From positions 1-39,332 of the forward strand of contig JAKAUR010000011.1 of assembly GCA_021827665.1 (NCBI GenBank): a stretch of DNA of 39,332 bases. The letters are read 5' to 3'. Below the pieces are notes generated by a model. That model worked only from the letters and a program-made list of their open reading frames with translations. It did no database searches and was not told the DNA's origin. The position numbers and the translations under genes are program-made. Source of the stretch: Microcaldota archaeon. GTDB lineage: Archaea > Micrarchaeota > Micrarchaeia > Micrarchaeales > Micrarchaeaceae. Of the stretch, positions 1-39,332 are shown piece by piece. Position 1 is the first letter of the stretch; every line of letters starts with the position of its first letter.

Positions 1-188
1 CTTTAAACCTTGCACCCAGAAAACGCAGCTAGTTTTGTATAGCGTATAGCCATTCGCATTTTGTAAATGTATTATTAAAGTAAAATATTATATACTTTAC
101 TACAATGCAATTAAAAAATAAAAGCATATAAAATGACCTTAAGATAACCCCACATCTTATTATATATCATATCTAACAATAATGTTTA
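1..188. other. Left-edge intergenic region
   Basis: No gene is visible here. The stretch is AT-rich. It carries a 16-bp block at 91-106 that recurs exactly at 13937-13952, and a segment at 2-32 resembling the leader at 13853-13874. Read on the minus strand, the block looks like a TATA promoter firing toward a gene left of the window. It lies downstream of the minus-strand gene at 189-467. Confidence 0.6.
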
Positions 189-467
189 TTACTTTTTTGA
201 TAAAAGATATGCAGTTAGTAATGCAACTCCCAATATTACTAACCCTCCTATTAGCTCATTGTTATCTCTGTCTCTTATATATCTTCTCAATGCGTCTACT
301 GAATCTATCCCATGTCTTTTTACAAAAAGCTCCATCTCCTCTGGTGCTATGCTTTCTATTATTTTTATCAATAATTGTCTTTCCTGCGGAGTTTCAGTCC
401 CTGATCTAACTTTAATTAGGATTTGATTCAACCTTTCTGCGGAATTATGATCAAGTTGTGATACCAT
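189..467 (-). CDS. Small tail-anchored membrane protein, unknown
   Basis: This gene encodes about 92 residues. It has a charged, helix-prone soluble part with a PEEMELFVKRHG stretch and ends in one hydrophobic helix (LIGGLVILGVALLTAYLL) followed by SKK, so it is probably anchored in the membrane by its C-terminus. I chose the ATG at 467 because it lies one base beyond the stop of the upstream gene (TAG at 469-471). A longer reading from 530 would overlap that gene by about 60 bases. I recognise no family. It is probably cotranscribed with the gene at 469-705. Confidence 0.6.
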   Translation of the reverse strand: MVSQLDHNSAERLNQILIKVRSGTETPQERQLLIKIIESIAPEEMELFVKRHGIDSVDALRRYIRDRDNNELIGGLVILGVALLTAYLLSKK

Positions 468-468
468 A

Positions 469-705
469 CTATCGCCTTTGTTCTCTTCGTACTTTTCTGT
501 TCTTGTTAGGACTTGCAATTTGGCTTGCAACTTTATTTTCTACAATTTTAAAATACTGACTCCAATCACCTATTTTTGTTTCTATTTCTGTTATCCTGTG
601 TTCATAGCTAAGTAATTTTCTTACTAGATATGCTATTATAGCGACTACCACTACAGCACCAATACCAAAAACTGTTATAAAAGATGCGGAACTTATTGTT
701 AACAT
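469..705 (-). CDS. Small N-terminally anchored membrane protein, unknown
   Basis: This gene encodes 78 residues. One hydrophobic segment at about residues 8-28 is followed by a charged helix (HRITEIETKIGDWSQYFKIVENK) with coiled-coil character and a very basic C-terminus ending RKVRREQRR. The topology suggests a membrane anchor with a cytoplasmic basic tail. The stop lies one base before the start of the next minus-strand gene, which indicates a two-gene operon of opposite-topology small membrane proteins. I do not recognise the family. Confidence 0.55.
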   Translation of the reverse strand: MLTISSASFITVFGIGAVVVVAIIAYLVRKLLSYEHRITEIETKIGDWSQYFKIVENKVASQIASPNKNRKVRREQRR

Positions 706-911
706 ATTAAAATCTAATAAATATTTACTTACAAAGTATTAAATCTGCTCTGATAAGTAAGTCTACAAATACGATTCAAGGGCAAATTTCCCGAACCCAC
801 CCTTATTAAATACTTTAAACCCTAAGCATTATTAAGCCAAAAAGCGTGTTTCAATGCAGCCAAGCTTTCAAATCTCGGCAGCCCCATGCTTAGGTTTTTG
901 GTGTTGCTTTC
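706..911. promoter_or_regulatory. Divergent intergenic region with TATA-like promoter
   Basis: An ATTAAATACTTTAAA stretch at about 806-820 looks like an archaeal TATA element for the rightward gene at 912. A GGTG ribosome binding site occupies 900-903. No gene is visible between 706 and 911. Confidence 0.35.
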
Positions 912-1331
912 ATGAAATTTGACGAGATAGTCAAAAGGACAAAATCGCTTGGTCTCCACATCGGAGAATATGCGCTGTTCGGCTCTGTGCCGCTCGCAGC
1001 CCACGGAATTAGGGAATCTCACGACATAGACATTATAGCCACGCACGAGGTTTACGAAAAGCTCAAGAAGCAGGGATGGGAAGAGGAGCAATTTCCAGAA
1101 GACAGAAAAATGCTGCAAAAAGACTGCTTTGAGATTGGCGACGACTGGAATTTCGGCACTTATAACCCGGATCCAGCACTGCTCATAAAAAATGCTGAAA
1201 TCGTAGAAGGAATCCCTGTAGTGCGGCTTGAGGAAGTTGTTGCCTGGAAAAAGGCTTTCGGCAGGGAAAAGGACATGGAGGACGTTAAGCGCGTGGACGA
1301 GTTCATGAAGCGCAACGGCATTCAAAAGTAA
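912..1331 (+). CDS. Nucleotidyltransferase-fold protein
   Basis: This gene encodes 139 residues. Near the N-terminus it shows a GS element (FGSVPLAAHG) followed by a DIDII dipeptide-acid motif, the signature of the DNA polymerase beta-like (MNT/AbiEii-type) nucleotidyltransferase superfamily. In active members the two Asp residues bind metal. The C-terminal half (VVRLEEVVAWKKAFGREKDMEDVKRVDEF) resembles the helical end of such proteins, where a KD-rich helix ends the domain. No HEPN partner lies beside it, so a toxin-antitoxin role is not supported. The ATG at 912 is preceded by GGTG eight bases upstream. The substrate is unknown. Confidence 0.65.
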   Translation: MKFDEIVKRTKSLGLHIGEYALFGSVPLAAHGIRESHDIDIIATHEVYEKLKKQGWEEEQFPEDRKMLQKDCFEIGDDWNFGTYNPDPALLIKNAEIVEGIPVVRLEEVVAWKKAFGREKDMEDVKRVDEFMKRNGIQK

Positions 1332-1389
1332 CGAAACAACTTTCCAAAATGCTTATTTATTCTTCCAGCTAAGGACTAGCGGTGTTTTG

Positions 1390-2733
1390 ATGGCCGTGGA
1401 TGAGATAAAGGAGTTCGACGCTGAACTTTATGATGCGATGACTGGGGAGCTTTCAAGGCAGCGAAAATCTATAGAGCTCATACCCTCGGAGAATTTTGCA
1501 AGCCTAAGAGTCCTGGAAGCTTCTGGCTCTGTGTTCACGAACAAATACTCAGAAGGATATCCAGGAAAACGCTACTATGGAGGAAATGAATTTGTAGACA
1601 GGGCGGAAAGGCTAGCCATAGATAGGGCCAAGGCCCTTTTCGGCGTGCCGCATGCCAATGTGCAGCCTTATTCTGGATCTCCGGCCAACTTTGCCATATA
1701 TTTCTCGGTATGCAAGCCTGGCGACGTCATAATGGGGCAAAATCTTACTGACGGGGGGCACCTTACGCACGGATGGAAGACGAGCGAAAGCGGACAGATA
1801 TTCAAAAGCGTGCCGTACCACGTGAGCGCCGAAGGCTACATAGACATAGATGAAGCCAGGAGGCTGGCGCAGGAAAACAGGCCAAAGCTCATCTGGATTG
1901 GAGCTTCTGCTTACCCGAGGGCGCTGCCGCTCAGGGAGTTTTCGGAAATAGCAGATTCTGTCGGAGCTTACCTAGTAGCCGACATATCGCATATTGCTGG
2001 CCTAGTGGTAGCAGGAATGCACGAAAGCCCTGCAAAGTATGCCCATATAATCATGACTACGACCCAAAAGACGATGCGCGGGCCGAGAGGAGCAATCATT
2101 ATGGTGACCGACAAAGGGCTGGAAAAGGACCCGGAACTCGCAGACAAGATAGACAAGACGGTATTCCCAGGGATGCAGGGAGGCCCGCACGACCATACTA
2201 CAGCTGCCATGGCGGTGGCTTTCAAGGAGGCGATGTCGCAGGAATTCAAAGATTATGCGAAGCAAATGATACTCAATTCAAAGGCGCTTGCAGAAGCGCT
2301 GAAAAAACACGGATTCAGGCTCGTTACCGGAGGCACGGATAACCACATGATGCTCGTGGACCTTACCAATTACGGAAAGGGATTCGGAGTTTTTGCGCAG
2401 GAGGCGCTGGACCAGATAGGAATAACAGTCAACAAAAATACCATACCAAAGGACCCATCGTCGCCTTTCTATCCTAGCGGAATACGCATAGGCTCTCCGG
2501 CCGTTACGACAAGAGGCATGAAGGAACCTGAAATGGAAGAGATAGCAGACATTATGAGCGCATGCATAGAGGAGATAAAGGACTCGTCGCTTCCATCCGG
2601 AAAGGATGAGAGGCAGGCGTACATAAGGGATTTCAAGAAGAGGATAGGCGAAAGTGCAAGATTGCGCGAACTTGGGGAAAAGGTTATTGCTCTGTGCGAC
2701 AGGTTCCCGTTATATCCAGGGCTTGAGTACTGA
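1390..2733 (+). CDS. glyA: Serine hydroxymethyltransferase
   Basis: This PLP enzyme interconverts serine and glycine and loads one carbon onto a tetrahydropterin, supplying methylene donors, including for the ThyX encoded next door. It has about 447 residues, normal for the family. The N-terminal IPSENFAS element, the NKYSEGYPGKRYYGG motif, DGGHLTHG and the PLP lysine region TTTQKTMRGPRG (K227) are all present. The residue before the lysine is Gln, where most SHMTs have His. I chose the ATG at 1390 because GGTG at 1381-1384 is well spaced; a TTG one codon upstream is less likely. It is convergent with the ThyX gene. Confidence 0.95.
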   Translation: MAVDEIKEFDAELYDAMTGELSRQRKSIELIPSENFASLRVLEASGSVFTNKYSEGYPGKRYYGGNEFVDRAERLAIDRAKALFGVPHANVQPYSGSPANFAIYFSVCKPGDVIMGQNLTDGGHLTHGWKTSESGQIFKSVPYHVSAEGYIDIDEARRLAQENRPKLIWIGASAYPRALPLREFSEIADSVGAYLVADISHIAGLVVAGMHESPAKYAHIIMTTTQKTMRGPRGAIIMVTDKGLEKDPELADKIDKTVFPGMQGGPHDHTTAAMAVAFKEAMSQEFKDYAKQMILNSKALAEALKKHGFRLVTGGTDNHMMLVDLTNYGKGFGVFAQEALDQIGITVNKNTIPKDPSSPFYPSGIRIGSPAVTTRGMKEPEMEEIADIMSACIEEIKDSSLPSGKDERQAYIRDFKKRIGESARLRELGEKVIALCDRFPLYPGLEY

Positions 2734-2762
2734 TATGCAGGATATCTGCATTGGCAGGCACG

Positions 2763-4475
2763 TTATGCGCTTTTCAGAGCGTTGCGTTTCTGCGCAATGC
2801 GTATCTCGGCACCGAGCCTGCCGAGCTGCTTGTCCGACATATCCACGAAAGACATGTGCTTTGTTATTGACGGATGCACTGCCTCCGCCATTTTGAAGGA
2901 ATCCTGCATTAGTTTCCTGTAATCGGGATGGCCGCTTGGAGTCGTCCTGAGCTCTACCATGTGATACAGCTCCCTGGCGTTCATCCTGTAGTACCACCGC
3001 GTCTTGAAGCCGAATGTCACTACATACTGTGCCTGCATCGGAAACTTATCGCGCAGTTTGTCGTAAAGAGCAATCACCTCGGACATCTTTGACTTATAAT
3101 CTTCGGTTATACCTATGCTTTCATACTCTTTTCTCGTATCGTAGCCGTAATCAACTGTAAAGTTCTGCCTTTCCTGCGTCCCTACTCTGTGCCTCTGGAG
3201 GTCCCTATAAATCCCTATTCTGCCTATGAAGTCGAACAGGTATTCGACATTTTCGAAGGCTCTTCCGGGCCTGTGTCTCCTATTTTTCCTTATCCCTACG
3301 TACTTGGAAATAAGCTCGTTTCTTTGTGCCTCGTCCATTTTACCAGCGGCTGCAATGGCGTCGCTTAGTGCTATGCCACGCCCAAACCTGTAAAGCACTG
3401 CGCCGGCCACGTCGACCGATGCCTTTTGGTCCGGATTCAGGGTTCCGATGCCAGTATAATCTATCAGCGATGAGGCATCGCGACCTTTCGAAGAGAGATC
3501 GATTTTAGCCACGGCTTCTGAGACCGAGCTGTCCCTGTCGTGCAGGAATGAAACGAATTCCTTGCCGTGGATGTCGTAAACTCTTTTCACAAGCGATGGA
3601 ACGATCTTATAGAGTTCTTCATAAAGCCTGTTTCCGACATGCTTTGCCTCCGAAAGCCCAGATGCAAGCAGTTTCAGCATAAGGGCCTCGTATGCCCTGG
3701 CGTTTGCACTTATGCCTACGTGCGTAAGTGTGGCCATTGGAAGATAATCTCGCATAAGGTCAAGGGCATTCGCCTTTACGGAATTCGCATATGCACGTTG
3801 CAGGTCCTTGACGGAAACGCCCAGGCGTTCCTCGGACTTGCTGTCGAGCTCGGCCAGGCTCATAGATGCGTCGCCTATTCTGAATTTCTGGTCCTCGATT
3901 GGGTTCATATCCCCGATATGCTTGACCATTTTTTCCATGTGCTTGGAATACGATTCGAAAAGCCCGTTCATCAGCTCCAGATATTCGTCGGCAAACCTGG
4001 ATCCCATGATCTCCTTGTCCTTGTAGAACATGTAGCTGCCATCAGGAAGCTTTTTGTCGAATGACACGTACCTTGTCGATTTCTCTATGTAGGAAGCGAA
4101 TCTCCCGTCCTCTATGACCTTTGCGAGAAGGTTGGACACGAACTCGCACGAGGTCGGAATGCCGCCGGCCATTTCCTGTATTGAATCGTCGCCGTAATCC
4201 ACAAGCCACGATTCGAAAAACTCCCTGCCGCGGTTTGAATTCGGAAGAAATTCCTTCAGCAGTAGCTCCCTTCCGGTAAATGAGGTCCTGCTGTACCTTG
4301 AAAGCAGAGCTCCGGCCTGCTCCGGCGTGAAAGAGTCCCCTATTTTCCAAGCGAATATGTTGTCGTTAGTGTTGGTAACGAATTTATCGAGCTTGTCTGC
4401 ATCCGAATCGGGTAGTTCCCCGACCGTTATACCAACATCGCCATCGTAAAATTTGAGGATTGTTTTTATTGGCAT
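2763..4475 (-). CDS. thyX: Double-domain FAD-dependent thymidylate synthase (ThyX family)
   Basis: ThyX makes dTMP from dUMP using methylene-tetrahydrofolate, FAD and NADPH. This protein has 570 residues, about twice a normal ThyX, and contains two ThyX-like halves. The N-terminal half keeps SYIEKSTRY (about 128-136) but has DGR instead of the RHR motif. The C-terminal half keeps HRPGRAFE (401-408), RHR (428-430) and the NAREL...ELRT...GHPDYR region (499-520), but lacks the SxRY end of the motif. The chain therefore looks like an internal pseudodimer with complementary losses. It faces glyA tail to tail. Minus-strand TATA-like AATTTAAAGC lies near 4507-4518. Confidence 0.85.
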   Translation of the reverse strand: MPIKTILKFYDGDVGITVGELPDSDADKLDKFVTNTNDNIFAWKIGDSFTPEQAGALLSRYSRTSFTGRELLLKEFLPNSNRGREFFESWLVDYGDDSIQEMAGGIPTSCEFVSNLLAKVIEDGRFASYIEKSTRYVSFDKKLPDGSYMFYKDKEIMGSRFADEYLELMNGLFESYSKHMEKMVKHIGDMNPIEDQKFRIGDASMSLAELDSKSEERLGVSVKDLQRAYANSVKANALDLMRDYLPMATLTHVGISANARAYEALMLKLLASGLSEAKHVGNRLYEELYKIVPSLVKRVYDIHGKEFVSFLHDRDSSVSEAVAKIDLSSKGRDASSLIDYTGIGTLNPDQKASVDVAGAVLYRFGRGIALSDAIAAAGKMDEAQRNELISKYVGIRKNRRHRPGRAFENVEYLFDFIGRIGIYRDLQRHRVGTQERQNFTVDYGYDTRKEYESIGITEDYKSKMSEVIALYDKLRDKFPMQAQYVVTFGFKTRWYYRMNARELYHMVELRTTPSGHPDYRKLMQDSFKMAEAVHPSITKHMSFVDMSDKQLGRLGAEIRIAQKRNALKSA

Positions 4476-4568
4476 TGCGCATCGTATGCAATTGGGAATG
4501 CAGCTTTAAATTGCTTTTATGTTATGGACAAAGCATTGCTTGCCCATTGCAATATAGACTGCCGTGGA

Positions 4569-5108
4569 CTATGCCAATCCCTGCGCTTGGAACAGATAGG
4601 TGCGGATCTTTGAATGCCTTGAGAAAAGGAAATATGACACGATTACGAAGTCGATGATTATGGCCCCGTGCATTATCGTGCAGTACAAGCATATCGAGTG
4701 AACTACGAAGAATTCCAAGTATATCAGATATGGAACTATGGCCAGGCCGAAGAAGCGCCATACGAAAAGCACGTAGAAGACGCGCTTGGCCACCTGCCTA
4801 GCCATATACATGAGCATGAAGACGAGGGCTATGTTTATGATAAACCAAAGCGAAGCGAGAAAATCCAAGGAAACCCCAAAGACGCTCGAATAGCCGCTGG
4901 TTAGGACCTTCATGCAGTTGAACGGCGTAGATGCAAGCGTGGAGTTGAGCACACAGAAGGGCGGCGGGTGATGTATGACATAGAGCTCGTATATGACTAT
5001 GCCAGAAGCAATCAGCCCTATTATGGACATAGCAGTGAGTATTGCCAGATCCCTATTCGACATGTTGTGCGTTTTGCCACCCGGTATGGGTTTATTGGTA
5101 GTTGCCAT
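4569..5108 (-). CDS. VKOR-family thiol-disulfide membrane protein
   Basis: This gene encodes 179 residues with four or five hydrophobic segments. The VKOR pattern is clear: a loop Cys pair (C52 and C65, the latter in FNCMKVLTSGYS) followed by FGVSLDFLASLW, and the redox centre CLYC at 140-143. VKOR homologues reoxidise a DsbA-like partner with quinone and so support disulfide formation outside the membrane. No thioredoxin-fold partner is fused to it or adjacent. It lies upstream of thyX on the same strand with a 93-base gap, so cotranscription is possible but not shown. Confidence 0.88.
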   Translation of the reverse strand: MATTNKPIPGGKTHNMSNRDLAILTAMSIIGLIASGIVIYELYVIHHPPPFCVLNSTLASTPFNCMKVLTSGYSSVFGVSLDFLASLWFIINIALVFMLMYMARQVAKRVFYVLFVWRFFGLAIVPYLIYLEFFVVHSICLYCTIMHGAIIIDFVIVSYFLFSRHSKIRTYLFQAQGLA

Positions 5109-5129
5109 TAGCTGGAATCGAGAATACTA

Positions 5130-5156
5130 AAAATTATGCCGCGAAAATCCGCGGCA
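5130..5156 (-). terminator. Hairpin terminator of the DUF981-like gene
   Basis: A perfect 7-bp stem (TGCCGCG at 5137-5143 with CGCGGCA at 5150-5156) with a 6-base loop lies between the stop of the 5172-5738 gene and the VKOR start. On the minus strand it is followed by a TAATTTTTAG tract, giving the layout of an intrinsic terminator. The same AT tract may also serve as promoter for the VKOR gene. Confidence 0.6.
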
Positions 5157-5171
5157 AACGAATCAAACCGT

Positions 5172-5738
5172 TCAGGGCGGAGCCAGAAGATGCCCGTATA
5201 TTCCCGCATAGCCTATGAACAGCGCAGCGAATGCGGCCAATATCAGGAGCACTGCCAAAAGGTAATATGCCCACTTTCCGTTGTTGCTCTTAGGATCAAG
5301 GTATATCAATGGCGACAATATTGCTGCCAGGCCAGATGCAAGGTAAAGGCCCATTGAGCTTATGAGGTCAACCCCTGTCTCCAGCTTGAAGTTGTATATG
5401 GCAACCGCTTCAACGAAAATGTATATGCCTAGGAAGAAACCGAATACCGAAAGCACCTTCGGATTCATGTTCTTGTACAGCATATAGCCTCCCATGACCA
5501 TCAGCAGGCCAAGGAACAGCAATGGATCGCCGAAAAGCATGTTGTATGCCGGAGGAAGAGGCCATGTGAATGACATTAGGAAGCCGCTTGCAACATCGAA
5601 AAGACCGAAGCCGATTATAGGTATTGCTAAATTGCCTATTGTTTTCTTTTGCCTTACCGAATACAGCACATACATTGCCAAAAGCGAGGCGCTGGAGCCC
5701 AGTGCCAGCAACATTACTGCCAACGAATCAACAAACAC
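5172..5738 (-). CDS. DUF981-like multi-pass membrane protein
   Basis: This gene encodes 188 residues with about six hydrophobic segments and very few charges. The central PLPPAYNMLFGDPLLFLG block and the following GGYMLYKNMNPK resemble archaeal DUF981 proteins, a family without known function. This family call is from memory of the pattern and is moderate. The gene stands alone on the minus strand between a terminator hairpin and a divergent regulator gene at 5894. Confidence 0.6.
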   Translation of the reverse strand: MFVDSLAVMLLALGSSASLLAMYVLYSVRQKKTIGNLAIPIIGFGLFDVASGFLMSFTWPLPPAYNMLFGDPLLFLGLLMVMGGYMLYKNMNPKVLSVFGFFLGIYIFVEAVAIYNFKLETGVDLISSMGLYLASGLAAILSPLIYLDPKSNNGKWAYYLLAVLLILAAFAALFIGYAGIYGHLLAPP

Positions 5739-5893
5739 TCCTGCCGTTAAATCACCTAAAACACATGTATATGTAACAATTAATAACCCATCATTATGGC
5801 ATTTGGCCGCACATAAAAATGCAGAATATGGAAAGGGTAAAACAAGTTATTAATAGCTTAAGTTGTATTAGATATACCAAGTATAGTGATACA

Positions 5894-6259
5894 ATGGCCC
5901 GTGGCATGATATCTGATAAAATGGGGCACAAGAGTTTCTGTGTTATTCAGCACATGCTGGATTCGCATGATATTGGTGGGGGAGCGCTCGAAAAGGTAGT
6001 AAGGTCAAACTGGCAGATTACCGTTGCCTTCATACTGAGTGCGAAAAAGGACGGCATGTTCTTCAACGAAATATTATCGGAATCCGGACTCACTGCAAGG
6101 ACCCTTTCTTCTGTGCTCAAATCGCTTGAAGCGGAAAAAATGCTCAGCAGAACGGTCGTGGATTCGCATCCAATAAGGGTTAAATATGTACTCACAAGTA
6201 CGGGAAAGAAACTGACAGACTCGGGATGCCCGATAATAGCAGCAGGCGTGCAAAGCTAG
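5894..6259 (+). CDS. HxlR-type winged-helix transcription regulator
   Basis: This gene encodes about 121 residues from the ATG at 5894. An earlier ATG at 5819 would add 25 poorly conserved residues. The core, with W-Q-I-T-V-A-F-I-L, then FFNEILSESGLTARTLSSVLKSLE and a wing PIRVKYVLTSTGKKL, matches HxlR-family winged helices, which normally bind DNA as dimers and often sense redox or electrophiles. GTGAT just upstream of 5894 supports that start. It is divergent from the DUF981-like gene and directly upstream of the metal transporter, so it could regulate either one (inference). Confidence 0.72.
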   Translation: MARGMISDKMGHKSFCVIQHMLDSHDIGGGALEKVVRSNWQITVAFILSAKKDGMFFNEILSESGLTARTLSSVLKSLEAEKMLSRTVVDSHPIRVKYVLTSTGKKLTDSGCPIIAAGVQS

Positions 6260-6267
6260 TTTCCGTG

Positions 6268-6278
6268 CATATATTAAT
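6268..6278 (+). promoter_or_regulatory. TATA box of the NRAMP-family gene
   Basis: CATATATTAAT lies about 28 bases before the ATG at 6301, the spacing expected between a TATA element and an archaeal transcription start. No ribosome binding site precedes the ATG, so the transcript is probably leaderless. Confidence 0.5.
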
Positions 6279-6300
6279 CTTTTTATGGCATTAAGAAACG

Positions 6301-7692
6301 ATGATTCCTGAGCAGGGCCAGAAGGGCGAAGAGGCATTCGACATAAACAAAAAGCTAGAGGGGCTGCCCATAGAGATAAGGCTCAGGGCAATAGACAGGC
6401 TCAAGGTCGCGAGACTCAGGCACAACAAGAGATTATGGACAAGGATACTGCTCGTAATAGCACTCATAGGCCCTGGAATACTGGTAATGGTAGCCGACAA
6501 CGATGCAGGAGGAGTCATAACTTACGCGCAGACCGGCTCAATATTCGGGCTCGGATTCTTCATACCTCTGATGATACTTATGGTGCCGACCGCTTATCTT
6601 GTCCAGGAGATGACGGTCAGGCTTGCTGCAGTTACCAGGAGAGGACACGCTGAAATGATATGGAAAAGGTATGGGCCTTTCTGGGGTGCATTTTCACTCG
6701 GGGATTTGGTAATAGCAAATTCGCTCACGCTAGTTACGGAATTCATAGGTATAACTTTCGGTATGAGCATATTCGGAGTAAAGCCGCTCGTAGCCGTCAT
6801 AATAGGGATAACGTTCATATCCACCGTAATGCTTACGCTCAGGTACCACAAGTGGGAGCGAGCCAGCCTCATAATCGCTTTCTTCAACATGATATTCGTA
6901 CCTCTTGTGTTCTTCGCACATCCTGACTGGAGCCTCGTTGCCAAGAGCTTCCTGACTTGGCACATCAGCGGAGGCATAAGCACGCTCTTCATATACGTGC
7001 TTCTTGCCAACATAGGAACGACAATAGCGCCGTGGATGCTGTTCTTCCAGCAAAGCTCTGAAGTAGACAAGGGCACAGTTCCCGAAGATATTGGCGCAGG
7101 CAAGAGGGACACGTTCGTAGGTGCGTGCATAATGGCCACGGTGGCAATCTGCATCATTGTGCTAACCGGAACGCTGGTTTTCAGCACCGGGCATGTGGGA
7201 AGCACAGCTTCGACTACGAGCTACAACATAGCTTTCATACTTAGCACGATATCGAAGAAGATAGGCACCGTTCCCGTTGAGCTCTTCGCCTTGGGACTCA
7301 TAGACGCAGGCATAATCGCAGCCATAGCGCTTACCGCAAGCACTTCGTGGGCAGTCGGGGAGGCTTTCAACTGGCCCAAAAGCATAAACCTGCCGTTCCT
7401 CGAGGGAAGGAAGTTTTACATTCCAGGAATAATAAGCATGCTTGTCGCAGCTGCCATAGTCCTGATACCGAACGTGCCGCTTGGCTTCCTCAACATAACA
7501 GTGCAGGTGATAGCTTCTATATTCATGCCGGCAGCGCTGCTTTTCCTGCTGCTGCTTGTAAACGACAAGGAGGTCATGGGAAAGCGCGTCAACAAGAGAT
7601 GGGAGAATGTTTCAATAGTGACGATAATGATTGTGCTTGTGAGCATGAGCAGCCTTTACGGTCTAAGCCTCGTGTTTCCGCACCTGCTGTAG
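6301..7692 (+). CDS. NRAMP-family divalent metal transporter (divergent clade)
   Basis: This gene encodes 463 residues: a cytoplasmic N-terminal tail of about 45 residues, then about eleven membrane helices of the LeuT-fold NRAMP family, which import divalent metals with protons. Helix 1 carries GPGILVMVADNDAGG (about 57-71), where classical NRAMPs have DPGN. The unwound part of helix 6 reads IAPWMLFFQQS, without the usual metal-binding Ala-x-x-Met arrangement. These replacements point to the NRAMP-related group that includes magnesium transporters rather than a typical Mn/Fe importer; the substrate is inference. It is followed by a small membrane protein gene. Confidence 0.85.
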   Translation: MIPEQGQKGEEAFDINKKLEGLPIEIRLRAIDRLKVARLRHNKRLWTRILLVIALIGPGILVMVADNDAGGVITYAQTGSIFGLGFFIPLMILMVPTAYLVQEMTVRLAAVTRRGHAEMIWKRYGPFWGAFSLGDLVIANSLTLVTEFIGITFGMSIFGVKPLVAVIIGITFISTVMLTLRYHKWERASLIIAFFNMIFVPLVFFAHPDWSLVAKSFLTWHISGGISTLFIYVLLANIGTTIAPWMLFFQQSSEVDKGTVPEDIGAGKRDTFVGACIMATVAICIIVLTGTLVFSTGHVGSTASTTSYNIAFILSTISKKIGTVPVELFALGLIDAGIIAAIALTASTSWAVGEAFNWPKSINLPFLEGRKFYIPGIISMLVAAAIVLIPNVPLGFLNITVQVIASIFMPAALLFLLLLVNDKEVMGKRVNKRWENVSIVTIMIVLVSMSSLYGLSLVFPHLL

Positions 7693-7701
7693 GTGGTTTT
7701 A

Positions 7702-7914
7702 ATGGATGTCTTGGATGGAAAAGAATTTGGATTCATAAAGAACGAGAAGGATTGGGAAAACTTCATGAAGAAGGAGAAGCTTAAGGACTATTCCAAGATA
7801 CCGGTCAAGAGGGCGAAAGTAAACGGGTGGGTAAAGTTCGCGTTCATATTCCTCAGGATCTACATAGTGATAATGCTGGTGCTCATAGTTTTAGGATTCC
7901 TCAACATAATATGA
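7702..7914 (+). CDS. Small membrane protein in operon with the NRAMP gene
   Basis: This gene encodes about 70 residues: a charged N-terminal part (KNEKDWENFMKKEKLKDYSK), then a single C-terminal hydrophobic helix. I chose the ATG at 7702 because GGTGG at 7692-7696 is well placed before it; a GTG at 7693 is also open. It begins nine bases after the transporter stop and is almost certainly cotranscribed. It may be an accessory subunit of the transporter (inference). I do not recognise the family. Confidence 0.65.
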   Translation: MDVLDGKEFGFIKNEKDWENFMKKEKLKDYSKIPVKRAKVNGWVKFAFIFLRIYIVIMLVLIVLGFLNII

Positions 7915-7918
7915 GCCG

Positions 7919-9622
7919 CTAAGTTATTTCCGACTCCGGTATTACGAGAATGCCTCCTTTCTCGATTGCAGACTTGTAGAAATTATACGCCGTTGCGTTG
8001 ACTATCACCACTGCGAATCCGTAATCGCCTATCCTTTTCTCTAGCATTCTTGACGTAGAAGCTGCGGATTTCTTTCCGGTTTCGTATTCGAAGGCCATTC
8101 TGTTCCCGTATACGTAAGCGACGACGTCAGGGCCTGTACTGTTGTCTATCACGTGGCTTTTTATGCCGTTTGCAGAAAGCCACGCGCAGATCGCTTTTAC
8201 CCCTAGCTCGTGTTCTATGCTAAGGGAGGGATTTCTGGCCATCAGCCACTCTGAGCCTGATGAGAAGCTGCTCGATACCCTTTGTGATTTTTTTAAGGAT
8301 TCTATCTGCTCTTCCGTAAAACCCATCCGAATTGCTTCCTCTTTGCGCACAGGCCGTCTTAGAATGTTTTCAGAAGCATAATTTGGATAACCCTGGTTTT
8401 TATCTTCAGAGGACCATGCGTCCTTTATCGTTATTTTTACCGGAAGGCCGAATTCCGGAGACGAGAGCAGGAAATAGTATTTCCTCAGGAACGATATTTC
8501 TCCGTAGAGGAACTTCTCCATTGCCGGTTCCCCGTGCGCCATTACTGAGGACACGTACCTTCTTTCTGAAGGATCAGGAGAGCCAAACGTGATTATGCAG
8601 GAAGAATTCTCCGCCATGTCTTTCGGAAGCGCCGTTGCCATGTGCGTAGATACTATTATGCCTATGCCATACTTCCTGCCTTCCCTGACTATCTTTTTTA
8701 TTATGCCGGTTTGAGAATCGTAATCGGAAATCACAAAATCCAGCTCGTCTATCACTATGTAATTTGAAAGCTTGTGTGTTATCGACATGGAATGCATCCT
8801 TGCATACAGCCTTTGCAGAAGCTCGTGCATTATTATCCTCTTTGCATACGGACTTCCGACCTGCCTTAAAGGTATCGCGACAATGCCTTCAAAAAGGCCG
8901 TTTATGCCTTCGGCGTTGCCTTCTCCGTGGCCTAGGTTTAACGCTCCAAGCCTATTGAGAATGCTATAAAGCCTTGACTTTTCAGCTGCGGTCTTGGAAT
9001 TTGCGATGAATGTATTGAGTACCCTAACTAATGTTGCCATGCTTGGAACGTTGTCCATATTCATCTGATAGATGGAGCGCATGCCCGAAATGGAGTACGC
9101 ATAGCGTATGCAGGAGTGCAATGCGTTTGATTGAAGATATCCGAAATTGAATACGTCGGAAAACATTGAGGTGAGCTCCTGTATGCGTTCCCCCGCGCTG
9201 AGCCCGTCTAGAGCAAATATGTTTATGCCCTTGAATGGATCGACAGTTTTCCCGTTAACGGAGCTTATTATGTCATAGTGCTCGCTGTCGGAATCAAATA
9301 GCAAAACGTTAGTCCCAGAAGATGCTAGCCCTCTTATGAGCTTTTTTAGCATGGTACTCTTGCCGTTTCCGCTGGCGCCTGCTATTATTATGTGCGGGCT
9401 GTTGTATTCGTACGGTTTTATATATACCGTGCCCTTAGCCTGTTTCCATGCAAATGGTATCGTCTTTTGCTCAGCACTGTGGAACATAAGCCGATGCGTA
9501 GATGGATAGCCCATTGCTTCTCCTATATCTATTCCGTCTATAGCAGATGTACTGCCGCTGCGCGGCTTCTTTTTCGTGGTTGATCCGATGAGCCCTTTCA
9601 GGCTCTCGCTAATATTGATCAT
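7919..9622 (-). CDS. HerA/VirB4-type ATPase with C-terminal nuclease-like domain
   Basis: This gene encodes 567 residues. The ATPase core has Walker A GASGNGKST (82-90), an LLFDSDSEHYD strand, Walker B YIVIDELDF (288-296) and a sensor STHM (325-328), as in HerA/FtsK-superfamily hexameric DNA or protein pumps. After a linker, residues 470-567 form a separate domain whose GPDVVAY (497-503) and FEYETGKK (511-518) fit a PD-(D/E)xK nuclease core. HerA ATPases normally act with a separate nuclease (NurA in repair, other effectors in phage defence); here both seem to be in one chain. No NurA gene lies nearby. It is convergent with the NRAMP operon, four bases apart. Confidence 0.8.
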   Translation of the reverse strand: MINISESLKGLIGSTTKKKPRSGSTSAIDGIDIGEAMGYPSTHRLMFHSAEQKTIPFAWKQAKGTVYIKPYEYNSPHIIIAGASGNGKSTMLKKLIRGLASSGTNVLLFDSDSEHYDIISSVNGKTVDPFKGINIFALDGLSAGERIQELTSMFSDVFNFGYLQSNALHSCIRYAYSISGMRSIYQMNMDNVPSMATLVRVLNTFIANSKTAAEKSRLYSILNRLGALNLGHGEGNAEGINGLFEGIVAIPLRQVGSPYAKRIIMHELLQRLYARMHSMSITHKLSNYIVIDELDFVISDYDSQTGIIKKIVREGRKYGIGIIVSTHMATALPKDMAENSSCIITFGSPDPSERRYVSSVMAHGEPAMEKFLYGEISFLRKYYFLLSSPEFGLPVKITIKDAWSSEDKNQGYPNYASENILRRPVRKEEAIRMGFTEEQIESLKKSQRVSSSFSSGSEWLMARNPSLSIEHELGVKAICAWLSANGIKSHVIDNSTGPDVVAYVYGNRMAFEYETGKKSAASTSRMLEKRIGDYGFAVVIVNATAYNFYKSAIEKGGILVIPESEIT

Positions 9623-9738
9623 TCTAGCACCATTTAAGTCGTTGGTTTCAAAAGGAGTCCTAAGGTTTCATTTGTGCAATAAGCCTATCGGCATGCTTTA
9701 CATAGCATTCAAATATTCAGAAAACCTTTATTGAATGC

Positions 9739-9748
9739 TTTATATACT
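9739..9748 (+). promoter_or_regulatory. TATA box of tRNA-Ser
   Basis: TTTATATAC-type sequence about 35-40 bases before the tRNA 5' end, consistent with an archaeal promoter and a short 5' leader. Confidence 0.55.
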
Positions 9749-9780
9749 TTTTCAGCAAAACCAGTAATGCTTGTCACTAT

Positions 9781-9914
9781 GCCAGGGTGGCAGAATCTGG
9801 TAACGCGCCGGTCTTGAGTTTTCAAAACGTCAAGAGCTGATTGGTGATGCGAAAAGGCGCGACAGGTAAACCGGTGCCCTCACGGGCTTTAGGGTTCAAA
9901 TCCCTACCCTGGCG
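9781..9914 (+). tRNA. tRNA-Ser(UGA) with intron
   Basis: The acceptor GCCAGGG pairs with CCCTGGC (discriminator G at 9914). The T arm is TAGGG/CCCTA around TTCAAAT. A long variable arm (GCCC TCAC GGGC) marks a class II tRNA. The anticodon stem is CCGGT/ACCGG, and the spliced loop reads C-U-UGA-G-A. The discriminator G and loop match archaeal tRNA-Ser(UGA). The mature form joins 9781-9818 to 9869-9914 (84 nt). CCA is not encoded. Confidence 0.88.
9819..9868 (+). other. Bulge-helix-bulge intron of tRNA-Ser
   Basis: This is a 50-nt intron at the canonical position 37/38. The 4-bp central helix forms between CUUG (9813-9816) and CAGG (9863-9866), flanked by 3-nt bulges AGU (9817-9819) and UAA (9867-9869). 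Each bulge is cut after its second base, giving exactly these borders. The target is the archaeal tRNA splicing endonuclease. The pairing inside the intron is weak. Confidence 0.75.
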
Positions 9915-9932
9915 AATCTGATTATTGTTTGT

Positions 9933-10505
9933 TCAGTATACGCTTTTCGAAGCACTTCTGCGCATCGTGACCGAATCGCTGCGCTCGCTTCTTAAAAGCG
10001 CTGTGCTGCGCTGGGATGAGTCTTCTTTCCTGAGCCCGTTCAAAAGCCCGTATATGGAGCTCTCCTCGTTCTTGAACTGCAGCTGAAGGCCCAATACTAC
10101 GTTGTATGGTATGTACCAGACCTCGTCGCATACGTCCTTTACGTCGTATCCGTATTTCTTCAGTTCTATCTTCAACTTGTTCGGCTTCTTGGGCCTCTTG
10201 TCAGTTATGAGTATAAGGTGATATGGGGAACTTGCTGGGTTGTGCTTGAACGAGTTCATCTTTTCTATGAATCTTTTGTCTATGTACCTCTTCCCGTGCG
10301 TCTCTATGAGTACGGTTTTATCGTTGTACGAATCAGTTAGTACGAAATCAGGAGTGTAGGTTATGACTTCGTCTTTGCTGCTTATGTAGAATTGCAGGTT
10401 TTTGTATGAGAATCCGATGCCCATCAGGTCTAAAGCCGCTGCAACGTTGGCCTCGAATTGCGAAGAGAATTTGAATTTGTTTTTCTCCATTATGTTTACC
10501 GCCAT
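9933..10505 (-). CDS. PD-(D/E)xK-type nuclease-fold protein
   Basis: This gene encodes about 190 residues from the ATG at 10505, which follows GGGAGCAA. A TTG at 10661 would add a low-quality N-terminus and overlap the previous gene. The motif order is FEANVAAALDLMGI (helix with E18), TYTPDFVL (D53) and VLIETHGKR (E68...K72). This resembles T7 endonuclease I-like and related PD-(D/E)xK enzymes (TPDF...IETKG), but with His in place of the catalytic Lys of the ETKG form. The C-terminal 25 residues are Ser/Arg rich. It is the last gene of a likely three-gene minus-strand unit with the 346-aa protein and the Nudix hydrolase. The substrate is unknown. Confidence 0.65.
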   Translation of the reverse strand: MAVNIMEKNKFKFSSQFEANVAAALDLMGIGFSYKNLQFYISSKDEVITYTPDFVLTDSYNDKTVLIETHGKRYIDKRFIEKMNSFKHNPASSPYHLILITDKRPKKPNKLKIELKKYGYDVKDVCDEVWYIPYNVVLGLQLQFKNEESSIYGLLNGLRKEDSSQRSTALLRSERSDSVTMRRSASKSVY

Positions 10506-10647
10506 TTGCTCCCAAAGCTCCAACGATACACCTCGGCAAAGCTCACGCTTAGTACCAATCCATACTTCGGCGCAAGCAACCCATACCCTCAATAGCTTTT
10601 TATTGCATCCTTTTTTATTGCTTGGCTTTTCTATCAAGTTGTTAGAT

Positions 10648-11688
10648 TTATTTCCTCCCAAGAAGCCTTTGGATATTGTTCCTTACTTCGCCCTCCATGC
10701 TAGGATCAAAGTGTGAAGAGCCCACCATACATACGCCTATATCCGAATATGTTGCTATCGTCAGCTTCGGTGCTGCTCTTCCGGGCATTGCTGATGATTC
10801 GATATCGCTTATCGTGTCCTTCAGCGACACAACGAAATTTGCTATTAGGTTGTAATTTTTTGGTTCGATATATACTATCGCAAAATAGCTTGATGTGGAC
10901 TTGAAATGCATGGCCATGCCGTAATAGGGACCATAAATGGACTTTTCCAGAATCACTTTCGGCCATGATGGGGCGTATTCTCTTTCTAAGTGTTGGGAAG
11001 TTATTGAAGAAGCCATGCGCAATATCTCTTCCGGAACGTCTCCGATGATCTTTTGCATTATCGACCTTACGCTTATTTCCTGGATGTTTCTTTTGAAGAA
11101 TGCATATGACTCTACAAAGCTCTCCATTGCCCCCACTACTGCTTTTTCGGTAGCCAGTATCTTTTCTAGCGCTTCTGTGAAACCGTGAATGTCTGACAAT
11201 GTTCCCGTTGCTGTTATTATCTTTTTGGCCATATTTACTGTGTCTTTCGTTTCCATTTTACCGTATGCATTCCTGCTCACCCTCATAAGGACTTCGGATA
11301 GCAACTGTGAATTTTCTCCGATCTCCCCCATTATTGAATCTAGAAATGCGTTATTGTCTATAGCAACAGTGCATGAATTTGCTTGGACGGTTTTGACTCC
11401 AAGTTCGCTTCTTATGCGGTCTATGACAAGCGCGTAGTCAACAATATTGTCAGTTACTGGATAAAGCTTGCACGCGTTTGAATAGGTGCGGGAATAGCTT
11501 TTAAGGGAATTTTTCAGGCCGTTTGCTGCACGCAGAGTAATTGGCTCCTTCACCCTAAGCAGATGGTATAATACTACCCCTGATAATTTTGAAGTTAGCT
11601 CAAGCTTCTCTCTTTCGGCATTTAGGGTTATTTGCGTATCGGATTCCACTTTAAGAAAATTTTTATTGGTTTTCTCCATGCGAAACAT
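10648..11688 (-). CDS. Unknown 346-aa protein
   Basis: This soluble protein has 346 residues with no membrane segment. It is helix-rich in the first 250 residues (for example MGEIGENSQLLSEVLMRVSR) and then shows alternating strands near the end (SSYFAIVYIEP, NLIANFVVSLKD, KLTIATYSDIGVCMVG), which may form an alpha/beta C-terminal domain. I cannot assign a family. Two ATGs (11688 and 11679) are possible and neither has a clear ribosome binding site. It begins 12 bases after the Nudix gene and is followed by the nuclease-fold gene, so the three are probably cotranscribed. Confidence 0.6.
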   Translation of the reverse strand: MFRMEKTNKNFLKVESDTQITLNAEREKLELTSKLSGVVLYHLLRVKEPITLRAANGLKNSLKSYSRTYSNACKLYPVTDNIVDYALVIDRIRSELGVKTVQANSCTVAIDNNAFLDSIMGEIGENSQLLSEVLMRVSRNAYGKMETKDTVNMAKKIITATGTLSDIHGFTEALEKILATEKAVVGAMESFVESYAFFKRNIQEISVRSIMQKIIGDVPEEILRMASSITSQHLEREYAPSWPKVILEKSIYGPYYGMAMHFKSTSSYFAIVYIEPKNYNLIANFVVSLKDTISDIESSAMPGRAAPKLTIATYSDIGVCMVGSSHFDPSMEGEVRNNIQRLLGRK

Positions 11689-11700
11689 TTTGTTTTTGTA

Positions 11701-12237
11701 TCAGTTTTTGCCAGCAGCGGTCCTGTAATTTATTTTCATGTCTATTACCTTGTTTGAATCCCCGAAAAGGAAATGCGCGTCAACAAATTTACCATTCAGC
11801 ACATGCGGCAGCCAGTACTTGTCGTCATCCCACATCATGTCCAATGGTATCGAGTCCATTCTGAACCATTCCGGCTTCATCTCCTCGCTTTCCGATATTT
11901 CCCCATCCCATTCATCAGCTATGTAGACGTGGACCCTCTGGTTATTTTCGCTTTTTGGATTGCTTCCGCCGAAATAAAAGCGTAATACGGCAGCTTTGTA
12001 ATAGTTTTTTGGACGCGCCCCGACCTCTTCCGTTGATTCCCTTATCATCGCGTCCTCAATCGTCTCGCCGGGCTTGAGCTTGCCTCCTGCTCCGTTTAGC
12101 TTGCCTTGGCCAAAGCCGCGCTTCTTCATGGCGAGCAGCACTTTCGATGCTTTTTTATCAACGAAATAGCAAAGCGTTACATCTCTCAAAGAATCAGAAT
12201 ACCTGTCAATGTAGTCGCTTATTTTTTCGCCATCCAT
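11701..12237 (-). CDS. MTH1-like Nudix hydrolase (probable oxidised-purine dNTPase)
   Basis: This gene encodes 178 residues with a perfect Nudix box: G52, E58, then R66-E-S-T-E-E-V-G-A, which binds the catalytic metal. The surrounding sequence is close to human MTH1 (NUDT1), a sanitiser of 8-oxo-dGTP: VLLAMKKRGFGQGKLNGAGGK before the box, and the later SEEMKPEWF and MMWDDDKYWLP stretches, which match the MTH1 region holding the purine-recognising Trp and Asp residues. The product is probably a nucleotide-pool cleaning pyrophosphatase. It is first in a minus-strand unit with the 346-aa protein and a nuclease-fold protein. Confidence 0.85.
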   Translation of the reverse strand: MDGEKISDYIDRYSDSLRDVTLCYFVDKKASKVLLAMKKRGFGQGKLNGAGGKLKPGETIEDAMIRESTEEVGARPKNYYKAAVLRFYFGGSNPKSENNQRVHVYIADEWDGEISESEEMKPEWFRMDSIPLDMMWDDDKYWLPHVLNGKFVDAHFLFGDSNKVIDMKINYRTAAGKN

Positions 12238-12288
12238 ACGATTGCCCCAGATAACGATTATAGGAATAGCATATATAATATTTATTTG

Positions 12289-12729
12289 TTAACCGTTGGA
12301 GTAGGTGCCCATGTACTCGCAGTGCTCTATGACGCTGGCCTTTAGCTTGTCGTCCATTGGCTTCCTGTGCATGCCCTTTGGCAGCTTTTCCAAAGACGTG
12401 GCATATGCCCTGAAATAATACCTATGTGGCTTTCCCTTAGGAGGGCACGGGCCGTTGTAGCCCTCATTGCCGAAATCGTTTATGCCGAAACTTATTTCTG
12501 AATGCTTTGATGCGTGATCTACCCTTCCAACGTCAGGAGGTATGTTATAAGCTATCCAGTGCGTGAACGTGCCCATCGGGGCGTCCGGATCGTCCATTAT
12601 TAAGACTAGGCTTTTTGTGCCATGGGGTACGCCGCTTATCTCCACAGTGGGCTGCGTGTCTATCCCCTTGCAGGTAAACTGGTCAGGTATGCGCTCTCCC
12701 TGCTTGAATCCCCTTACCAATATATCCAT
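12289..12729 (-). CDS. YbhB/YbcL-family PEBP-like protein
   Basis: This gene encodes about 146 residues. The phosphatidylethanolamine-binding-protein fold is shown by LVLIMDDPDAPMGTFTHWIAYNIP, the NDFGNEGYNGPCPPKGKPHRYYF block and the C-terminal MGTYSN. Archaeal and bacterial YbhB/YbcL proteins bind small anionic ligands, but their role is mostly unknown. I chose the ATG at 12729 over a TTG three codons earlier. Upstream minus-strand sequence has a TTTATAC-like TATA element near 12766. Confidence 0.9.
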   Translation of the reverse strand: MDILVRGFKQGERIPDQFTCKGIDTQPTVEISGVPHGTKSLVLIMDDPDAPMGTFTHWIAYNIPPDVGRVDHASKHSEISFGINDFGNEGYNGPCPPKGKPHRYYFRAYATSLEKLPKGMHRKPMDDKLKASVIEHCEYMGTYSNG

Positions 12730-12814
12730 GATAATCAAACTGCAATAAAAACTGCAATAAAAAGTATAAATTACTTTGTGGAGGCAGAGGACTGCCTCTG
12801 CTGATCAGGTCTGC

Positions 12815-13141
12815 CTATTTGCGCAGTATCGGTTCAAGCTCGTTTCCTGCTTTTTCCTGAATTTCCTTCCTGATTTCTTCAATCATACTCGCAATTTTAC
12901 GTTTATTTTCATCTGAAGGGTACATGAAAAGGCTCTTTATGTGCATAACGGCTGACCTGTCTCCCTTTTCGAAAGAAATGGAATAGTGTATACCGCTTGC
13001 TATGTCTGAGAATTCGGGTCGCGAAGCCATTTTGTCGAATATTCTTATCGCTTTTCCGATTAGATCAGGGATTACTTTTACAGAACACCCTATTTTCGAT
13101 TGAGCGTACTCGCTTCTGGCTTCGTTTGCTAACTCGTGCAT
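12815..13141 (-). CDS. Small soluble protein, unknown
   Basis: This gene encodes 108 residues with a mixed alpha/beta pattern and a charged C-terminal helix (DENKRKIASMIEEIRKEIQEKAGNE cut to its key features). There is no signal or membrane segment and no recognised motif. GTGAGC seven bases before the ATG acts as the ribosome binding site. It is divergent from the small membrane protein gene at 13271, sharing an AT-rich region with an ATATTTATAG element at 13189-13198. Confidence 0.5.
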   Translation of the reverse strand: MHELANEARSEYAQSKIGCSVKVIPDLIGKAIRIFDKMASRPEFSDIASGIHYSISFEKGDRSAVMHIKSLFMYPSDENKRKIASMIEEIRKEIQEKAGNELEPILRK

Positions 13142-13270
13142 TTAGCTCACACATGATAAAGTAATAGAAGGTATTCCGCTTTAGATAATATTTATAGCTT
13201 TCTTTCCGTGGGAAAACGTTCATACGGCAAGGGATTAAAGCCATTCGGTGTGATTAGTAGTTATTGTTAC

Positions 13271-13486
13271 ATGAACAGCATAGTATCGGCAGGCATTGGA
13301 TGGATTTTGGCCGGTGCAGTATCCGGATTTGTTTGGGGAATCCTGCTTTCGCGCGGAATAGATGATTACGGTATGCTCGCCGTGACTATAGTCATACTTT
13401 TGGCAGGGACAGGGCTTATCGCAATGAACAGAAAAATAACTGCGATGAGAGAGTCTATTGTCATGAATAAGGCCAAACGCACATAA
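13271..13486 (+). CDS. Small two-helix membrane protein
   Basis: This gene encodes about 71 residues from the ATG at 13271. Two hydrophobic helices (SAGIGWILAGAVSGFVWGIL and LAVTIVILLAGTGLIAM) flank a short IDDYG loop and are followed by a basic tail. In-frame GTGs at 13208 and 13250 would lengthen it, but the TATA-like element near 13190 puts the transcript start at about 13218, so 13208 is unlikely. I do not recognise the family. Confidence 0.5.
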   Translation: MNSIVSAGIGWILAGAVSGFVWGILLSRGIDDYGMLAVTIVILLAGTGLIAMNRKITAMRESIVMNKAKRT

Positions 13487-13500
13487 AAAAAAGAAAAAGG
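13486..13500 (-). terminator. Poly-T terminator of the 13509-13817 gene
   Basis: On the minus strand the stop at 13509 is followed by AAAGGCCC and then a run of T broken by one C (TTTTTCTTTTTTTT), typical of archaeal termination. Confidence 0.5.
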
Positions 13501-13508
13501 GCCTTTGG

Positions 13509-13817
13509 TCACTTATGCCCAAAAGCCAAAAAACTGAAGCCCGAAGGAGTTGTTTCGGAACTGTGCCTGTAAACAAGCACCCTGTTCATGGTTCTTTTCG
13601 TTAGCTGTGCAGTCATGTCCTCTTCGGTCACCAGGGCTATCGCCCTGACGAGCTCCGATACCGTGGATGTGCTTACTTCATCAGGATCTATGCCCACGAG
13701 CCCGTATTTGTAATCCAAGAGCTTTTCGATGCCGTCCCTTATTTCCTGTTCGTACATGAACTCCCTTCGCAATTTTCCTTCCTTTGGCTCACGCTCACCT
13801 TCTTCGTTTGTGTCCAT
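13509..13817 (-). CDS. Small acidic protein with a structured leader, unknown
   Basis: This gene encodes 102 residues. The N-terminal 20 are highly charged (EEGEREPKEGKLRRE), followed by helical segments (IRDGIEKLLDYKYG, STVSELVRAIALVTEEDM) and a C-terminal part with aromatic and glycine residues. No family is recognised. The ATG at 13817 is preceded by GAGGGGTT. Its 5' leader is about 100 nt and carries a repeated hairpin element at 13821-13852 and a promoter block at 13937-13952 that also occurs at the left edge of the window. The leader makes RNA-level regulation plausible (inference). Confidence 0.5.
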   Translation of the reverse strand: MDTNEEGEREPKEGKLRREFMYEQEIRDGIEKLLDYKYGLVGIDPDEVSTSTVSELVRAIALVTEEDMTAQLTKRTMNRVLVYRHSSETTPSGFSFLAFGHK

Positions 13818-13820
13818 TCT

Positions 13821-13852
13821 AACCCCTCGGACGCGCCTTTGCTACGCACAGG
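13821..13852 (-). repeat. Hairpin repeat element, copy A
   Basis: This 32-nt element is about 80 percent identical to copy B at 14040-14072 by hand alignment. On the minus strand it folds CCTGTGC-GTA-GCAAAGG, with one mismatch in the 7-bp stem. It ends four bases upstream of the ATG of the 13509-13817 gene, so it lies in that mRNA's leader. Confidence 0.6.
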
Positions 13853-13936
13853 TTAAACCCCAGAAAAAGCTGTCTGCCATATTTGTATTGTGCATGGCTT
13901 GCGCACTGTCCAGTCAGGTTTTGTGGTTAAGTTATT

Positions 13937-13952
13937 TATACTTTACTACAAT
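13937..13952 (-). promoter_or_regulatory. Promoter block shared with 91-106
   Basis: The 16-bp sequence TATACTTTACTACAAT is present exactly at both loci. On the minus strand it reads as GTAGTAAAGTATA leading into a TATAAATAA-type box, so it is probably an upstream element plus TATA box for the gene at 13509-13817. Confidence 0.5.
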
Positions 13953-13991
13953 TATTTTACTTTAAGTGATAATTGAGGAATTAAGGTAATG

Positions 13992-14080
13992 TTTAAATAC
14001 TTTTATTGCGTATTTCATATTGCCAGGGAAACTTGGCAAAACCCCAGAGGACGCGCCTGCGCTATGCGCAGGCGCTGTCT
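13992..14080 (+). ncRNA. Candidate small structured RNA
   Basis: A TTTAAATAC box at 13992-14000 is followed about 20-28 bases later by a hairpin at 14020-14039: an 8-bp stem (TTGCCAGG with CTTGGCAA, one G-U pair) capped by a GAAA tetraloop. Hairpin repeat copy B follows, whose perfect 10-bp stem (14053-14062 with 14066-14075) leads into GTCTTT. The whole could be a short transcript with its own terminator, or 3' structure of the convergent LD-carboxypeptidase gene. No reading frame fits. Confidence 0.35.
14040..14072 (-). repeat. Hairpin repeat element, copy B
   Basis: This is the second copy of the element at 13821-13852. The core stem CCTGCGC/GCGCAGG is perfect, with loop ATA on the minus strand, and it extends to 10 bp. 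One pair that is T-A in copy A is C-G here, and a G-A mismatch in copy A is G-C here, supporting a conserved RNA fold. It lies just past the stop of the LD-carboxypeptidase gene. Confidence 0.6.
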
Positions 14081-14094
14081 TTAAATAATAAGAT

Positions 14095-15111
14095 TCATTC
14101 TACTCCTGGTTCCAGCATCTCCATGGTGCACTGGGAGGCGTCGAGTTTTACCCTGATACCCATAGGTATTGTAGTTATGTATTTGCCATGGCAGCAGGCG
14201 AACTCTATGAATGCAGGCTTCTTTGGCATCTTGTTCGAGAACAGGTCCTGCAGCGTGCTGTGCATGGTTGCGTTTATGTAGTCCTCTATGAAAAGGTGTT
14301 TCATTAGGTATGAGGTAACGCCCTGCGATTCGGATATGTTTTCTATTCCGTAGTTGGGCAGCTGCCCGAAGACTATGCCATTTGCCTTTTTCAGTACTCC
14401 TTTTATCACAAGAGATGTCAGCAGGTTGTCGAGCATCCATGGCTCCACGTTTACGTCCTCGAAGAAAAGAACCTTTCCGCGCGCGTCTGGTATGTATTTT
14501 GTACCAACTATCAATGAAAATACAGTGAGGTTGCCACCCATAAGCTGGCCTTTTGTAGTGCCGTCGTTTATGGATTTGGCCCATCCGCTTTCAAGCGGGT
14601 TCTTTATCATGGCCTCCTCGCCCCTGCTTATTATGCCTATGAGGCTATTCCAGTTGGTCTGAAGCGCTGCTTCGTCCTCCTCGAAAAGGTCTATAAGCAT
14701 GGGCCCCTGGAAAGAAGCCATGTGGGCCATCCTCATGAACGCCAGCTGCAGGAGCGTTATGTCGCTGTAGCCTATGAATATCTTGGGGTGGTCCTTTATT
14801 ATGTCGTAGTCTATGCCGTTGAGTATGTCTATGGAGCCGGCGCCTCCCTGCAATACCATTACCGCGTCGTATTTGTCGCTCTTGAAAGCGTTCTCTATCT
14901 CGTTCTTCCTGGTTGCGTCTCCGGCAGTCAGGTATCGCGTGGGCGATTCTCTTATCATGCTCTGGGACAGGCTCACCTTGAAGCCCTGCTTTTCCAGAAA
15001 CCTCACCGCCTTTGGCAGAGAGCTGGTAGATGTGGCAGCGCTTGACGGCGCTATTATCCTTATGGTTCCTCCCTTCCTGAGCCTCGGGGGCTTTACCATT
15101 GGCTCGTACAT
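14095..15111 (-). CDS. S66-family LD-carboxypeptidase-like peptidase
   Basis: This gene encodes about 338 residues. The fold of the S66 serine peptidases (LdcA and microcin-C immunity protein MccF) is shown by GGTIRIIAPSS at the start, LQGGAGSIDIL, the nucleophile motif IGYSDITLLQ (S116), FFEDVNVEPW (E218) and CCHGKYITTIPMG (H308), so the Ser-Glu-His triad is complete. The family hydrolyses amide bonds next to D-amino acids or acyl-adenylates. An archaeon without murein would use it on scavenged peptides, on nucleotide-peptide antibiotics, or on neighbours' walls (inference). I chose the ATG at 15111 because a TTAAAT box lies about 26 bases upstream; a GTG at 15150 is the alternative. Confidence 0.88.
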   Translation of the reverse strand: MYEPMVKPPRLRKGGTIRIIAPSSAATSTSSLPKAVRFLEKQGFKVSLSQSMIRESPTRYLTAGDATRKNEIENAFKSDKYDAVMVLQGGAGSIDILNGIDYDIIKDHPKIFIGYSDITLLQLAFMRMAHMASFQGPMLIDLFEEDEAALQTNWNSLIGIISRGEEAMIKNPLESGWAKSINDGTTKGQLMGGNLTVFSLIVGTKYIPDARGKVLFFEDVNVEPWMLDNLLTSLVIKGVLKKANGIVFGQLPNYGIENISESQGVTSYLMKHLFIEDYINATMHSTLQDLFSNKMPKKPAFIEFACCHGKYITTIPMGIRVKLDASQCTMEMLEPGVE

Positions 15112-15197
15112 AGTTGTAATTAGCCCAGCAAAGGATTTAACACTTGGCACCCGCGTTAGCTTATTATTCTATCGCTGTCAATTATGTGCGTGGTCGT

Positions 15198-15368
15198 ATG
15201 TCTTATCAGGAGAGGATAGATGCGTTGATAGAGCACCACAAGAAGCTCGCGGAAAAGCTCGAGGGCGGAAGGGACAAAAAACTTACGAAGGAGATAGAGG
15301 ATAAGTTTGAAACTGCCGAGATACTCATGAGGGACTACGAGTTCAGGCTTGTAAAAAAGAACAGATAG
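15198..15368 (+). CDS. Small coiled-coil protein upstream of tdk
   Basis: This gene encodes 56 residues and is nearly all charged helix: MSYQERIDALIEHHKKLAEK, then KEIEDKFETAEILMRDYEF. It has heptad-like spacing and no membrane segment. It ends 19 bases before the tdk start and is probably cotranscribed. An upstream GTG at 15144 would add 18 residues antisense to the divergent gene's promoter and is unlikely. The function is unknown. Confidence 0.55.
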   Translation: MSYQERIDALIEHHKKLAEKLEGGRDKKLTKEIEDKFETAEILMRDYEFRLVKKNR

Positions 15369-15387
15369 ATGTGGCGAGGTGTGGAAT

Positions 15388-15969
15388 ATGAAGAGATCGC
15401 TAGAGATAGGGAGACTTGTCGTAATCACAGGGCCTATGTTCTCGGGCAAAACGTCTAGGCTTATAGAGCTTCTTGAACGAGAGCGCTTTTCGGGAAGGAA
15501 GGTTATACTTTTCAAGCCGGAGATCGACAAGCGCTACGGCGAAAACAAGGTTAAAACACATAAGGGCATGGAGCTTGACGCTACGGTTGTAAGGACGGGC
15601 AAGGCAGGAGTAAAGGCAATATTCGACGTGAGTTCTGACTACAACGTTATCGGAATAGATGAAGCCCAGTTCTGGGAAGATGATTCCGGGCTTGAGGACA
15701 CCCTCAACGGGCTGGCATCAATGAAAAAAATAGTGTATGTATCTACGCTAAACAAGGATTACAAGGGTGTGCCGTTCAGCATATCCGAGAAGCTTCTTGT
15801 GTATGCCGATTACATATATTCGCTTACTGCAGTTTGCACTAAGTGCGGAGAGGAAGCCGTGTTCTCGCAAAGGATGATCGACGGCATTGCAGAGTCTGGA
15901 CCACGCATAGTCATAGGCGGCAAGGAGGCGTACCAGCCGCGTTGCAGGAACTGTTTCGTGACGCGTTAG
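15388..15969 (+). CDS. tdk: Thymidine kinase (type II)
   Basis: This enzyme phosphorylates thymidine with ATP for dTMP salvage. It has about 193 residues, the normal length. Walker A is GPMFSGKTSRL, the IGIDEAQFW block holds Walker B and the catalytic Glu region, and a C-terminal lasso zinc site has CTKC and CRNC pairs. The ATG at 15388 follows GAGGTG with a six-base gap, which is better than the GTG at 15379. It provides a salvage route to dTMP beside the de novo ThyX route. Its stop overlaps by three bases the stop of the convergent ECF-phosphoribosyltransferase gene. Confidence 0.94.
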   Translation: MKRSLEIGRLVVITGPMFSGKTSRLIELLERERFSGRKVILFKPEIDKRYGENKVKTHKGMELDATVVRTGKAGVKAIFDVSSDYNVIGIDEAQFWEDDSGLEDTLNGLASMKKIVYVSTLNKDYKGVPFSISEKLLVYADYIYSLTAVCTKCGEEAVFSQRMIDGIAESGPRIVIGGKEAYQPRCRNCFVTR

Positions 15970-18524
15970 GCTTTTGCCATGAACGCAAGGGGCTTTTTCA
16001 GCCCCATCGCCGCACTTATTCTTTCTACTGCCGCTTTCGTAGATCCTACTACAATCATGTCTTCGGTTTGAGGCTTGACGATACCGGCAGCATTACCATC
16101 TATTGGGATGAGACGCTTTACCCCGAGCCGGTCCGAAAGCAGCCTTGCCTGTACCAGCGCCAGGGGATTCTCGTAAGCTATGGCCATCGGCTTCCGGCCT
16201 ATGTTCAGGCAGAATTCGTCTATTTTCTTGTAAATGCTTGAATATTCATACCCTGAGTAAGAAGCAAAATGCTTGCGAAGTTCTGGTAGCATGGCAGGGT
16301 TTGCCTTTTCGAATTCCGAAAGAGCCTCGTTTCTTTCATAATCGAAAACAACCCACGTGTCGTCTGAAACCTCTTCTGCGTATATGTCAGGTTTTATAAT
16401 CGAGCGCGGCTTTGTAAGCATTGTGCACGTTACGAACCGTTCCGTGGGGAAAGCGGAACGCAACTGCCCCATTATGCTGGCCAGGGTTTTTCCAGTATCT
16501 ACCAGCTCGTCCACAACCAAAACATATCCTTCTCCGCTTGGGATTTTAAGCGATTCTATGCCGCGTACGAATACATCTTTGGTTGATGCGCCTATGTCGT
16601 TATAGTGGCTTGCGGATATGCCATAGGTTTTTATGTTTCCTAGCTTCGGATAAAGCGCAGAAGCCAGCACCATCCCTCCCCTTTCTACGTATATCATGCC
16701 CTTTGGCACGCCGGCACTCTTTAGCTCTGCTGCCATCTTCTCCGCACTTGAATAGATATCAGCAAAGGATTTGAAAACTATCTTCGTTTTCGATTTCAGG
16801 AAATTGAAGAAATTAAGCCATTCGCCGGCGCTTATCAGCGGTTCGTCCAGCAGGCCGGCATCCATCATGCCCTTGGATAACCTTACCGACTGGGGCTCCG
16901 ACAGCGATGATAGGCGCAGCACATTTTCATCCATGAAGAGGGCTTCCGGAGTTCCGTCGAATATTATTGAGCCCTTGCTCATTACTATGGCCCTGCGGCA
17001 GTATTCTGCCACCAGCCTCATGTCGTGGGTTATAAGCAGAACGGTGACGCCCTCTTCGTTCAGGCTTTTTATTATCTCCATTATTCCCATTGCCATTTTG
17101 TAGTCCTGCCCGGTGGTCGGCTCGTCGACTATGAGCACTTCGGGCTTTATTACTATGCTGCTTGCTACTGCGAGCCTGCGCTTCTGGCCCCTGCCAAGGA
17201 ATACTGGATCCTCGTTTGCCTTGTCCGAAAGGCCCACGCGTTTGAGTATGCCAGCAATCTTCTCATCGGCTTCCTTACCTGTTATGCCCGCATTCTTCAA
17301 AGAATAATTGACTTCGGAAGTGACGCTTCTGGTGAATATTTGATGGTCCGGATTCTGAAAAACGTAGCTGACATGCAGTGGCAGCTTGAGCCTGTCCCTC
17401 TTCGAGCGCGGATTCAGTCCAGTAACCTCTGCGGTGCCTGAACCGGGTGCGAGTATCCCTGATATTATTTTTGAAAGCGTGCTCTTGCCAGAGCCGTTCT
17501 GGCCCACCAAAGCCACAAGTGAGCCTTTTTCTATTTCAAGATTTATGTTGTCGAGGGCCTTGGTCCCATCGTCGTACGAGAATGATATACCGTTAAGTCT
17601 TATTATAGGATTTGAGGCCGTAGGCTTTTTACGTTCTATCTTGAATTCCGTTTTGGGTATTCCGCGCTTTGGAGTTTCATCTACGGAAAAGTAATCGGAA
17701 AGTTCAGATACCTCCGGCGCGTATATGTTGTACTTCGATATCAGCTCCTTGTCCGAATATATCTCGGCAGGCCTGCCTGTTTTTACTATGGAGCCCTCGT
17801 ACAGCAGGGCTAGCCTGTCGGCGAACCTGAGCATCACGTCGGGATTGTGCTCGACCAGAATTATCGTCATTCCCGATTCCTTTTTTATCCTTGCGATGGT
17901 CTCTATAACTTCCATCTTCCCCTTTGGGTCAAGGTCAGACGTAGGTTCGTCGAGTATCAGTACCTTGGGCCTCATGGCCAGGAAGCTCGCTATCACTAGC
18001 CTCTGCTTCTGGCCTCCAGACAGTTCTGAAGGATGAATCTTTTCTGCATAATCGTAAAGCTCGCCAAGCCCGACCAGTTCCAGTGCGTCCTTTATGCGCG
18101 AGCGCATTTCCTTCTTTTCAAGGCCCATGAGCTGAAGGCCCAATGATACCTCGTTCATGACGCTCATGCTGAGGAACTGGCTTTCAGGATCCTGCATTAC
18201 AAGGCCCACTTCCGGTGCGGTTGAGCCCGTACCTGAAAGCTTGAGCTCTCCGTTTATAATGTCTGCTTTGGTTACCGTTTTGCCCAGTACGCTTATCTCT
18301 CCCCTTATCCCGTCCTGGAAATTGGGCGGAAGCTTGAGCTGGTGCGGTATGAGGCCGGCTATGGCATAGCAGAGCGTTGTCTTCCCGGAGCCGCTGGGCC
18401 CGGTAATGCCCAGAAATTCACCCTCCTTGACTTCAAGGTTAATGCCTTTCAGGGCGTAATCGCTCTTTATGCCGGTAAAATTGGGATATCTCCAATAGAA
18501 ACCGCTTATAGATATTGAATCCAT
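15966..18524 (-). CDS. ECF transporter tandem ATPase fused to a phosphoribosyltransferase
   Basis: This gene encodes 852 residues in three parts. ABC domain 1 has Walker A GPSGSGKTT (42-50), signature LSGGQ (168-172), Walker B VLILDEPT and H226. ABC domain 2 has Walker A GQNGSGKST (341-349), a degenerate signature LGRGQ (443-447), VLIVDEPT (463-470) and H500. Together they match the EcfA/EcfA' pair. Residues about 580-740 form a type I phosphoribosyltransferase: VERGGMVLAS, PRPP loop VLVVDELVDTGKTL (668-681) and the PDIYAEEVSDDTWVVFDYE stretch typical of xanthine/guanine enzymes. The last 110 residues are unassigned. The fusion suggests that an imported purine-type base is converted at once to its nucleotide (inference). 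GGTG sits five bases before the ATG. Confidence 0.9.
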   Translation of the reverse strand: MDSISISGFYWRYPNFTGIKSDYALKGINLEVKEGEFLGITGPSGSGKTTLCYAIAGLIPHQLKLPPNFQDGIRGEISVLGKTVTKADIINGELKLSGTGSTAPEVGLVMQDPESQFLSMSVMNEVSLGLQLMGLEKKEMRSRIKDALELVGLGELYDYAEKIHPSELSGGQKQRLVIASFLAMRPKVLILDEPTSDLDPKGKMEVIETIARIKKESGMTIILVEHNPDVMLRFADRLALLYEGSIVKTGRPAEIYSDKELISKYNIYAPEVSELSDYFSVDETPKRGIPKTEFKIERKKPTASNPIIRLNGISFSYDDGTKALDNINLEIEKGSLVALVGQNGSGKSTLSKIISGILAPGSGTAEVTGLNPRSKRDRLKLPLHVSYVFQNPDHQIFTRSVTSEVNYSLKNAGITGKEADEKIAGILKRVGLSDKANEDPVFLGRGQKRRLAVASSIVIKPEVLIVDEPTTGQDYKMAMGIMEIIKSLNEEGVTVLLITHDMRLVAEYCRRAIVMSKGSIIFDGTPEALFMDENVLRLSSLSEPQSVRLSKGMMDAGLLDEPLISAGEWLNFFNFLKSKTKIVFKSFADIYSSAEKMAAELKSAGVPKGMIYVERGGMVLASALYPKLGNIKTYGISASHYNDIGASTKDVFVRGIESLKIPSGEGYVLVVDELVDTGKTLASIMGQLRSAFPTERFVTCTMLTKPRSIIKPDIYAEEVSDDTWVVFDYERNEALSEFEKANPAMLPELRKHFASYSGYEYSSIYKKIDEFCLNIGRKPMAIAYENPLALVQARLLSDRLGVKRLIPIDGNAAGIVKPQTEDMIVVGSTKAAVERISAAMGLKKPLAFMAKA

Positions 18525-18536
18525 GATTACACCGGG

Positions 18537-19361
18537 TCAGATAAACGGAAGCATAAGCATGAAAGCGCCGAAAGCGACTATTGCGGCGTCGCTCGCCTTG
18601 AACCTCTTTTCTGAGATGAAGTCGGAAAGCCCCTTGGATTTGGAGAATCCCCTGGATTCGAGCGCAAAGCCCATGTCTACGGAACGTTTTATCATGGAAG
18701 TAGTCAGAGGTATAGAAAGCATTACGAACGCGCTGACCTTCTTTATTATGTTTGTAGACGCACCTCCGGCACCCCTGGCGAACTGGGCCTGCCTTATCGA
18801 ATCCAGGTCGTCGGACATTATGTTCAAGCTCCTTGCTATCAGCGATGCGAAGAAAACGGCCTTGAACGGGGCCCTGAGCCTTTTCAATGCCGATATGATG
18901 TCTGCGTCCCTGGTGCTCATTATCGTTAGCAGCGTCATGAACGCCATCGACGCATATCCGGATATCTTGCCTATGCCCACATATATTGATAGATAAGTTA
19001 TCCTGAGCGTTGCCCCGAAAAGCGTCATGCTGAAGATAGGGTTGGTTCCTATCTGGTTGAAGACTATCCACCAAGCCATCATTACGAAAAGCGCTACAAC
19101 CAGAAGCGCCAGATAGCTCTTGACAAGATATTTTATGGTTCCGCTCTCGAATAGGAAGCCTAAGGCGAACACCAGGACAAGCAGATTGTATGTAAGGTCC
19201 GGGACCGGGCGTATTATAGATTCCACGACACCTACAGAAAGTAGTATTAGCAGCAGAAACTTTGCTATGGGATTCATGTTAACGTAAAAGGAGTCGGAAC
19301 GGGCAGAGAACAGTATGGTCTTGACCCTACGTTTCTGCCCACGGGAAGCCGACGCCTGCAT
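18537..19361 (-). CDS. ecfT: ECF transporter transmembrane coupling protein EcfT
   Basis: This gene encodes 274 residues. A basic N-terminal stretch is followed by about five membrane helices and a long cytoplasmic region. It carries the two coupling motifs that dock onto the ATPases, ARG at 195-197 (QAQFARGAGG) and SRG at 236-238 (FALESRGFS), which identify the CbiQ/EcfT family. The start ATG directly abuts the TGA of the S-component gene, and its stop lies 12 bases before the ATPase fusion gene, so the three are one operon. It transmits ATP-driven movement to the substrate-binding S component. Confidence 0.92.
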   Translation of the reverse strand: MQASASRGQKRRVKTILFSARSDSFYVNMNPIAKFLLLILLSVGVVESIIRPVPDLTYNLLVLVFALGFLFESGTIKYLVKSYLALLVVALFVMMAWWIVFNQIGTNPIFSMTLFGATLRITYLSIYVGIGKISGYASMAFMTLLTIMSTRDADIISALKRLRAPFKAVFFASLIARSLNIMSDDLDSIRQAQFARGAGGASTNIIKKVSAFVMLSIPLTTSMIKRSVDMGFALESRGFSKSKGLSDFISEKRFKASDAAIVAFGAFMLMLPFI

Positions 19362-20009
19362 TCATGACACCCAACCTGTATTCACGAGTCCGAAGCGCTC
19401 CACCACTGGAGTAACGTATTTGGCGAGGAACGGCGCTATGAGAAGCACTATCGCGTCTCCCAGTATCCATAGCCCGGCACCTAGGAAATACGCGCCCGCT
19501 GGAACGAAGCCGAGAAGCACTAGAATCCATACGCCCCATAAACCTCCGATTATATTGGTGATTCCCATAACCCATACCGCGAACCACGCGGCAGATTTCT
19601 TGCTTTTCATTATGTCCCTGCCCAGCGGATCTACGCCGTGCTTTCTCAGGTATCCCCTGTAAAGAAGGAATATTAGCAAGGCTGGTATGAGGTCCCCTAT
19701 GCTGAATCCAAGCGCCGGAAGCACTGGCAGTCCAGTCAACAGCCCGGAACCGACGAATGCACCGATCCATGCCCCCATTATTCCCCACACTCCCCACCAT
19801 AATGTGAAAACGACGAAGAAAGGATATGCCCAATAAAGGAATCCTATTCCCGGACCGACAACCGGAGTTGCTATTGCCCCAAGCCATGAAAGCAGTATCA
19901 CAACCGCCATTTGTATGGCAAAAAGCGCATATTGCGTTGTGGTAAGCTTCTGTCCTTTCCATTTTAGTGTGTACTGAGAATAGTTCACACTAGAGTTTGA
20001 ATTTACCAT
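19362..20009 (-). CDS. ECF transporter substrate-binding S component
   Basis: This gene encodes about 215 residues with a soluble N-terminal tail of about 25 residues and six hydrophobic segments. Small residues dominate helices (WGVWGIMGAWIGAFVGSGLL), as in S components, which present AxxxA-type faces to EcfT. Position first in an operon with EcfT and the tandem ATPase makes the role nearly certain, but the substrate cannot be read from the sequence. The phosphoribosyltransferase fused to the ATPase points to a nucleobase (inference). I chose the ATG at 20009, close behind GGTTGGTG, over a TTG three codons upstream. Confidence 0.82.
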   Translation of the reverse strand: MVNSNSSVNYSQYTLKWKGQKLTTTQYALFAIQMAVVILLSWLGAIATPVVGPGIGFLYWAYPFFVVFTLWWGVWGIMGAWIGAFVGSGLLTGLPVLPALGFSIGDLIPALLIFLLYRGYLRKHGVDPLGRDIMKSKKSAAWFAVWVMGITNIIGGLWGVWILVLLGFVPAGAYFLGAGLWILGDAIVLLIAPFLAKYVTPVVERFGLVNTGWVS

Positions 20010-20050
20010 AGACACCAACCAACCAGTTCATAGCAGATATGGGAGCTTCA

Positions 20051-20060
20051 TTTTAAATAT
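20051..20060 (-). promoter_or_regulatory. TATA box of the ECF-phosphoribosyltransferase operon
   Basis: Minus-strand ATATTTAAAA lies about 42-51 bases before the ATG of the S-component gene, allowing a leader of roughly 20 nt that contains the GGTTGGTG ribosome binding site. Confidence 0.5.
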
Positions 20061-20104
20061 TTTGCGCTTATCCATTGTGGCTTGCAAGAGAAGTAGCGCT
20101 TTAA

Positions 20105-21121
20105 CTATCGGCCATATATCTTTGCTGCCTCTTCAAGAACCCTGGCTGAAAACAATTCTTTCCAGTCTTCGCCGCTTTCGGCATTAACTTCGCAGCCAGA
20201 AGCTTGGGGATGGCCTCCGCCGCCAAGTGCAATGGCAAGCTTTGAGCAGTCGACCGCTTTGTCAGACCTCAGGCTTACCTTTCTGGAATCAGTATTTACA
20301 AATATAGCTATGTCAGCCTTAAGCTCATCCGCTATTATAGCACATGCCTGCGTGCTGCCAAGGCGCTTGCTATAGCCTATGCCCAATGTCAAGTTGCCTA
20401 TGCTGTGCTTTTCAAGGCTTTCCTCAAGCTCTTTTATGCTGAGCTCCGAATCCTTAAGATAATTAGCATATGCTTCCTTTGTTATGCCGTTCTTGTAGTT
20501 CCCTTTTGCAAATTCCGAAACCAAATCCCTGAGCCTTGCAATGTTGCCTTGATTGTAGTTTATATAGGTTATTGCTCCGGTTATTTCAAAAAGCAGGGGA
20601 TCAAGCTGCTCGTTTCTTATGTTGAAGTCGGCATAATGGGCAATGTTCGCCAGATTCATGCCGTACTCCGTGTCGGCTTCATTTTCAAATAGCTCCTTAT
20701 ACACAAGCTCGGTTGCACAATAATTTTTATTTTCTCCTGCAACTAAGTATGCGCATTCGCCACCTATCTCCCTGACTGCAGTGTCGTTCCATGGGTGGTG
20801 GTCTATCCAAGCGACTTTGTTCCCTTTGTCTTTTAACCAGTGCAGAAGCCCCTTTAATGTTTCTATGGTGCTATCATTTACGCCCATATCTGTAAATATT
20901 ATTAAAGAGTTGTGCAGCTTTGCCGCGTTAAGCTCTTCGATAATTCTGTCAATGGCTTGACGCATATAATTGCCGAAGAATATCCTTTCTTTTGGCACTC
21001 CTGCGTAATGCATGAGCATCGCCGCACTGCCCATGCCGTCAAAATCGGCAATATGCGTTACGTTGTATATGGAGGCCCTATTGCTTTTTACAAGTTTCCG
21101 AAAGTCCTCTCTGCTAATCAT
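20105..21121 (-). CDS. DHH-DHHA1 family phosphoesterase
   Basis: This gene encodes 338 residues from the ATG at 21121, which follows GGTGCGAT. Motifs in order are HIADFDGMGSAAML (D26 and D28, metal binding), FTDMG, WIDHHPW (107-109) and the C-terminal DHHA1 motif GGGGHPQASG. The DHH/DHHA1 set cleaves short oligoribonucleotides, phosphoadenosine phosphate or cyclic dinucleotides (NrnA and related groups); which substrate applies here is not clear. The upstream reading to 21256 would run back through the DsrE-like gene and is rejected. It is cotranscribed with the DsrE-like gene, 11 bases apart. Confidence 0.9.
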   Translation of the reverse strand: MISREDFRKLVKSNRASIYNVTHIADFDGMGSAAMLMHYAGVPKERIFFGNYMRQAIDRIIEELNAAKLHNSLIIFTDMGVNDSTIETLKGLLHWLKDKGNKVAWIDHHPWNDTAVREIGGECAYLVAGENKNYCATELVYKELFENEADTEYGMNLANIAHYADFNIRNEQLDPLLFEITGAITYINYNQGNIARLRDLVSEFAKGNYKNGITKEAYANYLKDSELSIKELEESLEKHSIGNLTLGIGYSKRLGSTQACAIIADELKADIAIFVNTDSRKVSLRSDKAVDCSKLAIALGGGGHPQASGCEVNAESGEDWKELFSARVLEEAAKIYGR

Positions 21122-21132
21122 GTTATCGCACC

Positions 21133-21462
21133 CTAGAATGTAATTGGAGTAAAGCCCTCTTCTATGCTTTTTGTTATGTATTCGCCTGCTTTCACAAGAT
21201 TGGTTTTCTTGCCGAGCTTCTCTTCGATTTTTGCGCCCTGGGCTACGAATATGCATGCTGCCGGCTTTTCGCCGCTGAATGTGCTGCCTACGAGCTTGGA
21301 TATTTCTTCATCATTTGCAACTACTGTTTCACTAGGGCCAAAGAACAGAACCCTCACTTCATGCCCTGCCTGCTTCTGCCTGGAGCTAAAATTTATGCCC
21401 AGTGTTATCTTTTCCGTTTCCTTACTCAGGATTATTGATAGTATCTTGGTCATTTTTATCAT
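21133..21462 (-). CDS. DsrE/DsrF-like small protein
   Basis: This gene encodes 109 residues. It has the alternating alpha/beta layout of DsrE-fold proteins, with KILSIILSKE at the start, a helix, then EVRVLFFGPSETVV and ACIFVAQGAKIE. DsrE-fold proteins are often sulfur carriers, but the only Cys here lies in ACIFVAQG near the middle, so activity is unproven. Two ATGs (21462 and 21453) are possible. Its 5' end overlaps the 3' end of the preceding minus-strand frame by about 41 bases. Confidence 0.7.
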   Translation of the reverse strand: MIKMTKILSIILSKETEKITLGINFSSRQKQAGHEVRVLFFGPSETVVANDEEISKLVGSTFSGEKPAACIFVAQGAKIEEKLGKKTNLVKAGEYITKSIEEGFTPITF

Positions 21463-21797
21463 CTTCTGGAAGTTTCTCTATGATCTCGCTCATTTCAGCA
21501 TAATGCTTTTTTATTATTGGCTCGGCCTTTTCTCCGAGCATTTTTTCGGTGTTTAACTTGCATAGGTTCATTGCCTGCTTCAAGCCCTTCTTTGTTGGAT
21601 TTTTTATGTCGACATTACATTTTCTGAAGGCGTCCCCGACAAAAAGCTTTACCCTTGCTTCAAGCTCCCTTTTTGGAACTTTTTGTCCAAGTGCTTTGTT
21701 TATCTCTTCATTCGCAGTTTCAAAGCAGTTTATGAGCCGCTCTACAGCAACATCTGGGGCTATTTCGTCCTCATTTTGTTTTGGCGTAAAAAATCAC
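21422..21797 (-). CDS. Hidden gene without a usable start codon, possible frameshift
   Basis: An uninterrupted minus-strand frame of about 123 codons runs from 21793 to the TAA at 21422. It encodes a soluble, helix-rich protein (VAVERLINCFETANEEINKA, then VPKRELEARVKLFVGDAFRK). It has no ATG, GTG or TTG near its beginning. A GTG at 21797-21795 lies about 25 bases past a TATATAAA box but is out of frame by one base across a run of six T on the minus strand. Removing one T gives a continuous protein starting MIFTPKQNEDEIAPD. Either the base is an assembly error, the gene is decaying, or slippage is used. The family is unknown. Confidence 0.5.
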
Positions 21798-21913
21798 TTT
21801 TCGTTAATGTTCAATTTATATAGCTTAAAGGCTAAATTTTTATGCCGCATAGATATTTTCACAATCAAAGCCTTTTTAGATTTTAAAGGTTATTTCTCTG
21901 CTTGCGTGATTTT

Positions 21914-22624
21914 ATGGTAGAACTGGTTATATGCGGCATGGACAGGAGGCTTAACGATTTTCTGGAAAAAGAGCACGGGAGTGCTTTCGTATTGAGAAAT
22001 GCAGGAGCGAACGTCGAACCACTGATGCCTATGGTAAAACAAATGGTCAGGGAAAACAACATAGATACAATAACGCTGATAACGCATGATGATTGCGGCG
22101 CCATGGAGAAGACGTTTGCGGTTATAAAAGAGGGCGCCGAAGCCACGGACGAGCTCAAGGACGAACTGATAAACCAGTTCAAGGCAATGGATTTCGACAC
22201 CAGAAGCCAACTTGAGGAGAAGAATACAGAACTGCAACTCAGCGCATTGAAGAAGGAATTTCAGAATGTCGCAGTCAAGGCAAAGCCCGTAAAGATGTCG
22301 GATATAAAGGTTCCTGAAGATACGAAAGAGCACGTGCTTCTGGTTATGAGCCCGGGAAAGCCGGAATACAGCAAAATATTCAAAGGGCTTGATTTGGCGC
22401 ATTCGCAGTGTTACATCGTGCAGGCATCAATAAACAACGCCATGCCTGACATGGAACTGGCAGCAAAGGACATGCATGCGAAAAAGGTCTTTTTCATAGT
22501 CAGTGACAGGGACAACCCAAGAGACGTTAAGCGCGACGCGGACACCGCTTCGTTGAAGCTTTCCAGGCTTGGTGCCGAAGTGAAAAGGTATGATACGCGT
22601 ACGGTAAGGAAAAGCTTCGCATAA
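21914..22624 (+). CDS. Beta-carbonic-anhydrase-like zinc protein with extra domain
   Basis: This gene encodes about 236 residues from the ATG at 21914, preceded by GTGAT. The first 70 residues follow the beta-carbonic anhydrase pattern: ICGMDRRL (C7, D10, R11), FVLRNAGANV (25-34) and ITHDDCGAM (H58, C61), giving the Cys-His-Cys zinc set. The usual CxDxR spacing is altered by one residue. The rest of the carbonic anhydrase core is missing, and residues about 125-236 form a different alpha/beta domain (HVLLVMSP, AKKVFFIVSD, RLGAEVKRYD). The catalytic role is therefore doubtful. It could be a zinc-binding relative in nucleotide or signal chemistry; I cannot tell. Confidence 0.6.
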   Translation: MVELVICGMDRRLNDFLEKEHGSAFVLRNAGANVEPLMPMVKQMVRENNIDTITLITHDDCGAMEKTFAVIKEGAEATDELKDELINQFKAMDFDTRSQLEEKNTELQLSALKKEFQNVAVKAKPVKMSDIKVPEDTKEHVLLVMSPGKPEYSKIFKGLDLAHSQCYIVQASINNAMPDMELAAKDMHAKKVFFIVSDRDNPRDVKRDADTASLKLSRLGAEVKRYDTRTVRKSFA

Positions 22625-22625
22625 G

Positions 22626-22674
22626 TGCCAAGGTAAACTCCGGCTTTGGCATCCTACCTTATTTTCTGTTTTTT
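22626..22674 (+). terminator. Hairpin and T-rich terminator after the carbonic-anhydrase-like gene
   Basis: TGCCAA at 22626-22631 pairs with TTGGCA at 22646-22651. AAGGTA and TACCTT offer a competing stem. A T-rich run (ATTTTCTGTTTTTT) follows at 22661-22674. Confidence 0.5.
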
Positions 22675-22785
22675 CCTGATTTTATATTGCCGGCGTGCCT
22701 GGCTCTTTGCTTTTTTCATTGTTTAAAAGGTGCGAGCTGTACGAAAAATTAATAATTTTGATATATGCTGTAATCCTGTGTGTGT

Positions 22786-23600
22786 ATGATAAAGGATATA
22801 AGGAAGCTTTATTCCGATTACTGCGAGCATGAACGTATCAGACTCAAACAGGATCCGTATCATTCCATTGAGTTCAGCACTACTTTCATGTTCTTGGAGA
22901 AGTACCTTCAGAAAGGGGGCTTATATTGGATGCTGGAGGTGGTACCGGAATTTATACTATAGAACTTGCCAAACAAGGACATGAAATGGTTTTGCTTGAT
23001 ATATCTAGCCATAACATAAACGTAGCGAAGAGAGAAGTAAAGGGTGCCAGGGTGGGGAAAAAGATCAAGGCATTCGTAGGGGACATAACAGACCTCTCCG
23101 AGTTCGAAGATTCGATATTCGATGCCGTACTTTGTCTTGGTGGGCCTTTGTCACTTGTTTATGGAAAATCCAATAGGAGGAAAGCGATGTCAGAACTAGT
23201 AAGGGTAGCAAAGCCTGGCGCTGCGGTTTTCATATCTGTAATGAACAGGTATGGTGCCCTGACCATTGGACCGAGCAAATGGCCAGAGGAGATAGCTACA
23301 AAAAATTTTGTGAGTCTTGCAACCACAGGAGAAGATAGGATGTGGATGGGCAAATACTACTGCCATTATTTCTCGCCAAAAGAGTTTGTAGACGAATTTG
23401 AGCATTCTTGCAGGAACGCAAAGATACTCAAACTTGCGGCACTTGAAGGACTGGCGACGCCTTCTGCAAATGCAATAAATGCGCTCGCGAAGAACAAGAG
23501 GGCTTGGAATAACTGGCTCTCGATGCATTATAAGCTGTGCACCGAACCGGAAGTTGTAGGCATAAGCGTGCACATGCTGCTGGTAGCAAGAAAGGAGTAA
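22786..23600 (+). pseudogene. SAM-dependent methyltransferase interrupted by a frameshift
   Basis: The N-terminal part (MIKDIRKLYSDYC..., 22786 to about 22914) and the C-terminal part (frame open from about 22926 to 23600) join into one class I methyltransferase of about 270 residues if one G is added to the run of five G at 22915-22919. This restores KGGLILDAGGGTGIYTIELA, the SAM-binding motif I, followed by MVLLDIS (motif II) and DAVLCLGGPLS (motif IV). As read, the protein stops after 60 residues. Either the gene is broken or the run is miscounted. A GATATATGC box about 22-26 bases before the ATG suggests a leaderless transcript. The methyl acceptor is unknown. Confidence 0.8.
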
Positions 23601-23728
23601 TGCAACTTATCATACTGGCGATAAGGTTAGTTTTGGGGCATTAGCATCATATTCGGTATATATGTGGTGGTTTTCGGATTCCACTGAAGAGAAAACGCCA
23701 TTGCATTGCGCGCATAAGAATAGTCGTT

Positions 23729-24607
23729 TCAGAACAGCGCCAGAAGAATAGCCGCCGCAACCATTATACCGAAACCCGTCCACTGCAATGGCCTTAGCGT
23801 GTCATGATAGAACAGCCTGCCAAGCAGGGCTACGAATATAGGGCTTATGGCTATTATGCCCGCGCCTATTGCAACGAAACTGGTAGTGCTGACGAATCCA
23901 AAAGCATCGTTGCCCAATGCGTCTACTATCCCTATGATTGCCGCCATAGATATTGGGGTATAAAGGGCGCGCAAACCTGTGGAGCGCCTTGTTGTAGTAG
24001 TATGCTTTGTCTTCTTCTGGAAAATTGCAAAGAACGCCACAACCGCAATAGCCGCTACGGTCCTAGCTACGAGCAAAGGCTCTGCAAAGCTGCCATAAAA
24101 GTGCATGACTTCTATCATCAGCACCCAGAAAAGGCCCCAAGACACGTTGGCCAGCACAGCATACAGAAGGCGGAGGTTGAACCTAAGGTTCTCGCTCAGC
24201 ATGACGACAACCGCACCGCAGAATATGATTATTATGAGAACTGCGTTCATTGTGCTTATTTTCTCTCCAAGGCCTATTATTCCGAAAATTATTATTATGG
24301 CTGGAAGAATCTCGTTTATTACGTATGTGCTTGTGACGTTTTCAGTGGAAACAGACTTGTATATCAGCATAAAGCCTGCTCCCCAGAACAGGCCCGCAGC
24401 TGCAGAAAGTGCTATTGCGAAATAAGTCATCGATGCAGGATATAGGAGCGCGACTATTGCAAACGGCACCAGCCCAACGACCAATATTATCGACGTGGTA
24501 AGGCTTATGCCGAGCTTCGATACGGGCTTTTTGGAAAGGGCGTCCTCGAAACCCCAAAGAAGCGACGCGGACAATGCAGCCATTATCACATACTGCATTA
24601 GGTCCAT
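23729..24607 (-). CDS. EamA/DMT-family transporter
   Basis: This gene encodes 292 residues with ten predicted membrane helices in two five-helix halves, as in drug/metabolite transporters. SLLWGFEDALSKK in helix 1, TSTYVINEILPAIIIIFG with GLGEKIS, and a second-half repeat (ANVSWGLFWVLM ... PIFVALLGRLFYHDTLRPLQW) match the EamA repeat pattern. The substrate is unknown; members export amino acids, sugars or metabolites. The short soluble loop between halves carries KKTKHTTTTRR. The gene is transcribed alone, convergent with the methyltransferase. Confidence 0.85.
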   Translation of the reverse strand: MDLMQYVIMAALSASLLWGFEDALSKKPVSKLGISLTTSIILVVGLVPFAIVALLYPASMTYFAIALSAAAGLFWGAGFMLIYKSVSTENVTSTYVINEILPAIIIIFGIIGLGEKISTMNAVLIIIIFCGAVVVMLSENLRFNLRLLYAVLANVSWGLFWVLMIEVMHFYGSFAEPLLVARTVAAIAVVAFFAIFQKKTKHTTTTRRSTGLRALYTPISMAAIIGIVDALGNDAFGFVSTTSFVAIGAGIIAISPIFVALLGRLFYHDTLRPLQWTGFGIMVAAAILLALF

Positions 24608-24667
24608 TTTACCGCCAAAATCAACGCGCCGGAATGCAATGCTGTTTACTGACCTTGCACAAGGACA

Positions 24668-24742
24668 TGGGCCTGGTGAGATTTGAACTCACGACCTACG
24701 GCTTATAAGACCGCCGCTCTGACCAGGCTGAGCTACAAGCCC
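24668..24742 (-). tRNA. tRNA-Ile(UAU)
   Basis: Read on the minus strand: acceptor GGGCTTG/CAGGCCC with discriminator A, D arm GCTC...GAGC, anticodon stem GCGGT/GCCGT with loop CTTATAA giving anticodon UAU, and T arm GTGAG/CTCAC. The body closely follows archaeal tRNA-Ile (GGGCCCGTAGCTCAGCCTGGTT type). There is no intron and CCA is not encoded. A TATA-like AATAAATATG lies upstream near 24768-24777. The anticodon is unusual because most archaea read AUA with a modified CAU tRNA. Confidence 0.85.
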
Positions 24743-24802
24743 ATTGCTGCAGAAAGTTATGTTGAAAAGCATATTTATTACTTTTGAATTGTGCTTGGCA
24801 CG

Positions 24803-27800
24803 TCACTGCATAGTGAAATTATTGTGGACGTAGCTTGGCTTCTGCGGTACTGGCGGAAGCCCTCCAGTGTAATTTGCTATCTCAAGTATCCTAAGCGGAT
24901 ACGTTCCGTTTACCAGGTTCTCGCCAGGCGTTGTGGTGATGTTGGGATATACCTGCTTGAACCCTGGCAGGGAGCCGAACATGAATCCCTTGTAGAAATT
25001 AGATATGTAGAATGATGAAGGCGCGTCAGTTATTGAGTCGTTTGGCCCGTTTGGCGTATATATTACAAGGTACTGCACGAATTCTATCCCGCTTATGCTC
25101 GTTACCCCCAAATCATACGAAAGAGGTATTACCGCGTTCATCTTCGTGCCGTTGCTGCTGTAGAGCTGTATGTCGCCGTTCTTCGTTGGGGATGTGCTGA
25201 CACACACCGTGGTGTTTGACAGCGCGTCGCCTATAGCAGTGTATGCCTTTATGTAAAGGTTAGTGCTGTTCGAGATTGAACAGTAATAGTTTATGTTCTG
25301 CGAGGAAGTCGAGCTGGGTGGCTCAAGCGCTGCAAGAGGCAGGAACGCGTATTCCGGATCGTGGCTTATCTCGCAAGGCGAAGTGCCAAGTACGTAAGGC
25401 GCCGGAGGGTTTTGGGCTGCGCCCTGGGCTATTGCATATGCCCTGGACGTCTCGTTAACGTTTACGCATGCGAGGAAGTCGAGCGCCTGCCATTTCTGTA
25501 TCAGTCCCTGGTCAAATACTATGTAGCGCGTCTGGTTTGTATTCATCATGTTTTGCAGCACGGCCGGAGTGTAGTTGTCCTTAGGACCCAGCACGTAGCT
25601 GGCCGCTACTGCGTAGTCCTCCATAGCCACGGCGTTGTCTCCGCGTATGACTGCATTGCTGTGGCCGAACCAGTTTATCCAGTCGCCGTAGTCCCACCAT
25701 GCCAGAACGCGCGGCGCGCGGGGACCGACGTTAGCACGCATCCACGCTGTCGCGGAAAGCCAGTAGCTTGGAACAACGTTGCAGAATAGGTCGTAGCCTA
25801 TGCTCGAAGTCGTGGCTATAGTGTTGCATGCGGTTGACGGATTAGCCGAATAAATCGCACTTGAATTCAGCGCCGACACTATGGAGCTGATTTCTCCAAG
25901 CATCAGGGTTCCGCTTACCAATGTGCCTGCTATGAATATTATCAGGAATATGCCGAAGACATACCAGAGCTGCTTCTTGTATGCTTCCATCTTGTGCATA
26001 AGTATAAGGGCTATTATGAATATAAGCGCGAATATAGGAGATATGAAGAATATGCCAAGGCTTATTGCTGCCGTTATGTAAAATTCGGCGTTTTTCACTG
26101 GCTTTGCTTCAAACAAGTCAAGGTATTTGGTATTTGTAGCACACTCGTAAACGAAACCTCCAGCTACCCCAAGTACTATCGCAAGTATTATCCCGTAGAA
26201 CGAGCCAAGTATTATGAGTATTGCACCCAATGCTACGAGGATCCCTATTATTGCGGTCTCAGCGTACTTGAGCTTGAATCCATTCCTGAAGAGGTATATG
26301 CCCTCTCCAAGCATTATGCAGAACAGCAGGATGAACACCGTGCCGAAATGTGGCAGATATTTCACTTCGGAAAAGCCGGCGAACATTAGTGGCGTAGCTA
26401 TCGAAAGATATAGTATCGAAGTGCTGCTTTTCTTGTAGAATATGCTTAGGACTATCAGCACAAGAGAAATTATACTTATGACCCAAATTAGCAAAGGCAC
26501 CCCCACTATGTCTGCACCTATAAAACCGAATCCAGAAGCGCCAAAGTTATACATAGCTCCAGTAGGTATGAACTCTTCTACCGTCATGAAGAGTGGCGTG
26601 GACGGCGTGGTAAACCTCTTACTAAGGTTTACATAAGCAGTTATTGGCTTTCCTGCTGGAGTAAACGCTATGACCAGGACGGCAATTATGATTAGTAGCA
26701 GTATCCATTCCAAGTATATGGCGCAGCGACGCTTGGCAATTATTATTCGTTCCAAGTATATGGCGCAGCGACGCTTGGCAAGTATCTCAGGAACAAACTC
26801 TATTACTGCAACAAATATAAGCGCGAGAAGCGGACCGCTCACAGTTATAGGTATGCCAAGAATCGAAGGGATCCTTCCCGATAGTGTTGCGTGATACGGG
26901 TTGTACAGCGCAAGGAATATTGCTATGACTAGTATGACTATCGCATTCATCTGGTAGAAGTACTTGCTGGTCTTGTTCTGCAGTACGTTGACCACTCCTT
27001 GAACTATTATGTATATGGTTAGCACGCCTGCATCTACGGTATAATAGTGCGCCCCTAAGAAAGTAGTCACGAATGCCAGTCCTGCAAGTATCGCAAGGCG
27101 CTTGCTCTTCATATCCTTTATCGCGAGGGCGTACGCCGCGAAGAAGAAGAAAAGAGTGAATATGCCCCAAGGCTCTAGAAGCTGCTCCCCGGAAACGAAG
27201 GTAGTGTAGAGCACAGGCATGGTAGATGCTAGAGCCGCGCCTATGAGTGCTATTTTGTTGCCATATTCATAATAAAGCAGGATGAACACCGAGAAAACCA
27301 ATAGCGCAGCCGTTATAGGAGGGTAGATTCCGCCGACATAACTCATGAGCGTCGTTGAAAATGTCGTAGACCTAGGGCCGAATGCGTTTGAAAGGTCGTA
27401 CCAGTATGCCTCCAGATATGGAACCACTGGCTGCATCCTCATGCTGGTGCCCTGCGGCACTACTGGCCAGGCACTGGGTGAAAGATAAATCTGATAGCCG
27501 AACGTAAGTATCGATTCTGCTGAAAGCATGTCGAAATACGGGTCGAACTCGAAGAATTTCGGCGTTATGCCTACGCTCATCATGCGTGTTCCGAAAACCA
27601 GAAGCATAAGCAGCACGAGGACTAGGTATGTCTTGTTTATCTGCATACTGGATTTTGCTGCGACTGCCTTTGCTGCATTATTGGAGAGCTTGTTCAACAG
27701 TATGCGCTCCTCCTGCTCGTGGTCTTTTATAAGCCTGTTTCTCTCGTCAGACTGAAGGGCGTTTATGCGCTCCCTGTCCTGCTCGGAGAGGTTTATGGCG

Positions 27801-28282
27801 TTGAGCTCCCTCGTATGCCTTTCGGAAAGCACCTTCTCCTCTTCCACGTGCTTTTCTATTATGGATTTTGCAGCGTCGAAGGACTTGAGCTGGTGCCTGA
27901 GCTCCGAAAGCGCCATGGTTTCGCTCTGCTTCATGCTGTCGAGCTGCACTTCTTCGGCTCTTGCCTCCGCTTTTCTTGATGCAGGATTCGAAAAATTAAG
28001 CTTGAATACGCCCTGCCACAGGCACAGTATTATGCCGATTATTGACAGCACAAGCGCGTTTAGCTCTACAAGAGCCAGCGAGAAGGCGAAGAAGTGAATG
28101 TAATTCATTAGATAGGATTCTAGCCACGTAAGGGTTGGCACGGCTACAAGGCCGAATATGAATCCGATTACGGAGATCTCGAAAAGGCCCAGCTTTGTCT
28201 TCTTTAGCAGGGCGAATGCGAAGAGCTCTCCGGGTATCGTAAGCGTCAAGAACGCTATTATGCCCACGAGCAATATGTCCAT
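24803..28282 (-). CDS. aglB: STT3/AglB-type oligosaccharyltransferase with N-terminal extension
   Basis: This membrane enzyme moves a lipid-linked glycan onto Asn in secreted proteins. It has 1159 residues. STT3 proper starts near residue 215: the first acidic motif EFDPYFDM (245-252), many membrane helices, then the catalytic-domain motif WWDYGDW at about 862-868 in the soluble C-terminal part. Residues 1-95 form an additional membrane module of about four helices, and residues 100-210 a charged coiled coil (EEEKVLSERHTRELNA, HEQEERILLNKLS), which I do not know from other STT3 proteins. A 42-bp tandem repeat doubles 14 residues near 501-528. It follows uS3 by 23 bases. Confidence 0.92.
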   Translation of the reverse strand: MDILLVGIIAFLTLTIPGELFAFALLKKTKLGLFEISVIGFIFGLVAVPTLTWLESYLMNYIHFFAFSLALVELNALVLSIIGIILCLWQGVFKLNFSNPASRKAEARAEEVQLDSMKQSETMALSELRHQLKSFDAAKSIIEKHVEEEKVLSERHTRELNAINLSEQDRERINALQSDERNRLIKDHEQEERILLNKLSNNAAKAVAAKSSMQINKTYLVLVLLMLLVFGTRMMSVGITPKFFEFDPYFDMLSAESILTFGYQIYLSPSAWPVVPQGTSMRMQPVVPYLEAYWYDLSNAFGPRSTTFSTTLMSYVGGIYPPITAALLVFSVFILLYYEYGNKIALIGAALASTMPVLYTTFVSGEQLLEPWGIFTLFFFFAAYALAIKDMKSKRLAILAGLAFVTTFLGAHYYTVDAGVLTIYIIVQGVVNVLQNKTSKYFYQMNAIVILVIAIFLALYNPYHATLSGRIPSILGIPITVSGPLLALIFVAVIEFVPEILAKRRCAIYLERIIIAKRRCAIYLEWILLLIIIAVLVIAFTPAGKPITAYVNLSKRFTTPSTPLFMTVEEFIPTGAMYNFGASGFGFIGADIVGVPLLIWVISIISLVLIVLSIFYKKSSTSILYLSIATPLMFAGFSEVKYLPHFGTVFILLFCIMLGEGIYLFRNGFKLKYAETAIIGILVALGAILIILGSFYGIILAIVLGVAGGFVYECATNTKYLDLFEAKPVKNAEFYITAAISLGIFFISPIFALIFIIALILMHKMEAYKKQLWYVFGIFLIIFIAGTLVSGTLMLGEISSIVSALNSSAIYSANPSTACNTIATTSSIGYDLFCNVVPSYWLSATAWMRANVGPRAPRVLAWWDYGDWINWFGHSNAVIRGDNAVAMEDYAVAASYVLGPKDNYTPAVLQNMMNTNQTRYIVFDQGLIQKWQALDFLACVNVNETSRAYAIAQGAAQNPPAPYVLGTSPCEISHDPEYAFLPLAALEPPSSTSSQNINYYCSISNSTNLYIKAYTAIGDALSNTTVCVSTSPTKNGDIQLYSSNGTKMNAVIPLSYDLGVTSISGIEFVQYLVIYTPNGPNDSITDAPSSFYISNFYKGFMFGSLPGFKQVYPNITTTPGENLVNGTYPLRILEIANYTGGLPPVPQKPSYVHNNFTMQ
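26708..26781 (-). repeat. 42-bp in-frame tandem repeat inside aglB
   Basis: Two identical 32-bp blocks (26708-26739 and 26750-26781) are spaced 42 bp apart, duplicating AKRRCAIYLE-type residues in a basic loop between membrane helices. Each block has CCAAG and CTTGG at its ends as an imperfect inverted repeat. The length preserves the frame. Confidence 0.85.
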
Positions 28283-28305
28283 TTAAGCTACCGTAACTTC
28301 ACAAT

Positions 28306-28929
28306 TCAGCTGTTGAGTATGGATTTTGGTATCTCTATCTTGCCGAGCTGCCTGTCCGGGAATACCGTTCCGGGGGGCACTATCCTCACCCTGACGCCTA
28401 TTGCGCCGTACTTCGGGTATGCGGTTGCATCGCCAACAAGCACAAGATTCGTGACGTCGCCGGCCTTTGGTATGTAGCCGACGCTCTTCCTTATGGTTTT
28501 TGCCCTCGCGCCCTTTGCCGCGAGCTTTCCCCTTATTATTATTTCGGCACCCAATGCACCGTTCTCCATTATGCTCTTAAGTGTAAATTGAAGTATCTTC
28601 CTCGGGTTTATGGACCTTTCCAGCTTGAAGGTTATGTCCTTTGCAACCAGAAGCGGCTCTAGCATCTTGTTCTGGACCTCTATAACGCTTATCTGTGGGT
28701 TGTTGACATTGAAGTTCCTGTGTATGGATTCGGTAAGTTCGTTTATGCTCTTTCCCATCCTTCCTATGACCCTTCCCGGGTTCAGGACGTAGACCGTTAT
28801 TCTTGTAAGAACAGGGGTCTTCTGAATCTCCACCCTTGAGAAGCCGGCCTTCGTCAGCTCCTTGCTCAGGAACTTGGAGATGTTCATCTTTATTATTGCG
28901 TCGTCTATAAACTTCATTTCTATTGCCAT
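28306..28929 (-). CDS. rps3: Ribosomal protein uS3
   Basis: This 30S head protein at the mRNA entry channel has 207 residues. An N-terminal KH2 domain contains NPGRVIGRMGKSINELT (GxxG loop), and the C-terminal domain contains IRGKLAAKGARAKTIRKSVGYIPKAG and GVRVRIVPPGTVFPD. The start is the ATG at 28929 after AAGGAATGAT; the longer reading to 29085 is antisense-like Arg-rich sequence running through uL22 and is rejected. The usual next genes (uL29, aIF1, RNase P Rpp29) do not follow; aglB does. Confidence 0.97.
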   Translation of the reverse strand: MAIEMKFIDDAIIKMNISKFLSKELTKAGFSRVEIQKTPVLTRITVYVLNPGRVIGRMGKSINELTESIHRNFNVNNPQISVIEVQNKMLEPLLVAKDITFKLERSINPRKILQFTLKSIMENGALGAEIIIRGKLAAKGARAKTIRKSVGYIPKAGDVTNLVLVGDATAYPKYGAIGVRVRIVPPGTVFPDRQLGKIEIPKSILNS

Positions 28930-28933
28930 TGGA

Positions 28934-29581
28934 TCATTCCTTTTGTGTTGCAACCTGGGCCTTCTGCGGCTGTGGGTTTTCTTTTGCGGCTGGCTTAGGC
29001 TTGGATGCTGGCTTCGAAGCCTGCTTCTTCGCGGCCTTCTTCGACAAGGCGCTGTTGAGGTTAAGCATCTTTGTTGCCTTTTCACCCAGCTTTACGTCCT
29101 CTGGGGCCGCTATCCCTATTTCGACCTTGGCAAATTCGACGTCGGAATGCCTCATGCTGGCAAAGCCGTAGCTGTCACTGTGATAAAGCATTCCCTTCGA
29201 GGGCGTCCTCCTGTATATCTGCGTCTTGTTTGCGGACGCATGGACTACGAATAGGTTCTCTGCGTCAATGCCCTTGCTCTTGGCGTTGCTTATCGCCATT
29301 TCCAGGACCTTCTTGACCACTGCGGCACACTTAGTTGGGTATCTGCCCTTGCGGCCGCCGAGCTCGTGCCTCGATCCCATGCCCTTGTTGTGGTTCCTGT
29401 ATGGCACCGGAGCCGAAGCTTTCACTACCTTCTCAAGGGCTTCGGCAGCCTGCACAGCGTTCTTGTATCTCACGTAGTCGCATATGGCTCCGAGGTCCTT
29501 GAAGCTGGCGTTTATGTCCTTTGCGCCGGCGAAGATTACCTTTCCCTTTTCCATGTTGAAAGAATAGTTCAAAAAAATCAC
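28934..29581 (-). CDS. rpl22: Ribosomal protein uL22 with basic C-terminal tail
   Basis: This protein lines the 50S exit tunnel. It has 215 residues, longer than usual because residues about 170-215 form an Ala/Lys/Pro tail (KKAAKKQASKPASKPKPAAK). Core motifs are PYRNHNKGMGSRHELGGRKGRYP and the long hairpin region NKTQIYRRTPSKGMLYHSDSYG. The GTG at 29581 gives an N-terminus containing NYSF, matching the conserved YS of archaeal uL22. The ATG at 29554 is the alternative. It is preceded immediately by the uS19 stop. Confidence 0.94.
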   Translation of the reverse strand: MIFLNYSFNMEKGKVIFAGAKDINASFKDLGAICDYVRYKNAVQAAEALEKVVKASAPVPYRNHNKGMGSRHELGGRKGRYPTKCAAVVKKVLEMAISNAKSKGIDAENLFVVHASANKTQIYRRTPSKGMLYHSDSYGFASMRHSDVEFAKVEIGIAAPEDVKLGEKATKMLNLNSALSKKAAKKQASKPASKPKPAAKENPQPQKAQVATQKE

Positions 29582-29974
29582 TTATTTCTGCGACAGGAAC
29601 TTGCTTCCGCGCGTTGCCTTTATTCCAGGTGCCGAGTGCTGCACGCGTCTTGTCGAATAGACAAATTCGCCCAGCCTGTGCCCAAGCATTGCCGGCTGAA
29701 TCTCGACGTGCTGGTATTCCTTGCCGTTATAAATATCAAAAGAAAGGCCGATCCAGGACGGCATTATAAGGGCTTCCCTTGTCCTGGTCTTTATGGGACC
29801 TGCGGATCCAGAAGCCTTGGCATGCTCTATCTTCTCGTTGAGCTCCCTGAGCTGAAGCGAGTTTCTCTTGAGCCAGCGCCTCTGCCTCGACTTTATGAGC
29901 TTGGAGTACTGCGCTGCGTCTATGCCTGCGGCTTCCGCCGGGAGCATGCCCTTAAATGCTATCCTTTCGACCAT
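29582..29974 (-). CDS. rps19: Ribosomal protein uS19
   Basis: This 30S head protein is near the A-site finger contact. It has 130 residues, typical of archaeal S19 with its N-terminal extension (QRRWLKRNSLQLRELNEKIEHAK). The conserved core is IKTRTREALIMPSWIGLSF, then NGKEYQHVEIQPAMLGHRLGEF, with a basic end RVQHSAPGIKATRGSK. It lies between the 76-aa repeat protein and uL22. Confidence 0.97.
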   Translation of the reverse strand: MVERIAFKGMLPAEAAGIDAAQYSKLIKSRQRRWLKRNSLQLRELNEKIEHAKASGSAGPIKTRTREALIMPSWIGLSFDIYNGKEYQHVEIQPAMLGHRLGEFVYSTRRVQHSAPGIKATRGSKFLSQK

Positions 29975-30007
29975 TTAAAAAACCTTCATATATTTTTCTG
30001 TTATTGT

Positions 30008-30238
30008 TTATTTTGCCGGCTTCCTTCCGCGCGCCTGCTTTACCCTTGACACATAGCCATTGCTGTCCACGAAGTAAAGGTAGCCCTTTTCCCTCTCTAC
30101 TTTTTCGTTGCCTACCTTGGCCTTCCTTCCGGACTTGTTCGACCTGGTCGGGTTTTGCCATACGTAGCCGTCCTTTCCGAGATAATACAGGTATCCCTCC
30201 TCTCTCTTTATTGCTTCTCTCGAAATTTTTTCTGCCAT
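30008..30238 (-). CDS. 76-aa two-repeat protein inside the ribosomal operon, unknown
   Basis: This protein has 76 residues and is strongly basic. Two similar units follow each other: KREEGYLYYLGKDGYVWQNP with RSNKSGRK, and EREKGYLYFVDSNGYVSRVK with QARGRK. Each looks like a small beta-hairpin (GYLY...DGYV) plus a basic tail. It has no Cys. It starts at the ATG at 30238 after GGTGTTGAC and has its own TATA element. Lying between uL2 and uS19 in a core ribosomal cluster, it is probably a ribosome-associated or RNA-binding protein (inference). I recall similar GYLYYIDKDG-type small proteins in DPANN genomes but cannot name a function. Confidence 0.75.
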   Translation of the reverse strand: MAEKISREAIKREEGYLYYLGKDGYVWQNPTRSNKSGRKAKVGNEKVEREKGYLYFVDSNGYVSRVKQARGRKPAK

Positions 30239-30276
30239 GTCAACACCATTTCGTGTATTTTTATTTGTAAGCAAAG

Positions 30277-30284
30277 CTTTTAAA
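30277..30284 (-). promoter_or_regulatory. TATA box before the 76-aa repeat protein
   Basis: Minus-strand TTTAAAAG lies about 40 bases before the ATG at 30238, in the 74-base gap after uL2. It would give a leader of about 16 nt with the GGTG site and an internal promoter for the genes from the 76-aa protein through uS3. Confidence 0.4.
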
Positions 30285-30312
30285 CCACATCTTTTGTTTT
30301 GCTTTTAGGGGT

Positions 30313-31026
30313 TTACCTCTTTTTCCTGCCAACGCGGCGCGCCGCAATGTGGCCTACCTTCCTTCCCGGAGGTGCGTTCCTTGATGTCATGCTGCTCTTT
30401 CCCTTGTGGTGCTGCTTTCCTCCGAACGGGTGGTCCACAGGGTTCATCTTTACTCCACGGTTCCTTGGCCATGTCCTGTTTAAAGTGTGATACATGTAAT
30501 GGCTCTTGCCTGCCTTGACTATCGGCTGGTCCTTGACTCCGGCACCGGCTATCATTCCGAGCTGGGCCCTGCAGTCGTTGTCTAGCGTTACAGTCTGCTT
30601 TGAAGGAAGCTGCAACGTGACGCTGCGCTCCGACTTTGCGATTATGACAGCGAACGAACCTGCTGCCCTTACAAGCTTGCCTCCGTCGCCCTTTAGCATC
30701 TCTATGTTGTATACTGGAACTCCTTCCGGTACGTCTCCGAGCCTGACTATGCTGCCAAGCACGGGCTTTGCGTCCGGGCCCATGTAGATCTTGTCTCCTA
30801 TCTTTATTCCTTCAGGAGCCACGTAGAACCCCCTGTTGAAGTCCTCGTAAACCACGCACATGAGGGGTGCACTGTGGCCGGTATGGTTGAATATGTCTAT
30901 GACCTCTGCACTCATGCTTACGCCAGGGGCCTTCTCGTAGGCTACGCTTATGTCGAACGTGTTGGGCAGCTTGGTGTATACGTTGGAACCCTTGCCCCTT
31001 CTCTGCTGTCTGAGTTTCTTTCCCAT
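30313..31026 (-). CDS. rpl2: Ribosomal protein uL2
   Basis: This 50S peptidyl-transferase-centre support protein has 237 residues. It starts MGKKLRQQRRGKGSNV, as archaeal/eukaryotic L2 does. It includes HTGHSAPLMCVVYEDFNRGFYVAPEG (condensed here to its key HTGHSAP) and the C-terminal WPRNRGVKMNPVDHPFGGK with the conserved His region. GGTGTGACAT precedes the ATG, within the 3' end of uL23. Confidence 0.97.
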   Translation of the reverse strand: MGKKLRQQRRGKGSNVYTKLPNTFDISVAYEKAPGVSMSAEVIDIFNHTGHSAPLMCVVYEDFNRGFYVAPEGIKIGDKIYMGPDAKPVLGSIVRLGDVPEGVPVYNIEMLKGDGGKLVRAAGSFAVIIAKSERSVTLQLPSKQTVTLDNDCRAQLGMIAGAGVKDQPIVKAGKSHYMYHTLNRTWPRNRGVKMNPVDHPFGGKQHHKGKSSMTSRNAPPGRKVGHIAARRVGRKKR

Positions 31027-31029
31027 ATG

Positions 31030-31281
31030 TCACACCAGCTTAAGCTTCATTGCGATGTCGCCTGCGCTGCTTTCCTTCGAAAGCTTTATGTATGCCCTCT
31101 TCACGTTGTTTGGCATGTTGACCGTGCGCACCGCGCTCACCTTTGCGTTGAAAACGCCCTGAAATTCCTGCTTTATCTGGGCCTTCGTTGCCCTTGAGTC
31201 CACCACGTAAACTATGGTGTTCCCTTTGGTTATGAGGCCTACGGCCTTTTCCGTAGCCAGAGGATATTTAAGCACTGACAT
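31030..31281 (-). CDS. rpl23: Ribosomal protein uL23
   Basis: This protein sits at the 50S tunnel exit and docks targeting factors such as SRP. It has 83 residues from the ATG at 31281, chosen because GGTGCAACGA precedes it. It shows the usual LKYPLATEKAVGL start, then NTIVYVVDSRATKAQIKQE and VNMPNNVKRAYIKL. Its start overlaps the end of uL4 by 14 bases, which suggests translational coupling. Confidence 0.96.
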   Translation of the reverse strand: MSVLKYPLATEKAVGLITKGNTIVYVVDSRATKAQIKQEFQGVFNAKVSAVRTVNMPNNVKRAYIKLSKESSAGDIAMKLKLV

Positions 31282-32059
31282 TCGTTGCACCTTTCTTTAT
31301 CAATACTGCCTTTTCCACAGCCGCATCCAGGCTTTTGAGTGCCGAAGCGCTCCACAGCACGGTGTTGACCGGATTGCCCCCTGGGGCCAGCTTGCTTACC
31401 TGGAGCTCCGAAAGCGTGCACGTGGTCACGCCCTTGACGTTGCGGGAGGCCCTGAAAGATCCTTCCTCGTCCGAGGTCACAACCAGCATCCTGTGCTGCT
31501 GCTTGCTCCTGGTCTTCCTTACGCTTCTTATAGTCTTGACGCGCGCGGATTCTATTATGGAATAAAGCTTGTTTGTCTCTAGAAACTTTATGAAGTCCTT
31601 GGTTTTGGATATCTTTGCTATCCCGTCAAAAACCGTCGGCTTTCCTGCGCTCGATTTCACGGCCATCGCTATTGCGCTCTTTAGTGCATTGACGTATTCC
31701 CTGTTGTTGAGCCTTTCCACCAATGTTTTCTCTACCATGTGCGGGTGCGCCCTCTTTCCTGATACCGAAGACGGTATGCGCCTGACCCTTCCGAGAGCGC
31801 CGCCTCCGAGCTTTTCCCTCGGCCTTATGGCCCTTCCGACGTGCCTGCCTGCCCTGTAAGAGCCCATCGCTCCGAAATAAGCGGCTGTTGTCTGCATTCC
31901 GGCAAGGATGTAATGCCCCTGCGGCTGCAGCTTCAATGACGTTTCTGCGGCAACGGCCCTGTCTACAAGCCATTTCTTCGGCTCTGCCTCAAACGCCTTT
32001 GGCGCTTGCATTTTCGAGACCGGCTTGCCTTCTATGTTGAATATTTCTATTTCCTGCAA
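31268..32059 (-). CDS. rpl4: Ribosomal protein uL4
   Basis: This 50S protein has a loop reaching the exit tunnel. It has 263 residues, archaeal-type length. Features include GSYRAGRHVGRAIRPREKLGGG, followed by VRRIPSSVSGKRAHPH (tunnel loop), and TSDEEGSFRASRNVKGV. The start codon is TTG at 32059, giving MQEIEIFNIEGKP; no ATG fits in frame. It lies four bases after the uL3 stop. Confidence 0.95.
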   Translation of the reverse strand: MQEIEIFNIEGKPVSKMQAPKAFEAEPKKWLVDRAVAAETSLKLQPQGHYILAGMQTTAAYFGAMGSYRAGRHVGRAIRPREKLGGGALGRVRRIPSSVSGKRAHPHMVEKTLVERLNNREYVNALKSAIAMAVKSSAGKPTVFDGIAKISKTKDFIKFLETNKLYSIIESARVKTIRSVRKTRSKQQHRMLVVTSDEEGSFRASRNVKGVTTCTLSELQVSKLAPGGNPVNTVLWSASALKSLDAAVEKAVLIKKGATNVSA

Positions 32060-32063
32060 AATA

Positions 32064-33020
32064 TCATCCCTTTATGAAATTCACTTTGGCTTCGTTTATG
32101 CCCCTGCTGTTCCTGTTCTCGACTGATTTCTTTATCCTTACTATGCGCTTTGCCGGTCCAGGAACCGAGCCCTCTATTATGACATAATCATTCTTAACGA
32201 GCCCGTAGTTTTTGAACCCCGATTTCGGGTTTATCGTTGCTGTTTCTTCTTTTGTCCCGAGCTTAGATCGGAGCTTGTTGTGCTCCGTCCTGTAGTTGAA
32301 GCCCATCTGTCCTGCCATCGGCACTGTGTACATGACCTTTCCAGGGGTAAATGCACCCAGAGTTCCGACGTGCCTTATCTTGCCGGTTGCCTTGTGGAAC
32401 ATCCTGGATACTCCGAAACGCTTTATCGGGCCCTGCCATCCCTTGCCCTTGGATGTGCTGACAACGTCGACGAATTCGCCGTTCTTGAATATTTCATTGG
32501 CCCTGAGCTCCTTGCCTAGCTTTGAAGTGGCGAACGCGAGCTTTTCCTTTATGTCCTTGCCAGTTATTTCCGCTTCAAACCTTTCATGGTGGTTAGTGTT
32601 GGTCCCTGTGGTTTTCGGATCGGCGGCAATGAGCAGCGCAACGTCCGTTATGCCTTCCAGCTTCTCTCCGGAAGGAATCTTGGATTCGTCGTTTTTGACG
32701 CTCTTGATGCCGAGCTTTTGGGCTGCGGCCTTGTTGAGTATGTCTACGTGGGCCTTCTTGTAGCGCGTGGCTTCGTCTATCGAATACAGCCTTATGCCGT
32801 AGGCTTCCATAACAGGAAGCTCAAGGACCGTGCACGCCTTGGAGACCTCCTGCCCCTTTGCCGGAGAATTGCTGTCGTCAGTAATTGACAGCGTCGTCAT
32901 TCCGACCTTGTATGTAAGCAAATTCGAAAGCGAAACCTCTTTTACCGAGCCTACGCTCCTGATGCGCGGTAGACGCCTGCCCGCGCGCCTTCTGGGCCAA
33001 TACTGCAATGAGCCTGCCAT
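32064..33020 (-). CDS. rpl3: Ribosomal protein uL3
   Basis: This early 50S assembly protein has 318 residues. The archaeal start AGSLQYWPRRRAGRRLPRIRS lacks part of the usual MGRRHAPRRG leader but keeps SLQYWPR. Later KGKGWQGPIKRFGV, RHVGTLGAFTPGKVMYTVPMAG and MGFNYRTEHNK are typical. It is first in the uL3-uL4-uL23-uL2 unit with an AT-rich promoter at 33091-33116. Confidence 0.97.
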   Translation of the reverse strand: MAGSLQYWPRRRAGRRLPRIRSVGSVKEVSLSNLLTYKVGMTTLSITDDSNSPAKGQEVSKACTVLELPVMEAYGIRLYSIDEATRYKKAHVDILNKAAAQKLGIKSVKNDESKIPSGEKLEGITDVALLIAADPKTTGTNTNHHERFEAEITGKDIKEKLAFATSKLGKELRANEIFKNGEFVDVVSTSKGKGWQGPIKRFGVSRMFHKATGKIRHVGTLGAFTPGKVMYTVPMAGQMGFNYRTEHNKLRSKLGTKEETATINPKSGFKNYGLVKNDYVIIEGSVPGPAKRIVRIKKSVENRNSRGINEAKVNFIKG

Positions 33021-33090
33021 TTAAACACTTTGTAAACGTTAAAATTCAGTACTTGACGTAGGAATTGCCGCAAAGATTAAAGCGCTTTCA

Positions 33091-33116
33091 TATTTATTGT
33101 GTATATTTATATATTT
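33091..33116 (-). promoter_or_regulatory. AT-rich promoter of the uL3 operon
   Basis: The minus strand reads AAATATATAAATATACACAA, then AATAAATATG, about 70-95 bases before the uL3 ATG. It overlaps the stop of the Pcc1-like gene. Confidence 0.45.
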
Positions 33117-33370
33117 TTACTTTTCTGCTTTTTTGCGGAATTCACGCCTATTGAGGCGATGTCGTCGACAAGCCTGATTTCCTTGAGCACCGAGTTGCAC
33201 GCTGCGGTGAGGGCGACTACGTCGTTGGCCTCTATCTTTACGCTTATCCTCTTTTCGGATTCGCTTACCGACAGATTGCTTCTTGATGTTCTGTACTGCT
33301 GTCGCAATTTTTGCGCATATTTTATGTCGTGAAGTTTTGGTATGCTGATGGTTATTTTATATTCCATCAT
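33107..33370 (-). CDS. pcc1: KEOPS subunit Pcc1-like protein
   Basis: This protein has 87 residues. RSNLSVSESEKRISVKIEA, then DVVALTAACNSVLKEIRLVDDI, follow the Pcc1 pattern (RSS...IxAxDxxALRAxxNSxLR). Pcc1 forms the dimer core of KEOPS, which makes t6A on ANN-decoding tRNAs, including the tRNA-Ile and tRNA-Met in this window. The ATGA overlap with the eL15 stop (33367-33370) shows translational coupling. The other KEOPS genes are not in the window. Confidence 0.75.
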   Translation of the reverse strand: MMEYKITISIPKLHDIKYAQKLRQQYRTSRSNLSVSESEKRISVKIEANDVVALTAACNSVLKEIRLVDDIASIGVNSAKKQKSKNI

Positions 33371-33873
33371 AAGCCTCTGGACTTCTTTCCTGAAGAGGTA
33401 AGTGCCCTGTTGGCCCTGCCGCTCTGTGCTGCTATCGGGGCGTATACTGCATTTCTCTTTATGCCGTTGTCCTGCTTTGACACGAGTATGACCTCGTAGA
33501 ACCTCGTTGTTCCGGTTTCGCCGACGAAATATGAATTCAATACTTCGTAATTGGAGAATTTCTTTGAGGCGCGTTCTTCTGCTATCATCTGCATGTTCTT
33601 GTGCCTTGATATGAACCTTGCGCTTTTCGAAGGCTTTCTGCCGCCGCCTACTGTTTGCCTCTTCCTGTTTCCCTTCTTTACTGAGGCGCGCACTACGACT
33701 ATGCCCTGCTTGGCCTTGTAGCCGAGCTCCCTAGCTCTTGACAGGTTTGAAGGCCTTTCAACCTTGGTTATGTTGTCCTGCTTGGACCATTCGGCCAGCC
33801 TGTTTTTGTATTCGGGGCTCCTCTCTTTGTACTCTTTTATTATTGTCTCCTTTATGTATTTACTTGCTCCCAT
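33367..33873 (-). CDS. rpl15e: Ribosomal protein eL15
   Basis: This archaeal/eukaryotic 50S protein has 168 residues from the ATG at 33873 (GTGAT upstream; a GTG at 33882 is the alternative). It shows RPSNLSRARELGYKAKQGIVVVR, cut here to its key RARELGYKAKQG, then GGGRKPSKSARF and NYEVLNSYFVGETGTTRFYEVIL. It is the first gene of the minus-strand translation cluster and couples to pcc1. Confidence 0.95.
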   Translation of the reverse strand: MGASKYIKETIIKEYKERSPEYKNRLAEWSKQDNITKVERPSNLSRARELGYKAKQGIVVVRASVKKGNRKRQTVGGGRKPSKSARFISRHKNMQMIAEERASKKFSNYEVLNSYFVGETGTTRFYEVILVSKQDNGIKRNAVYAPIAAQSGRANRALTSSGKKSRGL

Positions 33874-33882
33874 GAAAATCAC

Positions 33883-33998
33883 GATTACGGCACGTAAGCG
33901 CGCGTCGTAGATGAATGTTCGCCTGATTATTTACTATGGAAAATTATTAAATACTATGCGGGCATCGAAACACACCGGAAGTTGCCGATGCGGGCCAA
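33883..33998. promoter_or_regulatory. Upstream region of eL15
   Basis: The minus strand has AGTATTTAATAATT near 33938-33952, a TATA element for the eL15-pcc1 unit. No gene is seen in this part; the next stretch holds the candidate small membrane protein. Confidence 0.4.
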
Positions 33999-34142
33999 TC
34001 ACGTTCCAGGGCGTTTATGACCTGTTTTATGTGACAGGTTCTGCTTTTTTATGAGAGGCTTCACAAACCAGCGGTAGCCAAGGAACAGGATCCCAGCAAG
34101 CCCAAGGAGCCAAACAATCAGGGGCAAAATTGCAATCGTTAT
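33999..34142 (-). CDS. Candidate 47-aa single-pass membrane protein with non-standard start
   Basis: This minus-strand frame is open from 34169 to the TGA at 33999-34001. It reads I-A-I-L-P-L-I-V-W-L-L-G-L-A-G-I-L-F-L-G as one hydrophobic helix, then RWFVKPLIKKQNLSHKTGHK, a basic tail. CTAGGAGAG, a good ribosome binding site, lies just before it. No ATG, GTG or early TTG fits; ATA at 34142 or ATT at 34136 are at suitable distance, and an upstream in-frame ATG at 34175 is followed at once by TAG. A TATTTAAATATG box lies at 34174-34185. The composition looks coding, but expression is unproven. Confidence 0.4.
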   Translation of the reverse strand: MTIAILPLIVWLLGLAGILFLGYRWFVKPLIKKQNLSHKTGHKRPGT

Positions 34143-34210
34143 TTTCTCTCCTAGGTAATTATCCGCTGTCTACATATTTAAATACGGTTTCACGGGATTT
34201 TTGGGATAGA

Positions 34211-34227
34211 TTTAAATAATATAAAAG
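34211..34227 (+). promoter_or_regulatory. TATA region of tfe
   Basis: TTTAAATAATATAAAAG lies about 50-60 bases before the ATG at 34275, giving a leader of some 25-35 nt with the GGTG site. Confidence 0.45.
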
Positions 34228-34274
34228 CCATAATAACTAAACGCTTGAACGCTAAACCCGTTGCGGTGCTAATT

Positions 34275-35162
34275 ATGCAAAAAAACAATAAAAAAGCGAC
34301 CCACAGTAAAGGCAAGGCAGGGACAAGGCCTGCACAGAAGCATAGGGCAGTTTCAAAGACAAAGAAGAATCCGACCAATTCCAGATTTGCAGCAAAGCAC
34401 AAAATAAGTACCACTAAAACAGTAAAGAAAAGCATCACAAACACGAAAAAACACGTGGCTATGAAATCCATAGTAAAAAATACCAAGGCAAAGCCAAAGC
34501 AGTTGGCAAAACCGAAACAGATCCAGCACATATCAAAAAGCGCTCCTACAGAGGTAAAGGCCATAAGCGACAGGAAGGCGCAATCCCTCGAAAAGGCGAA
34601 AAAGCAGAAGGAGCTCGACGAGGCCACGTACACTGCAAACGCAATGAAATATATAGAGGCCCTTGTAGAGGACACGAGGATATCCGACTATTTAAACAAG
34701 AACGTCAGCAGGCACGCTTCAGAAGTGATTGATCTGCTCACCACTCCGAGAACCGACGAAGAAATAGCGGCAGCGCTCGACCTGAAAATAAACGCCGTGA
34801 GGCGCATACTCAACATAATGCAGGGCTACGGAATAACAAACTATAACGTTTCGAAGAACAATGAAGGATGGCTTTCGTTCGCATGGTACATAAACACCAA
34901 CAAGGTGCCGCAATTCTTCGACTATGTGAAGAATACCACTTCCGAAAAGGCAACGCTGAAGGACGACTGCAACGACTACTTTATATGCAAATCGTGCTAC
35001 GACGACAACAAATTCATATTCACGTTCGACGCAGCATACGAATCCGGATTCAAGTGCAACATATGCAGCAAGCAGCTCCATAGGATAGACAGGGGAAAGG
35101 CTTCGGAATTGCTTTCCGGTGCAGTACAGGAGCAGGAGAAGCTGACTGCTTCGGACCAGTAA
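34275..35162 (+). CDS. tfe: Transcription factor TFE-alpha with lysine-rich N-terminal tail
   Basis: This archaeal TFIIE-alpha homologue helps RNA polymerase open promoters. It has 295 residues. Residues about 1-115 are extremely Lys/Thr/Ala/Pro rich (TKTVKKSITNTKKH, KAKPKQLAKPKQ), like a histone-H1 tail. A helical linker is followed by the winged helix (ASEVIDLLTTPRTDEEIAAALDL... cut to key EIAAALDLKINAVRRIL) and a zinc ribbon with CKSC and CNIC pairs. TFE is usually under 200 residues, so the tail is extra. The start is the ATG at 34275 after GCGGTG; the TTG at 34245 is less likely. Confidence 0.88.
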   Translation: MQKNNKKATHSKGKAGTRPAQKHRAVSKTKKNPTNSRFAAKHKISTTKTVKKSITNTKKHVAMKSIVKNTKAKPKQLAKPKQIQHISKSAPTEVKAISDRKAQSLEKAKKQKELDEATYTANAMKYIEALVEDTRISDYLNKNVSRHASEVIDLLTTPRTDEEIAAALDLKINAVRRILNIMQGYGITNYNVSKNNEGWLSFAWYINTNKVPQFFDYVKNTTSEKATLKDDCNDYFICKSCYDDNKFIFTFDAAYESGFKCNICSKQLHRIDRGKASELLSGAVQEQEKLTASDQ

Positions 35163-35208
35163 ACCAACACTAACCTATTTTAACTTTCATACCAAAACCA
35201 ATCACAGC

Positions 35209-35283
35209 AGCGAGGTAGGGTAGTCTGGAGTGCCCGCCGGGCTCATAACCCGGAGACCGGTGGTTCAAATCCACCCCTCGCTA
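35209..35283 (+). tRNA. Initiator tRNA-Met(CAU)
   Basis: Acceptor AGCGAGG/CCTCGCT with an A1-U72 pair and discriminator A; anticodon stem with three G-C pairs (CGGG CTCATAA CCCG) and anticodon CAU; T arm GGTGG/CCACC. The A1-U72 pair and the GGG/CCC stem identify the archaeal initiator. There is no intron and CCA is not encoded. Confidence 0.92.
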
Positions 35284-35435
35284 TATATGCCCCACCCCAC
35301 ACTTCCGCTAATCGCGTCGTTTTATTTATATATATAAGCTAACCAAAACAACATACAGTTATAGTATTACGGAATTTTCAAAATTATAAATATTTTACTA
35401 AACTATTAGCAGAATACTGGAAGTATGGGGTTACT
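35284..35435. promoter_or_regulatory. Intergenic region with TATA elements for the GINS operon
   Basis: TTTATTTATATATATAAGC at about 35321-35339 is a strong TATA-like run ahead of the GINS gene. No gene is seen. Confidence 0.4.
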
Positions 35436-35945
35436 ATGACAGAGGCTGTAACTTATAATTTTTTGTGGGAAGTGCTTCAAAAAGAAAGATCCAGCAACGC
35501 CTTGCAGCTCTTGCCGAAGAATTTTTATTCTGACGTAAGGGAATTTATAGAAGAAACGAGGAAAGAGCCCGGGAAGAACGAAGAAGCGGAAATACAAACC
35601 GCAAACATAGAAAGGCTCGTTTCCGAGATATTTGAGAAAAGAAAACAGAAAGTTGCGTTATACGTTGCTTACAAAAAACCGCTTCCGAACCCGATAACGG
35701 ACATAGAGACGGACCTCTACAATAAGATGATGGAGCTTTACGTCAATACAAAGATAACGGGTTCCAAAGAAACAAAAACACAACAGAACAAGCTAAGAGT
35801 AATAATAGAAAGGCTGCCGGAAGTGTTCCTGCCTTCCGGATCCAAAATAGGCCCGCTGGAAAAGGACCAGCTCATAGAGGTACAGGACAAGAATGACAGC
35901 AAGTTCCTTATAGATAATTCTTTATGTGTTTACGAGAAATTATAA
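35436..35945 (+). CDS. GINS complex subunit (Gins51-type)
   Basis: GINS links the MCM helicase and the GAN/Cdc45-like nuclease in the replisome. This protein has 169 residues: an N-terminal helical A-domain (SSNALQLLPKNFYSDVREFIEETRK, seen as LLPKNFYSDV) with the RLVSEIFEKRKQKVALYVAY helix, then a C-terminal small B-domain (VIIERLPEVFLPSGSKIGPLEKDQLIEV, key FLPSGSKIGPL). Domain order A then B fits Gins51. It is followed by eL42 after 24 bases, a neighbourhood common for archaeal replication and translation genes. Confidence 0.75.
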   Translation: MTEAVTYNFLWEVLQKERSSNALQLLPKNFYSDVREFIEETRKEPGKNEEAEIQTANIERLVSEIFEKRKQKVALYVAYKKPLPNPITDIETDLYNKMMELYVNTKITGSKETKTQQNKLRVIIERLPEVFLPSGSKIGPLEKDQLIEVQDKNDSKFLIDNSLCVYEKL

Positions 35946-35969
35946 ACGCGAGCTTATAGAAGTGATGTT

Positions 35970-36251
35970 ATGAAGATAGCTAGAGAACTCAACGTTTACT
36001 GCCCTAAATGCGGTAAGCACACTGAGCACAAGGTAGTGATATATTCCAAAAAGCAGGAAAGCGGGCTCAACGTCGGAAAAAGGCGCAGGGCCAGAAAGCT
36101 GAAGGGAATAACCGGAAAGGTAAAGGGACAGGCAACCGTAGTCAAAGTGGCGAAGAGGCAGAAGGTGCTCCTGCAGTGCAAGGATTGCAAGTATGAGGTA
36201 GAGCGCGTTCTCGGTTCAAGGACCAAGAAGAAGCTGGAATTCGCCATATGA
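35970..36251 (+). CDS. rpl44e: Ribosomal protein eL42 (L44e)
   Basis: This 50S E-site protein has 93 residues. The N-terminal CPKCGKHTEH and C-terminal CKDC form the zinc ribbon; between them is basic GKRRRARKLKGITGKVKGQ. The ATG at 35970 follows GTGATG. In many archaea eS27 comes next, but here aIF2-alpha follows directly. Confidence 0.95.
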   Translation: MKIARELNVYCPKCGKHTEHKVVIYSKKQESGLNVGKRRRARKLKGITGKVKGQATVVKVAKRQKVLLQCKDCKYEVERVLGSRTKKKLEFAI

Positions 36252-36256
36252 TTTGA

Positions 36257-37063
36257 ATGACAGAGCAAAGACAACAGAGGAATTCGCCGAGGCCGGGAGA
36301 GCTGGTTATAGCGCAGGTATCCAAGATAATGCAGTTCGGCGCGTACTGCAAGCTTCTAGAATACAACGGCATAGAGGTTTTCATACCCATAAGGGAAGTG
36401 TCCTCCGGATGGATCAAGAACATACACGAGTTCCTGCACAACGGCCAGAAGCTTGTGTGCAAGATAACGTACATCGACAGCCAAAAGGGCACGATAGACG
36501 CCTCAATAAAGAAGGTCATGCCTAAAGAGGCGAAGGACAAGCTCGGAGCCTACAACCTCGAGAAGCGCTTTTCGATACTCGTCGGCAAAATGATAAAGGA
36601 AACCGGCGAGGAGAAGAACAGGGAGAAGATAGACTACGACATAATGTCGGAGTTCGGAAGCTACGCACAGCTCTATTTCGACCTTTCAGAGGGCACAAAG
36701 CGCTTCAAGGATTCCAAGATGCCTAAGAAGCTCAAGGACAGGCTCACGGAATTCATAGAAGAGCAGAATGCAAAGAAGAAGCACAGGGTTGCATACATAC
36801 TCGAAATGGTGGTGGAAGACACGGAAAACGGAGTCACCATGATAAACGAGGCCCTCAAAGAGGCCGAGAAGGCGGACGTGGAAATATCGTACATAAGCTC
36901 CCCTAAATACCACATAGTGGCGGAAGGCGCAGACTACAAGGATTCTGAGGAAAAGGTAAAGTCCGCGGTAAGCACCATAGGCGCGAAGCTCAAGAACGTG
37001 GAGCTCAAGGTCGAAAAGGAGAAGATAAGGAAGGACAAGGAGGGCATATTCGACAGCGACTGA
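36257..37063 (+). CDS. eif2a: Translation initiation factor aIF2 alpha subunit
   Basis: This subunit of the factor brings initiator tRNA to the ribosome and contacts that tRNA. It has 268 residues: an N-terminal S1/OB domain (PGELVIAQVSKIMQFGAYCKLLEY, key GAYCKL, and FIPIREVSSGWIKNI), a helical middle domain, and a C-terminal alpha/beta domain (DVEISYISSPKYHIVAEGADYK). It starts six bases after eL42. The initiator tRNA gene lies about 1 kb upstream. Confidence 0.95.
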   Translation: MTEQRQQRNSPRPGELVIAQVSKIMQFGAYCKLLEYNGIEVFIPIREVSSGWIKNIHEFLHNGQKLVCKITYIDSQKGTIDASIKKVMPKEAKDKLGAYNLEKRFSILVGKMIKETGEEKNREKIDYDIMSEFGSYAQLYFDLSEGTKRFKDSKMPKKLKDRLTEFIEEQNAKKKHRVAYILEMVVEDTENGVTMINEALKEAEKADVEISYISSPKYHIVAEGADYKDSEEKVKSAVSTIGAKLKNVELKVEKEKIRKDKEGIFDSD

Positions 37064-37070
37064 TGATTAT

Positions 37071-37850
37071 ATGGAAAAAACGGTCATAAGATACAAGAAG
37101 AATCTCAAGCTTAAGAATCCTGTGCTCATAGTGGGCCTGCCTGGCATAGGCAACGTGGGCAAGCTCGTGGCCGAGCACCTCATAAGGGAGTTCAAGGCCG
37201 AGCGCATAGCCACCGTCTATTCGCCGCATTTTCCGCACGAGGTCTTCATGACAAAGAGCGGCGGCATAAGGATGGTCAGCAACAGGTTCTATCTTATAAG
37301 GAGAAAGGGCAAGCAGGACGTAGTTGTGCTTACCGGCGACGCCCAGGCCATAAGCCCGGAGGGGCAGTACGAGGTTAGCCACAAGCTCGTAAGGTTTTTC
37401 AAGGAGAAGCTCAACGGCAGCTTCATATACACGATAGGCGGCTACAACGTAAGCGGAAACGTCGTTTCGTCTCCGAAGGTATTCGGTAACGCAACGTCAA
37501 AAAAGACAATAAAGGAATTCGAGAAGGAAAACGTGCTTTTTGGCAAGGCGCATACCGTCATAATAGGGGCTGCCGGACTGATGCTGGCATTTGCAAAGAT
37601 GGAAGGACTGCAGGGCGTATGCCTGATGGGAGAGTCTACTTTCTTCGACATGGACCCGGCGGCCGCAAAAGCAGTGCTTGAAATGCTTACGAAGAAACTG
37701 GGCATGAAGATAAATACCGCCCACATGGATTCGATGATAAAGGAAACCGCTAAGGCCCTGAAAGAGCTTGAAAAGCAGCTTTCCGGCACGGCTCAGCTGC
37801 CTCCGCCGATAGGAGGAGAAAACAATCCGAAGCCGTCCTACATAAGATGA
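37071..37850 (+). CDS. PAC2-family proteasome assembly chaperone-like protein
   Basis: This protein has 259 residues. The PAC2 fold is shown by PVLIVGLPGIGNVGKLVAEHL near the start, VVVLTGDAQAISPEGQYEVS, TIGGYNVSG, and IGAAGLMLAFAKMEGLQGVCLMGES. Archaeal PbaA/PbaB relatives act in proteasome assembly. The C-terminus ends PSYIR, so the Hb-Tyr-X proteasome-docking tail is not exactly present. In many archaea nop10 lies between aIF2-alpha and this gene; here only seven bases separate them. Confidence 0.88.
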   Translation: MEKTVIRYKKNLKLKNPVLIVGLPGIGNVGKLVAEHLIREFKAERIATVYSPHFPHEVFMTKSGGIRMVSNRFYLIRRKGKQDVVVLTGDAQAISPEGQYEVSHKLVRFFKEKLNGSFIYTIGGYNVSGNVVSSPKVFGNATSKKTIKEFEKENVLFGKAHTVIIGAAGLMLAFAKMEGLQGVCLMGESTFFDMDPAAAKAVLEMLTKKLGMKINTAHMDSMIKETAKALKELEKQLSGTAQLPPPIGGENNPKPSYIR

Positions 37851-37878
37851 GCGATCAAGATTGACGGGCATTTCACGC

Positions 37879-37966
37879 GCGCCAGTAATCTAGCCTGGTA
37901 GGATATCAGCTTCCCATACAAAGCTGGAAAAAGCTGAATGCCCGGGTTCAAATCCCGGCTGGCGCA
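37879..37966 (+). tRNA. tRNA-Gly(CCC) with intron
   Basis: Acceptor GCGCCAG/CTGGCGC with discriminator A; D arm TAATCTAGCCTGGTAGGATA as in archaeal tRNA-Gly; anticodon stem TCAGC/GCTGA; spliced loop U-U-CCC-A-A; T arm CCGGG/CCCGG. The mature form joins 37879-37916 to 37932-37966 (73 nt). CCA is not encoded. Confidence 0.9.
37917..37931 (+). other. 15-nt bulge-helix-bulge intron of tRNA-Gly
   Basis: The central helix UUCC (37911-37914) pairs perfectly with GGAA (37926-37929). The bulges are CAU (37915-37917) and AAA (37930-37932), cut after the second base of each, at canonical position 37/38. Confidence 0.8.
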
Positions 37967-37989
37967 AATAATGTTGAAAGGTGGATTGG

Positions 37990-38451
37990 GTGTCGCAGGA
38001 AATAGTATTTACGGACAGGGTCAGGATCTACGACACAGACGCGCAGGGCATAGTGCATTATGCCGGTTACTACAGGTTCTTTACGGACGCAGCGGAAGGC
38101 TTCATGCACGACACTCTAGGCATAAGCTATCCCCTTCTTGACGAAAAGACTTGGTTCGTAGTTGTGGAATCGGAAGCCAAATACTACAAGTCGGCAAAGC
38201 TTGGAGACGAGCTTTCCGTAGTGCTCAAGCCCAAGCTGCTTTCCCCCAAGGTTTTGAGGTTCGACTTTGAGATATTCGTGAGGGGCGCCATTAGCTGCGG
38301 CGGGCACATAACGCAGGTTTCAATAGACAAGCGGCACTGGAAAGCCACCCCGATGCCTGCCGAAATCCAAGAAAAGATAAACGCACTTTCAAAATCCAAG
38401 AGTCGGAGAATCAAACTAAAAAGGCGAGCACGGCAAGGCAAACGGCGCTAG
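37990..38451 (+). CDS. Hotdog-fold acyl-CoA thioesterase (YbgC/FadM-like)
   Basis: This protein has about 153 residues. The 4HBT signature YDTDAQGIVHYAGYYRFF contains the catalytic Asp, and the rest follows the fold: a long helix (EGFMHDTLGISYPLL), then FVVVESEAKYYKSAKLGDEL. It hydrolyses a thioester, probably acyl-CoA; the physiological substrate is unknown. I chose the GTG at 37990 because GGTG at 37980-37983 is well spaced; the GTG at 37981 is the alternative. The C-terminal basic tail (SKSKSRRIKLKRRARQGKRR) lies antisense to the end of the convergent DUF92 gene, overlapping it by 41 bases, and may be a late addition. Confidence 0.85.
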   Translation: MSQEIVFTDRVRIYDTDAQGIVHYAGYYRFFTDAAEGFMHDTLGISYPLLDEKTWFVVVESEAKYYKSAKLGDELSVVLKPKLLSPKVLRFDFEIFVRGAISCGGHITQVSIDKRHWKATPMPAEIQEKINALSKSKSRRIKLKRRARQGKRR

Positions 38452-39103
38452 CCCCAACCGCTGCGAAAAAGTTAGAAGTAAACTTGTTTCCGGTTCCCCT
38501 ATCCTCAAAATAGCCCAGCATCGAATCGAATACCGTGCCCAGGAACCCTGCAATCATGGCAATAAGGAAAACTGTGTACTTCGGGATAAAAACCCCCAAA
38601 TGCGGCGCTGCAAGCACGGTCACGCTCGCAAGTGTGCTTCCGAAAAGGCCCATGGCAAGGCCGAAAACCGTAACCCCTCCGGACGTTCCCTTTTTCACCT
38701 TCTTGAAATTGAATATCATCCTGGGCTCTCCGTCCAAAACGCCCAGCTCGCTGCTGAACTTATCTGCTGTCACAGCGCTTACCGCGCTTATAAAACCTGC
38801 TAAAGCGAACAGGTCAAGGAGCCCGTAATGGTAAACCCTGCCGAACGCGAAAACAACGACGAAAATAAGGGGAAGTAATCCGTTCGCTATGACGTTTTTG
38901 ACTCCCCTCTGCTTTTCGTAGAGGCCTTTCTTCTTTTTGTACGTGGTTCCGGCGAACGTTACTATTGCCGATACGGCCAGGAACCATAGCATTACTAGGA
39001 AGAAGAATATTCCGTAGCTGGGCCATGCTAGCAGCAGCATGGCTATCCCCATCACGAGGGCTGCCACGGTCGCCTTGACGTTCAAGGTCAGAAAAGTTGC
39101 CAT
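38411..39103 (-). CDS. DUF92/TMEM19-family membrane protein
   Basis: This protein has about 230 residues from the ATG at 39103; a GTG at 39142 just downstream of a TATACTTT box could start a longer leaderless form. It has about six membrane helices. The family signature is clear: RGVKNVIANGLLP, then SAVSAVTADKFSSELGVL, then KKVKKGTSGGVTVFGLAMGLFG. One plant member (VTE6) acts as a phytyl-phosphate kinase, and archaeal members may work on isoprenoid phosphates, but this is inference. It is convergent with the thioesterase. Confidence 0.85.
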   Translation of the reverse strand: MATFLTLNVKATVAALVMGIAMLLLAWPSYGIFFFLVMLWFLAVSAIVTFAGTTYKKKKGLYEKQRGVKNVIANGLLPLIFVVVFAFGRVYHYGLLDLFALAGFISAVSAVTADKFSSELGVLDGEPRMIFNFKKVKKGTSGGVTVFGLAMGLFGSTLASVTVLAAPHLGVFIPKYTVFLIAMIAGFLGTVFDSMLGYFEDRGTGNKFTSNFFAAVGASAVCLAVLAFLV

Positions 39104-39142
39104 TAAGATTCCGTCAACCCCGCGACGCAAAACTAGGGTCAC

Positions 39143-39332
39143 ATGCGCCGCGGATTTCCAAATACAAGGATATACTTTGAGCCAAAAAGATATAAAAGCT
39201 CCTCTTTTGCCTGTTCTGCCGAGAACCAGTCAATAATGGCCGTAAAATAAAAAAGAGCTTTAAATTATAAATATTCCGCTATTTCAAAAGTTTTTTAAAC
39301 TTATCTTTTTATATTATATTACTGGTTATTTA
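39143..39332. other. Right-edge intergenic region
   Basis: No gene is seen. AT-rich sequence contains minus-strand TATA candidates for the DUF92 gene (39171-39178 and near 39190) and a TTTTTTAAAC run near 39290. The stretch continues beyond the window. Confidence 0.4.

Follow-up and report, generated by a model that had tools for sequence, protein, structure and literature searches.

A predicted ECF importer of purine bases with a phosphoribosyltransferase fused to its tandem ATPase in Micrarchaeota and Thermoplasmatota

We report a three-gene archaeal operon that, on present evidence, very probably encodes an ECF transporter dedicated to the ATP-driven uptake of a 6-oxopurine base, guanine being the likeliest, with a fused phosphoribosyltransferase (PRT) that would trap the base as a nucleotide. 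Import of a purine base by the ECF module is strongly supported, and the fused enzyme is likely to trap it. The identity of the substrate in archaea, catalysis by the PRT and the identity of the imported base with the PRT substrate are what we infer from the evidence below.

Results

Operon organization and distribution

The window analyzed here is a 39,332-nt stretch from a Microcaldota archaeon. In agreement with an earlier sequence-only reading, three minus-strand genes at 15966–20009 form a compact operon encoding an S component, EcfT and a fusion protein, and both strings quoted in that reading, VLVVDELVDTGKTL and YAEEVSDDTWVVFDYE, occur in the fusion protein. The S and EcfT genes abut, and a gap of 12 nt separates the EcfT gene from that of the fusion. 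The features are as follows:

19362..20009, minus strand: S component (substrate-binding membrane subunit), 215 aa
18537..19361, minus strand: EcfT (CbiQ family), transmembrane coupling subunit, 274 aa, PF02361 E=4e-19
15966..18524, minus strand: fusion, a single ORF of 852 aa comprising ECF ATPase, ECF ATPase, predicted 6-oxopurine phosphoribosyltransferase and an apparent decayed second PRT
16320..16844, minus strand: PRT segment, fusion residues 561–735, with PPi and PRPP loops and with base contacts placed by alignment to E. coli Gpt
15969..16292, minus strand: C-terminal extension, fusion residues ~745–852, apparent decayed second PRT by hhalign to free-standing PRTs
15379..15969, plus strand: thymidine kinase gene, convergent neighbour, PF00265

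The module has the parts of an ECF transporter, namely EcfT, two ECF-type ATPases and an S component with a predicted six-helix ECF S fold. The ABC domains of the fusion lie at residues 24–195 and within 307–556 (TIGR04521/04520, 424/417 bits, above cut-off), and both have intact Walker A, Walker B and signature motifs, the second signature being the variant LGRGQKRR. Only one EcfT was found in the genome, as is the case for each of the Micrarchaeota carriers, and the module therefore looks dedicated.

Fifteen distinct genomes of archaea, from the Micrarchaeota and Thermoplasmatota, carry the uninterrupted ABC-ABC-PRT fusion, and the search for a constant S partner that had been proposed earlier returns the same S gene, together with EcfT, in 15/15. 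Two of the carriers are complete chromosomes, those of the co-cultured Ca. Micrarchaeum harzensis and its host, Ca. Scheffleriplasma hospitalis; with 15 genomes, two of them complete, an assembly or frameshift artefact is excluded.

The thymidine kinase gene, whose end overlaps that of the fusion by 4 nt, had also been pointed out as a neighbour. It does adjoin the operon here, as well as in Ca. Micrarchaeum A_DKE, but in Ca. Scheffleriplasma the gene next to the fusion is CTP synthase. As the neighbour is not kept outside close relatives, we rejected thymidine kinase as a functional partner; it belongs to the same salvage theme but probably lies outside the transporter system.

The S component

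The S component has six membrane helices with an AxxxA motif in helix one. Its sequence has no match in Pfam, NCBIfam or the PDB, and among the known S families in Pfam (YkoE, QueT, BioY, ThiT, RibU, FolT and others) none matches; by sequence, it corresponds to no known vitamin S component. In a Foldseek search of the PDB with an AlphaFold2 model (pLDDT 82.7), the best matches are the S components BioY, ThiT, FolT, PanT and RibU, with probabilities up to 1.0 and a best E of only 0.004; one of the matches, 5edl, is an ECF S component. On the strength of this model, the protein is a predicted new sequence family with the ECF S fold. Diverged solitary S homologues are located in purine/nucleoside salvage clusters.

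Bacterial homologues under guanine riboswitches

Three bacterial operons contain S, EcfT and ABC-ABC genes, with S about 70% identical and the PRT domain absent. In 3/3, a guanine riboswitch (RF00167, 79–85 bits, cut-off 37) lies directly upstream of S on the same strand, and the aptamers carry C74 at the specificity position, the canonical guanine type. Since these operons lack the PRT, the riboswitch evidence is independent of the fusion. The riboswitch-bearing orthologues may share one origin. On the archaeal side, no RNA family besides tRNA turned up in the window or in six loci from archaea, and no RF00167 aptamer was found upstream of the archaeal L145 operon. Missing IMPDH in Athalassotoga was dropped as support, two other bacterial carriers having IMPDH.

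A close known parallel in gene arrangement is the YkoEDC-type ECF transporter for hydroxymethylpyrimidine/thiamine, whose operon likewise encodes an S component of its own, EcfT and a single protein that carries both ABC domains. The present system shares this layout but differs in that its S component lacks a sequence match to YkoE, its bacterial members carry a guanine riboswitch and its archaeal ATPase is fused to a PRT. A purine-like base is known as ECF cargo from the QueT/QrtT transporters, which import queuosine precursors (deazaguanines) (PMC11130926, PMC11477304); here, in contrast, the S component is unmatched, the module is dedicated, a canonical purine salvage enzyme is attached and the riboswitch of the bacterial relatives is of the guanine rather than the preQ1 type. 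Guanine-sensing control of purine transporter genes is seen in C. difficile, where CD2107 and CD2704 are purine permeases under guanine riboswitches (PMC11477304), whereas the riboswitch in the bacterial relatives described here controls an ATP-driven three-gene ECF system.

These comparisons bear on whether the S component might import a vitamin or other micronutrient, such as hydroxymethylpyrimidine or a deazaguanine tRNA precursor, with the PRT fusion being incidental. Vitamins and metals make up most of the known ECF substrates, the S-T-(ABC-ABC) gene set resembles YkoEDC, and QueT/QrtT import deazaguanines (PMC11130926). We nevertheless regard this as extremely unlikely, given that S matches no Pfam family, YkoE and QueT included, and given the guanine riboswitch on the bacterial operons and the retention of the PRT in 15/15 archaeal operons.

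The fused phosphoribosyltransferase

Fusion residues 612–731 match PF00156 (E=1.6e-9, above cut-off), and a chance match is excluded (E 1e-9 alone, 1e-23 with profile). The domain has the type I PRT fold and is of the 6-oxopurine type (XGPRT/HGXPRT) by sequence, profile and fold. The PPi loop is R615-G-G and the PRPP loop D672..D676-T-G-K-T680; by alignment to E. coli Gpt, K705 corresponds to the contact with the 6-oxo group and W724 to the residue stacking on the base. The catalytic and base-contact residues are invariant across the 15 fused copies, and the PRPP-loop T is replaced by S in one (L041). From these features, the domain is a predicted 6-oxopurine phosphoribosyltransferase. The intact PRPP loop and xanthine/guanine-type stretch recognized earlier thus hold up, and the comparison with base-specific enzymes suggested at that time places the active site in the 6-oxopurine type with the Gpt contacts kept. 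In its fold, in both the PPi and the PRPP loop, and in the catalytic Asp, the base-contact Lys and the stacking Trp, the domain agrees with 6-oxopurine PRTs, including Sulfolobus HGXPRT (4z1o/4zfn), P. horikoshii 1vdm, H. pylori XGHPRT (7kl6) and E. coli XGPRT (1a95). Unlike them, it is covalently joined to an ECF ATPase, and what appears to be a decayed second copy comes after it.

The last ~105 residues of the fusion, outside the PRT proper, look like this decayed second PRT, judging by an hhalign match of residues 745–852 to free-standing PRTs (probability 97%, E=1.8e-11, 50 columns). The extension, missed in the sequence-only reading, is without PPi and PRPP loops and is the fastest-evolving stretch of the fusion. 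One sub-clade has its second PRT as a free gene. Speculatively, the second PRT, whether decayed or free, may complete a PRT dimer beside the transporter. The genes next to free-standing PRTs in Micrarchaeota, triosephosphate isomerase and an RpiB-like gene among them, are uninformative on substrate.

The PRT domain might instead be regulatory, in which case a purine would still be imported and the PRT would act as a nucleotide or PRPP sensor that shuts down the ATPase once GMP is abundant, with catalysis secondary or absent. Other ABC importers have C-terminal regulatory domains, as on the ATPases MetN, MalK and ModC; within the fusion, the ABC domains evolve more slowly than the PRT; and the bacterial versions have riboswitch control in place of the PRT. 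We consider a regulatory role of this kind improbable, however, as none of the catalytic or base-contact residues is lost from the 15 fused copies, and loss of catalysis by the PRT would leave the Micrarchaeota carriers, in which no other 6-oxopurine PRT was found, with no evident GMP source.

Purine metabolism of the carriers

Purine genes were sought by pairwise search in the complete relative A_DKE, and the window's own genome was searched for IMPDH, PurA and PRT families. The complete genome of A_DKE yielded no genes of de novo purine synthesis; GuaB (IMPDH), GuaA, PurA and PurB are absent from it, and it has no matches to NCS1, NCS2 (UraA) or nucleoside phosphorylase. The fusion is its sole Gpt/Hpt-like gene, and a separate Apt-type gene is present for adenine. 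With no de novo genes found and with IMPDH, GuaA, PurA and any other 6-oxopurine PRT missing, conversion of guanine to GMP by the fusion is therefore the only evident GMP route in Micrarchaeum. Nucleosides or nucleotides could enter by another way. The purine-type cargo of the sequence-only reading, drawn at that time solely from the fused enzyme, is now supported by the guanine riboswitches on 3/3 bacterial operons, the 6-oxopurine PRT and the lack of another GMP route in our searches.

A purine other than guanine, be it hypoxanthine, xanthine or adenine, is an unlikely substrate. The Sulfolobus adenine PRT 4trb is among the solved sequences closest to the fused PRT, 6-oxopurine PRTs and 4trb being close in sequence, and IMP from hypoxanthine would be usable in Thermoplasmata carriers, which have IMPDH. 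However, the base-binding strand (W-V-V-F) is closer to that of Sulfolobus HGXPRT (W-I-I-F) than to 4trb, the bacterial riboswitches are of the C74 guanine type, and A_DKE, where a separate Apt-type gene is assigned to adenine, could use neither IMP nor XMP because it lacks GuaB, GuaA and PurA.

Usefulness to a host-dependent organism had been offered as a rationale for the fusion. Because Scheffleriplasma, itself a host, and other Thermoplasmata carriers keep IMPDH (G147, G148, G261, G276), and PurA where tested (G147, G148), host dependence is not a general reason for it.

Discussion

In the reading we favor, guanine import with trapping by the fused enzyme, the S subunit would bind the base outside, firing of the tandem ATPase with EcfT would let S deliver it across the membrane, and the PRT, held at the cytoplasmic face by its link to the ATPase, would combine the released base with PRPP (guanine to GMP in the likeliest case), thereby trapping it. 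Vectorial phosphoribosylation was once proposed for purine PRTs, and the covalent tether between enzyme and motor makes such group translocation possible. In this stricter form, the S component would hand guanine straight to the PRT, such that the base appears inside solely as GMP and the use of ATP and PRPP is coupled. We hold this to be possible but doubtful; if true, it would constitute a group-translocating, ATP-driven importer.

Neither an ECF nucleobase transporter nor a PRT-fused ECF ATPase was found in the open-access literature searched, consistent with the earlier impression that no ECF transporter with this fusion had been described. The system would add nucleobases to the vitamins, metals and tRNA-base precursors that ECF transporters handle, and it would provide a new family of S components whose candidate substrate is concrete and testable, as well as an importer motor covalently joined to the enzyme predicted to consume its cargo. 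For a cultivated DPANN archaeon with no recognizable purine synthesis, it is a candidate source of GMP. With a related copy of the machine in the host, competition for guanine, or its sharing, between the two partners becomes testable.

Operon architecture and the fused protein

The operon comprises three genes:

19362-20009, minus strand, S component (substrate-binding membrane subunit), first of three head-to-tail genes
18537-19361, minus strand, EcfT, PF02361 in the HMM scan
15966-18524, minus strand, 852-aa fusion of two ECF-type ABC domains and a phosphoribosyltransferase (PRT) in a single ORF

ORF analysis and HMM scans bear out the sequence-only reading of a three-gene operon with ABC-ABC-PRT in one protein, and the motifs it quoted are found in the fusion ORF. 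The PRT domain is PF00156 (residues 612-731, E=1.6e-9, above cut-off), while residues 745-852 form a distinct piece. In hhalign, an alignment of nine such extensions matches free-standing PRTs at their start over 50 columns (probability 97%, E=1.8e-11) yet lacks the PPi and PRPP loops, and for this reason the extension looks like a decayed second PRT. Elsewhere in the window, Rfam finds a tRNA at 9781-9914 on the plus strand (39 bits, 134 bases), absent from the ARAGORN output, which perhaps has a long intron; ARAGORN reports an odd tRNA at 37879-37966 with an anticodon call of four bases.

Distribution of the fusion

In 15 distinct archaeal genomes the unbroken fusion lies downstream of S and EcfT, the architecture being constantly paired with the same S component. 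Among archaeal operons with this type of S, all those lying entirely within their contig have it (L058 is cut by a contig end). Carriers are of Micrarchaeota type (the window, from the 852-kb genome G000; L052-L057, L041, L059, L060, L065; some MAG titles read Marsarchaeota or Mancarchaeum) or belong to Thermoplasmatota (L062, L066, L146, L145). Two are complete: Ca. Micrarchaeum harzensis A_DKE (L054/G056, 989,838 bp) and G276 (1,959,588 bp), which we take as Ca. Scheffleriplasma hospitalis, the cultivated host of Ca. M. harzensis with a published chromosome of 1,959,588 bp (PMC8975820). Host (L145:4295-8853) and symbiont have the same S-EcfT-ABC-ABC-PRT operon.

Three bacterial operons (Athalassotoga L061 and L063; Thermotoga-labelled MAG L064) encode EcfT, an S component ~70% identical, and 585-594-aa ABC-ABC proteins that lack the PRT. 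The S family is rare, being found in 8/196 genomes of the window's class and 3/101 of the Athalassotoga phylum. In the unrooted ABC tree, for which one fusion event is enough, the Scheffleriplasma/L062 pair joins the Micrarchaeota forms with supports of 91/87 and 100/99, a placement suggestive of horizontal transfer. In one Micrarchaeota sub-clade, the decayed second PRT is missing from the fusion, and directly after the fusion comes a second, free-standing gene:

L059:4043-4645, 6-oxopurine-type PRT
L060:11890-12444, 6-oxopurine-type PRT
L065:11842-12441, 6-oxopurine-type PRT

Compared to the window, L041:7564-11657 (G010) is a mosaic (S 91%, EcfT 59%, ABC ~63%, PRT 43% identity), suggesting recombination or S replacement. 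A different, unusual PRT fusion is the 582-aa protein at L044:9276-11024 (G114), with a related PRT domain mid-protein (290-428) and no other Pfam domain.

S component and guanine riboswitches

The S component has no match in Pfam or NCBIfam, nor in the PDB by sequence or profile. The best PDB matches of its AlphaFold2 model (18 sequences, pLDDT 82.7) are ECF S components (BioY 4dve, the 4huq S chain, ThiT, 5edl, FolT, PanT, RibU); as the best E is 0.004, the predicted S fold stands on the consistency of this list. Of the aligned S proteins, 16 carry AxxxA in TM1 (AIQMA/AVQIA), and two further, diverged and solitary ones have lost it (VIQIL):

L067:7983-8606, diverged S gene
L068:7968-8600, diverged S gene

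Both are diverged (44% identical), and genomes G006 and G035, in which this type occurs, have no EcfT. The clusters around L067 and L068 encode an NCS1 permease, nucleoside phosphorylase, amidohydrolase, class II aldolase and RpiB, i.e., purine/nucleoside salvage (most Pfam assignments were run on L068 proteins).

An unrelated vitamin is a rival substrate, and it is here that the bacterial operons bear on the question. Just upstream of S, on the same strand, all three have the Rfam purine riboswitch RF00167 (84.6, 81.3 and 78.9 bits; cut-off 37); these are the sole Rfam matches within the 60 kb searched. The aptamer core is canonical: GUAUAAU (one variant GUAUAUU); GUUUCUACC. As these operons lack the PRT, the riboswitches speak for the substrate independently of the fused enzyme, although the three operons may share a single origin. 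The import of a purine-type base, as first proposed from sequence, is strongly supported. The rival of a purine base other than guanine meets the specificity base, which is C (GACUAC) in 3/3 operons; established rules assign this to the guanine type, and guanine is the best reading. Downstream of the aptamer lie a U-run hairpin and a GGAGG ribosome-binding site. Minimum-energy folds give the terminator hairpin in L064 and a competing hairpin using the 3' strand of P1 in L061 and L063, and we infer that guanine would turn the operon off.

The PRT domain and purine metabolism

The PRT model (pLDDT 85) matches Sulfolobus HGXPRT, P. horikoshii purine PRT, Sulfolobus adenine PRT (4trb), H. pylori XGHPRT and E. 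coli XGPRT. Fused and free copies keep R615-G-G, D672, D676-T-G-K-T (with S replacing T in a single copy), K705 and W724. In E. coli Gpt the O6 contact is the KPAG lysine and the stacking residue is the DTWIEQPWD tryptophan; K705 and W724, respectively, align with these. Rough Nei-Gojobori dN/dS among the four closest relatives, approximate because synonymous sites are heavily changed, is 0.01-0.05 for the ABC domains and ~0.08-0.14 for the PRT, with the decayed extension at 0.15-0.28.

Queries with the E. coli proteins PurF, PurN, PurL, PurM, PurK, PurE, PurC, PurB, PurH, PurA, GuaB and UraA have no match in the complete A_DKE genome, nor do NCS1 permease and nucleoside phosphorylase queries. 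GuaA and PurD queries give just weak matches to two adjoining genes (365 and 1036 aa), whose sizes fit carbamoyl-phosphate synthase subunits. With Gpt and Hpt as queries only the fusion matches, and with Apt one separate gene. PF00156 occurs in three genes each in the window's genome and A_DKE: Apt type, the fusion, and a ~315-334 aa gene, presumably PRPP synthetase. HMM searches with positive control genomes recover PurA from none of the Micrarchaeota carriers, and for IMPDH give only fragmentary, non-enzyme matches there. Incomplete DNA and RNA biosynthesis in A_DKE (PMC8975820) and a partial purine pathway in Micrarchaeales (PMC12892359) have been described. Scheffleriplasma and the remaining Thermoplasmata carriers encode IMPDH. 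In G146 (Athalassotoga, L061), PurA is present and full-length IMPDH was not found; IMPDH occurs in two related MAGs that carry this operon. A regulatory role for the PRT domain is a rival reading; the conserved residues and metabolic need lead us to infer an active enzyme.

Proposed mechanism

No ECF transporter of canonical nucleobases, nor any ECF ATPase fused to a PRT, is described in the open-access literature searched. The nearest described system is QueT/QrtT, which imports queuosine precursors. Most likely, guanine would bind S, the tandem ATPases would hydrolyse ATP and, acting through EcfT, bring the base inside, and the tethered PRT would use PRPP to convert it to GMP, trapping it; direct hand-over of the base to the PRT is speculation.
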